Assembly (NCBI GenBank): GCA_023052935.1 | Contig: CM041292.1 | Span: 95,843,237-95,907,236, forward strand | Direction of reading: 5' to 3' | DNA length: 64,000 nt | Origin: Piezodorus guildinii | Lineage: Eukaryota; Arthropoda; Insecta; Hemiptera; Pentatomidae | In this document: one piece after another, positions 1 through 64,000 of the stretch | How the letters are laid out: every line of letters begins with the position of its first letter | How positions within the stretch are numbered: position 1 is the stretch's first letter | Translations under genes and position numbers: made by a program | Notes under the pieces: model-generated | Told to the model about the DNA's origin: nothing | Database searches by the model: none | What the model saw: the letters and a program-made list of their open reading frames with translations, nothing else

Positions 1-648
1 TTTCTTTAGTAACTAATGATAAGACTTATCTCAGAAGAGGTTATGAAACAATGACTAATTTAAATTGTGTTTGTGAGTGATTTAGCATTTAGTGAACTGT
101 TTCTAATTATATATTATAAATTTCTTCATCCGAATAGCAAAAGATATTGATCGATTCAATATAGATATTGTATCTATTCATAGCAAATACCTGTGATATT
201 TTATTAATCATCTGTTACATTGATAATATTGATATTATGTATTAGTGGTAGTTTCAAAATATTATTCTTTTTAGTGTCTACGGTAGTTTAACTTCTAAAT
301 GATAAGTGATACCCCTGCCATGCAGATCAATGGAACGACTTGGGTGGCACAGAAGCCTCCATCACGTGAATTTGAGGATTAGAACTTTCATCGTTGGTGT
401 TCTTGAATTGGTTAGTATTTTGATAACTATAATTAATTTATTTAACAAAAGTCTTATCTTTTACAATAATACTCATTGCAACACATTACAAGTACCTTGC
501 AACGAAATATGTGATAGGACCAAGAATATTATAATATATTATTATCTGTCGTCTACTATGTCCTACTCTTTTGAAGGTACTAATATTTCTCATTATAAAT
601 ATAAACTGTTTTATTATGATTTTATCACAGAAACTAGTCAGTTCTTTC
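1..648. other. No gene recognised
   Basis: AT-rich sequence. A short open frame from 306 has no family resemblance I recognise, and a second frame from the ATG at 322 stops after about 20 codons. A GT at 410 could be a splice donor, but no partner exon is visible. Nothing else is supportable. Confidence 0.4.
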
Positions 649-949
649 ACAAAAAACTTATTTCATGTCCAATAGAGCTTTGATCACGACAAAGCCTTTG
701 ACAACAAAATAATTATTATAAGACTGGTAATAAGTTAAGTATTCTGCTTTATGGCAAACACTATTGTATTTGCTCACCCAAGGCTCTAATTTTTCATAGC
801 ATTCATTACCTTGTGTGTCTACTTTATCACCTTGCAAACAACCGGTTTCTTAGTACTGTTTTACTTATTTTTTTTTTAAATTTTACTATAACAGCTGCAC
901 TGACATAATTAATCGCTGATGTTTGAAGATGAACTTGGCCTCTTTTATA
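649..949 (+). repeat. Repeat X, first copy, upstream of the 5' LTR
   Basis: About 300 bp that recurs with few differences at 2764-3062. It begins with ACAAAAAACTT and runs directly into the LTR at 950. Since it lies outside the TG...CA boundaries of the LTR, it looks like flanking DNA caught in a duplication with the LTR. The alternative is that X belongs to a longer LTR of about 460 bp. Confidence 0.75.
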
Positions 950-1114
950 TGTGACTACTAATTAGAACACATGTTTTTAATAAGAGCAGATTGTGAGTGG
1001 TTGTTGGAATAGTGTAGATCAAATGTGTTGTAATGTTTGTTATAGGTTAATGAAGTGCATTTTAAATTAGCACTTGGTTTGATTTAATAATTTAATGATA
1101 AGTAATATAAAACA
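950..1114 (+). repeat. 5' LTR (165 bp)
   Basis: Starts TGTGACTACTAATTAG and ends TATAAAACA. It matches 2660-2763 over its first ~104 bp and 3063-3226 over its whole length. The TG/CA ends, the following primer-binding-like site and the purine tract before the downstream copy fix its limits. Confidence 0.7.
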
Positions 1115-1132
1115 TGGTGTCAGGTTTTTACG
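1115..1132 (+). other. Putative primer-binding site
   Basis: TGGTGTCAGG directly abuts the CA end of the LTR, which is where the primer tRNA 3' end pairs in LTR retrotransposons. The tRNA partner was not determined. Confidence 0.5.
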
Positions 1133-1232
1133 GAGTGTCACGTTCCATAATTCTGTAATATTGGAATCGTATACTGTAACCATTATTCGTTTGAATAGTT
1201 ATATTGGCTGTACAGTTATTTAATCTTTCAGT

Positions 1233-2110
1233 ATGGATACAGAACTATTAACCAGAAAGAAATCAGTATTAAGGGGAAGATTAACGCGTATGTTAAGCTT
1301 CATATCATCTACTGATTTCCAAAATTCATCTTTATCAGAATTGAAAGAGAGGAGTAAAGATTCAGGTAAGATTTTTAATGAATTCAATGAACTATCAGTG
1401 CATTTAATAGACTCTCCAGACGATGCTTATATTGAAAAATTTGAGAAGGATTATTACCACATTAAAAGTGTTTTGGGAGAAAAAATAGCAGAAGCTTCCC
1501 AAAAAAATATCCATTATACAGCTTCCAGTTTTAATATTAAATGTGAAGTGGCACCGATTAGGATTCCAGTGTTTAAAGGGGACATAGAATTGTGGAACTC
1601 CTTTTATGAATTGTTTAGGTCTGTCGTTCATGAAAATCAATCGTTAGATGATATCCAACGTTTTTAGATCCTTAAATCATCACTGGAGGGAGAACCATTG
1701 GATAGGCTATCGGGACTGGACATAACCTCTGCTAATTATGCCGTTGCTCTTGATAGATTAATCGATGTTTATTAAACAAATAAATATGTTGTGTATAAAC
1801 ATTTATAGAGGGTTATAGACCATCCTATAGTAGAGTCAAGCGAGAGTATCAAAACTTTGGTTAATACTACCAGATCGGTCCTAAATGCTGTTAAAAGTTT
1901 TGGCATAAACATTGAAAGCTGGAATGATATCATACAATTTGTACTTTTGCGTAAACTTGATAAGGAGTCTAAGCATTTGTGGGAATTGCATGACAGTTCC
2001 ACTATTTTTTTTCCTATTGAGGAATTGCTAGGATTTTTAGAGAAGCAGGCCCACATCCGGCGTGATGATCCCATAGAGATTTCTGAATATGTAGACGTAA
2101 ATGATGTGCG
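1233..2110 (+). pseudogene. BEL/Pao-type gag (DUF1759-like), broken
   Basis: The frame opens with ATG at 1233 and encodes a charged N-terminus. The hallmark DUF1759 region follows: a proline-phenylalanine-glycine core (IPVFKGDIELW) and SVVHENQSL near 1560-1650. At 1665-1667 a TAG interrupts the frame just before ILKSSLEGE, the normal continuation of this domain. Further stops follow near 1773 and 1806. From 1857 the frame is open again and encodes the gag middle region (NTTRSVLNAVKSFG, FVLLRKLD). The product would be the structural protein that packages element RNA in cytoplasmic virus-like particles. With several stops it is a pseudogene. Confidence 0.7.
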
Positions 2111-2143
2111 AGAAAAAAACAAAACAAAGTATCACCGACGAAT

Positions 2144-2608
2144 TTCAGGAAATGTTCTCGCTGTGGGATCTACCACAAATTTCGTTGCTGTCCTGCATGG
2201 GGAAAAACTTGTATTCGTTGTAAAGGAAAAAATCATTTTGCTATCACTTGCTTAGTGGATGGACTGGACTCCGAGAATGTTAATAAATTAGAATCGAAAA
2301 ATGTACATGGCATTATTGATGAAACTTTTTCCATTGATGAAGTAGGGTTTCAAAATAGGTCTGCACGGAAAAATATTAAAGAGCTTGAATTAAGGCCTGG
2401 AGATCTAATCTCAGTTCAGTATCGAAATGAAGAAAAGTGGCACCAAGGAAATGTTCTTCAAAAGCACGAAGCGCCAAGATCATACTTAGTTGAGGATCTT
2501 GACACAGGCCGAGTCGTCAGGCGAAATAGATTACATCTTCGCCCGCTCTTGTTTAGTGAAGATAAAAGAGAACGACCAATGGATCTACCAACATCAAGAC
2601 CTCAGTGA
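2144..2608 (+). pseudogene. Gag zinc knuckles fused to integrase C-terminus
   Basis: In a different frame from the upstream gag, 2148-2250 encodes two CCHC-type knuckles. The second is clear: CIRCKGKNHFAITC fits CX2CX4HX4C. The same frame continues without a stop through an acidic linker into an integrase C-terminal domain at about 2390-2560 (RPGDLISVQYRN, then RVVRRNRLHLRP) and ends at 2606-2608. In intact Gypsy elements the knuckle and this tail are separated by several kb of pol, so an in-frame deletion joined them. The tail resembles Gypsy (K02A2.6-like) integrases more than BEL ones. This is judged from motifs only. Confidence 0.65.
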
Positions 2609-2639
2609 TCCAGGAATGTGCCAGCCAGGCCAATATATT

Positions 2640-2659
2640 GAAAGGGAGAGGATGTTATA
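2640..2659 (+). other. Polypurine tract
   Basis: The run GAAAGGGAGAGGA, then TGTTATA, lies immediately before the TG start of the LTR copy at 2660. That is the position of the plus-strand primer in LTR retrotransposons. Confidence 0.55.
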
Positions 2660-2763
2660 TGTGACTACTAATTAGAACACATCTTTTTAATAATATCAGA
2701 TTGTGAGTGGTTGTTGGAACAGTGAGGATCAAATGTGTTGTAATGCTTTTTATAGGTTAATGA
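2660..2763 (+). repeat. Partial LTR copy
   Basis: Matches the first ~104 bp of the 5' LTR and then switches abruptly, after TTAATGAA, into the second copy of repeat X. Confidence 0.7.
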
Positions 2764-3062
2764 ACAAAAAACTTACTTCATGGCCAATAGAGCTTTGACA
2801 CGACAAAGCCTTTGACAACAAAATAATTATTATAAGACTGGTAATAAGTTGAGAATTCCGCTTTATGGCAAACACTATTGTATTTGCTCACCGAAGGCTC
2901 TAATTTTTCATAGCATTCCTTACCTTGTTTGTCTACTTTATCACCTTGCAAACAACCGGTTTCTTAGTGCTGTTTTACTTTTTTTTTTTAACATTTTACT
3001 ATAACGGCTGCACTGACATAATTAATCGCTGATGTTTAAAGATTACCTTGTCCTTTGTTATA
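2764..3062 (+). repeat. Repeat X, second copy
   Basis: Near-identical to 649-949 and again followed directly by an LTR copy. Its presence between a partial and a complete LTR shows a rearrangement after insertion. Confidence 0.75.
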
Positions 3063-3226
3063 TGTGACTACTAATTAGGACACATGTTTTTAATAAGAGC
3101 AGATTGTGAGTGGTTGTTGGAATAGTGTAGATCAAATGTGTTGTAATGTTTGTTATAGATTAATGAAGTGCATTTTGAATTAGTACTTGTTTTGATTCAA
3201 TAATTTAAGGTAAGTAATATAAAACA
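3063..3226 (+). repeat. Second complete LTR copy
   Basis: Nearly identical to 950-1114, ending TATAAAACA at 3226. Beyond it the sequence is unrelated to the element interior, so this is a true outer end. Confidence 0.7.
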
Positions 3227-4303
3227 GCCTTGTTGTACTTTTTCCGGTCAGCTGCAAGCCCGTTGAAAACTCAAACATTCAAGCCCTCAGACCCTGGGTT
3301 CCTCCACTGTTTCTGCGTTCAGACGTCTTTAGAAATATTCATTCGACCTTTTCCTTCTAAAGTCTCTGTGATTATTGCACAACCGAGGCTGTTAACATTT
3401 CACTAAATGGCTGTAAAAATTAACAGAAAACACCTTATAAGCAGTGATCAGAAATCTAAAAATCCGGTAATTCCTGCAGTATGAGGAAGAATATTCCCCT
3501 TGAATAAGTGTGCCGTTACGGATTCCTTTTTTTTTTTCTTTAATATCTGCAATAAAATGAGTTATCATGAGTATCAATCAAGTAAATGTTTATAAGACTT
3601 CGAAAAAAGTTCAAAAGGCGTTTACTTAAACCGTTGAATTTCCTGTGGGCAACCCGCGATAGCCCAGGAACTTCCTAGACCTCAACTAGTAGCCAGAAAG
3701 ACTAATGACAAAGACTGGACCCCCAGCTTCGTGTAATTCCCATAACAGCCCCACTTTCTTTGTCATGATCACCGAGAGGAGATTCCAAAATATAGTATTT
3801 TTGAAAAGAAGAGGGATAGAAGTGATGAGGGCGATAATAGAGAATCAGAGAGGGTCAGCTGAAGTCCAGCGAGAGAGCCAGTCGAGTTCAAGAAGAGGAG
3901 AGTGGTATAGGAGGGATAGAAGAAGCAGAGATTCGAGAGAGCCTAGATGGGACTCCTGCGACAAATTCCACCAAGTGTCATGAGGTAACTTCTTTGTAAT
4001 ATTGTTTGGCTAAGCTGTTAGTAATGATTCTCTCAGTATTATCCTTCAAAGATCAAGGTATTGTGTAAATAGATTGTATATGTTTAAGTTAATTTAAATA
4101 ATAATGTTATTTATTGAAACCTAGTTAATTTAATCTTCTTCTGAGTGCCACCTACTTGGATTGGTAAACAAGATACCTTTGAAATAGAACTCGAATGGTT
4201 CCAAAAGATAGTATATAAATATATTAAATATATTAATTAATACAGTTTCGAAGGTACCGCTGCCTTAGAAAAGCAATCTGTCAAAAACATATATATACAT
4301 TGT

Positions 4304-4306
<3 letters not shown>
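3227..4306. other. No gene recognised
   Basis: A 92-codon frame at 3705-3983 is rich in Arg, Ser and Glu toward its end, but no family or splice context supports it. No other structure is recognised. Confidence 0.35.

Positions 4307-4362
<56 letters not shown>
4307..4362. repeat. (AC)n/(AT)n microsatellite
   Basis: Uninterrupted AC dinucleotides for about 48 bp followed by a short AT run. Confidence 0.95.
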
Positions 4363-4363
<1 letters not shown>

Positions 4364-5360
4364 AAATGTGTGTGGATTCGTATCTATGATTATATACGGT
4401 CTTTTTAAACTGAATTTATTGCGTAGAACAATGTAAGGGTTCAATTATATTATGTCTGTCTAATGTATTAAGATAATTTTAAAAAAAAAGGAAAAAAACG
4501 TTGTATATAGTATAAAAGTTATATATTGTCTATGTATTGTATTGTATTATATATTGAAGTATGGGAGTGAGAGAAAAAATAAGATACACAAATAAAAAAA
4601 AAAAGCCTCAAGGCCTACATGGGCATGGCAAAAAACTCAGTACTGGAATAATATACAAGTAAATATAATTGAGCAGCTATTTTAATACCCCAACCCTAAT
4701 CCTAGTCCGAAATAATCTATATCTCAAATCATATTCTAGGTATTATAAAAAGGTTTTTAGGAAATGATTCATGAGATTTCATATTAAATGTTATTTATTT
4801 AGGGGTTCGTTTGGTTCATTTCAATATTCAGACGGACAAGTTTAGTGGATGGTGTGTGCTTGAATAGTTAAATAAAGAACAACTTATATCTTAGATTCTA
4901 TTAGTAAAACAAATTTTAAAAATATAAAATATTTCGGTTGTAAATGATCATTCGTAATAGCGAACGACTGAACTTTTCGTTGATGATGGGGTAAAAGAAA
5001 AATGAAATATGGAGTTACTGAAGAAGTTGTCCTGAACACAACCTTTCATGCCATTTCAAGACATAAATACTTAAAGAAATATAATTAAACTATTGTTTTA
5101 TAAAAAGAAGCAGGAACTAGGTTAAACATCAAGTAGTCTAACTTTCTAGCCCCACTTTATTCGACTGATGATGAAGGTATCTTTATAATTAGTTTTACTA
5201 GGAAACCGTAACAGTTGTTTTGAAAGTATCTTAAAGATAAATTAATACAAAAACAAAGTATAATTTTAGACATTATCAGTTATTTCATCCTCAATGTTGT
5301 TTAACGGCACCATCAAAAGCAGTTATTTATGAAATAATTCATGAAACACTTTTGTTTAAA
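4363..5360. other. No gene recognised
   Basis: AT-rich sequence with short A-runs near 4480 and 4590. No open frame of interest or recognised repeat. Confidence 0.35.
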
Positions 5361-5660
5361 AAAAAATCAGGTGCGGACAACACACGACTTTCACTTACCT
5401 CCGTTTTTAAAATCAATTAAAGAATTTTCAAATACAGTAAGATATCAAGATGAGTGGAACCATTAAAGAATTCATTAAATGAAATTTCTATAGTAGCATG
5501 TGTTTTATTAAAAAATCCATTATATTATTATTATCCAAAATAATCACTTAGTTTTATCGTCTCTTCATCACTCTCTATTAACTTTTAAAAGCTAGTGTAT
5601 AAGATAATATTTTATTTTACAATCTTAGCTTTCCAACGGTATATCATACATGTATATTAA
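5361..5660 (+). repeat. M1 dispersed repeat, head fragment
   Basis: Shares the M1 head (ATC-GGTGCG-CAACACACGACTTTCACTTACCTCCG) and the following ~280 bp with 61780-62060, including the CCAACGGTATAT motif near 5635. It is cut off at 5660 by the 3' tail of the LINE that follows. Confidence 0.75.
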
Positions 5661-5867
5661 TAATAATAATAATAAATTCTTTATTTATTCTGGGACAAGT
5701 CACTTTAGAATAATATTACAAATTTTCATAAAGAAACCTTAGTGTCTTAGAGTATAATAAAACAAACAAAATAATAAGAATAAAGACAAATGAACTATTA
5801 TAATAAATTAAAATTTACCTTCTAATAATTAATAACAAAACTATAAAAACCAAATTAATAAAAAATG

Positions 5868-5868
5868 C

Positions 5869-5939
<71 letters not shown>

Positions 5940-5940
5940 T

Positions 5941-5978
<38 letters not shown>
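5868..5978. repeat. (AT)n and (AC)n microsatellites
   Basis: About 58 bp of AT, a short mixed ACATAT stretch, then about 30 bp of AC. They lie in the 3' UTR of the surrounding LINE. Confidence 0.95.
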
Positions 5979-5987
<9 letters not shown>

Positions 5988-6858
5988 CATACATATACAC
6001 ATATGTATATTTGTACATATACATATACACATATACACATACTATACATATACATACATACAAATCTGAAATACAAATTTTAATTAAAATAACTTTATAA
6101 TATTGGTGAAATATTGATGAAATGATACAGCAAATGTGCAAATACAACACAAATAAAATATTATATTTAAATTATCGTTTCTATGTTTTTTACTGCTTTT
6201 TATAGAAATTTTTTAATCTATTTAGGGCTCTTTGGGAATTGGATAGAAAGGAAGTGATAGAATAGTCGGGATTTAAAGGAAGGAAGAGTGTCAGAGTGAC
6301 GAATATATGAAGGAATAGAATACCATACGGACGAGGAACGGATGAGGAACGATCTGTCTCGAAAGCTGCGGTTCGATGGGGCGTTACATACAGGTCTGAA
6401 GTCCGCGAACGAGTGTTTCGGGAGTGGACGGAGGATATAAATGAAAACATTTCTGGGATGTAGGATGGGCGGTGGAATTGGAGAACTCGAAAGAGGAAGG
6501 TTGCCAGGAAGTACTTACATCGGTAGGACGGGAAAAGCCACTTCAACTCTTCATAGAAGTGGGTGACAGAAGTGTCCTTGGATACTGAAGATAAAGCGTA
6601 ATAAGCAGTTGAATAATCGTTTTAGTTTAGCTCCAAGATCCCCAGAGACACCCCCATACACCGCACATCAGTAGTCGAAGTGGGGGAATATTAAGGTGCG
6701 AATCAGGAGTCAACGGGTTTCAAATGGAAGAAGGTGACGGTAATGATTTAGGAGTTTTAAGGTGGATATGGTGCGTCGAGAGATTTCAGAGACATGGTTC
6801 TTCCAAGAAAGAATTTGATCGATGGTGATCCCAAGGTTTTTAACGGTTTGGTGGAAGG

Positions 6859-7077
6859 TTATTGGATTTTATTGAGGAACATTGTTAGGATTGGAAGAAG
6901 GGTTTTAAGGAGGGAATTGGAGCCTATTACAATCGCCTTTGTCTTCTCTGCATTTAACTTAAGCTTGTTGGCTGATGCCCAATAACTAATTCTGTTCAAA
7001 TCTTGAAGTTTTTCAGTCGCTTGTAATAGGTCCGAAGGTGGGAAGGATAGGTAAATTTGGATGTCATCTCTATACAT
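6859..7077 (-). pseudogene. LINE reverse transcriptase fragment, catalytic box region
   Basis: Seventy-two codons beginning at the catalytic box YRDDIQIYLSF, where Ala of the usual YADD is replaced by Arg. The motif KLKLNAEKTKAIVIG (RT domain D) follows. The two aspartates are kept, but the Arg substitution and frame breaks on both sides indicate a dead copy. Confidence 0.75.
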
Positions 7078-7387
7078 ATGGTATTAGGAGTGGTATATAT
7101 GATGGGGAAGATCATTGATATACATAGCAAACAGAGTGGGAGATAGCGATGAGCCCTGCGGAACGCCACAGGATAGAGGCAAAGTCTTGGAAGGAGTTTG
7201 GCCTGGAACTACCACGTACTGTGAGCGGTCGGAAAGAAAGGATTTGAACCAGCACAAAGAACTGTTGGATAATGGGAGTTTTTAGTTTAGTTAGAAGGAT
7301 TGTATGGTCAACGGTATCGAAGGCTTTGGAAAAATCTAGGAGTATTAGAATGGTTATTTTTTGGTGTTCAATGGCGGATTGGAGGTC

Positions 7388-7627
7388 TTAGATTATTTTT
7401 AGGAGAGCAGATTGTGTTGAATAACCTGGTCGGAAGCCGGATTTGATTGGATTGATAAGGGAGCGTTCTTCAAGAAAATTTGGTAACTGATTTTGAACAT
7501 TGCGTTCCAGTGGTTTAGAAAGCAGAGATATAGGATGGAAGTCTGATGGTAAGGAAGGATTAGGAATTTTATTTAGTGGCCGAACTAAGGCGGTTTTATA
7601 AGATGTAGGAAAAATGGAGTTTTGCAA
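7388..7627 (-). pseudogene. LINE reverse transcriptase fragment, N-terminal palm
   Basis: Eighty codons with FPTSYKTALVRPLNK, PISLLSKPLERN and SGFRPGYSTQSALL, the RT0-RT2 motifs of CR1/L2-type LINEs. The frame breaks before the catalytic AFD motif, which lies in another frame at about 7320. Confidence 0.8.
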
Positions 7628-7964
7628 GGAAAAGTTGTAAATATGATATAGGATCGGTAGAAGAGCTGGGAGACAGGATTTAATTTATTTTACTGGAATG
7701 TTGTCCGGTCCGTAATCGTTTGTGAGGGATTTATGAATAATAGTTATTAGTTCGTCATATGGAACATGGGAAAAGAAAAAACTTTCTGGATTAAAGCTAT
7801 GATGTTGAATAATCGGTTGTGGAAGATGAACCAGGAGATAGGGATTCGAAATAATTATTGAGATCGTCTAGTGTAAGAGGAATAGTATTGCATTTATTGG
7901 ATTCTGGAAGGGATAATTTTCGGAGTATTACTGTTCCTATGTTTAAAAACAAAAAATTGCATTA

Positions 7965-8535
7965 ACTTTTTTTTCAGTTTTCTCCTTTATTTGTTTTTCA
8001 AATTCGCTCAACTTGCATATTTACCTGTAATTTATCAATGTTAACAAGATAATATGGTTATGTTTATAGAATCTTCGAAACTAAAGCTATATTGGAGAAA
8101 GAAAAATTAAAATATCGGAATTTATGCTCTGTCAGACTATTTTCATCAGAATTAAACCTACATAGCGTTAAAGCCCATTAAATTTTACATCGATGTAGCG
8201 AGTTTAATTAAACTCGTTAGAGTCGTTTCGAGAAAATCGTAAAAATGTGCAAAATGCGTGGTATAAAGTGGCTCTTCTGTAAGGCTGATTTTGATGAAAA
8301 AGGTTTTGTTACGTCTCGGGCGTATAGTTGTCTGAAATATGAAATTCTATTTTCGTACGACTAATGGCTTTTGCGCTAGACTTACCACACACACATACCT
8401 TTTTTTGGGACTTGGTCATTTGGACTCAGAAGACCCTGAAACATTATTTCCGTTGAAAACTGGAATTCGAAATTTTTTACCATCGCAATACTTTCCCTAA
8501 CTATATATAGTGAGTGAAAGTAAAACACATTATTT
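7965..8535 (+). repeat. M1 dispersed repeat, 3' two-thirds
   Basis: Aligns by eye with 62110-62690: TTCGCTCAACTTGCATATTTACC, the TCGTAAAAATGTGCAAAATGCGTG block, TCTCGGGCGTATAGTTGTCT, the TACCACACACAC site, TTTGGACTCAG, and a terminal GAGTGAAAGTAAA. The head is missing. Confidence 0.8.
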
Positions 8536-8573
8536 AGGTGATTGAAATTTTCAAATAATAGTTATATTTTTAT

Positions 8574-8844
8574 GGAGAGCCCGTGGCTGAGTGGCTAGCG
8601 AGGTATTCTCTCATGCTACAGGTTCTGAGTTCGAATCATATTCCCTGCGGGGCTTTTATAAGAGTGTAAAAAAATGGGGATTAACTCACAGCCTCTCCCC
8701 CGGGTATGTGAGACCCGTCAGCCAAAGGGTGGCCACTCACAAAATTAGTCGTAGGGAGTGATGACCCTAAACTAAAAACACCACGGATGTTACACCACGA
8801 GACCTAGGGCCTACACGGCCTGTCGCGCCACTGGAAGAAGAATA
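8574..8844 (+). mobile_element. tRNA-derived SINE (family 1) with 14-bp target duplication
   Basis: The 5' end resembles a tRNA gene: A-box-like TGGCTGAGTGG at 8584-8594 and B-box-like GAGTTCGAATC at 8627-8637. The body is GC-richer than its surroundings and ends GGAAGAAGAATA. The insertion is flanked by a perfect direct repeat AGTTATATTTTTAT at 8560-8573 and 8845-8858. SINEs are transcribed by RNA polymerase III from these boxes and mobilised by a LINE. Two older - strand relatives lie at 35270-35430 and 45850-46025. It is not a functional tRNA, as no acceptor stem closes. Confidence 0.85.
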
Positions 8845-8935
8845 AGTTATATTTTTATTATCGAAATGATTCACAGAATTGCTTTGCTCGAGAAATCAAC
8901 AATTCTTACCTATTAAAAGTGATAGCATTCTGCCA

Positions 8936-9245
8936 TTGAATACATTTTTACTTACCATTACCTATATATGAAACATACAGTATGAGAATGTATTGCGAAC
9001 GTGAACATTTTCGAATTCGAGTTTTCACTGGGAATACAGGTTTCAGGGCTCCTGAGTCCAAATAACTGATTCTGTATACGTGTGGTAAGTTTAGCTCGAA
9101 AAGGATGTCGTATAAAAATATTAGTTAAGATTTTAGGAGATGTTACAAAATCGTTTTCTTGGACATCGGCCTACCATAAGAGCAATTTTATACCATTAAT
9201 TTTGCACCTATTTTTTGTTTTTTTCAAAAACGTTGGAGCCAAAAT
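8936..9245 (-). repeat. M1 dispersed repeat, tail half
   Basis: Reverse orientation: CTTACCATTACCTATATATGAAA at the terminal end, TTTCAGGGCTCCTGAGTCCAAATAA, the GTGTGGTAAG site, and a GCACCTATTTTTTG block at the inner end. Confidence 0.75.
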
Positions 9246-9289
9246 GTGCTTTTGATAAAACTTGCTATATCGATGTCAAAAGAAAAGCT

Positions 9290-9480
9290 CTCACCTTTAA
9301 ATTCCTACCCATATAACAACAACTTTTGATCATTCCTTTCTTTTCCGCTCTGCTAATCTCTGGCATTCCCTACCTACTCATATCCTTCATGCTTCTTCTT
9401 TATCAGCATTCAATACCTCCTGTATTCCCAAACAGACGTTTAACATCAATGACGTTTATTGTTTATTTGTTCTTCCCAAT
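9290..9480 (+). pseudogene. CR1-like LINE C-terminal scrap
   Basis: The + strand reads FLFRSANLWHSLPTHI then ASSLSAFN, the conserved last residues of the CR1/L2-like ORF seen also at 6190-6330 and 54590-54670. Only about 60 codons survive, with no 3' UTR. Confidence 0.65.
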
Positions 9481-9949
9481 CTTTTTTTTTTCGCCATAGC
9501 AAGGATGTCCTTCGTGGCTCCACTCGCGGTGTTGGCCTTTGATACTGCCTCTCTAGCGGCTTTTAAAAATAAGCCGGACTTTGATAATATGACTCCTAGG
9601 TAATTTGTGTTTTCAACCATTTCGATGATCTGATAATTATAAACAAATCTGTTTTATAAGAAAAAAAGTAAAAAAAATCTCCACTAAAAATAATGTTACA
9701 AAACAAAAATGGTTCATGTTCTAATGATTCTCCAATGATTGAATAAAAAAATCAGATTAACCGCCAACTGCAGTTGTTCTCAGAAACACTTTTTTTTATA
9801 AATTTAATAAAGTACGTAACAGATCACTCCATGTTAATTAGTTTTCATATTGCTTTACTATTGATCAATAAATAGAATATACTCTTCATAGGAAACATAT
9901 TTGTTTGTTTTGTTTTTTTCACTTAACTTCACTTTATGCTACAGTGATT
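9481..9949. other. No gene recognised
   Basis: A GC-richer stretch at 9500-9580 may be old repeat, but I do not recognise it. The rest is AT-rich. Confidence 0.3.
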
Positions 9950-10179
9950 AATTGGGTGATGCTGCACCGGGAGTCCTGAATTTTGCCTAACCAGGTTTTA
10001 TTAGGATAGGGATCTTTAGCGAGTACCTAACATCGCACAGACTCGGGACCACGTTTTAACGTCCCCTTCGAACGGATGGCATGACTAAGGATTTTTTACT
10101 CCCATTAAAAAATCCTAGGACCACCTGCGGGTTTGAACCCATGACTTTTGGCATTAGGAGGCTGTTATGCTAACTGTTA
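9950..10179 (-). mobile_element. tRNA-derived SINE (family 2), interrupted by the Gypsy element
   Basis: On the - strand the sequence reads TAGCATAACAG, then GTCATGGGTTCAAACCCGC (B-box-like), then a body with TTTTAATGGGAGTAAAAAATCC and TTCGAAGGGGACGTTA. The same blocks recur on the + strand at 60165-60300. At 10180 the tRNA-like head is cut by the LTR of the Gypsy element. Its presumed continuation, weakly matching, begins at 14134. Confidence 0.7.
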
Positions 10180-10293
10180 TGTCATTAATATATAAGAATC
10201 AAAGAACGTACTATTTGTTTTGAACATTTTCATAACAATGAATGACCTCAATACTTATTCTAATAATGTTTATAACATATGTTCTGATAATCA
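10180..10293 (-). repeat. Gypsy 3' LTR (114 bp)
   Basis: In element sense it starts TGATTATCAG and ends TTAATGACA. The stop codon of the integrase frame is the TGA that opens this LTR. Confidence 0.85.
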
Positions 10294-10660
10294 ATAGTGG
10301 AGATTTCCTTCTTTGGCCGAAACTTTTCTGAAGTTCCATTTTCTGGTCCCATCATAGTTCCTTATTTGAACCTGGTCACCTATTTCGAAATTCCTTGCCG
10401 CTAAATTTTCCCTGCTGGCCTCCTCGTCTGACTCTTTTAGAAGATCCAAGCGAGTTCTGATTTTTCTCCCAAATATAATTTCAGCTGGACTCATATTAGT
10501 TATACTATGAGGTGCATTCCTGTACTGCATCAGAAGCCGGCTGAGCTTCAAGGAAATGCCACCAGTTTCCGCCGCCATTGCCTTTAACCCTTTCTTAACT
10601 ACCTAGACGTACCGTTCAGCCTGGCCGTTGGAAGACGGATGATATGGCGCTGTTCTTTTG
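10291..10660 (-). pseudogene. Gypsy integrase, C-terminal part
   Basis: The open frame at 10578-10291 encodes SRLLMQYRNAPHSIT, SPAEIIFGRKIRTRLD and the C-terminal GDQVQIRNYDG domain, ending FRKVSAKEGNLHY and a stop that overlaps the LTR. Just upstream (about 10650-10600, - strand) is [13 protein letters not shown], containing the third catalytic residue (Glu) of the DDE triad, followed by an in-frame stop. Confidence 0.85.
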
Positions 10661-10679
10661 TGGCGTATTCCGTTTGATT

Positions 10680-11000
10680 TCAGAAACTTTTGAAATTCTG
10701 TACATGTGAATTGGGCCCGTTATCTGTGACCAGAATTAATGGTAGTCCAAATCTGGCAAAAATGCTCCTGAGTTCCGTAATGGTCCTTAGCATCGTGATT
10801 TTAGGTACATCTAACCATTTCGAGAATGCATCTACTAGGATTAAGAAGTAACATCCCTGGAAGGGACCTGCAAAATCCATGTGTAGCCGTTGCCATGGCA
10901 TCGTTGGTGGCTCCCACGGGTGGACAGTCTTTGGTAGATTATTCGAATTCTCACAGCATGGCTTACAATTACATACCAGCCTCATACCAGATGTCAGCAT
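10680..11000 (-). pseudogene. Gypsy integrase, catalytic core first half
   Basis: Encodes WQRLHMDFAGPF with the first catalytic Asp, then ILVDAFSKW, then LVTDNGP with the second Asp. These are the DDE-core motifs of LTR integrases. The frame breaks after 10680 and again before the Glu motif. The sequence upstream of 11000 carries the zinc-binding region only weakly. Confidence 0.85.
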
Positions 11001-11164
11001 CGATTGTTAGCCACCAACAATAACTTCTTGCCAACCCTTTCATCTTTCTTACACCGATGTGAGCTGCATGTAATTCGGCGAGTACTAGGTTTTGTATTCT
11101 TCTGGGTATAGCGATCCGATCTCCTCTGAAGACACACCCATCTTGAAGACTAAAAATTGTTGAA

Positions 11165-11650
11165 TCATTTTTGTTGACCTTTTCCTGTTTTCAGGGCTTC
11201 TATCAGAGGAGCTAAACATGGATCTCGGCTAGTTGCTTCTGTAAGCATCTTTCGAGTAACGGGCATAACCTCAGCCTGTTTCAACTGGAAGATTGTAGCT
11301 TCATTCATTGTGTCCTGTAGAACGTTTTCTGCTGGAAATCGGGATAAATAGTCTGCGTTAGCATGATTCTTCGTGCTTCTGTAGACGATATGATAATCAA
11401 ATCCGGACAAAAATATAGCGTATCGTAGCATCCGTGTTGCTGACAGAGAAGGCAAAGCTTTATCTGGACTAAGAATAAACGTTAGCGGGAGATGATCAGT
11501 TACAAGAGTAAAAGGTCTACCATAACAGTATAGAAAAAAAATGTTGCAAACCCCAGTATAATGATGTAGCCTCTTTGTCGATTTGACTGTAATTCTATTC
11601 ACTTGAAGTGAGGGTTCGAGAAGCGAAGCTGATCGGTCTTTCTGATCCAT
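11165..11650 (-). pseudogene. Gypsy RNase H and tether region
   Basis: Contains FTLVTDHLPLTFIL and NADYLSRFPAEN, the RNase H end and conserved NADxLSR box of Gypsy polyproteins. It overlaps the preceding pol fragment in another frame at 11595-11650, showing a frameshift inside RNase H. Confidence 0.85.
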
Positions 11651-12089
11651 CTGGCATTCTGTGTGACAATACTGCTCCGAGGCCGTAGGGTGAAGCGTCT
11701 GTACTTAGTATAAGTGGTAGTTTTGGATTATATGGAATCAAAACCTGATTGCTGGTTACTTCTTCCTTGATTGTCTTGAATGCCCGTTCGCATTTCTTTG
11801 TCCATTCGAATTTAGTTCCCTTTTGAAGGAGAGCATACAGTGGTTCCAGAATAGCGGCCAAGTTTGGAATGAATTTATTGTAATAGTTCGCCATTCCTAA
11901 GAAGGTTCTTCGCTCAGAAACGTCCTTTGGGGGTCTAGTCTTCACGATGGCGTTAATCTTGTCTGGGTCTTTGTGTAAACCATCTTTGTCTATTATGTGG
12001 CCCAAATTTAACTGGATTTTGTTTTCTCGTAGCCGATCGAAAAGTAACTTAAGCCGTGCCATCGCTTCTTTCTTGGTACTGTCTTGCAC
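11595..12089 (-). pseudogene. Gypsy RT thumb/connection and RNase H start
   Basis: Encodes RRTFLGMANYYNKFIPNLA (thumb), LQKGTKFEWTKKCERAF (connection) and STDASPYGLGAVLSHRM (first RNase H Asp), then FASRTLTSSE before the frame shifts. It follows the catalytic palm without long gaps. Confidence 0.9.
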
Positions 12090-12715
12090 CTTAATATCAT
12101 CATAAAAACAAGAAACGCCTTCTGAACCTTGTAAGGCCTGGTCGACGGCCTTTTACCAAGTTGCTGGTGCTACTTTTACGCCAAACATAATCCTCTTGAC
12201 TCTGAAGATACCTAGGTGGGTGTTTATAGTCTGGAGTAATGCGCTCTCTTCATCCATGGGAATGTTTAGATGGGCCTGTCGAACGTCCAGCGTGCAAAAA
12301 TACCTTCCGCCACTCATACGTGCAAATATGTCCTCAATTCGGGGAAATGGGTAATGTTCGTCCTGGAGTAGGGGTTTAAGGTAGACTTATAATCAGCGCA
12401 AAGTCTGATTGTTCCAATTGGTTTCACAAAAGGTACCACAGGAGTTGCCCAATCTGAATGGGTTATTTTCTCAATAATTCCTTCAGATTTTAATCTCTTT
12501 ATTTCGTTACCAACAGGTTCTAGAAGCGCGTAAGGAACTGGTCTAGCCCTCTTAAAAATAGGTTTTACATTATCTTTTAATTTAAATGTACATGTGGCAT
12601 GAGAGGTTTTTCCCACCTTATTAGCAAATATATCTGAATAAGAAGATAACAGTTTATTTAACTCTAACTCAGGTGGTTGACATGTTTTAACCACGTGGAT
12701 ATCTGCTAAGTTCAC
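12090..12715 (-). pseudogene. Gypsy reverse transcriptase palm
   Basis: 12715-12314 encodes the N-terminal RT fingers (PVPYALLEPVGNEI, EGIIEKITHSDWATPVV, GTIRLCADYK). The next segment, in a shifted frame, reads YFCTLDVRQAHLNIPM and then the catalytic box as FYDDI at about 12100. An in-frame TAA replaces the codon after APATW. The aspartates of FYDD are retained, but the frame is broken at least twice. Confidence 0.85.
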
Positions 12716-12840
12716 TCAAAGTTCCCGGATTCAGTCCCTTCCCATGATAGAGTCCATTAATTGGGGAATAACAACTAAGTTACCTGTGATTCTCTTGCCT
12801 TCACATTGAACCTTGACCTGACAGACGCCTAATGGTCAAA

Positions 12841-13353
12841 TTATTTCGTTGGTGAATGTTCGAAGTCTAATGTTGGTAGGTTGGAGTTGTTTGCTCGGGA
12901 GTAGTCTTTCGAAAGTCTTTTCGAGATGGTCGTAACGGCGGCACCGGTATCCAATTCTGGTTCCAAATGCTTACCTTCGATGATCACATTTATCATCATT
13001 TTACCATCCGGCCGTCCCTGAAACTGATGAATTTCGTATACATTTCGAATTTGATGAACTTCAAAATTCTCATCTATCTCCGAGTCATCCTCCGCTGTTG
13101 ACATGACGTCTAAATGGTTCTGATTACGTTTTCTCTGCCTTTCGGAGCTAAGGCATACGCGGGTCAGGTGTCCGATTTTCCCACATTCTCGGCATTTTGT
13201 TTTCTTGGCATTACAATCCACGCTGCGATGTCTCTTCTTCCTGCATCGATAAAAAGAGCCCTGAAGTTGTTTCAGCTTCTCCCTAACTAGTCTGTACTGT
13301 GATCGTTTCTTCTCCTTGCTCACTTTATTGACAGTTAAATGTGAGCTTCTCAT
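12841..13353 (-). pseudogene. Gypsy gag nucleocapsid and protease
   Basis: The CCHC knuckle CRECGKIGHLTRVC is intact; the one before it (YRCRKKRHRSVDC) has lost its first Cys. Further along is the aspartic protease active site LDTGAAVTTIS. Knuckles bind element RNA; the protease cleaves Gag-Pol. The frame ends about 120 bp before the RT fragment. Confidence 0.85.
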
Positions 13354-13369
13354 TTGTTGGCTTTCTAGC

Positions 13370-13960
13370 TTAGCAGTCTCTGTAGCAAGAGACAGTTAAC
13401 AGCGTCATGGAATGTCATATTTTCCTGCTCTAATATTTTTTCTCTAATGTCATTATCACTAATCCCCCGTACAAATTGAGCTCTTAAATGAGTTTCCATT
13501 GTGGACTCCTGACACTTTTGACAGGTGAAGTCACAATTATTGGCACTTTGCCGCAGATTAGCAACATATTGACCGATTGTTTCATCAGACTTCTGATGTA
13601 GAAGAACAAATCGATGTTGTTCTGCTATTTTGCTGGCTTGAGGACACAGATGAGTTTTTAAAATCTTAATGGCTTCTTCATAAGCTAGATCTTAGGAGCT
13701 AAGGAAATTAAAGTCTGGAATATTTTTGGACTTAAGCTATTTATAAAAATGTGTAACTTACGAGTTTTGGAGGCTTCATCTGCACCATCAAGTCCTTTTA
13801 AAGCCAAGAAGTTCTCGAGCCGCAAAACTTAGGCCTCGAACGTTTCCTCATGGTCATCAAAAGGTTGAAAAATAAGCCCGTGAACTTGGTGTTTGGACTG
13901 TTCTGTAGCCGCAGTTTCTCGGACTTGAATCCGTTGAAGAGCTGCCACTCGACTCGATAA
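13370..13960 (-). pseudogene. Gypsy gag capsid region, fragmented
   Basis: On the - strand, with stops between pieces: LENFLALKGLDGADEASK, YEEAIKILKTHLCPQASK, DETIGQYVANLRQSANNC and AQFVRGISDNDIREKILEQ. These match the retrotransposon gag domain of mag-type Gypsy elements. A stop near 13829 and another near 13692 break it. Confidence 0.75.
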
Positions 13961-14018
13961 GTTGTTCGGACATCGTGAGTTCAGAAGTGTAAGTCAACCA
14001 TCCTCGTAGCCAATGTCA

Positions 14019-14133
14019 TGTCATTAATATTTAAGAATCAAAGAACGTACTATTTGTTTTGAGCATTTTAGTAACAATGAATGACCTCAATACTTATTCT
14101 AATAATGTTTATAACATATGTTCCGATAATTGA
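14019..14133 (-). repeat. Gypsy 5' LTR
   Basis: Matches 10180-10293 with about six differences. Just inside it, in element sense, lies TTGGCTACGAGGATGG, a plausible primer-binding site. Confidence 0.85.
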
Positions 14134-14369
14134 TATGATCACATGTGCTTAGAGATATAACACTAACCATCCAGCTAAAAGTGATCCCAACAGCAGTGAC
14201 GTTTTATATCAAATGTCAGATTTTGGATATGAAAAAGAAATATTATTTATTCCTACCTAAGTTAATTTAATAATTAATTTTAAATTTAGTTTTGTTTAAT
14301 AAATGTATGTATCTGAAGAAATTAATTTATTTTATTCTATTGTTTTATTGTATAGATATATTTCTTTTT
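14134..14369. other. Possible remainder of SINE family 2, then AT-rich DNA
   Basis: TATGATCACATGTGCTTAGAGATA after the LTR weakly matches the reverse of the SINE 2 head near 60150-60175. The rest holds nothing recognised. Confidence 0.35.
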
Positions 14370-14515
14370 TTTCTTTTCTTACATCTTAGACCATTGTAAA
14401 TAAGAACTAATCATGATCATTTGGTCTTTTGGCCAGATACATTGTATACCTTAATTTACATATTTGTTGTTCATAAGGGACTATGTCCCAAAATAAAGAT
14501 TTAAAAATATATATA
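14370..14515 (+). mobile_element. CR1-like LINE 3' end only
   Basis: Reads TTGGCCAGATACATTGTA and then AAGGGACTATGTCCCAAAATAAAG, the conserved 3' terminus also seen near 5690, 23145 and 55240. A dead-on-arrival insertion without coding sequence. Confidence 0.75.
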
Positions 14516-14589
14516 TTGTTTAATTTAAAACATACATTTTCAACGGAACTGAATATGATTCTTTACCCATTTTTTAAATCCAACTTTGT

Positions 14590-14675
14590 TCAACAGTTCT
14601 TAAATTGCTTTAATAACCTAGGTAAGTGAAAGTTGTGTGTTGCAGCACAAGAATTTTTTTTTTTTTTCTAGACCC
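14590..14675 (-). repeat. M1 dispersed repeat, head
   Basis: GGTAAGTGAAAGTTGTGTGTTGCAGCAC followed by a T-run is the reverse complement of the M1 head. Confidence 0.7.
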
Positions 14676-14729
14676 ATATATAACGATTTTTTAAGACAAA
14701 ACTAGATCTAAACCTAGCAAGTTCCCTTT

Positions 14730-15080
14730 ACGCCTGCGCTTAGAGCCGAACGTGATTAGACGAGCCCTGGCGATGACACACAAGTAATCGCAGGCGTTTG
14801 TTACTCGAGATTAAACTACTGAGGGCCCGCCAAAGCATTACGTCACCAGATGTCCTTCGTGATTAAATGTCATCATATCTCTCCACTATGGCGGAGCTAT
14901 ATGTCTTTGTTGCTGATAATACATCTCGCTAGTTCCCCGGCTCAGCCCTAAACCATTAATGCTATTGGAAATCCAAGGCTGGATCACTCTGCTTTATTGA
15001 CAATTAGGGATTCACATTAATTTGACCTATATATACCGACGGTATTAAATAACAATACCTCATAATGGCGCGCCATATAA
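14730..15080. other. Complex, non-repetitive region; possible regulatory DNA
   Basis: Compositionally balanced sequence between repeat-rich tracts, with no reading frame and no match elsewhere in the window. It contains GATTAA and TTATTGACAATTAG-like words. It may be a conserved noncoding element or an unrecognised old repeat. Confidence 0.25.
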
Positions 15081-15792
15081 TATCAAAGATTATCAGATTT
15101 ATTAATAGTGATATTTTAACTAATATTGAGCGCCCAAACAATGTTTTAAAAAAGTTTAGATATTTTTAAAGTAGCAACGGATTGTAAGTTGCTGGGTCCG
15201 GACCTCCGCCAGTTGTCACGGCTTTGTGCAGTTGCACTGCTGTTGTTTACTCACAGGATACTCTGAGTGTCAGAATAAAAATTACTTCCTCACATTTACG
15301 GCCGATTTTCGATATTCTAATAATATTAAACATGCTAGAAACATGAGGTTTCTCTTTTCTTTACTATTTAACCAGTTTGGAGCACGGAAACCGTTGTTTA
15401 ATAATTAACATGGTTAATTGAGGATGATTTGCAATATCTAATGTATGTATGCTGACTCACTTTCCGTTTTGATTTTCATAATATCAATCTTTTTGAAATT
15501 AATATGAATTTTAGCATTTTATAAATAGAATAATAATATTTAATTTCATTCTAATTACGATAATAATTAATAATAAATAGTAAAAGTGGAAAAAGATAAG
15601 ATCACTCAAAGTTCAGAAAGTCGTAACAGATGCGTTGTATTAAAAAGATAAATCAACAAGAAGTAGAGATATGCGTTATTATTTATAATTCAGAAATAAT
15701 CTGAAAAAAAAAATAATGCTTTTCAATAAAACATTTATTCCCTGAAGCTTATTTTGGTTTATTATTTTCAATAATAAACCTTTGTAATCGGC

Positions 15793-15793
15793 C

Positions 15794-15826
<33 letters not shown>
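15793..15826. repeat. Poly(A) run
   Basis: Thirty-odd consecutive A residues directly before a repeat R2 copy; it may be a retroposon tail. Confidence 0.9.
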
Positions 15827-15829
<3 letters not shown>

Positions 15830-16060
15830 CCCTTTAAAAATTCAAGGGCTTACGTTTCAAGATGAATAAAGAATAAAATAAAAAAAAAAAAAACGTTTGT
15901 CCGCCGTCCGCCGCGGCATTTCTCCGAAACTACAGGACCAATTTTTTTTTAAATTCGCCACAAAAATACTAGATCCTGTACCGATGATCCTAAAACGTAG
16001 ACGTTGATATCAGCTGGTTATTTTTAAAATGGCGGCCATTTAAATGCGAATTAATTCAAA
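15830..16060 (+). repeat. Dispersed repeat R2, first copy
   Basis: Shares GGCTTAC-TTTCAAGAT, GTTTGTCCGCCGTCCG and CCGATGATCCTA-AC-TAGACG with 52915-53130. The GC-rich core CCGTCCGCCGCGGC stands out in this AT-rich DNA. No coding capacity is visible. Confidence 0.7.
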
Positions 16061-16299
16061 AACTCAGTTAATTTTGAGATAGAGAAAAAAATTATCAGTA
16101 TTTATTAACCGAAAACCGCGAATAGTCATAAAAAAGAGAGAGAAAAAATGAAATTTCATGGCCATAACTCAGTTATTCTCGAAGAAACAGAAAAATGTGT
16201 ATAGAGTTTTAGAATCAATAAAGCGCGATAAACAAGAAAAACATAAACAAAGAAAGAAAAAGGAATAAACAAAATTAGATTTTGCCCATAACTGTTATT

Positions 16300-16480
16300 T
16301 AGAAACAAAATAAGTATAGAGTTTTAGTATAAGTTCAGTGCAATAATTAACTCATTAAATTTACACCGATATAGCGAGTTTAATCAAAACATTTAGAGCC
16401 GTTTTTGAGTAAATCGTAAAAAGGTGCTAAATGCATGGAATGAAATAGGGTTTTAGTGAAAAAGTTGTTGTAACAGCTCC
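16300..16480 (+). repeat. M1 dispersed repeat, middle fragment
   Basis: Contains ATTTACACCGATATAGCGAGTTTAATCAAAA and TAGAGCCGTTTTTGAG-AAATCGTAAAAAGGTGC, the central M1 block. It stops before the tail. Confidence 0.75.
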
Positions 16481-17403
16481 AACTTATAAGAGACGTGATT
16501 CCCTGATTGCTCGGTTATAATTGATGATGGAGAAGAAGTGTAAGGTGTTCTGGAATCAAGAAAATTTATTTAAATTATTTGAATGAAAATCGAAAGAAGA
16601 GAAAAGAATAGGAATAGTTTCTCCTAATTAATAAATAAATAAATACCAAAATTTTATCTTTTAGTGCTATTTAATAGGGAATACAATTTCCTACAAAAAG
16701 TAAAAAAAAAATCATTGAAATTGCTTAAAAACCGGTAGAGATAAAGCGTTTTGAAATTAGGAGTGGTGATATGATATTTTCCTTTGAATTATTTATTGCT
16801 TTTTATATTACTTAATTGCCTACCTACAGCTTTATAAGCAGTTATACCTTAATATTTTATTTGGAAATAACAAACCATTATGTAGTAATTTGCAGTGCTT
16901 TTTTTTTTAATTATATCATTATAAATAAAATTAAGTTTGAAAAAAATAAATAAAATGGTTAAAATAATTGTCAACACATTATTAATCATTTTCATATCCC
17001 TTTGGATGATTATATTTATACACTATTGAAAAGGTTCAGTTCAATATTTTACAAACAATATTGAGTTTCGTGAATGTTTTTTGAAAATATTTTGTCTTTC
17101 TTTAGTACAATGATTTATACTGTTTATGAATTATTTTTGAATATTAATAATCACTTTCTTTTCTCCTACTCCTTTGCTATTTCTCCCCTCTATTGGTTTT
17201 TCATTGTTCCAAATAATTCTAATAATAATAATAATTTCTACTTCGGAACGATTATGTTTTAAATCGAGGTACTGCTTGTCATAGTAATATTATAATTTTT
17301 TTTTATCATTTCCTGGTATTTTTAAAGGTTTTACTGCCAGTGACATATGATTAATAAAAAATTCTTGATACTAAAATATTTTAATTTTTTTATCGTTTTT
17401 CAG
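16481..17403. other. AT-rich DNA upstream of the first recognised exon
   Basis: No exon encoding the expected N-terminal transmembrane start is recognisable. A pyrimidine-rich acceptor (ATCGTTTTTCAG) ends at 17403, so this is taken as intron. Confidence 0.4.
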
Positions 17404-17476
17404 ATGCTCGGAACATGTTTGCTAGGATTCCATGTATTTAATTTGGAAGGATTCATAGATACACGAAAGTTGTTAG
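17404..17476 (+). CDS. Tetraspan gene, first visible exon
   Basis: 73 nt preceded by TTTTTCAG and followed by GTATTT. It encodes 24 residues beginning MLGTCLLGFHVF, ending one base into the next codon. The ATG at its first base may be internal, since an acceptor precedes it. Confidence 0.65.
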
Positions 17477-20400
17477 GTATTTTTAATTTTTTTTACTATA
17501 CTTCAAAGATATAAAATTATCTTCTTCTTTTTTTAAAAATTTTAATGAACTTTTATTACAAATTATTCTCTCAAGTTAGAAACATAAGATAAAACATCAA
17601 TCGATCTGAATCTTAAATATGCTCTGTAGAGATCTATCCAGAATTCCCATAACAACCAAAGTGTAACACTTGTGAAATAAATAAGCAGCCCATAGAACTG
17701 TCACTTATCTCAAAAACATACCCTTTTTAGCAGTTCACTTCAAATTGATTTTCAACTCTGGAAACGAACTTGGATATTAGGAAAACTAACAGTTAGTAAT
17801 TTTTTTTTTTTTTTTTTAATGTTTTTATTGAAATTTACAACTGTATTTTGTAATAGAACAAGTAAATATGCTGGTAATAATAAAATACATAAAGAGAAAA
17901 TGCCCATTGGCATCACTCCACTAGGTATCTAAACTAGAAGGTCTCGAGGCATCTTCTTTTCAGTCGCCTCGGAGAATTGTCAGGAATTGAAGAGGAAGCA
18001 AGGATTGAAACTAGTGGGTTAGAGTGGGAGTGGAGTTTGTCATGGAAGAATTGATACCTGGTTCAGGCCAAATCAGCAACATATATGATGTTAAGACCTT
18101 TCTGAATGAGTTTATTTGTGACAAAGTAAGGAGCGTTGAGGATTTTTCGAAGGATTTTGGATTGTAAGGATTGAATACGGGAAGAATTAGTTGGTTTCGT
18201 AGAGCCACAGAGCTCAATTCCGTAAGTCCAGATAGAACTTATGATAGTGATATAGATGAGCCTTTTGTAGATAAGTGGAAGGTTGGAACATCTGTCCAGT
18301 AAGTGTTGTAGAAAGCGAAAGTGACGGGCAGTTTCGTGTCGTTTTAGTGTTGTGTGCAGATACCATGTTAGGCGTTTGTCAAGTAGAAGTCCTAGGTAGC
18401 GGAACTGTTCAACTGGAACAAGCGGAATATTATTAAAGGATACTGTAGCGCAGTATGTCATAGGTTTACGACGAATGGTAAAGGTAATTTGGTGGGATTT
18501 GTTGGAATTGATTTTGATTATCCGATTCTGACACCATATCTCAAGCTCTCTGATGTGGAAATGAAGAGTTTGAGAGGAAATAGTAGGATCGTTATTGACT
18601 GATAACACACAAATGTCATCAGCATAAGAAGAAAGGGAGGTGTTGGGATGGGTTGGGAAATCAGCTGTATAGACTGTGTAGAGGATGGGTCCTAGGATAC
18701 TACCTTGCGGGACACCAGCAGACTGAGTAAAAAGGGACGAATAGGAACTATTGTGGTTTATTTTGAAGGAAAAAAAAAATGAAATCAGTTTAATTGTTTC
18801 TAACCAATCGGATCATTTATATATATATATATATATATATTTATGTTAATATAATAAAAATATTACCAACTTATTATAATAAGTTATACTTTATTTATTT
18901 TTCAGAGGAACTTGCATTTTTACCGGACGATGAAAATAAATCATATGACTCATACCATATTGTCTTATCCATATTGGCAACAACCATGATAGGAATCGCC
19001 TTCGTTCTATTTTGGGGAATGTTCTATGTAATGGAGTAATTAATGAATATTATATATTACTTACAAGTATGAATAGTATTAATAATTATTACTTTAGTAA
19101 GTAATACATATATTATAAACGACTTCCGATTATTACTAGAAATTAAAAAAAAAATCTAGAACCGGCATTATTTTTTTACTCAGTATCGTAAAAATTTCTG
19201 ATACAGGGTGATTTTCTTGCTTGCCTTTTCTTCAACTTGGCCTTGAATACGCGGTACGTAAATCTGGAATACAAATTAGGGGTACTATAATTAATAGATC
19301 TTCTATGATTATTGCTTTGACATAGATATAGTGGAAGAAACCCATCAGATTTAGAAAGCGCATTTAACCTTCTCCAGATAGCAGCAGCTAGAGTGGACTT
19401 AGATGTTAATCAATCAAAAACTAAATATATCCATGAAGATACTGGGATATGAAGAAATATTTTGAATTGAAAGTTGAAAGAATAGAGCAGTTTCCGGGCG
19501 ACAAGCAGGAAGGCTTCTTAGAAGGGCTATCCAAAAAAGAGACCCCTCTACTCGTACAGCAGGGATAGCGGAGTCTGAGCCCGGACGGCAAGAGAAGCGG
19601 AAGTCAAGCCGGGACGGAAGAGGTCAGGGGGGTCAAGTGAGAGAGTAATTATGCAGATCTGTCAAAGGTACTTATGTTTTTTAAAATATGAAAATTGATA
19701 ATGTTGATAATTATTTTATAAATAAATGTGTATTTCAAGATAATTAGTTTATTACCCTATATGCCACCGAAAATAGTAGACCCACAGCTGGATGTGCACG
19801 AACCATCGCATTTTATATCTGAGGGCTATTCATTTGAAAGGGTGAAAAGTCTATCTCGGCGCACAAATTAACACAGACAATGAATAATATGAAAGCTGAA
19901 ATTCAACGTAAATTATTTCCGCAAATAAATTTTATTTGGGACTTCTGAAGTATTTCTCATTGGAGTAGGACCATTTCTCAAAACACAAAGGTGCAACTTT
20001 ACAAGGCGCTCCTAATACCAGTTCTCACTTATGCCTCCGCGTTATTTCGCAGGAAGCCCTTCTCTTGAGGTTCGAGAGAAAAATATTAAGGAGAATTATA
20101 GGAAAAGGCGAATGGGAAGACCTCGGCTCCGATGGATTGATGGAGCAGAGCCGAGACCGCAATTGGAGAGCGGTGGCTACCAACAGAAAAGACTGGCGGA
20201 CGTCGCTGCAGGAGACCCTGATTTTTCAAGAGTTGTAGCGCCATGGATGATGATGGTGTTTAAAATGAAATAATTGTTACGTATATAAAATAGTGAGGGT
20301 CATACTTTTTGTCAAATATAATATTAGATGGAATTACTTATTGACAGTACACGTTCTTTCCTGTTGTTCTACATTGACTTCTGCTCACAAGAATAGGGTT

Positions 20401-23400
20401 GTGAGAATAATTTGAACTTATGCTTCATTGGTTCTTAAAATATGAGTGTGTAACCGTTTTTTATTTATTTATTTTTTTTTTTTCCTTTTCCAGTCTAAAG
20501 CAAATTTGGTCTGGGCTTGGATCCTTGGCAACAGTTCTTTTTGCGTTGTAAGCTCCGTTGTAGGTGCGGGTGGTTTAATACTTCATAACGTATGGTTTGT
20601 GATAGAAAATCTATTCATAATAGGTAAGAAGAAAAAACTAACTATAAAATATCGTTAACAATAGCAACCAGTATATTATAAATACATTAATACGAATTCA
20701 AGAGTAGCTTTAAGCAATAACTTTAAAGGCTTCCAAAAAATTAAAAAAGAAAAATTTATATAACCAAAGGAAAGTTCTTACAAGCGCTTAATTTCACACC
20801 TAAACAGTTGAATTTCTTACATCACTAATTTCACTTTTCTGTAGATCTTTAAGCAATATTCTCCGAAATCTCTTGTGATCAAACATATTCTACAAAAATC
20901 AACTCTCAATAAATCCTTAAAAGTACCCTACTATCTTTATTAAAAATACCATAAATTTAAATGCATCGTTTCGGAATTCGTCACCAACATCTAACACCTT
21001 AATAAGTACTACGATTTTTGAAGCTCTCTAGCACTCTAGAAAGCAAAAATAGTTGGGTGCATTTCTTGAAACAGTACAAATTTTTGACCGGTGAACGCGG
21101 GTTGTGTTTCTATTGTAGCTCAAAATCCATTTACCCCTGTAACTGATAAATAGTCCTTCGACCTTAATTGCTCCTTCAAACAGCGTCTTGCGTCCAGTCG
21201 TTATGAGGGAATTTTACTTTACTTGTAATATTCCTACTAGCCATAACAGATAACGTTTCCTCATGATTCCGTCATCCTATAATACGAATTAGATCCTGAA
21301 ACCTCACAAAACTACGAAAAAAGGTTCTTTTTTGCATTTACTTAACTGTATATGAAATATATAGTAGCGAAAAGTATTGTGAACGTTAAAATTTTAGAAA
21401 TTCAGTTTTAAACGGTAACACGCGTTTCAGGGTCCTCTTAGTCTAAATAATAAAGTTCCACAAAGAGGTCTGTGTGCCCGTTTGTGTGTATGTCGTAAGT
21501 CTCGCGCGAAAACGACAAGCAATATAAAACTAAAATTTCATATTCTAAAAGCGTCGTTGTCAGAGATGTTTTCAATCAAAATTGCCTTAATACCATCTTT
21601 ATACCATGCATATTGCATCTTTTTACGATTTTTTCAAAATATAATGACTAATAATATAATGGGCTTTAACACGATGTAGGTTTGATTCTGATTGAAATAG
21701 TCTGACAGGGCTTAAATGCCGATAGTTAAAATTTTCTATTTCTAAAATACCTTCAATTTTATAGATTTAAAAGAATTAACCTTACCATCTTGTTAGCATT
21801 GATAAAAAACATAAATATATAATTTGAACGAATTCTATATCCTACGAAACGAGAAAAGAGCAAAAAATATATTTTCAAGCAATTTTTGTATTTTCAACAT
21901 AAAAACAGTAATATAGATGTATAATATACCGTTGGAAAGCTTAAGATTTTAGAAAAAATATTATCTTATTCTCAAAATTGTAAAAGTTAACTGAGAGTGA
22001 CGAAAAGCAGATAAAACTAACTGATTGTCGTACATAATAATATAATAGAGTACTTAATAGAACCCATGTTTTTATTAAAACAATGTAAATAATTCTTTAA
22101 CAATTTATTTTTGTTTCTAAATGTGTTTTTCAAATTCTTAAATTGATTTTAACAACGGTAAAAGTAAGTGAAAGTCATTTGTTACACCAGATTTTTTTTT
22201 ATTGAACAGTGCTGTAATTAAAGTAAATGCATCTAAATGTAAGCATGTCAAAGAGTTCAGTGCCGTCCTCCAGTTCAGTTGATTTCCGCATTTCTTCCCT
22301 TCTTACGCAAGATCCTGTATTTAGCTTCCAATCTTAAAAGCTTAACCAAAAACCTAACGTATTATACTTATTACTAAATTGAAAGTATTGGTGTTAGTTT
22401 ATTAGTTGGCTCGAACTCATCAAAAACTTCTGACATCAAATGCATCCAGTCCTTTCAGTCCGAAATCCTTCGACCAATAGTTAAGGTTCCAGACTATTCC
22501 AATATCTTCATATTTGTTTTTCTAAGAACTTATTCCAGTTCCAGGAATTTAATAACCCAAGAAAGCTTTTAAATTTGTAAATTCAATTAAATCTATGAAT
22601 GATTGTGGGTGGTAGATCCTCAATGAGCGTCCATTTCTTCTCATTTCTGTGAGCTCTAGTAACGCCCTGGTCCTGTTTTTACCTTCACAAGTAAACGGAC
22701 TTGATTGAGTGGATTTTACAAACATAGTTTAAAGTTTTCCCCCACTGATTGTAAATGTTTAGCGAAAATATCTCTATGTTTAAACTTTGTATTTTATGGA
22801 GCTGATTTAATTTTTTTTTTTTTAATTCTTTAAAGACCAATTTTAAATTTGTTATATTTCTTTCTTTTTGTTTTACATTTCGCCGTTACAATCACACTCT
22901 CATTTTGCCTTTCATAAGATGTCTTTTAGATTCATCTATTATCCTATGTGTTTGTACCAACTAAGATCGAATTCAATATGAGTTCATAAAATAATTTACT
23001 ATTATCAATATCCATTGTTTTCAATGATTTTAATATATATTATTGAATCATATAAAAAAAAAAATAGAAAAAAGTCTGTCAATAAGGTCAGTGTAACTTG
23101 CTAACTATAGAATAGAATAGAATAGAAAAATGAACTTTATTCTGGGACATAGTCCCTTAAGAATAACATTGATGTTACAAATAAATATAGCTCTTCTGGC
23201 CAGCATACATATAAAAGATTGAATTATTTACAAACTTAATTATTTACATAGTTATGGTAGATTAACCAAAAAAAAAAAAAAAAGAAATAAATAAAATTTA
23301 AAATATATACATACACTCACACACACACACACACACACACAACACACACACACTCATCCACAAACCACAAAGTAAGGATCATAATAATAATGATAATAAT

Positions 23401-23491
23401 TACAATATAATGATAACATAAAAACAACTAAATTACAAAGAAAAAATATTTACATAGGTAAAATAGATTAACAAAAAAAAAAAAAAAAAAA

Positions 23492-23569
<78 letters not shown>

Positions 23570-24834
23570 ACATAGATATATCAGTTAAGGATATTTTTTT
23601 TATTTTTTTTTTATTCATATTTTATTGAATTTTACAACTATTTAACATAAATACAATAAGTAAAACTGTTGAATTAGAATAAAGGGCGTGAAAGGCTTGT
23701 GAAGAAACTACCCAGTGGTAGAACTTCGATGTTTATTTAAGTAAGTAGATCCCGAGGCCATCTTCTTTTCAATCGCCTAGGAGGGTTGTCAGGAATATGT
23801 GAGGTTGATAGGTTGCGGACAAGAGGGTTTATATGGGCTGGGAGTTTGGAATTAAAAGTGGTATATCTGGTACGAGAAAGGTCTGTAACAAATGGGATAT
23901 TAAGGTCGTTATGGATTAAGTTAAGGATATTAAATTTAAAATGAACTAACACTTGTTGTTGCTTTTAGAGAACCTGATATCAGCCTGATTTAGATTGTTA
24001 TCATACAAAATTTACATTTATATTTTCTTTATATTTACCATTTGGAATGTTTCACAAAATTTAACTATCCTGGAACTAAATTATAACAACCTAGCGACCA
24101 GTAACCAAAACAACATGAGAATCAATTAAGAATAATAACCACAAAGTGTTGTACAAAACACGATATCCTTATCAATCCACACAAGACCTGAATTTACACC
24201 TATCTATCATTATTTTTTTTTTGTTTTCTGATATACAAATATGCAACTATCTTCGAAGTTTGCGATCATTGATTTTCGAAATATAGCCGTATTTAAAAAA
24301 AAGCGTGAAGGTCTTTTACGCCTACATAAGAAAAAATGGTGTATGAAATTCGAAAAATTCATATAGGCACATTAAGGTAATAGTTTTTTCCAACCCCTGA
24401 AGATTTCTATTCTAATCACGCTTTTTTTTCTATATTTCTGAGGTTCAAGGAACAGTAATGAGAAAAAAAAAAACTACTAAATTTAAATTAAATACTATTC
24501 ACTTAAAAATCTATGGTATGAAATGCCTTTGTTAGTAGAGTGGTAATGTTATTAAGTTCAGAGGTTTTATTGTTTTTATTATAACATTATTATTTCAGGT
24601 TGTCTCATAATCTTCATCGCTGCGGTATGTCCTTATTACAAGTACGTACTGAATGTATTTCATAAAATTATTGGTCAAGATGGGCTTATTAGTAACGGAT
24701 TTTCTATCCCAGATGGTTGTGTAATGAAAACTATGATTCCTGAAGGACTTATAATACTAATAAAACAACTTACAAGAATGATCGTAAATGATGTCGAATG
24801 TTTAATGTGGTACAACGATTTTACGAATAATTGA
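17404..24834 (+). CDS. Four-exon tetraspan membrane protein (DUF4728-like), 5' end missing
   Basis: Exons 17404-17476, 18906-19027, 20494-20623 and 24599-24834 join with matching phases (1, 0, 1) and GT/AG at every junction. They give 186 codons to a TGA. Hydrophobic segments lie at residues 1-13 (probably the end of a split first segment), about 43-65, 70-95 and 98-119. A polar tail of about 65 residues with several lysines and cysteines follows. The motif KANLVWAWILGN before the third segment resembles the K-x-LLPWL pattern of insect DUF4728 proteins, small membrane proteins of unknown role. The acceptor before 17404 implies upstream coding exons. The name is inference; exon structure is what the sequence shows. 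It is the only host gene here, and its introns are full of transposons. Confidence 0.7.
17803..18770 (-). mobile_element. 5'-truncated Jockey LINE (subfamily A) in the first intron
   Basis: The - strand reads GVPQGSILGPILY, YADDICVLS (catalytic box), KPMTYCATVSFNNIPLVPVE, RYLGLLLDKRLTW, IWTYGIELCGS and SLQSKILRKILNAPYFV. It then decays through a frameshift near 18063 and ends at the poly(T) tract 17803-17818 (the poly(A) tail). Only the RT half of ORF2 and the 3' UTR remain. It lies antisense to the host gene. Confidence 0.85.
18063..18608 (-). pseudogene. Jockey RT C-terminal half
   Basis: 181 codons from just after the catalytic YADD to the conserved RT tail (KLIQKGLNIIYVADLA). Close to the copies at 42690, 44000 and 46620 in this window. 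It lacks the fingers and endonuclease, so it is inactive. Confidence 0.85.
18816..18841. repeat. (AT)n microsatellite
   Basis: About 26 bp of AT repeats beside the LINE 5' boundary. Confidence 0.9.
18906..19027 (+). CDS. Tetraspan gene, second visible exon
   Basis: 122 nt after TTATTTTTCAG. The split codon G|AG gives Glu. It encodes an acidic loop (FLPDDENKSYDSY) and one hydrophobic segment (IVLSILATTMIGIAFVLF). The donor is TAT|GTAATG at 19028. If unspliced, the frame would add VME and stop at 19039. Confidence 0.75.
19320..20275 (+). mobile_element. RTE-like LINE remnant in the second intron
   Basis: The + strand pieces read ARVDLDVNQSKTKYI (RT domain D) at about 19390; TKVQLYKALLIPVLTYASALF (usual ...PVLTYAS) at about 19985; and GRPRLRWIDG at about 20112. 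The last residues, in another frame, are DRNWRAVATNRKDWR then RHG at 20245, followed by an ATG-type tail (ATGATGATG). This resembles the 3' part of 32640-33570. Heavily decayed. Confidence 0.7.
20494..20623 (+). CDS. Tetraspan gene, third visible exon
   Basis: 130 nt after a long pyrimidine tract ending TTTCCAG and before a consensus donor GTAAGA. It encodes the third hydrophobic segment and the start of the fourth (VWFVIENLFII). It begins in phase 0 and ends in phase 1. Confidence 0.8.
20624..21339. other. Intron 3, unrecognised part
   Basis: AT-rich sequence with no open frame and no repeat found elsewhere in the window. Confidence 0.35.
21340..22200 (-). repeat. M1 dispersed repeat, near full length, in the third intron
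   Basis: Reads in reverse from the tail (ACTTAACTGTATATGAAATATATAG) through TTTCAGGGTCCTCTTAGTC, GTATGTCGTAAGTC, the GTTTTC...GCATCTTTTTACGATTTTTTC centre and CCGTTGGAAAGCTTAAG, to the head (AAGTAAGTGAAAGTCATTTG, then CCAGATTTTTTTT). It aligns in order along its length with 61780-62692. Confidence 0.8.
22405..22510 (+). pseudogene. Jockey (subfamily B) scrap
   Basis: The + strand reads SDIKCIQSFQSEILRPIVKVPDY, matching the region near residue 185 of the RT at 63223-63978. No tail is visible. Confidence 0.6.
23100..23200 (-). mobile_element. CR1-like LINE 3' end
   Basis: On the - strand: AAGGGACTATGTCCCAGAATAAAG, then a tail of TTCTA pentamers (23105-23127 on +). This is the canonical 3' end of the LINE at 5662-7950. 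Confidence 0.8.
23265..23563. repeat. Duplicated simple-repeat cluster
   Basis: A-run, then (AC)n at about 23316-23352. A second TTTACATAG-TAGATTAAC-(A)n unit follows at 23450-23490, with (AT)n and (GT)n to 23560. The similar words before both A-runs suggest a local duplication. Confidence 0.8.
23590..23955 (-). mobile_element. 5'-truncated Jockey LINE (subfamily A)
   Basis: The - strand ends ...NPPRRLKRRWPRDLLT, the conserved Jockey C-terminus, preceded by DLNIPFVTDLSRTRYTTFN. It ends in a T-rich tract at 23596-23612. About 70 codons plus the 3' UTR. Third intron, antisense to the gene. Confidence 0.85.
24599..24834 (+). CDS. Tetraspan gene, last exon
   Basis: Acceptor TTATTTCAG at 24590-24598; the split codon G|GT gives Gly. 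It encodes the rest of the fourth membrane segment (CLIIFIAAVCPYYKY) and a 65-residue tail to TGA at 24832-24834. AATAAA follows at once. Confidence 0.8.
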
Positions 24835-24835
24835 G

Positions 24836-24888
24836 AATAAACCTGCTGAATGAATATTGTGATTTTTAAATTATTGAATATTAATAAA
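24836..24888 (+). promoter_or_regulatory. Polyadenylation signals of the tetraspan gene
   Basis: AATAAA at 24836-24841, only 2 nt after the stop, and a second at 24883-24888. The second is better placed for a normal 3' UTR. Confidence 0.6.
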
Positions 24889-25899
24889 TGGCTATTTTCA
24901 TGAGTTTCTGAGTTGTTTGCCGTATTAGATATGTGAAAGACCCAGTATACTCAAGTACTGCAATCGTGAAAATTTGCGATGTTAACGGAAATTTATTATT
25001 ATAAATTGTCCACAGCTTTTGTCCATAGGTTGTAGATAGTTTTTCTAGAAAGTGCCTCCAACAACTTTATCGATTATTGATATCAATGAATAATCGAATG
25101 ATTTTTCACTATGAATAAAATACAATGAATTTATGTTCCTTAAAACAGTCTGGCATAGCCCAAATTAATTATAAACAAATTAGTAATAAATAATTACCGT
25201 TAATTTTGTTTATATAAAATTATTGTTGGAGTTTTAAGAACGTGCTAGATTTTGATGGTCACGCGATACATCGGCTATGAGAGTTTTTCCCTAATGAAGA
25301 AATTAGTGTGATTCATCCGGCGAACTAAATAGGCTGCCAGGTTTATAATAAAACCTTAAAAACCAGAAATAAAACTTGAGACTAAGAAGACAACCTTCCA
25401 AAATAGTAGAATATTCGGTGTCCATTACTCAACTGCAAGATGGCGGAGAACAGAACAATAACTCTTACTGCCACAACAAATACCTCAAAATTAGCCTAAT
25501 CTTAATCTATCTAAGTTGGTGTGACATTAATCACAGAAATTAAACTAACCAGGAAACAGTTCTTCGAAATACCCCAATACATAACACACCGTACTGATCA
25601 TCCTGACGGCAGGCGTCATACCGATACTGCTGTCATTGTCATACCAGCCCATCTCTCACTACTCATTCTAACTTACCACCCATCATTTCCTTAAAGCCAC
25701 TGCAAAATTCTTTATCCTTCCCGGTTCCTTCCATATCAACGTATCTTCTCCTAAACACTCGATTTTCTACTCCCAATTAGGGCCTTCCTGGAAATCGCTT
25801 AATCGCTTGAACGTCAAGCATCTAAAATCCGGTTTCACAACCACTAATGCTAGTGAACGGAATTTAAAGTCTGCACTCCATGCCTGACTTTTTAACCTT

Positions 25900-27155
25900 C
25901 TACTTCCCAACTCCTCTACCAACTGACCAAAAAATGCTAACCATTGTCCTGACATCTTTGACCTTTTTATTAGACTTCCTTGGCAAATTATGCCACCTTT
26001 GCTTGTCCTTAACTATCTTCTGACCTTAGTTAATTAATCTCTCTACCTCCTATTTTTAAATAATTTCTAAAGGCCCAGTCAACTGTAACCTCTTAGGCAA
26101 ATCCAGAGTAATGGTATTATATATTAACTCCTTTTAAGGTCAAATATCTTCTCCAAAAACTTACTCACTAAACCTAATCACCATAGAACGGACTTCACCT
26201 AAAGCCATTATATTCTTTACAAACATCTATAACTGTGTCTTACGCGCTAAATATTTCCCTTTCTTTTGGAAACATACTACTATCACACTTATCCCCAAAT
26301 CGGACAAACTTCCTATCTGTACGATTACAAATCTATTAGTCTATTTCTTTTTCAAACGAATCCTACCCGTGTTAGAATTTTAAAATCTCCTTCGTATCAG
26401 CTGGGATTCCGTCCTCAACATTCCAGTGTTCAAAAAGTGCTCCCCGTTGTTGATCATATTTTTTTTAGTCTTTGAATGCAAAGAGTATCGCTCTGATGCT
26501 TTTCCGGGCATAGCGCGAGTTTTTAACCACTGTGGCACGCCGAACAACCCTTCAAGCTTTAAACTCATTTAGCCTACTCCTTATACTTCGTCTTACGAAC
26601 CTATCTCTCAAACCGCACCTTCGGAGTTCCCTGTGGTGCATATTTTTTTAACCAGTATAATTGAGGCCGGTGTTTTTCAAGTGTTTTGGGACACGTCTTT
26701 TACATTTTAAACAGTGTTGATGATCCTGTTTGTCCAAATACATTTCTAGCTACACTTGCTGACGACACAGCCATTATCTCTATATAGGCCAAGGCACCGT
26801 TCCCTCATCTAACATCGGTGCAATAACTGGCGTATCAAGGTGAAAAAAACTAAATGCAAACACGTCTTATTCACGTTTTACAGACTACATGATAGAAATG
26901 TATCCCCCATACCTTTCAATCCGAATTCCCCCGAACTATATTTAATGCTCTTACTAATCTCACTAACATTACCTTACACCACGACGTTATCATTATATTT
27001 ATATCAGACCTGATACCATCCAAAGTCTTCAAATGTTTTCAGCACCTTGTGTACCATCCCAGTCTTTTAGCACAATACTTATCTAGCTCCACCTATCCCT
27101 ACAATCCTCTGAGAAAATTTAAACAACAGTGGTACAGAGACCTCTTGTAAATATA
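25900..27155 (+). mobile_element. Jockey LINE (subfamily B), endonuclease end and RT, badly decayed
   Basis: 25900-26060 reads PDIFDLFIRLPWQ, the endonuclease end. 26205-26440 reads AKYFPFFWKHTTITLIPK and QLGFRPQHSSVQKV (RT fingers). 26720-26790 reads FLATLADDTAIIS, with the catalytic aspartates. 26920-27145 gives DLIPSKVFKCF and ends KFKQQWYRDLL. Many frameshifts. It is closest to the copy at 63223-64000. Confidence 0.75.
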
Positions 27156-28799
27156 TCATTCGTTTTCTGGAAAAGGCACAAGTTCGGAATGATTGAACAC
27201 TATCATTGATGATTCAACCGCTAGGTATAGGTATCTGGGATATCCTTGAGAGAGAAGCCTCTTCAGTTTTGCTTACCCCTCTGTTAGTTGGAAGATCCCG
27301 GCGTTGGATTCTGGTAAAAATTGTATCATTGAGGTCTTTCATCACTATTGTAATAGTATCTTATGGATCAGATTATAATAAAGATAAATAAATATATCTA
27401 TATTTTAAAAAAATCGTTGCCAATTTTTGATATATTGAGTCCATAAGCCAATGGTACCACTCTGATCATAAAGTTTTATCCCTCATCTACTCTTGGGCCT
27501 CAAAGGAGAATGGACAGTTAAGGAAGGGCCGCACTCAGCGAAAATAAAGGCGATGTGTGAAGAGAAAAGCCAATAAAGTTGTCCTAGCTCCTTTCTATTT
27601 AATGTTTCCCCCTGACGGCTCTAAGTTTATTCGCCCGTTGCCGATCCTAAGTGTGTCATTTCCAACCTTCACTGTTCCCTCACTCTGCCCCGTATTAAAG
27701 GCCACTCTTCTCTTCTCCAATACACTTTATCTGATCCCGAATCATACCAACCTTTTTACTTTATATGTACATACATATATATATATGTGTGTGTGTGTGT
27801 GAGCGTGTGTGTGTGTAATAAGAGGGTAACTCGATTCTGTTAAAAATACAATAATCGGTTTTGTTTCAATTAGTCCATTTCCTTATTTCCAACCTGGGGG
27901 TTTTACCGTTAACTTGGCTTTATATTATTGCAGACGAAACAATACCTCTTCTTTTCAAAGCAAGCTGGACAATATAATAGGCATGATACATAAATTATGC
28001 CATTTTGTGTACGCAATTACCACTAGTTACTGTAGTTCGTAAACTCTCTACCAAATGATGCTATTTAATGTTAGAAAAACGTTTTAGAGAACGCCAATAA
28101 TTTTTTCTCATTGGAACTTACCTCAAATCCTTTAGTTACGTGTATTTTGTAAATGTACTTGGAAAGGTACGGAATGAATAGTTTATTAATTTGACATTCT
28201 ATTTAGTGACTCTGAATGTCTGAAAAACAATACTATTATTAGTTATGCATAGCATTAACCCTAAAAATGTATTAATGAGTTTAAAAAAAATGGAAAAGAA
28301 CAAACATTTAAATATTTTAAAATCACAAAATGAATACTGTATTTTCAATATTTCTTTTGTGCTTACCTTCTAAATATTAGAGATCTATAGATGCACCGGT
28401 ATATTCTCCGAAGAACCGTTGGAAGTTTGTGACTTTTCACATGGGATTTCCCAATATTTCATAGTTTTGTTTGAAACTAATATATATACTAATAATATAA
28501 TAAATAATAATTATTTTAGCCAAAAACTTCAAAGTTCACTTGCGCACTACCTCAATCCATTAGAAAAATTCCTTTTCACTTTTGACAATCCTTAAAATGG
28601 CGATGGCCCAGAGATCTTTTGTAAATGTAAACATTCTGCGTTCTGACAACGTCCTGATTCTCTACAAAAGTGAGGACTGTTCGTAGCTTAACGACCCAAT
28701 GCAGCCTCCACTACTCTATCAATGCCTGCGAGGTGGTTGAAGGGAGGGAGCAGGTTTGGTTGATTGTTAATAGGTATGCCAGTGTTTGGGATGCTCATT
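27156..28799. other. No gene recognised
   Basis: Part of 27156-27400 may be LINE 3' UTR (AATAAAGATAAATAAAT near 27377). A 61-codon frame at 27206 and an 81-codon frame at 27557 have no support. A TG-rich microsatellite lies at 27773-27817. Confidence 0.35.
27773..27817. repeat. (AT)n/(GT)n microsatellite
   Basis: Short AT run followed by GT repeats interrupted by GAGC. Confidence 0.9.
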
Positions 28800-28804
28800 T
28801 ATTT

Positions 28805-29170
28805 ATTACTAGCTGACCCCAGACAATGTCTTGACTCAAATATGAATATCACTACCCCGTACAGGCAATAAGGAATCTATTAGATGATATATTTGACACT
28901 GTATCTACAAAAATTTGAAGATAATGAATAGATATAATATAGGGTATTATAAATAATTTGTCAGCACTGCCAACCTTCATTAACTTTTTTTATTACTCTC
29001 ACTTCTGGCTGCTTTTGCTGAACAATAATTTTATCTTAATTTTTTATTTCATAAGAACATTCTCCTGACAATAAGAAACGCTAAAAAATCCGTTCAGCTG
29101 TTCAGCCTTGATGGCATGACTAATGGAAATACCCATTAATTTTCATATATTTAGATAGGTAGATTATTAA
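28805..29170 (+). repeat. Dispersed repeat with ACTAGCTG head, possibly RTE-derived
   Basis: Begins ATTACTAGCTGACCCCAGACAATGT, similar to ACTAGCTGTATCCCGCTGC at 59761. It ends with GTTCAGCTGTTCAGCC and TTTCATATATTTAGATAGGTAG. A further partial tail lies at 29280-29340. Such heads and tails are common in non-autonomous RTE-type retroposons. The family assignment is inference. Confidence 0.45.
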
Positions 29171-29349
29171 TACCTTAGAAAATTAAGAAAAACTTTACGA
29201 CCACATTAACTTTTTTAATGTTCTACAAAAAACGAACCTCCTTCTGATAATAAGAAACACAACAAAAAAAAATAATTAGGGAAATCGATCCAGCTCTTCA
29301 AGCCTCCTGATACTGAGACCAAAGGGATTGATTTTTATAAATACAAATT

Positions 29350-29437
29350 ACTTTTTTTCTTTTTTTTTTTTTTTTTTTTAAATATGGTGTGAATGGATGG
29401 ACCGAATGGTAAATAATAATCAAAGTATATAAATATT

Positions 29438-29490
<53 letters not shown>
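29350..29490. repeat. T-run, A-run and (AT)n tract
   Basis: T-rich run at 29350-29378 and an A-run plus AT repeats at 29439-29488. Confidence 0.85.
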
Positions 29491-29491
<1 letters not shown>

Positions 29492-30186
29492 TATTGTACT
29501 TCTAATAAAGTTATAGTATTAAAAACTAATTTGTGGTTCTTATTTATTAATTGTCATGGACCAAAATATAAAAAAGTAGAAATCTTATCTTAAGCAAGCT
29601 ATCATAAGACAGTTTTGAATTACACATATTACATAAGTGATACAAATATAACAATAATTGACAAACTTGACTGGCTTGACTTCTTCGCCTTTTTTGGAAA
29701 TCAAACGATCAATATAAGTTTAAATCTCCTGTCAGTATCTTATTGACTTATATTCTTCGGTTATTTTCCTTGACATTATCTAACATCAATTCATCAATGT
29801 CAATTACTTTCGGCGTTCCTGGAATGGAATACTTCACAGTGAAAATCAGAGAATTTTCCGAAGATCATTAATCTTAAAGTTCCATTAAGGTGGCCGGGGA
29901 GGGAAATGGAAGGGGGTTAGGCAGTTAGGCCATCACCTCCGAGACGTCGGGAGCAACCTGTCTCAAGGTTAACTTAAAATATTATATTCATAGATATTCC
30001 ATTGTACAAATATATTATTATACCGTACTAAATTACTTTTTCAGAATTGTTATATTCTATTTTATTTTGGAACAATAGATTGATATTTCAAAGATCGAGG
30101 CTTGGGCAAAGCCTCATTTAACGTAAACCATACCTTAGCCGTCATATTGATTTAATTGACAACTGGTGAATGAAGCCAGTAGTAAA
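29491..30186. other. No gene recognised
   Basis: Mostly AT-rich. A GC-rich island at 29888-29970 (GGCCGGGGAGGGAAATGG and following) resembles no other sequence here and may be an old retroposon. Confidence 0.3.
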
Positions 30187-30640
30187 CACGTTACCTTCAC
30201 TCTTCCACGAAAATCCTGTCCGCCAGTTTATTTCAGCTCAATACCAATTCCTGGTACAGAAAATCTGAACTTAAAGTTGATATAACAAATTATTTTTCTA
30301 CAAGAAAATACAGAAGCCTATATGGACCTACGGACTTGAACTGTGGGGGAAGGACAAACGTTCTAACATCAAACGCATTCAATCCTTTCAATTCAAAGCC
30401 CTCCGAACAATAGTAAACACTCCTTATTGCGCTGCCTACTATGCCTTGCACCACGACCTTAATGTTCCATTTATTTTAGACCTAATGTCATCCACATTTT
30501 CCGAATTTCATCAGATCCTTATTCATCATCCTAATCCTCTAGCACAATACCTATTCAGCTCCACTCATCCGTACAACCTTCTGGAAGGTTGAAACGGCAG
30601 TGGCTTCGAGACCTTTTGTAAATAACTATGCTAAACTTCT
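30187..30640 (+). mobile_element. Jockey LINE (subfamily B) with internal deletion
   Basis: The + strand reads TRKSCPPVYF-like residues at 30210, then YRSLYGPTDLNCGG. In the neighbouring frame it reads IKRIQSFQFKALRTIVNTPY, ALHHDLNVPF and HHPNPLAQYLFSSTHPYN. Compared with 63223-63978, the block between SIPIP and the SEL region is missing. The final RRLKRQWPRDLL is recognisable only with frameshifts. Confidence 0.75.
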
Positions 30641-30889
30641 AACACTGGTCAGATTCTTCTCTCATATGCGGTGTGTTTGTGACCATGGCGCCTTCACGAA
30701 GCTTCCGCTGGTTCTCACAGGTGACATGGCTGAGAGGGAGGCGCTGAGATCCCTCGAATTCTACTTGTCCGGGATTCTCCAGCAGATTGTAAAAGGTTGT
30801 ATATAAGTATGAGTGTGTTTATGTTTTGTACATTTAGTTGTTAACATTTTATTTATTCAATTTATAAATTTTGTAATTATATACCTTTA

Positions 30890-31016
30890 TTTATTTTAAT
30901 GACACGAAAACTATACAACTAAATACAAGTGAGTTAATAAAAACCGGTAAAGAAATAGGACTCGAAATGAATAACGATAAGACGAAATATATGCTTAGTA
31001 GCAGAAACGGTGGCGA
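30890..31016 (+). pseudogene. RTE-like reverse transcriptase scrap
   Basis: Reads KTGKEIGLEMNNDKTKYML, RT domain D of the insect LINE group that includes 32640-33570 (…LGQQINEEKTKF). Only about 40 codons remain before an M1 mini-copy. Confidence 0.65.
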
Positions 31017-31019
31017 TCT

Positions 31020-31100
31020 TCTTACTTTCACTTATCTCTAACTGTATTTCAAAATTTCTAAATTTATTTTAACAACATTAGTAAGTGAAAGTCGTGTGAT
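31020..31100. repeat. M1 mini-copy with both ends
   Basis: ACTTTCACTTATCTC near 31026 and GTAAGTGAAAGTCGTGTG near 31081 form inverted ends about 70 bp apart, joined by M1 head-type sequence (TAAATTTATTTTAACAAC). Confidence 0.65.
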
Positions 31101-31735
31101 ATGCGTGCCATAGTTTTAATAGAAAATTGTGGTGTAATTATAGTTATATATTTTCAATAAAACACAAAACAAAATATTTTAACCGTCTATTTTGTATATA
31201 TTCATCACTTGTCATCAGTCTATTTATGCAAAGACGTAGACTCCAGAGGAAGAAAACGACAATACAGCGGTAGGAGTGAAGAAAAGGAAAATTATTACGG
31301 AGACGACGACAGTAAGGATTTGTGGCGGGCAAGTTGTGGACAATGGGGAGTGGACAATGGCAAGTCCCTCCGCTCTCAGCCTCAGCTCAGCCTCCTCCGT
31401 TCCGATTAGGGTCCTTCCTTCACAGCCTCCTTCTCTTCTAAATAGAAAAGTAAATAGAAACTTTCAAAAGAAAATCACGTTTCATTTCATATGAGGAATA
31501 CCTCGTTAAAAAAATCTTAGACATTTTTTTTCTTTATAATTTAAAACTTTATACCGTACTCTAGCAACGGTTTCGAAGTTCATTTGTAAATGGCTGATTT
31601 TTTAAACACCTTTTTAAATATTAAACGATGCACCATCTCATGTAGCTGTTGTTGCGTAAACTATCCTCTTTTGAGCACGCAAACATTTAAATTTGTAAAC
31701 GCCTCCTGTGATTTATATTCACAATCCATTCCCAG
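31101..31735. other. No gene recognised
   Basis: Two overlapping frames near 31209-31494 encode charged, low-complexity peptides without family resemblance. Confidence 0.3.
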
Positions 31736-31737
31736 GT

Positions 31738-32145
31738 AACCAAATCCCATTTTTCAGACCTCTATACACCTTCCCATAGAACCGACAGATATGAACGTTT
31801 CTTCTAAGAAAGTTTTTTCCTTCTCTCCACTGTTTTCTGGAACATTCGCTATGTTCCTTCCTAATCTTCTTTTGAATCTCCCTATTTTAACACTTCTTCC
31901 TTCCGAACAAGATGTTAATTGATTTGAATATACCAATTAATGTGAGATTAAAATGTCTACACTTCTTAACACCAGTAATTTTTTTTTTTCATATTATCAT
32001 ATAGGATACTATTTTATTTTCATCATTTGAAGATAATATTATATATTTATTGTAATTATTATTATTTTTTTTTAAAATGTTCTTTGATCATATTTTTATT
32101 TTACATTTATGTTATTCCTATAGAACCTTATCTCAGAATAAAGTT
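31738..32145 (+). mobile_element. CR1-like LINE C-terminus and 3' end, decayed
   Basis: The + strand reads SDLYTPSHRTDRYERF near 31757, matching SDLYVPSHRT in sister copies. Near 32124 it reads CTTATCTCAGAATAAAG, a decayed version of the shared 3' terminal motif. Confidence 0.65.
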
Positions 32146-32230
32146 GTTTTGTTACATTTTCGAAATATTGTGCAGTAATCCTAGTTTGCAACATATAAAG
32201 TTGAGTTTAGGGTTGGACATGGCTCAGTAA

Positions 32231-32272
32231 TGCCCTGATGATGGCTCACAAGCTTGAGCCGAAACGTTGGCA
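32231..32272 (+). ncRNA. Type I hammerhead ribozyme motif, copy 1
   Basis: TGCC (helix I 5' strand), CTGATGA core at 32235-32241, helix II GGCTCA/TGAGCC around a CAAGCT loop, GAAAC at 32261-32265, then GTT and GGCA (helix I 3' strand). Helix III would be only A-U and C-G; the palindromic AACGTT suggests cleavage as a dimer. The expected cut is after GTT, between 32268 and 32269. Confidence 0.8.
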
Positions 32273-32412
32273 AAATTAAAAAACCTTTTTAAAAATAACT
32301 GATTCCTGACTATTCCACCTATAATAGTTTCTACAGTCGACTATACACCCTCAATATAATTCACTCTACTTGGGACCTCAACTTGAGTTTATGCTTGGAC
32401 ATGGCTCAGTAA

Positions 32413-32454
32413 TGCCCTGATGATGGCTCACAAGCTTGAGCCGAAACGTTGGCA
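32413..32454 (+). ncRNA. Type I hammerhead ribozyme motif, copy 2
   Basis: Identical over the ribozyme to copy 1, shifted by 182 bp: core at 32417-32423, GAAAC at 32443-32447, expected cut between 32450 and 32451. Cutting at both sites would release a 182-nt RNA (32269-32450) with ends suitable for circularisation. Confidence 0.8.
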
Positions 32455-32639
32455 AAATTAAAAACCTTTTTAAAAATGACTGATTCCTGACTATTCCACC
32501 TATAATAAAGTTGAAACGTTGTATCTTTGATGTTGATATTGATGGTTTCTTCTACTTCTCGTAGTAACTAGTAAAATTTCCGTATTTTCCCCCTCGAGTT
32601 TTGTGTGAAGAAGCATGAGATGTAGAGAAAAATTATTTT

Positions 32640-33575
32640 ATAAAGATTTTTTTGGTAGGGTGTTGCCTTTCCTTTAATCTTGCATTAGAAAAGGTGGTTA
32701 GAGAGGCTAGCATAAAGAGGACTGGGCACTATCCTTAATTGAGCTGACCAGATACTGGTCAATGCAGATGACATTGACATCGTGGGACCGTCCTTTCAGG
32801 CCACCAAGGATGCATTTACGACCCTAGAGGCCTCAGCAAGAAGACTTGGCCAACAAATTAATGAAGAAAAGACCAAATTTAAGGTTTCAGGCCAGAGGGT
32901 CGGGCTATCATGGTCTACTTATCTCCAGAAGGAATGGATTATTGTCGGATCCAACCTCTTTGAAAAGTTTTATGAATTCGTTATCTCGGCTCTCAGAAAA
33001 ACTTAGATAACGACATGGCAGCCTAGATTAAAAGAAGAATGAAGCTTCTTCTGATTTGGATGCCTTTTTTTTAGAAGCTACTATCTCACAAAGATAACAT
33101 GAATAAGTTATAAAAAGTATTGCTCTATGGCTCTAAGACTTGGATCATCTCAAAGTTGGACGAGCAACGACTATTAGTTTTTGAAAGAAAGTTTCTGCCG
33201 CGAATGTACAGTCTATCGGAGGTAGGTGAGGTATAGAAGCGAAGACCCAATTGGAGCTCTATACGCTATATGCACAGCCAGGCATTATGAGAAATTTCCG
33301 CATGCAGAGGCTAAGGTGGGCTTTGCACATCGCCAGAACGTTACAACCGAGTGTTCCCAAGAGACTGGTGTCTGAAGTCTTATGGCCCTAGAGGCTTCCA
33401 ATACCTAAACTACGGTGAAGAGAAATAGACGAGTGATTACAGATTTCTTTTTGGAGTAAGGAATTGGACTGCGACTGCCCAGGATAGAGAGAGATGGAGA
33501 AGACTTCTGGAGGAGGCACTGACTCATTGATTGGGTTGTTGTGACACTGATGATGATGATGCTAATTAAAATGCT
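32640..33575 (+). mobile_element. RTE-like LINE, 5'-truncated
   Basis: The frame at 32782-33006 follows a catalytic box just upstream (about 32762, reading NADDIDIVG) and encodes ASARRLGQQINEEKTKF. Then, after breaks: LYGSKTWIISKLDEQRL (33120), FERKFLPRMYSL (33180), MQRLRWALHIARTLQPS (33300). The 3' end is a TGATGATGATGATG tail at 33551. The order matches the insect LINE group with the YADDIDI box. Inactive. Confidence 0.75.
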
Positions 33576-34524
33576 TGCAATTAACATAATTTTGGGTATT
33601 TTCACGAAGAACTTTTAAAACTGAAGTTTTATATACTTCTCCTCCTCTTCCCTACAAACTCGAAACGGAAATTATAGACATTGTTACCAGTTTTTAGGGG
33701 ATGTGATAAACAATTTATAACAGGTTTAAACTTTATTTTTACTTTTTCAAACTTAAGGTTACTGTAAATAAATGTTTTGAAAATGTAACATTTTTTTCGT
33801 GTGAAAAGGGGGTGCCAGCAGCCAGATGCGGCGAGGTAAGTGAAACGTGAATATAAACTTATAACCCTTAATCTGATAATAATAACTCAGTAAAATAAGG
33901 TTATATTTACACAGGAAGTTATTTGTTAGAAGGGTAGAGGATAGAAAGGTGTATCCATACAGAGCACTATATATTGTATATATAGAGGCAAACAAGCGGA
34001 GAAAACTGATGACGTAAGTGGTCCTTTGGTGTTGTTATGCTGTGATTGGTCGGGGTAGTAGGTCAGTGCGCTGTTGTGATGTTTGGATTGAGTTTTTCTG
34101 TGTTATTTAATTGTTTTGTGGTGTTCTTATACAGTAATAAACTTAAATATGTGTGGAAAATTTGTGCCGTTGCGATTTGTAAAAGGGACAATAAATTATA
34201 ATTAAGAACATTTCACTGTAGCTATTAAAATTGTCATTGTTGAAATGTTGTAAATGTTTATGTATGATTAAGCATGATAGTAAAAACTATGCACTTATCG
34301 AATATTTAATACAGAACTATAAAAAAAGTAGATAAACAAATAAAAATGGTGGTATGTGGTTAATTAAAAAACTCTCTAAAATATGTATACTCTTATCTTT
34401 ATCTTTTTGTTTTATTTATATATTTTAGAGTATACTTTTTGAATAAATATGTGCATGATTTGTATAAATACCCAATTAAATGTACACATCAAATATATTC
34501 CAATAATCACAGCTTGAACAGTGA
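33576..34524. other. No gene recognised
   Basis: Single-copy-looking AT-rich DNA. 34000-34100 is somewhat less AT-rich. No open frame or repeat is supported. Confidence 0.35.
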
Positions 34525-34600
34525 AATGAAATGAAATTTATTTTGAGATTTTTCTTGCTTACACAAATTTTTGCTCTTGTGACCAAATCAGAAGTGAAAT
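34525..34600 (-). mobile_element. LINE 3' tail, CR1-like
   Basis: GTGAAATGAAATGAAATTTATTTTGAGA on + is a pentamer-tailed LINE end in reverse, like AATAGAATAG...CTTTATTCTGGGACA at 23105. No coding part is recognised. Confidence 0.5.
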
Positions 34601-35269
34601 GCTGTATTATATAGTAATTATTATTATTATATTTAACTTTTATTTTTTTCTAATTATTGAAAGTAGTTCAGGAAAAAACTAAGCATTGCAAAGAAATGAT
34701 TTCTTGTACATTTACAAAAAAATAGTAATACAATTAGAACTATTGTATATCTGTCCTTGATTGCGTACTCCATTGGCATCAAACATACTCTTAACACGTC
34801 CACTGCTCCGAACCATTCTTTGATCATCCTAAATTTAATTGAAAACTTTCGCATTGAATATGCATAAGTGATAAAATGAGATAGGAGCTGTGTGAGGAAG
34901 GCTATACTTGTGTAATTGAATTATATGTTCCTGTATTCAATTCATTAGGACAAGTTCAATAACATACCTAACTACCTGAGTTAGTTAGCTGGGATTGATA
35001 AACGCCTACTACCAGTAACTAACTTAGCAAGTTTCACAGTCAGTAGGACCTCATCAAAGGTAGGCTGTCCATGATAATAGTTTGTCAAACAGTATATGTA
35101 GTTTGTCATTCCCTCAGCTGATTTCGTGTCTGTACTGTATATGAATGATTTCATATTATATTAGAATTGATTTATTTAAAAAAAATATTTAAACAATTTT
35201 TAGTTTAAAATGTTATCATAATTCGGATGGCGTGACTGGCCGTGTAGTCAATTGACTATTCGATGTTAT
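34601..35269. other. No gene recognised
   Basis: AT-rich sequence; a 66-codon - strand frame has no support. Confidence 0.3.
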
Positions 35270-35430
35270 TATTTAGTGCGACTTCGATTATCGTTGTGCT
35301 AATTTTGCCAACTTTTATGACTTGCCACCATTTGGCTAACTAGCCTTACATACCTAGAAGAGAGGTGAATCCCCTTTTAATTATATGCTTGAAAAAATCC
35401 TATCCGGGTACCATAACATGGCGTGTTTCC
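35270..35430 (-). mobile_element. SINE family 1, old copy
   Basis: Reverse-strand relative of 8574-8844: GACTTGCCACCATTTGGCTAAC and GAGGTGAATCCCC correspond to the GTCAGCCAAAGGGTGGCCACTC body. The tRNA-like head is lost or unrecognisable. Confidence 0.5.
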
Positions 35431-36515
35431 TAACCACAACTCGGCCTTTCCTTATAAATAAAAATGTTATGATAAACAATTGTCTTCCATTTTTTTAAAA
35501 ATGTCCGGAGTAATCCAATAAATTTTTAATTTATCTTAGCTAATATTATCCTGATTAAAATCATAATTTTCTATCCATATTTTTAAAAATTTAGCTTTCT
35601 TATTATCTTTCAAAAATTTAGACTCGTTTATTATCAGGACGCATACAACAAAGTACAGTACAAAATTCAATCCCCCATAACTATCTTTGTTGAAAGACAT
35701 ATTTCGAAAGACGTCCAGTTTCTTCCAATTACCCAGAAAATTTTTTAGAAACAGAAAGGACACGCTATTTTATTGATTATCTTAATTTTAATAGGAACAT
35801 AGAGTTTATAGTAGTGTCTTAAGTTCTCGGATTTGAATAACCTGCCCCGTTTTAGAGAATATGTCAATTCTGGCATGAAGGTAAAGGTAATAGGAATTCT
35901 TAACAATGCATAAAACGTTTAAATTTAAATACCAATCGAAAGTGAGTTATTCCTTATTATTTTCCATTTATGTAAAAAATGATATTTAAAATTCCTCATT
36001 TGCTCTAACCTTGTGTTTTTAAGCCTTACTGCTCGGCCCCAGTGCTTGCTTTTTCTTTCTATCCTCATGATCTTAGTTATCGCCTGTATTTTTTCATTTT
36101 TATCATTTCCAATTGTTTTTGCAGAAAGCGTAAATTGAACTGGAGGTTTCTACAATTGCTTGCAAAAACAATTATACCGTCAGGAAATGCGAAGATATTA
36201 CGTTTGGTTGCCCTAATGTTTCTATAGACTAGGTAGTTAGGTCCTATCTCTGTCCAGGACCGTGTCCAGAGTTAAAATAAAAAGTGAAGGACTTAGGCTG
36301 TTTTATTATTCTTGCAAGTTCAGGTCTTGATATGGTTGATTTACAATGCTTGTTAGTCTTGTCCATTATTATAATTAATTTATTATTTTTTATAGAATAC
36401 TGCCTTGCCTATCCATTTTAGTTTTAAATATGGTAAGGCAAAACTGACAGTGATACATAAATATAATACATCCTTCTACTATTACTTGAATAACGTCATC
36501 AAGGAAACGTATCTG
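35431..36515. other. No gene recognised
   Basis: AT-rich, with short unsupported frames at 35536 (-) and 36042 (+). Confidence 0.3.
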
Positions 36516-36539
36516 CCTCCCAATATAATATATATATAT

Positions 36540-36588
<49 letters not shown>

Positions 36589-36592
36589 TTTT
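36516..36592. repeat. (AT)n microsatellite and T-run
   Basis: AT repeats at 36523-36579 followed by a T-run of about 13. Confidence 0.9.
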
Positions 36593-37270
36593 AAGGCGAT
36601 AACCACTAGGATCTTGCTCGCCTCTCCACGGTTTGACACAGGTAAGATGATTATGTTGTCGGCCGAATATATACGAGTTTATTGTTTTCAAGGGCCGCAC
36701 ACTCCAGCAACCTGAAATGTTTGAACGAATCGAAGCGACAAGGTTGGGGAAGCTCACACCTTGAAGTTCAAGAACCTCGGAAACCGCATTACGAGTCGAC
36801 GAATCAGCCCGATCGTCCTCCATGATCCTACAATGTCCCGGAAATCAGAAGAAAACAATATTGACCAGGAGGAAAAAGGATGTAAGAGAGGTCTGAATTC
36901 ATTGGATATGGTTGTTGGAGGAATACATGTTGCGGAGAGCGGTGCATATGATGACTTGAGAGGCATATTGCTGGGGGAGAAGGAGGGAATTACTTCGGAC
37001 GTATAGCTACTGGAGATAGAAGGGAGGGCGAAGATGATATGTTGGGCCTCAATGGCAACAGCAGTCCCTAGCTTTGGATAAGTTTTGAAAATTCTTCCTG
37101 ATACACTTTAGGTAGAGTCGTGTGTTCAGAAATTCTTGTAAGGGCAAATTGATAATGTATTGAAGGAACGGTCCAGAGCGGTACTGGAGACGGTGTGATA
37201 GGGTACAGCTGTTCTAAACCCACGTGGAAATGCTGAATCGCATCGTGGACCCAAATATTTACCAAAAGGG
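36593..37270 (-). pseudogene. Possible LINE ORF2 remnant
   Basis: Three overlapping - strand frames (36482-36823, 36754-36966, 37068-37265) give continuous, frameshifted protein-like sequence. NIWVHDAIQHFH and HYQFALTRISEHTTLPK resemble the stretch before RNase H in I- or R1-type LINEs. No catalytic motif is clear. Alternatively this is a host pseudogene. Confidence 0.35.
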
Positions 37271-38543
37271 ACCCATTCTATGCATATCAGTGATATAACT
37301 GTTCAAACCCAAATCATAATCAGACTAGTTGCATTATATTAAACATTATTTTATTAAAAACTTCTAACATATTCAAATTATACAAAGGTTACGAAAATGT
37401 TAAAGTGTAGACAGAGGTTGAAGCTGCCTATGGATTTAATAAATGGAAGAGGAGAAGCCTGATGACCGCCCCCGGCTTTCTATTGTTGCCATGACTGATT
37501 GTGATCTCTTCTTTATGACGCTTTGTCCATATTTATAGTCATTTCTTCCTTTCCTAAATATTTCTAGGGAGACTCTTGGTTATTTCGTATCGAGTGATAA
37601 CAATGTCATTGAAACATCATAAAATGATAAAGACCATTTTCGTAAAAGGTAATAATTTATTCATGTTGGGTTTTACAAATCTCTTTTTCAGTAAATATTT
37701 GGTAACATGGCAGTGGCAGTAGCTAAAATAAAGTCGTAGGATTTATTTAACGAAATTTGGAGAAACATCATTCCGACTTTGGCGAAGGAAATCCAATTAC
37801 TTTTATGAGTATATGTTCAGTACCTTCAGTACTTTACGTCAGATACGTCCCCCCTCTCCCCTCTAGGGTCAAGCAAAGTATCAATTTTTCCGTGACCATG
37901 TGAAATACCATATCAAACCTTAACACCACTGCTTAATTTATAGTCCTCTAAAATTAAAATCCTTAATCTACTCACAGCAAAGAACGTCTCTTTCTTGTCC
38001 GTTCTACCACCCCTGGAATTATTCCCTGTTGGCAATGAGGCAATGAGTATTAACGTTGAAACAAATCTGGTAATTTGAATGTATTTGGTGGATCTGAAAT
38101 GGCTGGCTTGTACCCTTTGAATATACATCTAGTTCACTCAAGCCACACTTTTCTCATCTGTGCTCTTTTACTTTTTTAGTCTATAGTTCTTTTTCTAAAG
38201 GGTGGACATGGCCCTTAGAAGACTGAGGAGATGACGAGAGCCGTAAAAGGCAACCGAGGCTTTGTCCCAGCTAACTCTATTGGCTGACCACATTGTCTTC
38301 TGTCCCTTCCCTTTGTCACCCTCCTCCTTCTTCAACCGAAATTGAGTATTTCTCTTCACACCCTCCATTCTTTGAATCCTTATTATATTTTAGATTTTAT
38401 CATATAAAAAGAATTTTATATATCCATTAATAAAACAGTGCTATAAAAACATTATATGCCATAAGAGAAGATTAGTTTCAAAACCTGCACAACTAAAAGC
38501 CTCGTATTAGAGCAAGAATAGGAAAAAATTACTATCTACAGAA

Positions 38544-38547
<4 letters not shown>
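37271..38547. other. No gene recognised
   Basis: No frame or repeat is supported. A moderately GC-rich patch at 38200-38340 has no match. Confidence 0.3.
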
Positions 38548-38588
<41 letters not shown>

Positions 38589-38757
38589 TGAGACATATTA
38601 CAATTTGTTTCTATATGAACATTAGTAATAGTGATATAAGATCCTATTCACACAATATATACAGTATACAATGATAAAGTCAAATAAATAAAATATAATA
38701 TATGTACAAAATAAGAAAACAAAAAACAACCTATAACTGAGATAAATACAAAATAAA

Positions 38758-38805
<48 letters not shown>

Positions 38806-39010
38806 TAATAAATATAAAAACAAAACAAATCAAAACATTAACCTATAATTGTGATAAACAAAAGTTTGCAAATAAACAAACATCATTCAAACAAACATAA
38901 CTATATACAAAATATACAAGTGCTATAGGGACCCCAGACTGGGTTTTCCCTCCACTTGTGGAGGAAAAAGCGGAATCCAAGAGATCCTAGACTCCCGCTC
39001 CACAGAATCT
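38548..39010 (-). mobile_element. LINE 3' region with poly(A) tail (Jockey-type)
   Basis: A T-run of about 39 bp (38548-38586) is the tail of a - strand retroposon. The following 3' UTR shares ATATACAGTATACAATGATAAAGTCAAAT and GGGACCCC-GACTGG-TTTCCCTCCACTT with 39590-39810. It contains the AT microsatellite at 38758-38797. Confidence 0.7.
38758..38797. repeat. (AT)n microsatellite
   Basis: About 40 bp of AT inside a LINE 3' UTR. Confidence 0.9.
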
Positions 39011-39585
39011 AAAATTTAAACTTTATTGAACATAGTTCGGTTTTAGATGTTACCGATTTTGATGAATATTTATTAATTATTATAAAAAGAAACGATTTAA
39101 AAAGTGAAAAAAAATAAATCAGTGTTGCTCAGATATATTGGCTTCCTGAGCTGATAAATCTTATCAGTCAGTGGCAGATTCAAAATTTTTTACACTTTTA
39201 CTAACAACCAAAAAAACTAAATGAATAACATAAATATATGGAAATACGCACCGTTAATACGAATATGATTGGGGAATAATTAATATATAAATATCTATAT
39301 CATGTAGAAATAATAGTAATATAAATTGGTTGATAAAATATCAGAATGAAATCGTTACCTAATTAACAATTATAGGTAATAGAATATATTAGAATAGAAT
39401 TCCTATTCTATATCTAAAATCTAGCCTACTCAGTAATCATTTACTGACTACTTATCAACTTAAGTTAACAGTGTCTTCCGGATTATGGATAGCTAAGAGT
39501 GGATACTGAGATTTGGCCTTATTTATAATAGCGTTCATACCTCATATAGTACAATTTGTTCATCATCGCATTCAAAATATGAGAC
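39011..39585. other. No gene recognised
   Basis: AT-rich sequence without a supportable frame. Confidence 0.3.
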
Positions 39586-39589
39586 CGAA

Positions 39590-40200
39590 TTCATACAATA
39601 TATACAGAAAACAATTATAAAGTCAAATTACATACCAATAGAAAAAATAAAATAAAATAATCATAAATATACAAAAAAAAACAACAACAACCTATAACTG
39701 AAATAAAAACAAAGTTGACAAAAAAATGAACATCATACACAATCATAATTAGATACAATATTTACAATCACCTACAGGGACCCCGAACTGGACTCTTCCC
39801 TCCACTTTTGAAGGAAAAAGCAGAATTCAAGATATTCCTGCGCTTCTCAGCCGCGTCATTGGCGTGAGACTCTGGTGAATGACGGTGGGACAGGTTTAGA
39901 ATAGGTTAGGGATACATGTAGGATCCATGGACTATGGTCAGAGGATATTTCACCAAGGCGAGTTGCGGGCAAGTTTAGAGAGCCTAATTCGCTGTTAATT
40001 AAAGTAGTAGAGGATGTCAGGATTATAGTTAGAATCATTTGGCCACTAGGTTGGGAAATCGGGAGGCGGGAGATTAAAGCGTCAGGAGTTGAGTGCAGAG
40101 TGCAATACCCGTCTACGAGAATTTGTGATTCTGTAACCCGATTGTTGGTGCTTGGCGTTTAAGTCTGCACTCAAAGTTAAGATATTCCAAAAGGAGTTAT
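39590..40200 (-). mobile_element. LINE copy with 3' UTR joined to endonuclease, RT missing
   Basis: 39590-39850 matches the 3' UTR at 38640-39010. Immediately beyond, the - strand encodes LVDGYCTLHSTPDALI, then MILTIILTSSTT, then LGEISSDHSPWILHV. SSDHSP is the conserved SDH-P active-site block at the end of the apurinic endonuclease domain. The whole reverse transcriptase that should lie between is absent. Confidence 0.65.
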
Positions 40201-40428
40201 GGAAGGATATAAATTGGGTAGAGAAAATGGAATGTTTACGCATTACGCTGATGTGTCCTTAGATCCTTATAGATATAGAATCCTTTATAGTTGGATGGTC
40301 CTTAAGGCAAGGAGCAAATACAGCGAGTGTAAACTTTGGGTTTGTATATTCCACAGATCCGTGCTCTTTACCGCATTGTGGTGATGATAGGAAGTTTTTG
40401 TTGGTTGGTTGGTTTTTAAAATTTTAAT

Positions 40429-40456
40429 GGCACAAAACATCGCGGTCATCAGTGCC
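40429..40456 (-). other. 3'-terminal hairpin of the I-type LINE
   Basis: GGCAC at one end and GTGCC at the other enclose CTGATGACCGCGATGTTTT (element sense). Similar ends recur on many arthropod LINEs and may be the RT recognition site. Despite the CTGATGA word there is no GAAA box, so it is not a hammerhead. Confidence 0.5.
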
Positions 40457-40576
40457 AGATATATTCATTTTATAGAAGATTAAGTTAAGATAAATAGTAT
40501 AAGTTAAAATATTAAAAGAGATATTTATTAAAATATATAATAATATATGTATAATTCTACTTGAGATAAACGAATG

Positions 40577-40774
40577 TTAGATAATATTCAAGAGAAAAGA
40601 ATAAATAAAAAAATAAAAATAAAAAAAATAAAATAAAAAATAATAATAATAAATAAAGATAAAAACAAGTAGATAAAATAGATAATAATAAAAATAAATA
40701 AGTAATAGTAATACATTAATATTTAATTGAAAAATAAATATAATAATTAGAGAAGTAATTACAAAAATAAGTAA

Positions 40775-40825
<51 letters not shown>

Positions 40826-40850
40826 ATTTAAGTCCAAAGAAAACAAGAGT
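40577..40850. repeat. AT-rich low complexity and (AT)n in the LINE 3' UTR
   Basis: AAATA/AATAAT-type low complexity with an (AT)n run at 40779-40821. The 89-codon Ile/Tyr/Phe frame here is an artefact of composition. Confidence 0.85.
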
Positions 40851-40853
40851 AGT

Positions 40854-42143
40854 TCAAATAAGCTTGTAAAAATCCATTTGAGTGAGGAGACACATTAATT
40901 CATCAATCCTTTTTCCATTGTTTCCCAAAGCATCTGCGACGTTGCTTGGTATTCTATTTTTGTTCAGCTGCCTGATGTAGAAGAAACATTCTTCAAAAAT
41001 ATGAGCTATGGTCAAGGTTTCCCTACAATGCTTGCATCTTGGGGACAATTCTTTTGATATTATGTGCCCATGCGTTAGCCGTGTGTGTCCGATTCTCAGG
41101 CGGGCCAGAACCACCTCTTCTCTACGGTCGGTGCGACTTGAGGTTTTCCATGGTTTTACCTCTTTCTTAATCGCTTTGAGCTTACTTGGATAGATGTTCC
41201 AAGTTTCTTCCCATTTCTTCAATACATTTTCCATTAGTGGACGTGCTAGCTCGGATGGTGTCAGTAGTGTCCTACCACGACCTGGGAGTGTAAGGGCTTC
41301 TTTGGCAGCCTTATCTGCCATTTCGTTTACTATTATCCCCATATGGCCTGGTATCCACACATAATGGATTCTTTTTCCTTCTTCAGCGAATAATTTGGTT
41401 AATTCTAGGATTCTTAAAATTCCTGGATGGTTGGAATACATATTCTCTAGTGCTTTTAGAGCGCTTAATGAGTCAGAGGCTATGGTTATATTCTCTATAG
41501 GGAGTGTTCTGGAATAATCTAGAGCCATTGCGATCGCATTCACTTCAGCTGTGTAGACGGAGCAAAACTGATGTAGCTTCGTCTTGTAGGTGCAATCTGA
41601 TGTGACAAAAGCTGAGCCAGTGGCTGAGTCCGACTTTGAACCATCTGTGAAAATTAATTTGTGGGTAGGCAATGTGCTGATGATCTTCTCAAAACGGTCT
41701 TTGAAATTTATTGATTTGGAATTTTCTTTAGTATATTTTGCCAATTGAAGATATAAATAAGGTTTTTGGAATGTCCATGGTGGTGTCTTGTTTTTTACTG
41801 CATTTATATTTATTAATTTTAACTTGTTAACTACGGATGATATTCTTTCTGCTAGTGGTAAGGTTGGGTTAGCTTTTAGTTGAAATCTCGCTGAGTATTT
41901 AGGTTTGAAGATGTATCCGTGAACAGGATGGGTAGATTGTGTGAATAATTTGGTGATGTAGTTGATGGCCAGTTTATCACGTCTGTAAGATAATGGTGGT
42001 AAGCCAGATTCTGCGCAAAGACTTAGTGAAGGACTTGTCCTGAAAGCTCTTATGGCAATGCGTATGCCTGCATGGTGTACTACATCGAGTTTAGCCAGTT
42101 TGTCCCTTTTTGCAGAACCAAAGACAAAACACCTATACTCCAT
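40854..42143 (-). pseudogene. I-type LINE ORF2: RT tail, RNase H, CCHC
   Basis: 429 codons without interruption. Residues 1-130 are the RT C-terminus (KLDVVHHAGIRIAIRAFRTS, LSYRRDKLAINY). Residues 165-290 are RNase H: FTDGSKSDSATG with the first Asp, TAEVNAIAMAL with Glu, ASDSLSALKAL with the second Asp and NEMADKAAKEAL with the last Asp. RNase H would remove the RNA strand during target-primed reverse transcription. Residues 345-395 give VLARLRIGHTRLTHGH and a CKHCRE...H..EC zinc motif. It is the best-preserved long frame of the window, but it lacks the upstream RT, so it is a fragment. Confidence 0.85.
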
Positions 42144-42318
42144 CTTTGAACTTATTATTGATAGGTATACTTTGAGTAAAGTAGTGCGATCTGCACCCCA
42201 ACTTGTTCCAGTTAAGATTTTCAGTATATTAAGTTTTTTTGTACATTTTTCTTTTAAAGATTTTATGTGATTCTCCCACGTTAGGCGTCTATCAAATTCT
42301 AACCCTAAGAATCTACAA

Positions 42319-42654
42319 CTATTTACGTATGGGTGAAGGAACGTTGTTGAGAAAGAGATCTGGTAGGTCCGGGTAATGTCTTCTTCTACTGAAATATAAG
42401 CATTTTGTTTTCTCTGCTGAGAACTTTAATCCTGACTTTTGTGACCAATCACTAACTCGATTAAGTGACGCTAGTAGCTTCTCTTTTATAGACTGCAAAT
42501 CTTTGGAGCGACAAAAGATTGCCAGATCGTCAACAAACAGCATTGGTTTGACTCCCCGTGGTAAATTGGTTGCTAGGTCACTGATTGCGAGGGTGAAAAG
42601 GGTTGTACTAAGAACGCAACCTTGTGGGACTCCATTTCTTTGTTCATGGGACAT
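42319..42654 (-). pseudogene. I-type LINE RT, catalytic region
   Basis: RNGVPQGCVLSTTLFTLAI, then the catalytic box FVDDLAIF, then SGLKFSAEKTKCLYF. Both aspartates are present. A frame break separates it from the 42143-40854 frame. The Jockey insertion truncates its 5' side. Confidence 0.85.
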
Positions 42655-42687
42655 GGACGATGTATTTCCAATTCAAACTTTGAAATA

Positions 42688-43207
42688 CACTTACTAGACA
42701 AACGTTCAAAACTTCCAATTCACTACAAAAAGCTCATTTATATCACTGTCATCAGACCAATCTGGACATATGGAATCGAGCTTTGGGGCTCTACTAAGCC
42801 ATCTAATTCCTCCCGCATCCAATCCTTACAATCCAAAATCCTTCGCAAAATCCTAAATGCTCCTTATTTCGTCACAAATAAAATCATCCATAACGACCTT
42901 AATATCCCATTTGTGGCAGACCTTTCACGAACCAGATATACCACTTTTAATTCCAAACTCCCAACTCATATAAACCCTCTTGTCCGCAACCTATCAACCT
43001 CGCATATTCCTGACAACCCTCCGAGGCGATTGAAAAGAAGATGGCCTCGGGATCTACTTACTTAAATAAACATCGAAGTACTACCGCTGGGTAGTTTCTT
43101 CACAAGCCTTATACGCCTTTTATTATAATTCATCACTTTTACTTATTGTATTTATGTAATATACAGTTGTAAAATTCAATAAAATATAATTTAAAAAAAA
43201 AAAAAAA
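42688..43207 (+). mobile_element. Jockey LINE (subfamily A) nested in the I-type RT
   Basis: A 520-bp 5'-truncated copy on the opposite strand to its host. It ends in poly(A) and is flanked by AAACTTTGAAATA at 42675-42687 and 43208-43220 (13 bp, exact). Its coding part spans about 42691-43065: LPIHYKKLIYITVIRPIWTY, SRIQSLQSKILRKILNAPYF, ending RRLKRRWPRDLLT. The 3' UTR is about 140 bp. A clean frame and an exact duplication suggest a fairly young insertion. Confidence 0.9.
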
Positions 43208-43215
43208 AAACTTTG

Positions 43216-43421
43216 AAATAGTGATGGCCAAGAAATTTTCGAATAAAGTTCGGCATGTTCCCACGGAATCCTAATGACATTAATTTTTCCAGAATTGTAG
43301 TAGTATTGGTTTTATCAAATGCTTTGAACATATCAAAGAAAATAGCTATTGCTTGTTCATCCCGAATAAAGGTGTATTGGAGGAAGTTTTGGTATAACCA
43401 TGCGCCTGACAAATGTAACAC
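43216..43421 (-). pseudogene. I-type LINE RT, fragment upstream of the nested insertion
   Basis: Encodes LYQNFLQYTFIRDEQAIAIF, then DMFKAFDKTN (RT domain A with the first catalytic Asp) and LEKLMSLGFRGNMPNFI. The frame continues into the RT at 42654 once the nested copy is set aside. Confidence 0.85.
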
Positions 43422-43489
43422 TAAACAATTTCTCTCTTTGTATAAAATTTCTTAACTTTTACACGTTTTTAGTACAGTCTTTTTAGATC

Positions 43490-43770
43490 ATTTTTGTTTT
43501 TTCTATCCCTTTCGATGGTATCAAGTCGATGAAGAATAGAGGAAGTTGAACTATATCTTTTAAGACATTGGTGACTTGGTGTACCTTGTAACCTATCTCC
43601 ATCAGTTCTTCTTCAATCGTGTCAACTGGTGTTGAGGGGTGTTTCTGATCAGAACTCTGAAAGCTCTCTCTTGGCGTAGCTGATAGGTATGGAAATCCGC
43701 TTTGGTATCAGTTAGATATTTCACTATTTGTCTCGGCGGTGGTCAGGGATATTTTACAGTAATTATTTCT
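43490..43770 (-). pseudogene. LINE ORF1 PRE_C2HC-like remnant
   Basis: On the - strand, with frameshifts: HTYQLRQERAFRVLIRNT, then STPVDTIEEELMEIGYKV, then LPLFFIDLIPSKGIEK. This matches the PRE_C2HC domain that precedes zinc knuckles in ORF1 nucleic-acid-binding proteins of arthropod LINEs. The knuckles themselves are not visible. Confidence 0.7.
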
Positions 43771-44007
43771 ACTCATGCAGCAGTAGCGAATATAGTCGGC
43801 AATCTTGTTCAATTGCGCATACAACAACTGGGCATTTTTATATTTTTGACAAATATCAGAGAAGGCCGTTCACTGGGTGTAAGAGCAGATTCCATGTTTT
43901 CTTTTTCCTTATGTAGGATCCAAAATAAGTATTTGAGTCGAAAAACGGAGATTCGTCAGTCATTCCCTATGAATGTGTTATTAAGGTGTAGCTTGTATGT
44001 ATGTATT

Positions 44008-44720
44008 CTTTTTTTTATTTGATATTTAATACATCTATTTAGTTAGCTGTTAGATAAAATACATGACAAAAACATGAAGAAAAATGCCCATTGGCAGCAC
44101 TCTAGTAGGTAGTCTAAACTTGATGAACTCAAGGCTTCTTCTTTCCAGACGCCTCGGAGGATTGTCAGGAATGGAGGAGGAAGCAAGGATTGAAACTAGT
44201 GGGTTAGAGTGAGAGTGGAGTTTTTGTCATGGAAGGATTGATTGAGGGCCAAATCACCAACATATGGAACATTAAGGTCTTTATGGATGAGCTCATTCGA
44301 GACAAAGTAATAAGCGTTAAGGATTTTGAATTGTAAGGATTGAATAAGGGAAGAATTTGATGGTTTAGTAGAACCTCAAAGCTTAACTCCGTAAGTCTTG
44401 CGGATTCTATGTAAGACGTTTGTCAAGTAGGAGTTAACTAGTCAACTAGGTAACGGATCTGTTCAACTGGGACTAGCACAATATTATTAAAGGATACTGT
44501 AGGTCAGGATGTCATTGGTTTACGACGAAGGGTATAGGTTATATTGTGAGATTTGTTAAATTTTATTTGAACACCATATCTCAAGTGGCACCAAGACACA
44601 CAAGGGTCATCTGCATAGGTAGAAAGGAGATTGTTATGCTGGAATGAGATATCAGCTGTATATGGTATAATGTGTATTGAATGGGTCCTAGGATACTGCC
44701 TTGACATGAACTCGCACAGC
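44008..44720 (-). mobile_element. Jockey LINE (subfamily A), decayed
   Basis: A T-run at 44008-44015 (poly(A) tail), then on the - strand the RRLERRS-like C-terminus at about 44150, SLQFKILNAYYFVS-like residues at 44290, KPMTS at 44508 and a catalytic box reading YADDPCVS at about 44610. Internal deletions make it shorter than the copy at 17803-18770. Confidence 0.75.
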
Positions 44721-45239
44721 AGTTCTGGATGCCATACTCAGTCAGAGGCTTGTATACCCAATCTTATATTAGTATCACGGCGGGGTCTTTTTTCGTGGGA
44801 GACAGGATTGAACCACTCAATCTAGATCTTTTACTTGAAGTTTTGGAGGACATTTCTTATTGAAAACATCGCATATCATGCGAAAAAGATAATTAAATAA
44901 TAACCAGATGCGGATAAAAAAATAATAACTAAAGAAAAGATAAGCAAACCTAGCTTTACCGAGCTGCTAGCTATCAGCTGATGAATATAAATTACAATAG
45001 TTAAATAATAATAAAACTTCATTATTGTAGTGGAAAGCGACAAAAATGTACAATGTTCGTTTTTTTGGGAGGGAAGGGGGTTTGTGGAGGAAAGGAGAGA
45101 ATATTTTTCAGAAGAGTTCTTTTGAGAAGGTGACAGAGTAATTATTAGAAGGACATTGGATCCGAAGAACTAAGTGAATGAGCCCGGAAGGAGGGGAATC
45201 AGAAAGGCCTTAGCAAGGACAGAAAGTATAAATGGAGGC
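44721..45239. other. No gene recognised
   Basis: A G-rich stretch at 45060-45110 (GGGAGGGAAGGGGG) stands out. No frame is supported. Confidence 0.3.
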
Positions 45240-45430
45240 TCTGAATGAGATGAATGAGGCCAAGGGACGAAGGGCTAATGGGCTATTATGTAGCGCGTAA
45301 AGAATTGATGCTGGTATTAGCGCAATAAGCTTTCACAAAACGAGTAATTACTTAATGAGTCGAGAATTAATAATGGTCTCAAAAGCTGTATTAATCGCTA
45401 AAAGTGTAAAAGAAAAGAACACAAACTTGA
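45240..45430. other. Possible conserved noncoding DNA
   Basis: Contains ATTACTTAATGAGTC, TTAATAATGG and ATTAATCGC words typical of homeodomain-type binding sites, in a balanced, repeat-free stretch without frames. Inference only. Confidence 0.2.
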
Positions 45431-45845
45431 GGTACGTATGTCTATTGAAGATGTGCATAGATCAATTGCTAAATTACACATATTCTAATATGTAAGAGGA
45501 GACGGTTCGGGTGTCGGTCAAAAAAAAAAATAATAAAATAGAAAATAGTGAGACAATGTTTTATAAAATTTATTGACCGCCAACCGTATCATCTCATTCT
45601 TTATATTCATTTCAAGGTCAAATATTTAATATTCGATATATCTATTTAATATTAGAAATGGTATTTCCAAGTCATCTAAGAAACCTACTTACTACTGATT
45701 GGGATTTTCTCGAATGATAAATTTTATGGTGAGCTAAGTTACTTTCTGTTTTAAATGCATAATATAGTAAAAATAAAATTTCCGACTCATCCTAGGATTT
45801 TTTTTCGGTCGGCTTTCGGACGCACGGTATGCTCACCTAAGATTC
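45431..45845. other. No gene recognised
   Basis: AT-rich; nothing supportable. Confidence 0.3.
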
Positions 45846-45849
45846 CCTA

Positions 45850-46025
45850 CCGCGATTTTCGATGACAGATATAGGGTAGGGTCATCGCTCTCTACGCTTA
45901 TTTTTTGTGAGTGACCACCAGTTGGCTGACGAATCTCAAATAACCAGGGAGGGGAAGGTGGTGGGCGAATCCTCTTTTAATTATAAGCATGAAAAAGACC
46001 TCCCGGGGTTGGGAAACTCATTTTG
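45850..46025 (-). mobile_element. SINE family 1, old copy
   Basis: Reverse complement matches 8690-8770: GTCAGCCAACTGGTGGTCACTCACAAAA and GATGACCCTACCC. A GGAGGTCTTTTTCATGC stretch replaces the head of the younger copy. Confidence 0.6.
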
Positions 46026-46615
46026 TGTTTTCATATGTTTAATAAGGCCCAGATCAATGCAATAAAAGAGATAGTAATATTCCATAAAACTGTCATAAAA
46101 ATTACAATGATACCACACGCAATCAAATTGTGATGAAGGAAGTATAATAAATAAAAACAATCATAAAAATGCAATCTATGTATGGTCCAGTACGAAAGTA
46201 GATACAACGTGCTTGTTAGCCGCCATGTTTCTTCCTAGTTATTGGGTATCCGCTTGATGGTGTCTCAGATGCTCCTACATTCCCATAGACAAAATAACAG
46301 AATAAATAATTACCCTGCCGACCTGAATTCAAAGTCAGTACCCGATGACCAATAAAGTCAGTAGTTCATAGAACTATAAATACATTAAATAAAAAAACAT
46401 AAAGTCAAGAAATGTTCTTAGTCTAAATATGTACAATGCTTATATTGTGGCCAAATATGTCATATGGTCATAACGACATGTATTTGAAAGAAACCACCCT
46501 GTATTTATAAGATCGGAAATTGCATCTAAATCCGGGCCTTAGTTATTAACTACAGGCACCACTTTATCTGAAAGTTTAGTCCGAATTCTGAATTAAATAT
46601 CCCCTGAATAATAAA
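46026..46615. other. No gene recognised
   Basis: No supported frame or repeat. Confidence 0.3.
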
Positions 46616-46619
46616 AATA

Positions 46620-47262
46620 CTTTTTTTTTTTTTTTTAATTCTTTTATTGATATTTACAACTGTACACAGTACAACAAGTAAATGAGCTATTTACAGAACA
46701 TTGGCTTGGAAAAGTCTTGAGAATAATCTACCCAGGGGTAGCACTTCAGAGTTTATTTAGTAAGCAGGTCTCGAGGCCACCGTATTTTCAGACGCCTCGG
46801 AGGATTTTCGGGAATAGATGCCGATGAGAGAATACGGACAAGCGGGTTTGTATGGGAGGGGAATTTGGAATGAAAGGAGGAGTATCTTTTTTGGGCAATT
46901 TCTGCAACGAGTGGAATATTCAGGTCTCTATGGATGAGTTTGTTGGTAACAAAGTACGGAGCGTCTAAGATTTGTCGAAGGATTTTGGATTGCAAGGATT
47001 GGATGCGGGAGGAATTCGATGGTTTAGTCGAGCCCCATAGCTCTATGCTATAAGTCCAGATAGGTCTAATAATGGTTGTGTAAATGAGTTTTTTTAAGTA
47101 TAGAGGGAGTTTTGATCGTTTGTCAAGTAAGTGTTTTAATAGTCGATATCTACGAGCAGTTTCTTGTCGTTTAAGTCTTGTGTGAGGATTCCATGTAAGA
47201 CGTTTGTCAAGATGAAGTCCAAGGTATCGTATTTGTTCTACAGTGATGAGGGGGAATAAAAA
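46620..47262 (-). mobile_element. Jockey LINE (subfamily A), 5'-truncated
   Basis: Poly(T) at 46621-46636. The - strand frame 46995-46753 encodes MQSKILRQILDAPYFVTNKL, HRDLNIPLVAEIAQKRYSSF and RRLKIRWPRDLLTK. Upstream in another frame are IWTYSIELWGS (47060) and RYLGLHLDKRLTWNPHTRLK (47215). About 640 bp. Confidence 0.85.
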
Positions 47263-47515
47263 TAATAAAACAAATACTTTCTAAACTGTGAAAAAATAGT
47301 AAAATATAAAATTGCCTATCACTACATTTAAAAAAATAAAATAAACTATACTTAGAATTAAGTAAATATGTTATTTGCTTTTATTATATTAAGGACTAAG
47401 AAAATACCTCAGCAGTACAAATATATTCCAAAAAACTATGAGCAATCTACATCTACATTAATTCTGTGCACAGATGGCAAAATGGTAAAATATGAGTTTT
47501 TCACATTCTGGATGT
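47263..47515. other. No gene recognised
   Basis: AT-rich; a 62-codon frame at 47368 runs into the inverted repeat and is not credible as a gene. Confidence 0.3.
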
Positions 47516-47614
47516 GTCATTCGTTTGTGTTTAGAAGGTGGCTCGTTTCTTTGTAGAAGAAAATGAATGAAAAACATGAAATTTTGCACCACCTTCTAAA
47601 CATAAACGAATGAC
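47516..47614. repeat. 26-bp inverted repeat (hairpin)
   Basis: Arms 47516-47541 and 47589-47614 are reverse complements with one mismatch (GTCATTCGTTTGTGTTTAGA... against the other arm). The spacer is 47 nt. Confidence 0.85.
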
Positions 47615-48674
47615 CCTCCTGAATTTAAACAACTCACAGTCCTAGAAAAAGAGACGTACCATTTCAATCTGAGCACTGAATTCATCTAAGCAAATTAACG
47701 GAACCTGGAGAAGGAGCTACATCATATACACTATTTGTGAAAACCACGGGTGAATTACATTATGAGTGGTTAACAGAGGCGAGCGTGTACGCAGCAAGAA
47801 TTTATAATGAGAATCTTGAAGAATTCTGAGGCCAGTGTATGTTAGCGCAATACAGATGTCTTTACAGATCGAAGAAATCTAACGAGTGCTTAATTGGAAT
47901 AACATTGGTTAATCAATGGAGGGTATGAGTATGTGAGTTTTGATACATATAGTTAACAACTTCATATAAAGGGTTATATAAAATGTGAACATTGTACTCG
48001 ATTGTCAAATCTAGATTCCTTTAGGCAATCTTGTCTTTTAACTTCAATCGTTTACTTTAACTGTTCAATTTGAAAAATGAATTGTTTAAAACAAAACTGC
48101 ACGTAAAAAATATTACATACGGTTAAATAACCGTTCGTAATTTTGCATGATGGTATCGAAAGGTTACAATTACTGTAGCTGAAGGAGCGCTGGCACGGTC
48201 CACTGGCCACTTCCCCCTTAAGGACCATTAGTCGAAGAGCAGAGGGCGGCCGGCGGTGGCTCCTGGAACAAGAGGAATCGATGAGCTCTTCTACCATCAA
48301 AGCCTTCTCTGTCCATTATCCTCCTGCATCACTGCCCACTTATATCCTCTCCTCTCTCATCTTATATTTGCCTTTCAATCTTCTTAGTCCTCATATCATA
48401 TGCAATGTCATCCCAGTGCAGCAATGCAATGTCAGGTACTGTAGACACCACTTCGAGGAATTCGTACGGTTTCTATATGAACTGCCTTGCAAGAACGTAA
48501 TTAGGCTGTGATCAACCTCAGATGCCTAAATTTGAATGCCCCATTTTTATTAATCTCGTTGTAGAGAAGGAATGTTCCCTTACTTCGTAATTATGAATAA
48601 ATAATTATACTGTTACAGGTGGGTTCAAACATAATTTGAGTGCCTTATGCATGGCATTACAATTTTACTTACAA
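47615..48674. other. No gene recognised
   Basis: A GC-richer patch at 48180-48300 has frames on both strands but no recognisable protein. Confidence 0.3.
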
Positions 48675-48689
48675 GAACCTATAATATAT

Positions 48690-49024
48690 ATTTTTTTTTT
48701 AAGAGAGGAACAGTTCTTTATTATGTAATATTATAATCAGTCTAATTTAGGACATTTTTAATAGTGATAAAGTACAACATTCATACTATATTCACACTAT
48801 ATATACAAAACAATAATATAATTAAGTAGGAGTATCATATAACCCTATAAATAGATAGTTTATTTATAATGTATAAATGTCCCATGCCTTTTAAAGGCAC
48901 TACACATATTCTCTCTGTTATATAGAAATACATTGAATAGTATATATAAGGCTAATTATGCTATAAAGGTTACATAATGAAAACAAAACAAAATCCGAAA
49001 ATTTGAATAACAAAATAAAAATAG

Positions 49025-49025
<1 letters not shown>
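48690..49025 (-). mobile_element. LINE 3' UTR, Jockey-type
   Basis: A T-run then TTTAGGACATTTTTAATAGTGATAAAGTACAACATTCATACTATATTCACAC, resembling the 3' UTR start at 62985-63075 (TTTGGACATTAATAGTATTG...). No coding sequence. Confidence 0.5.

Positions 49026-49028
<3 letters not shown>

Positions 49029-49088
<60 letters not shown>
49029..49088. repeat. (AT)n microsatellite
   Basis: About 60 bp of AT repeats. Confidence 0.95.
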
Positions 49089-49092
<4 letters not shown>

Positions 49093-49269
49093 CTTATATA
49101 TAAATAAAACAGTTGAGCTCATAAATTTAACAAAAGTGGGTTAGTGCAGCCTGACAACGACATCTAAAACAATCAATTTTCTTACTATTTAATTTGATTT
49201 GGATTAAGTACTTGAGCTACTAATTTACTGTCGTTATTTTTTTAACGGAGATTATTTGGGTGGCGGTAA

Positions 49270-49345
49270 AAAATAATTATAAAACCATTTGTTCGTCTAG
49301 CATTTCAAACCATGATGCGGGTCTTCATCAGTGCTTAAAAATAAC
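49270..49345 (-). ncRNA. Hammerhead-like motif, probably degenerate
   Basis: The - strand reads AGCA CTGATGA AGACC CGCATCAT GGTTT GAAA TGCT. A 5-bp helix II (one wobble) separates the two boxes. AGCA can pair with TGCT, but no cleavable UH dinucleotide lies between GAAA and TGCT, so it would not cut as written. It may be a decayed Penelope-type ribozyme or chance. Confidence 0.3.
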
Positions 49346-49559
49346 AATAAACAGGAAGGCTTACTAACAACAGACATGATTCATGTTTAAATGAGACTTA
49401 TGAATGAAGAAAGAAAGTATTCCCAAAACAGGGTACCGCATGATTTTACATGAATATACACTTAAATAAATACAATATGTGTGTTTTTATACTTATATAT
49501 TTTATACTTATATAAAAAAAATATACTTTTATAATATAAAATATGTTTTTAGTGTCTTA

Positions 49560-50100
49560 TGGTTTTGGTTTTAAAGGTGCCAACCACGAGGGTTATAATT
49601 ACCTTTTAGTAATGACTACGGGAAATTTTAATTTGTGTTATAAATCATTCTGTCAGGGGAACTCAAAAATCTCTCAGTAGGCTGTATGTTATCTAGTAAT
49701 ACTGTAAGTAAATCAGTAGCAATCGCCAAGTGATCTCTGTATGGGTTGTATGCCCTGCATTCCTTCAGAACATGTCACACAGTAAGAGGCCGGCACCCGG
49801 AGGAGGCTCGATTGCCATAAAATAGCACACTCTGGGTCAATCGTGTATCACCGATGCGTAGGCGCGTCAGGACCACTTCTTCTCCTCGCTTACCGCGTAC
49901 CGATGATTTCCCAAGCCAGAAATCGCTTTTCACTTCTCTTCATTCATTATATAGTGGTCAACCACATTTGTCCCCATTTTGTCTGGATTGTCTGTTTAAT
50001 GTGGGAAACGAAGTACTCAGCCGGCACACCACGAAACGCAATTGCTTGTTTGGCTGATGTTGATCTCCTATATCTGCATCCATACAAACATACAAAGAAG
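49560..50100 (-). pseudogene. I-type LINE ORF2 C-terminal fragment
   Basis: On the - strand in broken frames: EEVVLTRLRIGDTRLTQ near 49860, matching VLARLRIGHTRLTHG of the 40854-42143 frame, then a decayed C..C....H..EC block and HVLKECRAYNPYRDHL near 49760. It also contains KQTIQTKWGQMWLT near 49985. No tail is recognised. Confidence 0.65.
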
Positions 50101-51589
50101 ACTGAAGCAGTTGCAGACTGTTATATGAAAAGAATGTTTTAGATGAGAGGGTTAATGAAAAAACTGTGTCTTAAGTTGAAAGAGCAGATAATGAATCAAT
50201 ACAAACAATACGGGTAGTTTGAGTAGAGTGAGCAACAGTGACACTTGTTGATTGCAACCAGTTCTTAAGTAACTGTCTTAAATTAATTTTTTGAGGACTA
50301 GCTTATATAGAATAACCGGTATGCAGCAAAATATTCAACACTTCGATTTATACTATATAGCAGAAAAGTTTTTTAATACGTATTTTTTTAATTTTAAATG
50401 CGAATTTTCAGCGTTCTAGAAAATCAGTAAAAGAAAAGATAAAGTAATAATTTTCAAGAAAAAAACAATTTAATCTAATATAAATTGTAAAATATACAAA
50501 AACGAGCCATATAATAGCCACACTCCCGCCCACTATCCCTATTCAGATGCGATGAATTCATCGAACTTTCAGTAATAAAAAACTGGATAGGGCCACTGGG
50601 TGAAAGCAAACATAAAGACCCGAGATACTTCAAAGGAAGCCACACGAGAAGAGTAGCCGGAGCGAAGGGAAAGAAAGACTTCTTCAAAAGACTTTTGTTA
50701 AGTTGAGGTCCTTCCTTAGTTTCTTCATCCCCTCTTCGTCATAGACAAAAGGACCCTTGGAGCGGAAGGGACATGGCAACTCTAGGAGTCGGAATTGGAT
50801 GGAATTGGCAATGGTTGCCCTTAATCAAAGGTCAAGGCTTCCTTTATACTTTGTTAATAGTTTCAATTTTTATTTCATCTTATATTATATTGTATCAATC
50901 AATAATAATAAAAACATCGCAAGTCATAGGACATATATCAGTGATGTATCGGCAAAAGGGCTTTAGTCTAGGAAAGTGAAGTTTACAAGACGATTTTCCA
51001 AAGTTTTCAAAAATTATTTTAAATCCTGTCTAAGTATTTCTTTAATCACGAATCACTATACTATCTCACAAGAGGTTTTATCTATAGTAAAATACAAACT
51101 TAAGCCAAATATTATTCATTTGAAGTCTATTTAAGCCCTTTGTCGGTAAAGTTCTTTTCTCTTATGCGGTTCTGATCATAACTTAAGTCATTTGTACTTA
51201 ACAATAAGCAACTTTATTCCATATTATTAAGAATATAAGAATTTTACCTGACCCTACGGGGGTTAAGAAAAAAACTTTTTCTGAGAAAATTATGATTCTG
51301 AACATGTTTCATTGTTGTCAGTAACAAAAATGATGAAAAACGATAAATAAAGTACAGTGTTTCTTTTAAAATGAAACGTTAAATCAAGAACAATATTTGC
51401 AATATTATTGCACCTAAGGTTTCTGTAGACGTCTGGCTGAATTAGTTATTAAAGACCAATTAGATCTTTTTTCTTTATATATTGAGTTTGGCTCACTGTT
51501 GGCATTTTTTGCGTGAATGTGCCTTTCTATCGGCCACTTCTTTCAAACAAATAATAATGAAAATAATTTTCTTTATTTAAAGTTTTTTT
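50101..51589. other. No gene recognised
   Basis: Short frames at 50475 (-) and 50757-50979 (+) look unremarkable. No repeats are shared with the rest of the window. Confidence 0.3.
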
Positions 51590-51800
51590 AAAACTAATCC
51601 CTTCAAAGACATTGTCTCGCCAAAAAATGAGGCTTCCCTCCACAAAAATAAGCACCAATTTCAGTATTTTTTTCAAAACCACTGAATCCCCGAAGAGGTC
51701 TGCGAAGTTGAACAAATATTTTCACTCCATTGTAATGATATTGAATATATTCTGGTACACCTTTATACTGTTGCCCATTTATGAGGGGAGCTATCAACGC
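51590..51800 (-). pseudogene. Possible retroelement knuckle fragment
   Basis: The - strand frame ends GAYFCGGKPHFLARQC, like a gag CCHC knuckle that lost its first Cys. The upstream part is not recognisable. Low confidence. Confidence 0.25.
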
Positions 51801-52890
51801 TGCTGTTTTATTAGTTCTAGTGGATCAATTAGTTCTAGTGCCGAAGGGCTATCAGTATAACTACATAGGTCCTTTTAGCTTTAAGTGGAATGGATTTAAG
51901 TATTCTCAAGTGTCACTTAAGACAAATATGAGTTTTTTTTTGTTTTTTTTTGGAGGTAGAAGGTGAGATGATTTCTACACCAATTCAATCAATAATGAAA
52001 ATAGGACGTGTCATCAACTAACATGTTTATCTATTTTAGTCTATTAATCTATTATAGGATTAAGTTGTGGAAGTATAAAATAAATTATCAGGAGCTTTGT
52101 TATTAATTGGCATTTAATGCATGTAGAAGTATTTTTAATCACACTGTTGAGTAAAAGAGATATTTCTCTCTTTTCCTCTCGGTTTTATGTATCTAACGTT
52201 TAAATTGTTTTTATGCTATCATAAATGGTTAGATTAAATATAATCATAATTTAAACATAATTGTATGGATAATAAAATAAATCATTGAACTGTTTTTATT
52301 CTAAAACAATGCAATATTTAAATAAATGAAGATATTTCAAATATTTTTAAATATTAAGTAATGACAAAATATATAAAATGAAACGTCTCAGAGACTCAAG
52401 AGGTTCTGGTGCTACAGTCCCATCCATATCACTCACACTAATAGTCATTGGAGCCAAGTGAATTATACAATAGTTACAAATAGAGTTATCCGTTCTACGA
52501 TAGAAAAAGAATTCACAAATGCGAAGAATATTCCAGATCTTTTTTAAGAGTAGAGTAAATTATTAATGTGCCGGACGTGGATTGAGGGAAGATCTTCCTA
52601 GGATTTTTCGCTTCCATCTATAAAGCCCGATGTTTTAGATCATGATGAGATTTTTTTTCTTATTTCTCGGTATACTCATAATTTCTTCCATAAATAATAA
52701 TTCTATTATGATACTCAATATTTAGGCATTTAGTGTAAGTGAAAATTGCATTAATTGAAACCGTCTAATAGTTTCATACTTGTTTTGTTGCAATGTATTA
52801 TTATTAGTGAGAAATCCAATTCAAAATATTCACTTTCAATAGTTATACAGATGCTAGGGCACTATTAAAATATAAGTATTTTTTTGTTTA
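51801..52890. other. No gene recognised
   Basis: AT-rich; GTGTAAGTGAAAATTGC at 52733 weakly resembles an M1 end. Confidence 0.3.
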
Positions 52891-52894
52891 TTAT

Positions 52895-53130
52895 TTTCTA
52901 GTACTGGAAAAGAAGAAAAGAACACCTCCTCCTTAAAATTTAAGTGCTTACTTTTCAAGATAAGTAGAAACAGAATAATGATTAAAAAAATATCCGTTTG
53001 TGCGCCGTCCGTCGTCCTCCGTAAGCCGTCCGCGGCTTTTAACTGAAACTAACAACATTTTTTTTTTTCGTTATTTGGTACAAATACTTTATATTTATAC
53101 TAGGGTACCCGACGATCATCCTACACCTAG
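52895..53130 (+). repeat. Dispersed repeat R2, second copy
   Basis: AAGTGCTTACTTTTCAAGATAAGTAGAAA, CCGTTTGTGCGCCGTCCGTCG and CGACGATCATCCTACACCTAGACG match 15838-16005. Here R2 runs directly into M1-type sequence. Confidence 0.7.
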
Positions 53131-53139
53131 ACGAAAAGA

Positions 53140-53390
53140 AAAAAAAATTTAAATTCCAGTTTTTAACGAAAATGCACGTTTTAGGGTCTCCCGAGTAAAC
53201 TTCTAAACTTCTCAGGCATATATACCCCAAATACCATCAATGTATATGAAATTTCAGTTTTTACTACTTATAGTTTTCGAGCTAGCCTACGTATATGTAC
53301 TCACACATATCTTGTAGCGGGGCTTGGTCTGTTTGATTCAGGGAATCCTAAAACTCGAATTAGAAAATTTCAAATTTAGAAAAAGAAAAA
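53140..53390 (+). repeat. M1-related tail fragment
   Basis: ATATGAAATTTCAGTTTTTA, TAGTTTTCGAGCTAG and GGGGCTTGGTCTGTTTGATTCAGGGAATCCTAAAAC correspond, with divergence, to 62466-62620. A second M1-like subfamily joined to R2. Confidence 0.55.
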
Positions 53391-53965
53391 AAAATGTCAT
53401 TCCTCAATGCATACGGCAGACGGTCGCATATTTTCATAATCTATGTTTGAATTACTAATGAATAGATTCCATAAATGATGAGTATTTTTTCTTAGTCTAT
53501 CATATAGTTTCATTATTCAATATAATAAACCGAATAGCCCATGTGCCTTTTCAGACAGGATACTTTTTGTTATATATCCCAAGTACCTGAAAATGCAGAC
53601 CAGATTTTGTGTACGAAAAAGCTAAAGTGCTTTTAGGATTAAATCGTGCCATTACATATATCAATTATATATGTATAATAATAAAGAAAGGCGAGGAGGC
53701 TTAATAAGACAGGCATTAAGGCCTATTACTGGAAAGAGCTGGCTGAAGTAATGCGTTACATGAAATTCCTTTCAGGTTAGTGAAATTATAACGACCTCCG
53801 GGGCATGATGACTATTACACCCTGAGTTACAGCGGAAGAGAACCGCATTAAGAGTTGGATCATTTGCATTTGCTAACTTGTAATTTACTACCTAATAGTC
53901 CTAGTGATGTAGTAAAAACTTTGTTGCAGACCGCCATTTCATTCACTTTACGCCTCAGCTGTTAA
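53391..53965. other. No gene recognised
   Basis: A short patch at 53690-53880 is less AT-rich. No frame or repeat is supported. Confidence 0.3.
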
Positions 53966-54165
53966 AAAAAAAATCTGGTGCGGGCAACACACGACTTTCA
54001 CTTTCCTCCGCTATTTAAATCAATTTGTGCGTTTTTAAGACAGTTAGAAATACAAAAAAAAATTGTTAAAGAATTAATTACATCGACTTTCAACAAAAAC
54101 ACGTGTTATATTAAAAAAACTGGTGCGCGCAACAAACGACTTTCACTTATCTCCTTTAATATCAA
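53966..54165 (+). repeat. Two M1 heads in tandem
   Basis: AAATCTGGTGCGGGCAACACACGACTTTCAC at 53970 and AACTGGTGCGCGCAACAAACGACTTTCAC at 54118, about 145 bp apart and in the same orientation. Probably one copy inserted in, or recombined with, another. Confidence 0.7.
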
Positions 54166-55270
54166 TCAGTACTCTTAAACTATTACATCGTTCTCACCAT
54201 GTTCTCCCACATTCCATTCGTAAGCTTCTTGTTTCCTCTCTAATTTTCCCTCAGTTTGATTGTTGCGTGTATGGTATATGATGGCCTCTTGATGATGCTA
54301 GAGAAACGATTAAACTTGATCATGAAATGTTTTTAAGATATGTCTTTGGCACATCGGGGTGGTTTCATGTATCCCAACTTTATACCGAATCAAAATGGCT
54401 CTTTCCTGATACCCATAGGCAATATTTCCTTGGATCCTTTCTATACCAAACCATCAACTCACAACACCCTCCCCTATTCACAATCTTATGCAGTTCAAAC
54501 CCTCAATTCATCCCCTAGAGACGAGATCCCGTATGTCCAACCTATATATTCCTTCCCACAGAACAAAAAAATACGAATGCTTCTTTCTGGCCCGTTCTAC
54601 TAGTTTCTGGAATTCCCTCCCATCAAACATCCATCATGCTTTCTCCCTCTCTAGATTCAAATACCTTCTTTTCTAGCACCTTTTAGCATCCAAAAATGAC
54701 GCTGCCTGAAAATGAAATAATTTTAGTTTGATTGTATTAAATATATTTTTTTTCATCCAAAAATAGTTATTCATGATACTTCATCTTTTTATCTAAAAAA
54801 TCTATTGGTTCAATCGTTACAGTATTTTTTTGTTTTTTAATTGTTATATTGTCGCTAGAAGAATTCATTATCTTATTATTGTATTATATTACTTTTATTT
54901 ATGTTCAATTAGTTTTTCATTAACTCTTGGCCTGATACAGATCCTTTATTATTTTAAAGTTAATGTTATTCTTAGAATAATAAGTGCCAGAATAATGTTA
55001 CTAATTATTTTTATTTATTTAATTTTTTTCTTTCTTTTGTATTTAAACTCAGTTATCAATTTATTTATTTCTCATTTTGTCCAATATAATTATAATCTGA
55101 AGATTGTTTTTATTTTATTTATATATTGTGTTGTATAGGAATCCATTCATAATTGTAAATAGTAGTTAATTATTTAGATTTGGTATGTTGGCCAGACATA
55201 TTGTACTTAACTGTACAAAGTTGTTATTCTTAAGGGACCCAGTTTCAGAATAAAAATTATTTCTATTCTA
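54166..55270 (+). mobile_element. CR1-like LINE C-terminus and complete 3' end
   Basis: The + strand frames: FLRYVFGTSGWFHVSQLY (54330); SRMSNLYIPSHRTKKYECF (54527); TSFWNSLPSNIHHAFSLSRF (54600). An AT-rich 3' UTR with TTGGCCAGACATATTGTA (55184) follows, ending AAGGGACCCAGTTTCAGAATAAAAATT and TTCTA-type tail units near 55262. One frameshift splits the coding part. 5'-truncated after the RT. Confidence 0.8.
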
Positions 55271-55284
55271 ATCTATCCTAATAT

Positions 55285-55825
55285 CGGCTAACCAGATGAG
55301 CAATTTAATACCATGCATTTCGTACCTTTTATTATAATTTTCCAAAAAACGATTTTCATTAAACTTTTTTTAACTCTTAACAATTTAATGAGCTTTAATA
55401 TGATGTAGGTTTCATTGTGAAATACTCTGAAAGAGCTTAAATGGCAATATTTTAAATTGTCTTCCTCTAAAGTACCTTCAATTCGTAGATTAGAAAAAAA
55501 TAACGCTTAATGTCTTGTAAACATTGATTTGGTATTGATAGATAGGTAATGAGCTAGCTGAACGGATCTGATGACCAGCAAAAGGAGAAAACAGAACACG
55601 CATTTTTTTTTTTTTTTTTTTTTTTTTATTCATTTTTTTTTTTTTTACTAAAGGTGCATAGGTGCATTATATACCGTAAGAGGCTAAATACTTTAGAAAA
55701 AAAATCGTATACAAAGTTGTATGTAATGTAATTGAGAGTGGTGAAAAGCAGATAAAATTAAATTATTGGCTTGATTATTTAATCTGAAACACATTTTTCT
55801 ATTGAAACTCGATTTTTACTTTATC
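55285..55825 (-). repeat. M1 dispersed repeat, head half, with an insertion
   Basis: ATGAGCTTTAATATGATGTAGG, CTCTGAAAGAGCTTAAATGGC and GAGAGTGGTGAAAAGCAGATAAAATTAA follow the M1 order in reverse. 55545-55650 (AGCTAGCTGAACGG... and a T-run) is foreign and looks like an RTE-type tail inserted into it. Confidence 0.7.
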
Positions 55826-55888
55826 CTTTATTTTACTCTAACTATATTAGCGGTTAGCGGTTGTTACAGACATTGCAGCTCTATGCTA

Positions 55889-55940
55889 TAATATATATAT
55901 ATATATATTATATATATATATAATATATATATATATATAA
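55889..55940. repeat. (AT)n microsatellite
   Basis: Interrupted AT repeats. Confidence 0.9.
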
Positions 55941-56395
55941 AACTTATGAGCTGGCCAATATAAAACTTAAAAAAAATAAGAAAAAGGGGCACAATAACAA
56001 CTCACTTGATGGCTAGTTAAACACTGATTTATTGATACATATAATCCTCTATATATACATTCAAGGTGTTTACATCCAGTGAGTTGGAATTAAGGCTGAT
56101 ACTCAACCTTATCAGACCTTAACTTATATATATATATGATACTAATGAATTCATAAGGCTAATAGAACTTAATTGATAGAAAATAAGGCTGGTTATAAAT
56201 ATGTAACGATACAGAGAAGTGCGGTAAAATCTATTTTTAATATTAATTAACTAGGGTATATTTTTATTCAGCCAAATAAATAAATAAATATTGTAAGTTA
56301 TTAATTCAAGTTGGTTAGCAAAATCGTAAGGTCATAGATTAATGCATCTCGTATGGAACTCTATTGCGATAAATCTGACCAAGACCATTGGCCAC
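55941..56395. other. No gene recognised
   Basis: AT-rich; nothing supportable. Confidence 0.3.
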
Positions 56396-56399
56396 CTGA

Positions 56400-56660
56400 A
56401 TAGAGGCATTAATAAAATGGCTGAGTGACAATGGGAGAGCCATTTGGGTGGAACAATATGACCACTATTGGACTGCCTGTTCTAACAATCACGGCAGAAC
56501 ATTGGCCATTTTCGAGGCAATTACACGCGTGTGAGCATTGGATTCTGTATAGAAACATTCGGAATTTATACCAGAGCGGGTCCACTTTCTCCCGGCAACA
56601 ATGCTTCATAAAGTTATCGCTCTTGGGCCCTCGTCACCGTGGCCATGAATAGTAATTATA
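56400..56660. other. Balanced-composition region, possible noncoding element or exon
   Basis: A 75-codon + frame at 56425 spans it (for example ITAEHWPFSRQLHACEHW) and a - strand frame overlaps. Neither resembles a known family, and no splice sites clearly bound it. Confidence 0.2.
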
Positions 56661-56828
56661 GATTTCATCTCATTCGGGAATTGTTCATTACACAACAGAA
56701 CCTAATAAGAATATTATTTAAAAAGGAATAAAGTTTGGGCTAGACTAGCTGTTAAGAATAAAATTTATTGTAAATAAAGAAAATTCGGGGCTGAATGGAC
56801 TAGCGCGCATTGCCCAGCAACCACTGAT

Positions 56829-57031
56829 GACCAGAAACATAGACTAAAGTTATTATGAGTTCGTGTCACGGTCCCGGACGCTTTGAACTCGGCATTAATC
56901 CCTCGTCCTTTCTCCTTGGCCAAAAAGACTTCTAAATAACCTTTAAATACAAGACAGAGGTAATTAAAAAAATTAGAAAAATTAAAAAAACATTGAAAGA
57001 TTATACCTCTAATTTTCTAAACCTTTAACAA
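56829..57031 (+). repeat. Direct repeat D, copy 1
   Basis: CCAGAAACATAGAC, CATTAATCCCTCGTCCTT and GAAAGATTATACCTCTAATTTTCTAAACC recur in the same order at 57189-57372 with scattered differences. Confidence 0.85.
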
Positions 57032-57032
57032 T

Positions 57033-57188
57033 CCCGTATCCTTCTATAACACCCCTCTTGTTCTGGTTGAACAGATCCGATATCAAGAACTGCACCTCGA
57101 GAAACAACTTACTTGGAACCCTCATATAACTCTGGAACGACGAGAAACTGTCCAACGTTTTCAAACTACTTCAACACTTACTGGACAA
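57033..57188 (+). pseudogene. Jockey LINE scrap between direct repeats
   Basis: The + strand reads YNTPLVLVEQIRYQELHLEK, then QLTWNPHITLERRETVQRF, then LQHLLDK in a shifted frame, matching residues before and after DKRLTW in sister copies. It has neither poly(A) nor 3' UTR. Confidence 0.75.
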
Positions 57189-57372
57189 ACCAGAAACATA
57201 GACCAATGTAATCATGAGTTCGCGTCTCGGTATCGGAGGCTTTGAACTGGCCATTAATCCCCCGTCCTTCCCCCTTGGCCCAAGAAACCCCTGTATATCC
57301 TTCAAATAAAAGATAGGAGTAAACAAAAAATAAAAAGATTGAAAGATTATACCTCTAATCTTCTAAACCTTT
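57189..57372 (+). repeat. Direct repeat D, copy 2
   Basis: See copy 1. Too diverged and too long for a usual LINE target duplication. Confidence 0.85.
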
Positions 57373-59145
57373 AACACTCATGCTAAAATAGTTAAAGAGG
57401 CTAAAATTAATATAAAACTATCAGTCCATTTTGATCCTTATTGAAACAGGATAAACGAAATTTTAATTGAGAAATCATTATGTTGTAAAATAAGTTTATT
57501 GGTGATTTCAATAAAAACTTGTATTTTTAATCAATTTTATATGACTCATTTTGCTCTATTTCATGTTGCTATCTTTCAGGTATTTTTTGGATTTCCAGTT
57601 ATCATCAGTTGAACAGTTGAAGGACTGGAATTAATTTTTACTGGAGACGCTCTGCGTCTCTCAAGTAAACATTTCCGGTTCTAAAACGAACAAACCAATT
57701 CCGGACGGTGCTATCTCCAAAGGAATCATTCAATACACACGGAAAATGTTGTTAACCGCCTGTGCAGCGGATTTTTACTTTTTAGAAAAAAAAATCAATA
57801 AATGGTGAAAATAATTTTTTTCTCTTCCATTTTGAGCAAGCGAAATACTACTTAAAAATAAGGAATCTCGCTTGAAGCTGATGCATAAGAGCACCTTAAC
57901 TAATCCTTTTCAAGAATAATTAAAATTTAATGACAAAGTAAACGTTATTTTGTAAATAAAAGAAGGATTAAATTGAAACTTATTTTTACAACCCTAAAAA
58001 CTTATTTTCAATCCAACATTATAGGTAGTAATAGTCAGGAGTTATTCGCATAAAAAACAATTTAATTTATAACCCCCCATAGTTTCCTAGGACAAATCGA
58101 TTCCATACATACCATTTCTATCTCCTAAATTAAAAAAATCCTTATACTATTGCTTTTTCCATCTTCGATTAGTTTTAAAAATGACTGAAAATTAAAATAT
58201 TTATATATCAAACTTAAAGATCCTATCCATTTTCAAGAAATATCAAATTTAGTTTACCGCATTTCCTACTCCTCCCGTAATTGATATTCTTTCTACATAG
58301 GCGAAAGAAAAAAATATTTTAAAAATTATTATTTATCAAAAGAAATATACCATTTCTACCCGTCTTCCTCAAAATTATCTGAACATGTATCTATAACTTT
58401 GATTTTGACATCGTATTCACCGTACCTATTCATAAAAAATGACTCCTCTCCGAAGCTATCCATAGACATTCATATGGAAAAATAATTGGTAACCGTTAAC
58501 CATAAAACCGACAGAAAAATAATCTCTCCATAACATTCCAACATCTTTCGCCTCCTCAAATTGTAACCTTTTACTTACTTGCATTATTTTATTTCGTATT
58601 TATTAATCCAAATAATAATAAAACATAAGAACTTTTTATTGGTATTAGTAAAGTCTCATCACCTCTTTGCACGGCCTTTGGTCGTAAAACAGTACAAATT
58701 TCTATATCTATTAAAACTAAGAGCCTTTATAGGTTGTAGAGTTACAGAATTTATTTTCATTTATATCTTTTTTTAAATCATTAGCTAAATTTAACGTTGT
58801 AATAATTTTATTTTAACTTTTTCAATAATTCAATTATAAATTATTGTGCACTGTAGAATCTTCAATAGGACATTTAAAACCTTTGGAAAGAAACACAAAA
58901 AAAATTAAAAAAACATGCAGTTATAAATTTTTTACTATACAAAATATAGTCATACTTATTTATTTATCATCTATACTAGGGTCATTATAATTAATACAAA
59001 ACTAGGATCAAATACCACTCTAAAACTGATTTTTTATATAATTTCTCATACAAATATAGTAATTAATTTTAAATTGAATTCCTTTATAAATGATGGACAT
59101 GGCATAACTGAATAAACATACAATAAAACCGTTTACAGTGGTTCC
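57373..59145. other. No gene recognised
   Basis: Long AT-rich stretch. No repeat shared with the window, no credible frame. Confidence 0.35.
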
Positions 59146-59425
59146 ATTACAGGCTGATTTCCATTAGTGACGGCAACGCAGAGGCAAAGATCGGGCATCG
59201 GTCCTTCATACAGTTCATTCTTCATTGAATGGTGTCTAAGAAAAAAAAAATAATACATTTATATTATATTGTGATATATTAAGTTGGCAGAAATAAAAAT
59301 AATTGATGAAGATCAAGAAAGCGCGAGTTGATCGGGCATTGAGAAAAAACAATCAAAATGCGGAATACGGTGTTTTCCGGCAATGGCCGCTCTCAAGTCC
59401 TCGACCGTCGATCGGATATGTTTTA
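59146..59425. other. Two balanced-composition patches
   Basis: 59155-59240 and 59300-59420 both contain GATCGGGCAT (59190 and 59331) and are less AT-rich than the flanks. No frame is supported. Possible noncoding element. Confidence 0.2.
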
Positions 59426-59551
59426 TATTGTAGTATATTCCTTCAAGAATATAAGTTTGTTAACCTTAGCCAAGACTCAGAGTTTATAAATTGAATAATC
59501 CTAAAATTAGCATTCATTATTCAGTTATTTAATTTAAAAATAAAATATTAT

Positions 59552-59556
<5 letters not shown>

Positions 59557-59619
<63 letters not shown>

Positions 59620-59620
59620 A
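59557..59620. repeat. (AT)n microsatellite
   Basis: About 55 bp of AT repeats, with one interruption. Confidence 0.95.
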
Positions 59621-59639
59621 TAATAATAACATATTTATT

Positions 59640-59900
59640 TGTTTTAGGCCAATCCCTTTACAAATGGAGTGGGCTGGCACAGCACAAATAATGAAATATA
59701 TCGCCAGCAACAATAATGTATTTTTAAACAAATAAATTTACAAAATGAAAATATATAAATACTAGCTGTATCCCGCTGCTTTTCTCGCGATTGTTTAATT
59801 TTTTTTTTGGCCTAAGTTTATATATCTGCGTAATAAGAGTAACTATAAGATACGTCTTATAGCTACTTTAACTATAATATACGTAATATATAAACTAATA
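59640..59900. repeat. Retroposon-like sequence with ACTAGCTG head
   Basis: ACTAGCTGTATCCCGCTGC at 59761 resembles the repeat start at 28808. The block before it (GGCCAATCCCTTTACAAATGG) may be another LINE tail. Class uncertain. Confidence 0.35.
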
Positions 59901-60140
59901 TATATGTATATATATATGACAGGGATCCGGACAAAATAAAAAGAACTTATTTTTTGTGTAATTGATGTTGTTTTTTTAAAACCACATCCCCAAATAACTT
60001 CGCCACATAGTCAAAATGGTCAACAATTACACCATCATAAGACGTATAAAGTTATCGGTCAATCATTTACTCTCTTAACTATTTAAAACGGATAAAGTTA
60101 TTATTAGGAACAATATGTTAATTAACTTAGTTAAATTTAC
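59901..60140. other. No gene recognised
   Basis: AT-rich; nothing supportable. Confidence 0.3.
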
Positions 60141-60149
60141 ACTAACACA

Positions 60150-60320
60150 CCGGTATCTGGGGTCACCTGTAGCATACTGGCTAGCATAACAGCCTTCTAT
60201 GCTCAAGGTCATGGGTTTTAACATGTAGTTTTAATGGGAGTAAAAAAATCCTATACCGCCCTTCGAAGGGGACGTTATACCTAAGGTTATACTAGGATTA
60301 CCTAGACCGCCATTAATAAA
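60150..60320 (+). mobile_element. tRNA-derived SINE (family 2), second copy
   Basis: GTAGCATACTGGCTAGCATAACAGCC (A-box region), AGGTCATGGGTTTTAAC (decayed B box), TTTTAATGGGAGTAAAAAAATCC and TTCGAAGGGGACGTTA match the - strand copy at 9950-10179. Confidence 0.7.
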
Positions 60321-61074
60321 TAATCTGGATGAATTCAAATGTCAGTAGTGAATAGTTTTTAAGTTTGAAACAAACCATTCAAGCTCATATCGCTAATCAA
60401 CGGGTCATTTTCAATTACATAGTTCCATTATCTCTCTTACATACTCCATAAGTAGATTTAAATAATATTGAATAAAATTTCCCACAGCTTCCAATAGTTC
60501 AAACCATATTTTTAAAAACGTAAACCAAAGTAATACTTATAGAACAAAGAAACAATGTAAAATATCAACAAAACAAATAAAGAGACAGCGGTAAACGGAA
60601 AAGGTGAACACCTCATAGCATTGACCGAAAAAATAACCAATGTAGTTGACAAACCGTAGGAAGCTCATGCTCAAAAGAAAAGATTATGTATGATTCCAAT
60701 TGAGTCCAGAATGACAGCTTCCACCATGCTCCCAAAATGATTCTTTTCAAAACACCAGTCTCTTCGAAAATACACCTGTTGAAAGCAGGACTATTCTTTG
60801 ACTTCTCAACCAAAGCCCTTTAGCTAAAAATAGTCTTTCGCCGAATAAAATAAATAAAACAATAAAAATCTTCAGAATAAACTTTGTATAAATGTTTTAT
60901 TTCCCCCGTTTTATCTGTATGCATAGCTCTTGACCGTTTGTTTCGTAACCCAATTTTGTCTTAGAATCAGTGTTTCCTTACCTAGTACATTTAGTATTCG
61001 TACTATAAGTGCTTTCTTTAATTTTACACTAATCGCCAAGATATTTCATAATTTTGTCAGACTTCCAAACTTAA
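60321..61074. other. No gene recognised
   Basis: No supported frame; a 66-codon - strand frame at 60613 has no resemblance. Confidence 0.3.
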
Positions 61075-61320
61075 GCAAACAATTGTAATGGTCCCAATTA
61101 AAATAATTAAAATTAAAATTGGTCCCCTGAGTCCAAATAATCAAGTCCCGCAAAAAAGTCTGTGTGGCCGTAGTTGTGTGTATGTGGTAAGTCCAGCATG
61201 AAAACATAAAGTTGTACGAAACAGAAAATTCATATTTGAAACAACTATACGCCCGAGATGTTACAGCAACCTCAATTAATCGAAAAAAGTAGGAATAAAA
61301 CTTATGAAAGTAAAGGTTGC
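61075..61320 (-). repeat. M1 dispersed repeat, tail fragment
   Basis: In reverse: CCCCTGAGTCCAAATAATCAAGTCCCG, GTGTATGTGGTAAGTC, AACTATACGCCCGAGATGTTAC. Confidence 0.75.
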
Positions 61321-61770
61321 CGATATAGGTGATCTGAACAAATACGTGATTCGGAGTCAATAGGTAAAACGGATCAAGATTAAGAAAATATCTCTAAGAG
61401 GAATTAAGACACTGGTAGAGGCTGGTTGAAATAAAGCTCCACTCGGTAGCAGTTTCCAGGTGTAGAAAGTTTTATCTGATTTCTCAGGAAATTCAAAACT
61501 CGATGAAGGTCTCCAATTCTACAAGAAAGTGAAGTTCCACAAGGAAGTTAAAATAATACTAAAATCTGTATTGATAATAACGAAATGATTTTTTTTTTTT
61601 TTTTCAGTACAGCTAAATCTGTCAATCGGGAATTACCATCGTTCATGTTAAGAAGATGTTTTCAATTAAGAATGTAAAAGACGATGAAACAGAAAAAATA
61701 TTTATAATTTTAAATTTATAAATATTTAATAGATATTTAAAACTAAAAATATTTAAATTTATTAAATATA
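61321..61770. other. No gene recognised
   Basis: AT-rich with a T-run at 61590-61605. Confidence 0.3.
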
Positions 61771-61774
61771 TATA

Positions 61775-62512
61775 AAAAAATCTGGTGCGCGCAACACACG
61801 ACTTTCACTTACCTCCGTTGTTAAAATCAATTTAAGAATTTTTAAATACATTTAAAGATACAAATAAATTGTCAAAGAATTAATTAAATTGAATTTCAAT
61901 AGAAACATGTGTTTTATTAAATAATCTTTTATATTTTTATCTACCAAAATCAGTTAGTTGTATCGGCTTTTCATCACTCTCCATTAACCTTCAAAATTCC
62001 GTGTATTAGATAATATTTTTTATAAAATCTTTAGCTATCCAACGGTATATTATACATCTATATTACTATTGTTGTGCTAAAAAACGCAAAAATTGAATAA
62101 AAAGTTTTTTAGTACTTTTCTCTTTTAGTTGTTTATCAAATTCGCTCAACTTGCATATTTACCAACGGTAATAAGGTGATATTCCAATTTTTTTTTTTTT
62201 TAAATCTACAGAATTAAACATACTTTAGAGGAAAAAAATATCGGCATTTAAGCCCTGTCAGACTATTTCAATCAGAATTCAACCTACATTATATTAAAGC
62301 CCATCAAATTTTACATCGATATATAGAGTTTAATCAAAATCTTTAGAGCCGTTTTTGAGAAAATCGTAAAAAGGTGCAAAATGCGTGTTATAAAGTAGAT
62401 CTTCCGGTCAGCTGATCTGGATGAAAATTTTTCCGTAACGTCTCGGGCGTATAGTTGTCTTAAATATGAAATTTCAGTTTCATAGCACTTTTAGTTTTCG
62501 CCCGGGAGTTAC

Positions 62513-62560
<48 letters not shown>

Positions 62561-62692
62561 CACACAGAACTTTTTTCGGGACTTGGTTATTTGGACTCAG
62601 GGGACCCTAAAACGTGTATTTCCGTTGAAAACCATACGATCGCAATAATTTCCTTGCTATATATTTCATATATAGGTTAGTGAAAGTAATAT
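61775..62692 (+). repeat. M1 dispersed repeat, reference full-length copy
   Basis: Runs from AAAAAATCTGGTGCGCGC through ACTTTCACTTACCTCCG to TATAGGTTAGTGAAAGTAA. The two ends carry imperfect inverted repeats (ACTTTCACTTACCT against AGGTTAGTGAAAGT). The interior holds the TCGTAAAAAGGTGCAAAATGCG block, TCTCGGGCGTATAG and an (AC)n tract. No frame, polymerase III box or LINE tail. Best described as a non-autonomous DNA element of unknown superfamily. Confidence 0.75.
62512..62567. repeat. (AC)n microsatellite inside M1
   Basis: About 55 bp of AC at the ACCACACA site that is short in other M1 copies (for example 8387-8399). Confidence 0.95.
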
Positions 62693-62954
62693 ATAAATGC
62701 CAATTTTATTGCAACTAAATGCCAGTTAGTTATTTTTTTGTATTTTACTATAGACGCTTTACCAGTAATAATACCCTAAGATTTCTTATCTTTCACTAAA
62801 CTTACAAAAAAAAATACAAATAGCATTTTTTTTTTCAAATAAGCAAGCAGTCTTTTGCATTAAAACGTTCAAGAAAATTAATATGTTTAAAGTAATGAGA
62901 AAAAAATTATAATTTCTGAATTTTTTTCATATATGAAAGACCAATACCAATTCT
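62693..62954. other. No gene recognised
   Basis: AT-rich. Confidence 0.3.
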
Positions 62955-64000
62955 TTTTTTTTTTTTTTTTATAATAATAACAATTTTTATTGAGAAAATT
63001 TTACAATCTGTCCCAATTTGGACATTAATAGTATTGCTGAATGATATCAAACATACTACATTCATACAATATTTACACAACATAAAATTACAATAAAATA
63101 TATACACAATAATGAATCAATACAAAAGTCAATAATTCACTTATACCTATATACACATACACACACTCATACATACATCACATTGAGTGGAGAATCTAGC
63201 CAGTGCTAGAACTCCAATATATTTACAAAAGGTCGCGGGGCCACTGCCGTTTCAACCTTCTAGGTGGGTTGTATGGATGAGTGGAGCTGGATAGGGATTG
63301 AGCTAAAGGATTAGGATGATGAATGAGGTTCTGGTGGAATTTGGAAAATTTGGATGGAATTAGGTCTGAAATAAATGGAACATTAAGGTCGTGGTGCAAG
63401 GTATAATTGGAGACATAATAAGGAGCATTTACTATTGTACGGAGGACTTTGGATTGAAAGGATTGAATGCGTTTGATGTTAGAACGTTTAGCTGTCCCCC
63501 ACAGTTCAAGTCCGTAGGTCCAGATGGGCTTCAGTATTGTCTTGTAGATTAATAATTTGTTTTCAACTGTAAGTTCAGATTTTCTGTTGAGTAGTCGGTA
63601 TAACTGTCCGAATCGTCGGTTGAGTTCTTGTCTTTTAAGTCTTGTATGTGGGTTCCAAGTCAATCTTTTGTCTAACAGTAAGCCAAGATACCGGACTGTA
63701 TCTGAGAGAGGAATCGGCAATGAGTTGAAATAAACTGGCGGACAGGATTTTCGTCTAAGAGTAAAGGTTATGTGTTTACATTTGGCTTCGTTCACCTTTA
63801 CACGCCAGTTATTACACCAGTGTTCGATAAGGAAAAGGTGTCTCTGAAGGTTTAAGGATGCTGTTTCAGGATTGGAACTGGATGATAGGATGGCGGTGTC
63901 GTCTGCAAAAGTTGCCAGAAAGGTATCAGGATGTGTAGGAATATCAGCAGTGTAAAGGATGTAGAGGATGGGTCCCAAGACGCTGCCTTGAGGAACACCG
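62955..64000 (-). mobile_element. Jockey LINE (subfamily B), best-preserved copy, runs off the window
   Basis: A poly(T) tract at 62955-62971 (poly(A) tail), a 3' UTR of about 250 bp, then an open RT frame to the window edge. The 5' limit is unknown. Confidence 0.9.
63223..64000 (-). CDS. Jockey-type reverse transcriptase, partial (open at window end)
   Basis: An uninterrupted frame of about 259 codons to TAA/TAG at 63223, entering from beyond 64000 with GVPQGSVLGPIL. It carries the catalytic box TFADDTAIL (both aspartates), domain D VNEAKCKHITFTLRR, RYLGLLLDKRLTWNPH, the IWTYGLELWGTA block and the Jockey-type end PPRRLKRQWPRDLL. The protein would nick target DNA with an N-terminal endonuclease (outside the window) and copy element RNA at the nick. 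No stop or frameshift is visible, unlike every other Jockey copy here except the short nested one, so it may be recent. Whether it is full length cannot be told. Confidence 0.85.
   Translation of the reverse strand, partial: GVPQGSVLGPILYILYTADIPTHPDTFLATFADDTAILSSSSNPETASLNLQRHLFLIEHWCNNWRVKVNEAKCKHITFTLRRKSCPPVYFNSLPIPLSDTVRYLGLLLDKRLTWNPHTRLKRQELNRRFGQLYRLLNRKSELTVENKLLIYKTILKPIWTYGLELWGTAKRSNIKRIQSFQSKVLRTIVNAPYYVSNYTLHHDLNVPFISDLIPSKFSKFHQNLIHHPNPLAQSLSSSTHPYNPPRRLKRQWPRDLL

Follow-up and report, generated by a model that had tools for sequence, protein, structure and literature searches.

A tandem hammerhead repeat in Piezodorus guildinii that probably derives from the spliced leader of a Penelope-like element

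The stretch of DNA analysed here (64,000 nucleotides, hereafter the window) contains an insert of about 300 bp, or roughly 1.65 units, running from the A at 32204 to 32507. The block has a GC content of 38%, and no frame of at least 110 aa in the window's open reading frame listing overlaps it, as expected from an earlier note, made from the letters alone, that described it as noncoding. The same note reported two identical hammerhead cores and a repeat flanking the block; the cores are indeed found, the first at 32235 and the second at 32417, a spacing of exactly 182 bp, and ATAAAGTTGA is present on both sides. The features are as follows, where PLE stands for Penelope-like element, L103 is the parent PLE described below, and coordinates preceded by E count from the A of AGTTTATGC as base 1, with exon 1 at 1-29 and the ribozyme cut between 65 and 66.

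32195..32204, no strand: left copy of the target-site duplication, ATAAAGTTGA, 10 bp; its final A doubles as element base 1
32204..32385, plus strand: unit 1, which begins at the start site and covers E1-E180 of the PLE leader (32204-32384, 95.6% identity), then an extra G at 32385
32204..32232, plus strand: leader exon 1 of unit 1; an intron of 235 nt comes next in the parent L103
32231..32272, plus strand: hammerhead 1, predicted cut 32268/32269; stem I TGCC/GGCA, stem II GGCTCA/TGAGCC, GAAAC, ACGT
32384..32386, plus strand: tandem joint, consisting of E180, the extra G and E1
32386..32507, plus strand: unit 2, PLE leader, E1-E122 at 97.5% identity, stopping at the first 3'-end site
32386-32414, plus strand: leader exon 1 of unit 2, the same exon as in unit 1
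32413..32454, plus strand: hammerhead 2, same sequence as hammerhead 1; predicted cut 32450/32451
32505..32514, no strand: right copy of the target-site duplication, ATAAAGTTGA; its opening ATA overlaps the element 3' end

Each core reads TGCC-CTGATGA-T-GGCTCA(N6)TGAGCC-GAAACGTT^GGCA, and the cut sites that had been predicted earlier agree with the placement of this motif. The cores depart from the textbook hammerhead in having an extra T (32242) between CTGATGA and stem II, and in having a helix III that consists of a loopless ACGT. The suggestion that helix III suits dimers can thus be kept in a refined form, since with ACGT alone a complete helix III needs two copies. Stem I straddles the exon junction (32232/32233), with TG coming from exon 1 and CC from exon 2. 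Rfam returned no match at the gathering threshold over the whole window and no hammerhead at E<=10 over 31900-32800. The earlier note would have counted such a miss against its claim, but it is not taken as refuting here because helix III is very short. Likewise, a strict hammerhead descriptor scan of the window found nothing, because the descriptor allowed no extra base and demanded a looped helix III. Among eight core variants, both sides change in 7 of 9 pairs of stems I and II, a score reached by 0 of 500 shuffles, while versions slid along the sequence give 0 to 4. The variants were picked by hand and their core letters were fixed by the search patterns, so that these letters are no independent evidence; with kinship possibly inflating the scores as well, the covariation supports the stems rather than the chemistry. 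The motif has a hammerhead core with one extra T and covarying stems I and II, but not the looped helix III of a canonical type I hammerhead.

The earlier note took the block for a mobile insertion that depends on another element, and pointed to Penelope-like terminal repeats. Both ideas agree with the findings: the insertion has a target duplication, and the unit shares its origin with the leader of a resident PLE, L103, in which the features are arranged in this order.

L103, 112: start site
L103, 112-140: exon 1
L103, 141-375: intron of 235 nt, GT-AG
L103, next in order: hammerhead, then both 3'-end sites
L103, further on: the reverse transcriptase frame, broken into overlapping pieces (187, 630 and 95 aa) that lie in different phases, then the second leader

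The 450-bp repeats of L103 (at 17-466 and 3440-3889) are 100% identical. Its leader is 98.5% identical to E29-225, and after removal of the intron it is 96% and 98% identical to the two window units (the joined leader kept one intron base, which produced one artefactual gap). The frame carries KYVDDLF and, by eye only, a GIY-YIG-like CYIGETKN. Pfam gave RVT_1 at 8.8e-7 and 29.3 bits, just below the cut-off of 29.6, and detected no GIY-YIG domain in the L103 frame. The L103 protein is 31% identical over 528 columns to the PLE protein of L018, which has a Pfam GIY-YIG domain and found no match in a PDB search. A search with the L103 protein found 1,103 homologues among 7,992 scored candidates; among the 120 listed, many carry RVT_1 plus PF26215 and a few carry GIY-YIG, and those named by species are all from insects. 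Many other PLE frames are present in the genome, with open frames of up to 961 aa; of 2,216 candidates for GIY-YIG, 150 were scored and 103 of these matched. At four further loci (L083, L084, L081 and L032) the homology does not stop at base 1 but continues upstream, across a segment with TTTTCCTC at its end, and GT follows directly after exon 1; the introns are 65 nt (L083), 221 nt (L084) and 567 nt (L081) long. TCAGTT is an arthropod initiator.

Elsewhere in the window, a decayed PLE 3' piece at 58071-58576 has 72.5% DNA identity to L103 2656-3185 and, when compared as protein, also matches the final part of the PLE frame. Four copies of a dispersed repeat (62210-62309, 21659-21722, 8109-8183 and 55383-55453) match L103 3953-4051, past the second leader, and retroelement-like frames occur at 10294-13691, 40857-42672 and 63226-63999 (protease/RT/integrase-like and jockey-like RT/RNase H, by eye).

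The absence of other genomic copies would, according to the earlier note, have spoken against a mobile family; thousands are present. In the host assembly (1.20 Gb, 434 contigs) the core pattern CTGATGAN{10,30}GAAACGTTGGCA has 7,676 + 7,597 = 15,273 matches, against 0 and 0 for the reversed control, and several stem II families occur among the listed places. When the block was used as a DNA query, 2,559 first-look candidates arose, 40 of which were scored, and 89 matches were obtained, spread over all seven contigs C1 to C7. Another hammerhead family, with stem II GACCC/GGGTC, forms a regular 296-bp tandem array (L085-L095, G000:C1:1194357-1197490), in which, as far as the listed places show, seven units of one strand face four of the opposite strand. 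Pattern scans of viral contigs gave 0, 2 and 0 loci; one locus, L001 in viral contig IMGVR_UViG_2928394966_000006, has two hammerhead-like motifs about 525 bp apart, at L001 positions 921 and 1446 on the minus strand.

The window units lack exactly the L103 intron, which indicates that they derive from spliced sense RNA. Leaders of this kind are abundant in the host genome: with 39-base patterns and one mismatch allowed, there are 4,418 spliced leaders versus 1,256 unspliced ones (an undercount, because the unspliced pattern ends in drifting intron bases), and reversed controls give 0. A first count of 5,336 unspliced leaders was discarded, because the two mismatches then allowed also admit spliced leaders. 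A second splice junction, ACTGAG^CCCTGATG, was seen at L065 690-1311, where it skips most of the PLE frame on both arms. It joins a donor that is present in L103 (ACTGAG/GTAAAC, 706) to the acceptor of the leader, and it is a further sign that spliced RNA was copied.

The ends of related insertions were compared at 45 loci, consisting of 38 best matches and 7 loci from the core pattern; because 38 of the 45 were chosen as best matches to the dimer, unit numbers in this set are biased. Of 62 clusters, 18 were dropped (fewer than 110 aligned bases, or a piece starting at E29, the exon junction), leaving 44 clusters at 41 loci, with 77 arms. Free 5' ends fall at E1-4 in 49/77 arms, at E69 in two, and away from E1-4 in 28/77 overall. 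The 3' ends cluster at two sites, with 36 at E119-126 and 32 at E150-161 (68/77 together; 9/77 elsewhere). These sites are 33 nt apart and lie about 57 or 90 nt past the ribozyme cut. The earlier note's term "retrozyme-like" holds for the short, noncoding tandem unit, but its 182-nt ribozyme-released RNA, or a circle made from it, is not supported as the mobile form: 0/77 free 5' ends are at the cut (E66) and no 3' end among the 77 arms is at E60-70.

The arms are arranged head to head in 33/44 clusters, and in 26 of the 27 pairs for which both ends could be assigned to a class, a short end is combined with a long one (p = 4e-7). Exact flank repeats of at least 10 bp accompany 24/44 clusters, against 0.12% of mispaired flanks; 20/44 clusters are without a 10-bp repeat. 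The family thus has PLE-type ends, with two 3' sites, inverted arms and a target repeat, and the window copy is a single arm ending at the first 3' site with a 10-bp target repeat. When neighbour pairs within 250 bp were counted by eye among about 100 listed leader places, 17 pairs were minus-to-plus, none plus-to-minus and one same-strand. Head-to-head copies are common, and same-strand dimers such as that in the window look like a minority outside the selected set.

The right side of the tandem joint is E1-4 in 60/64 cases, and the left side in these cases is at E164-E198, often with one or more extra bases. The 182-bp period is fixed by a joint whose left side varies among loci. Joints are mostly uniform inside an array and differ between many loci, but six joints recur, at 15/37 loci. 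Of the seven arms with three units, six use the same joint twice, although in L042 a single base differs; the exception is L033. Back-splicing was considered as a source of the joints and rejected, since the left side varies while AG is kept on the right. Units differ by 3.1% within the same arm (39 pairs), by 3.0% across arms (43 pairs) and by 5.4% between loci (4,175 pairs). Counted separately, the long arrays together with two old loci (L057, L063) give 5.0% (41 same-arm pairs) and 12.2% (955 between-locus pairs). Same-arm and opposite-arm distances did not differ: of 14 loci, 6 lean in one direction and 8 in the opposite one. Because units are alike within and across arms and more different between loci, a single RNA, or at least a single source, probably gave rise to both arms.

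Our preferred reading, to which we assign a probability of about 0.8, is that spliced leader RNA from a PLE of the same genome gave rise to the block as a non-autonomous insertion, moved in trans by PLE protein with uncut RNA as the template. As the sequence shows, the PLE RNA begins at the A of TTCCTCAGTTTATGC, and removal of the first intron joins exon 1 to the hammerhead exon. The PLE RT and GIY-YIG endonuclease, acting in trans, would nick the target, and copying would start inside the RNA at either 3' site; the ends are observed, and the involvement of the enzyme is inferred from the ends shared with the PLE. Copying would mostly reach the 5' end of the RNA. The other target strand would often prime at the other site, generating the inverted arm, whereas the window insertion made one arm. 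In some events, including that in the window, the template would be re-entered about 9 to 43 nt beyond the second site to give a tandem unit, a step suggested by the observed joint. The hammerheads would be carried along with the leader, on RNA left uncut at the ribozyme site. Target-primed copying that begins internally at two neighbouring sites is compatible with both the ends and the target repeats. Passages of PMC11167929 describe a purified PLE that has a pair of start sites with a tail lying between them and that takes uncut RNA as its chief template, and, for an Anolis PLE in vitro, insertion unaffected by ribozyme mutants and internal starts at adjacent sites. A more specific version is possible but tentative, namely that one spliced sense RNA serves both target strands at their own sites 33 nt apart, and that the telomerase-related Penelope RT re-enters this RNA to produce tandem ribozymes without a circle.

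The tandem units might instead be those of a metazoan retrozyme, with multimers cut by the hammerheads, ligated to 182-nt circles and copied round repeatedly by a helper RT. As characterized in parts of PMC7229834, metazoan retrozymes are defined by canonical type I hammerheads and circles, with PLEs as candidate helpers, and the window block has the expected size and composition (182 bp and 38% GC, for noncoding units of 150-450 bp below 50% GC), as well as the tandem order and a target repeat longer than 4 bp. Joints that are uniform per array and variable between loci, and the likeness of the units of one locus, are also what a circle copied more than once would leave. However, a circle has no 5' end, and the 49 free ends at E1-4 with none at the cut are hard to reconcile with one. 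The joint also differs from the ribozyme ligation site, L033 and L040 each contain two different joints, the hammerhead is minimal, and the unit is a PLE leader. We consider this route improbable.

Rather less unlikely, though still not favoured, is the idea that arrays breed arrays by transcription of whole arrays or by unequal crossing-over, so that the joint is inherited and not made at insertion. The uniform joints of six of seven three-unit arms, which count against independent jumps, and of the L043 and L046 arrays argue for it, as do the six joints found at more than one locus. Nevertheless, loci sharing a joint are no closer to each other than others (13 pairs, percentiles 0.13 to 0.81), so that reading them as lineages is unsupported; their mean identity is slightly higher, at 94.2% versus 93.3%. 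Moreover, the conserved sequence that precedes the start site is missing from spliced units. We therefore favour template re-entry for the joints, with crossing-over possible for longer arrays. A separate doubt concerns the ribozyme, which could be a dead or chance motif retained by descent alone. In its favour are the Rfam miss, the extra T and folding calculations, in which the free minimum (-67.0 kcal/mol) omits the core, compared with -56.8 for a forced dimer core and -62.6 for two forced single cores. The dimer core can be drawn free of knots, but its predicted energy exceeds the free minimum by about 10 kcal/mol and that of the two single cores by 6. Set against this is the covariation of stems I and II, along with the cleavage as dimers that passages of PMC7761336 and PMC6466107 ascribe to PLE hammerheads lacking a helix III loop (citing Lunse 2017 and Cervera 2014); in the relevant parts of PMC7761336, PMC6155905 and PMC6466107, PLE hammerheads are described as minimal and possibly working as dimers. 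A dead motif is thus unlikely, and the hammerheads may cut PLE or array transcripts as dimers.

Among known systems, the closest are PLEs with pLTRs, tails and minimal hammerheads. The sections of PMC11167929 and PMC3846280 that bear on them describe two 3' ends about 30 nt apart, head-to-head inverted copies, target repeats of about 10 bp, full elements whose leader contains an intron, a hammerhead that closely precedes the frame and a 5' start near an initiator-like TCA, all shared with the elements here. In particular, passages of PMC3846280 report inverted pLTRs, one of which carries a 31-bp tail, target repeats of 8-10 bp, retained introns and an initiator-like TCACT in a Penelope pLTR. 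The window insertion differs in lacking the protein frame and the leader intron, whereas PMC3846280, in those passages, stresses intron retention and leaves the choice between sense and antisense template open because introns are kept. The one-site-per-arm pattern is sharper than the "optional tail" of the PLEs described in these passages. Metazoan non-LTR retrozymes, as treated in parts of PMC7229834, share short noncoding tandem units, type I hammerheads, low GC and PLEs as proposed helpers; here, however, the hammerhead is minimal, the ends are not explained by cleavage or circles, and the unit is recognisably a PLE leader. The plant LTR retrozymes of PMC4918200, in the part that describes them, share a non-autonomous element with two hammerheads, but they have type III hammerheads, LTRs and 4-bp target repeats (according to a passage in PMC7229834), none of which is found here. 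PLE hammerheads, inverted copies and tails are known. A limited literature search of titles and abstracts turned up no description of PLEs with spliced leaders or of related retrozymes, PMC12910113 contained nothing on ribozymes, and within that search neither the spliced-leader swarm nor the one-site-per-arm rule was found described.

These results bear on the question of who moves the hammerhead repeats of animals. PMC7229834 put forward PLEs as strong candidates, and here such a repeat can be recognised as the spliced leader of a PLE itself, bounded by ends of the PLE type. They also bear on what PLEs copy: the thousands of intron-less leaders, whose sampled ends lie at one start site, suggest that the template, for the leader at any rate, is spliced RNA of the sense strand. 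Finally, the one-site-per-arm pattern provides a concrete geometry for PLE insertion.
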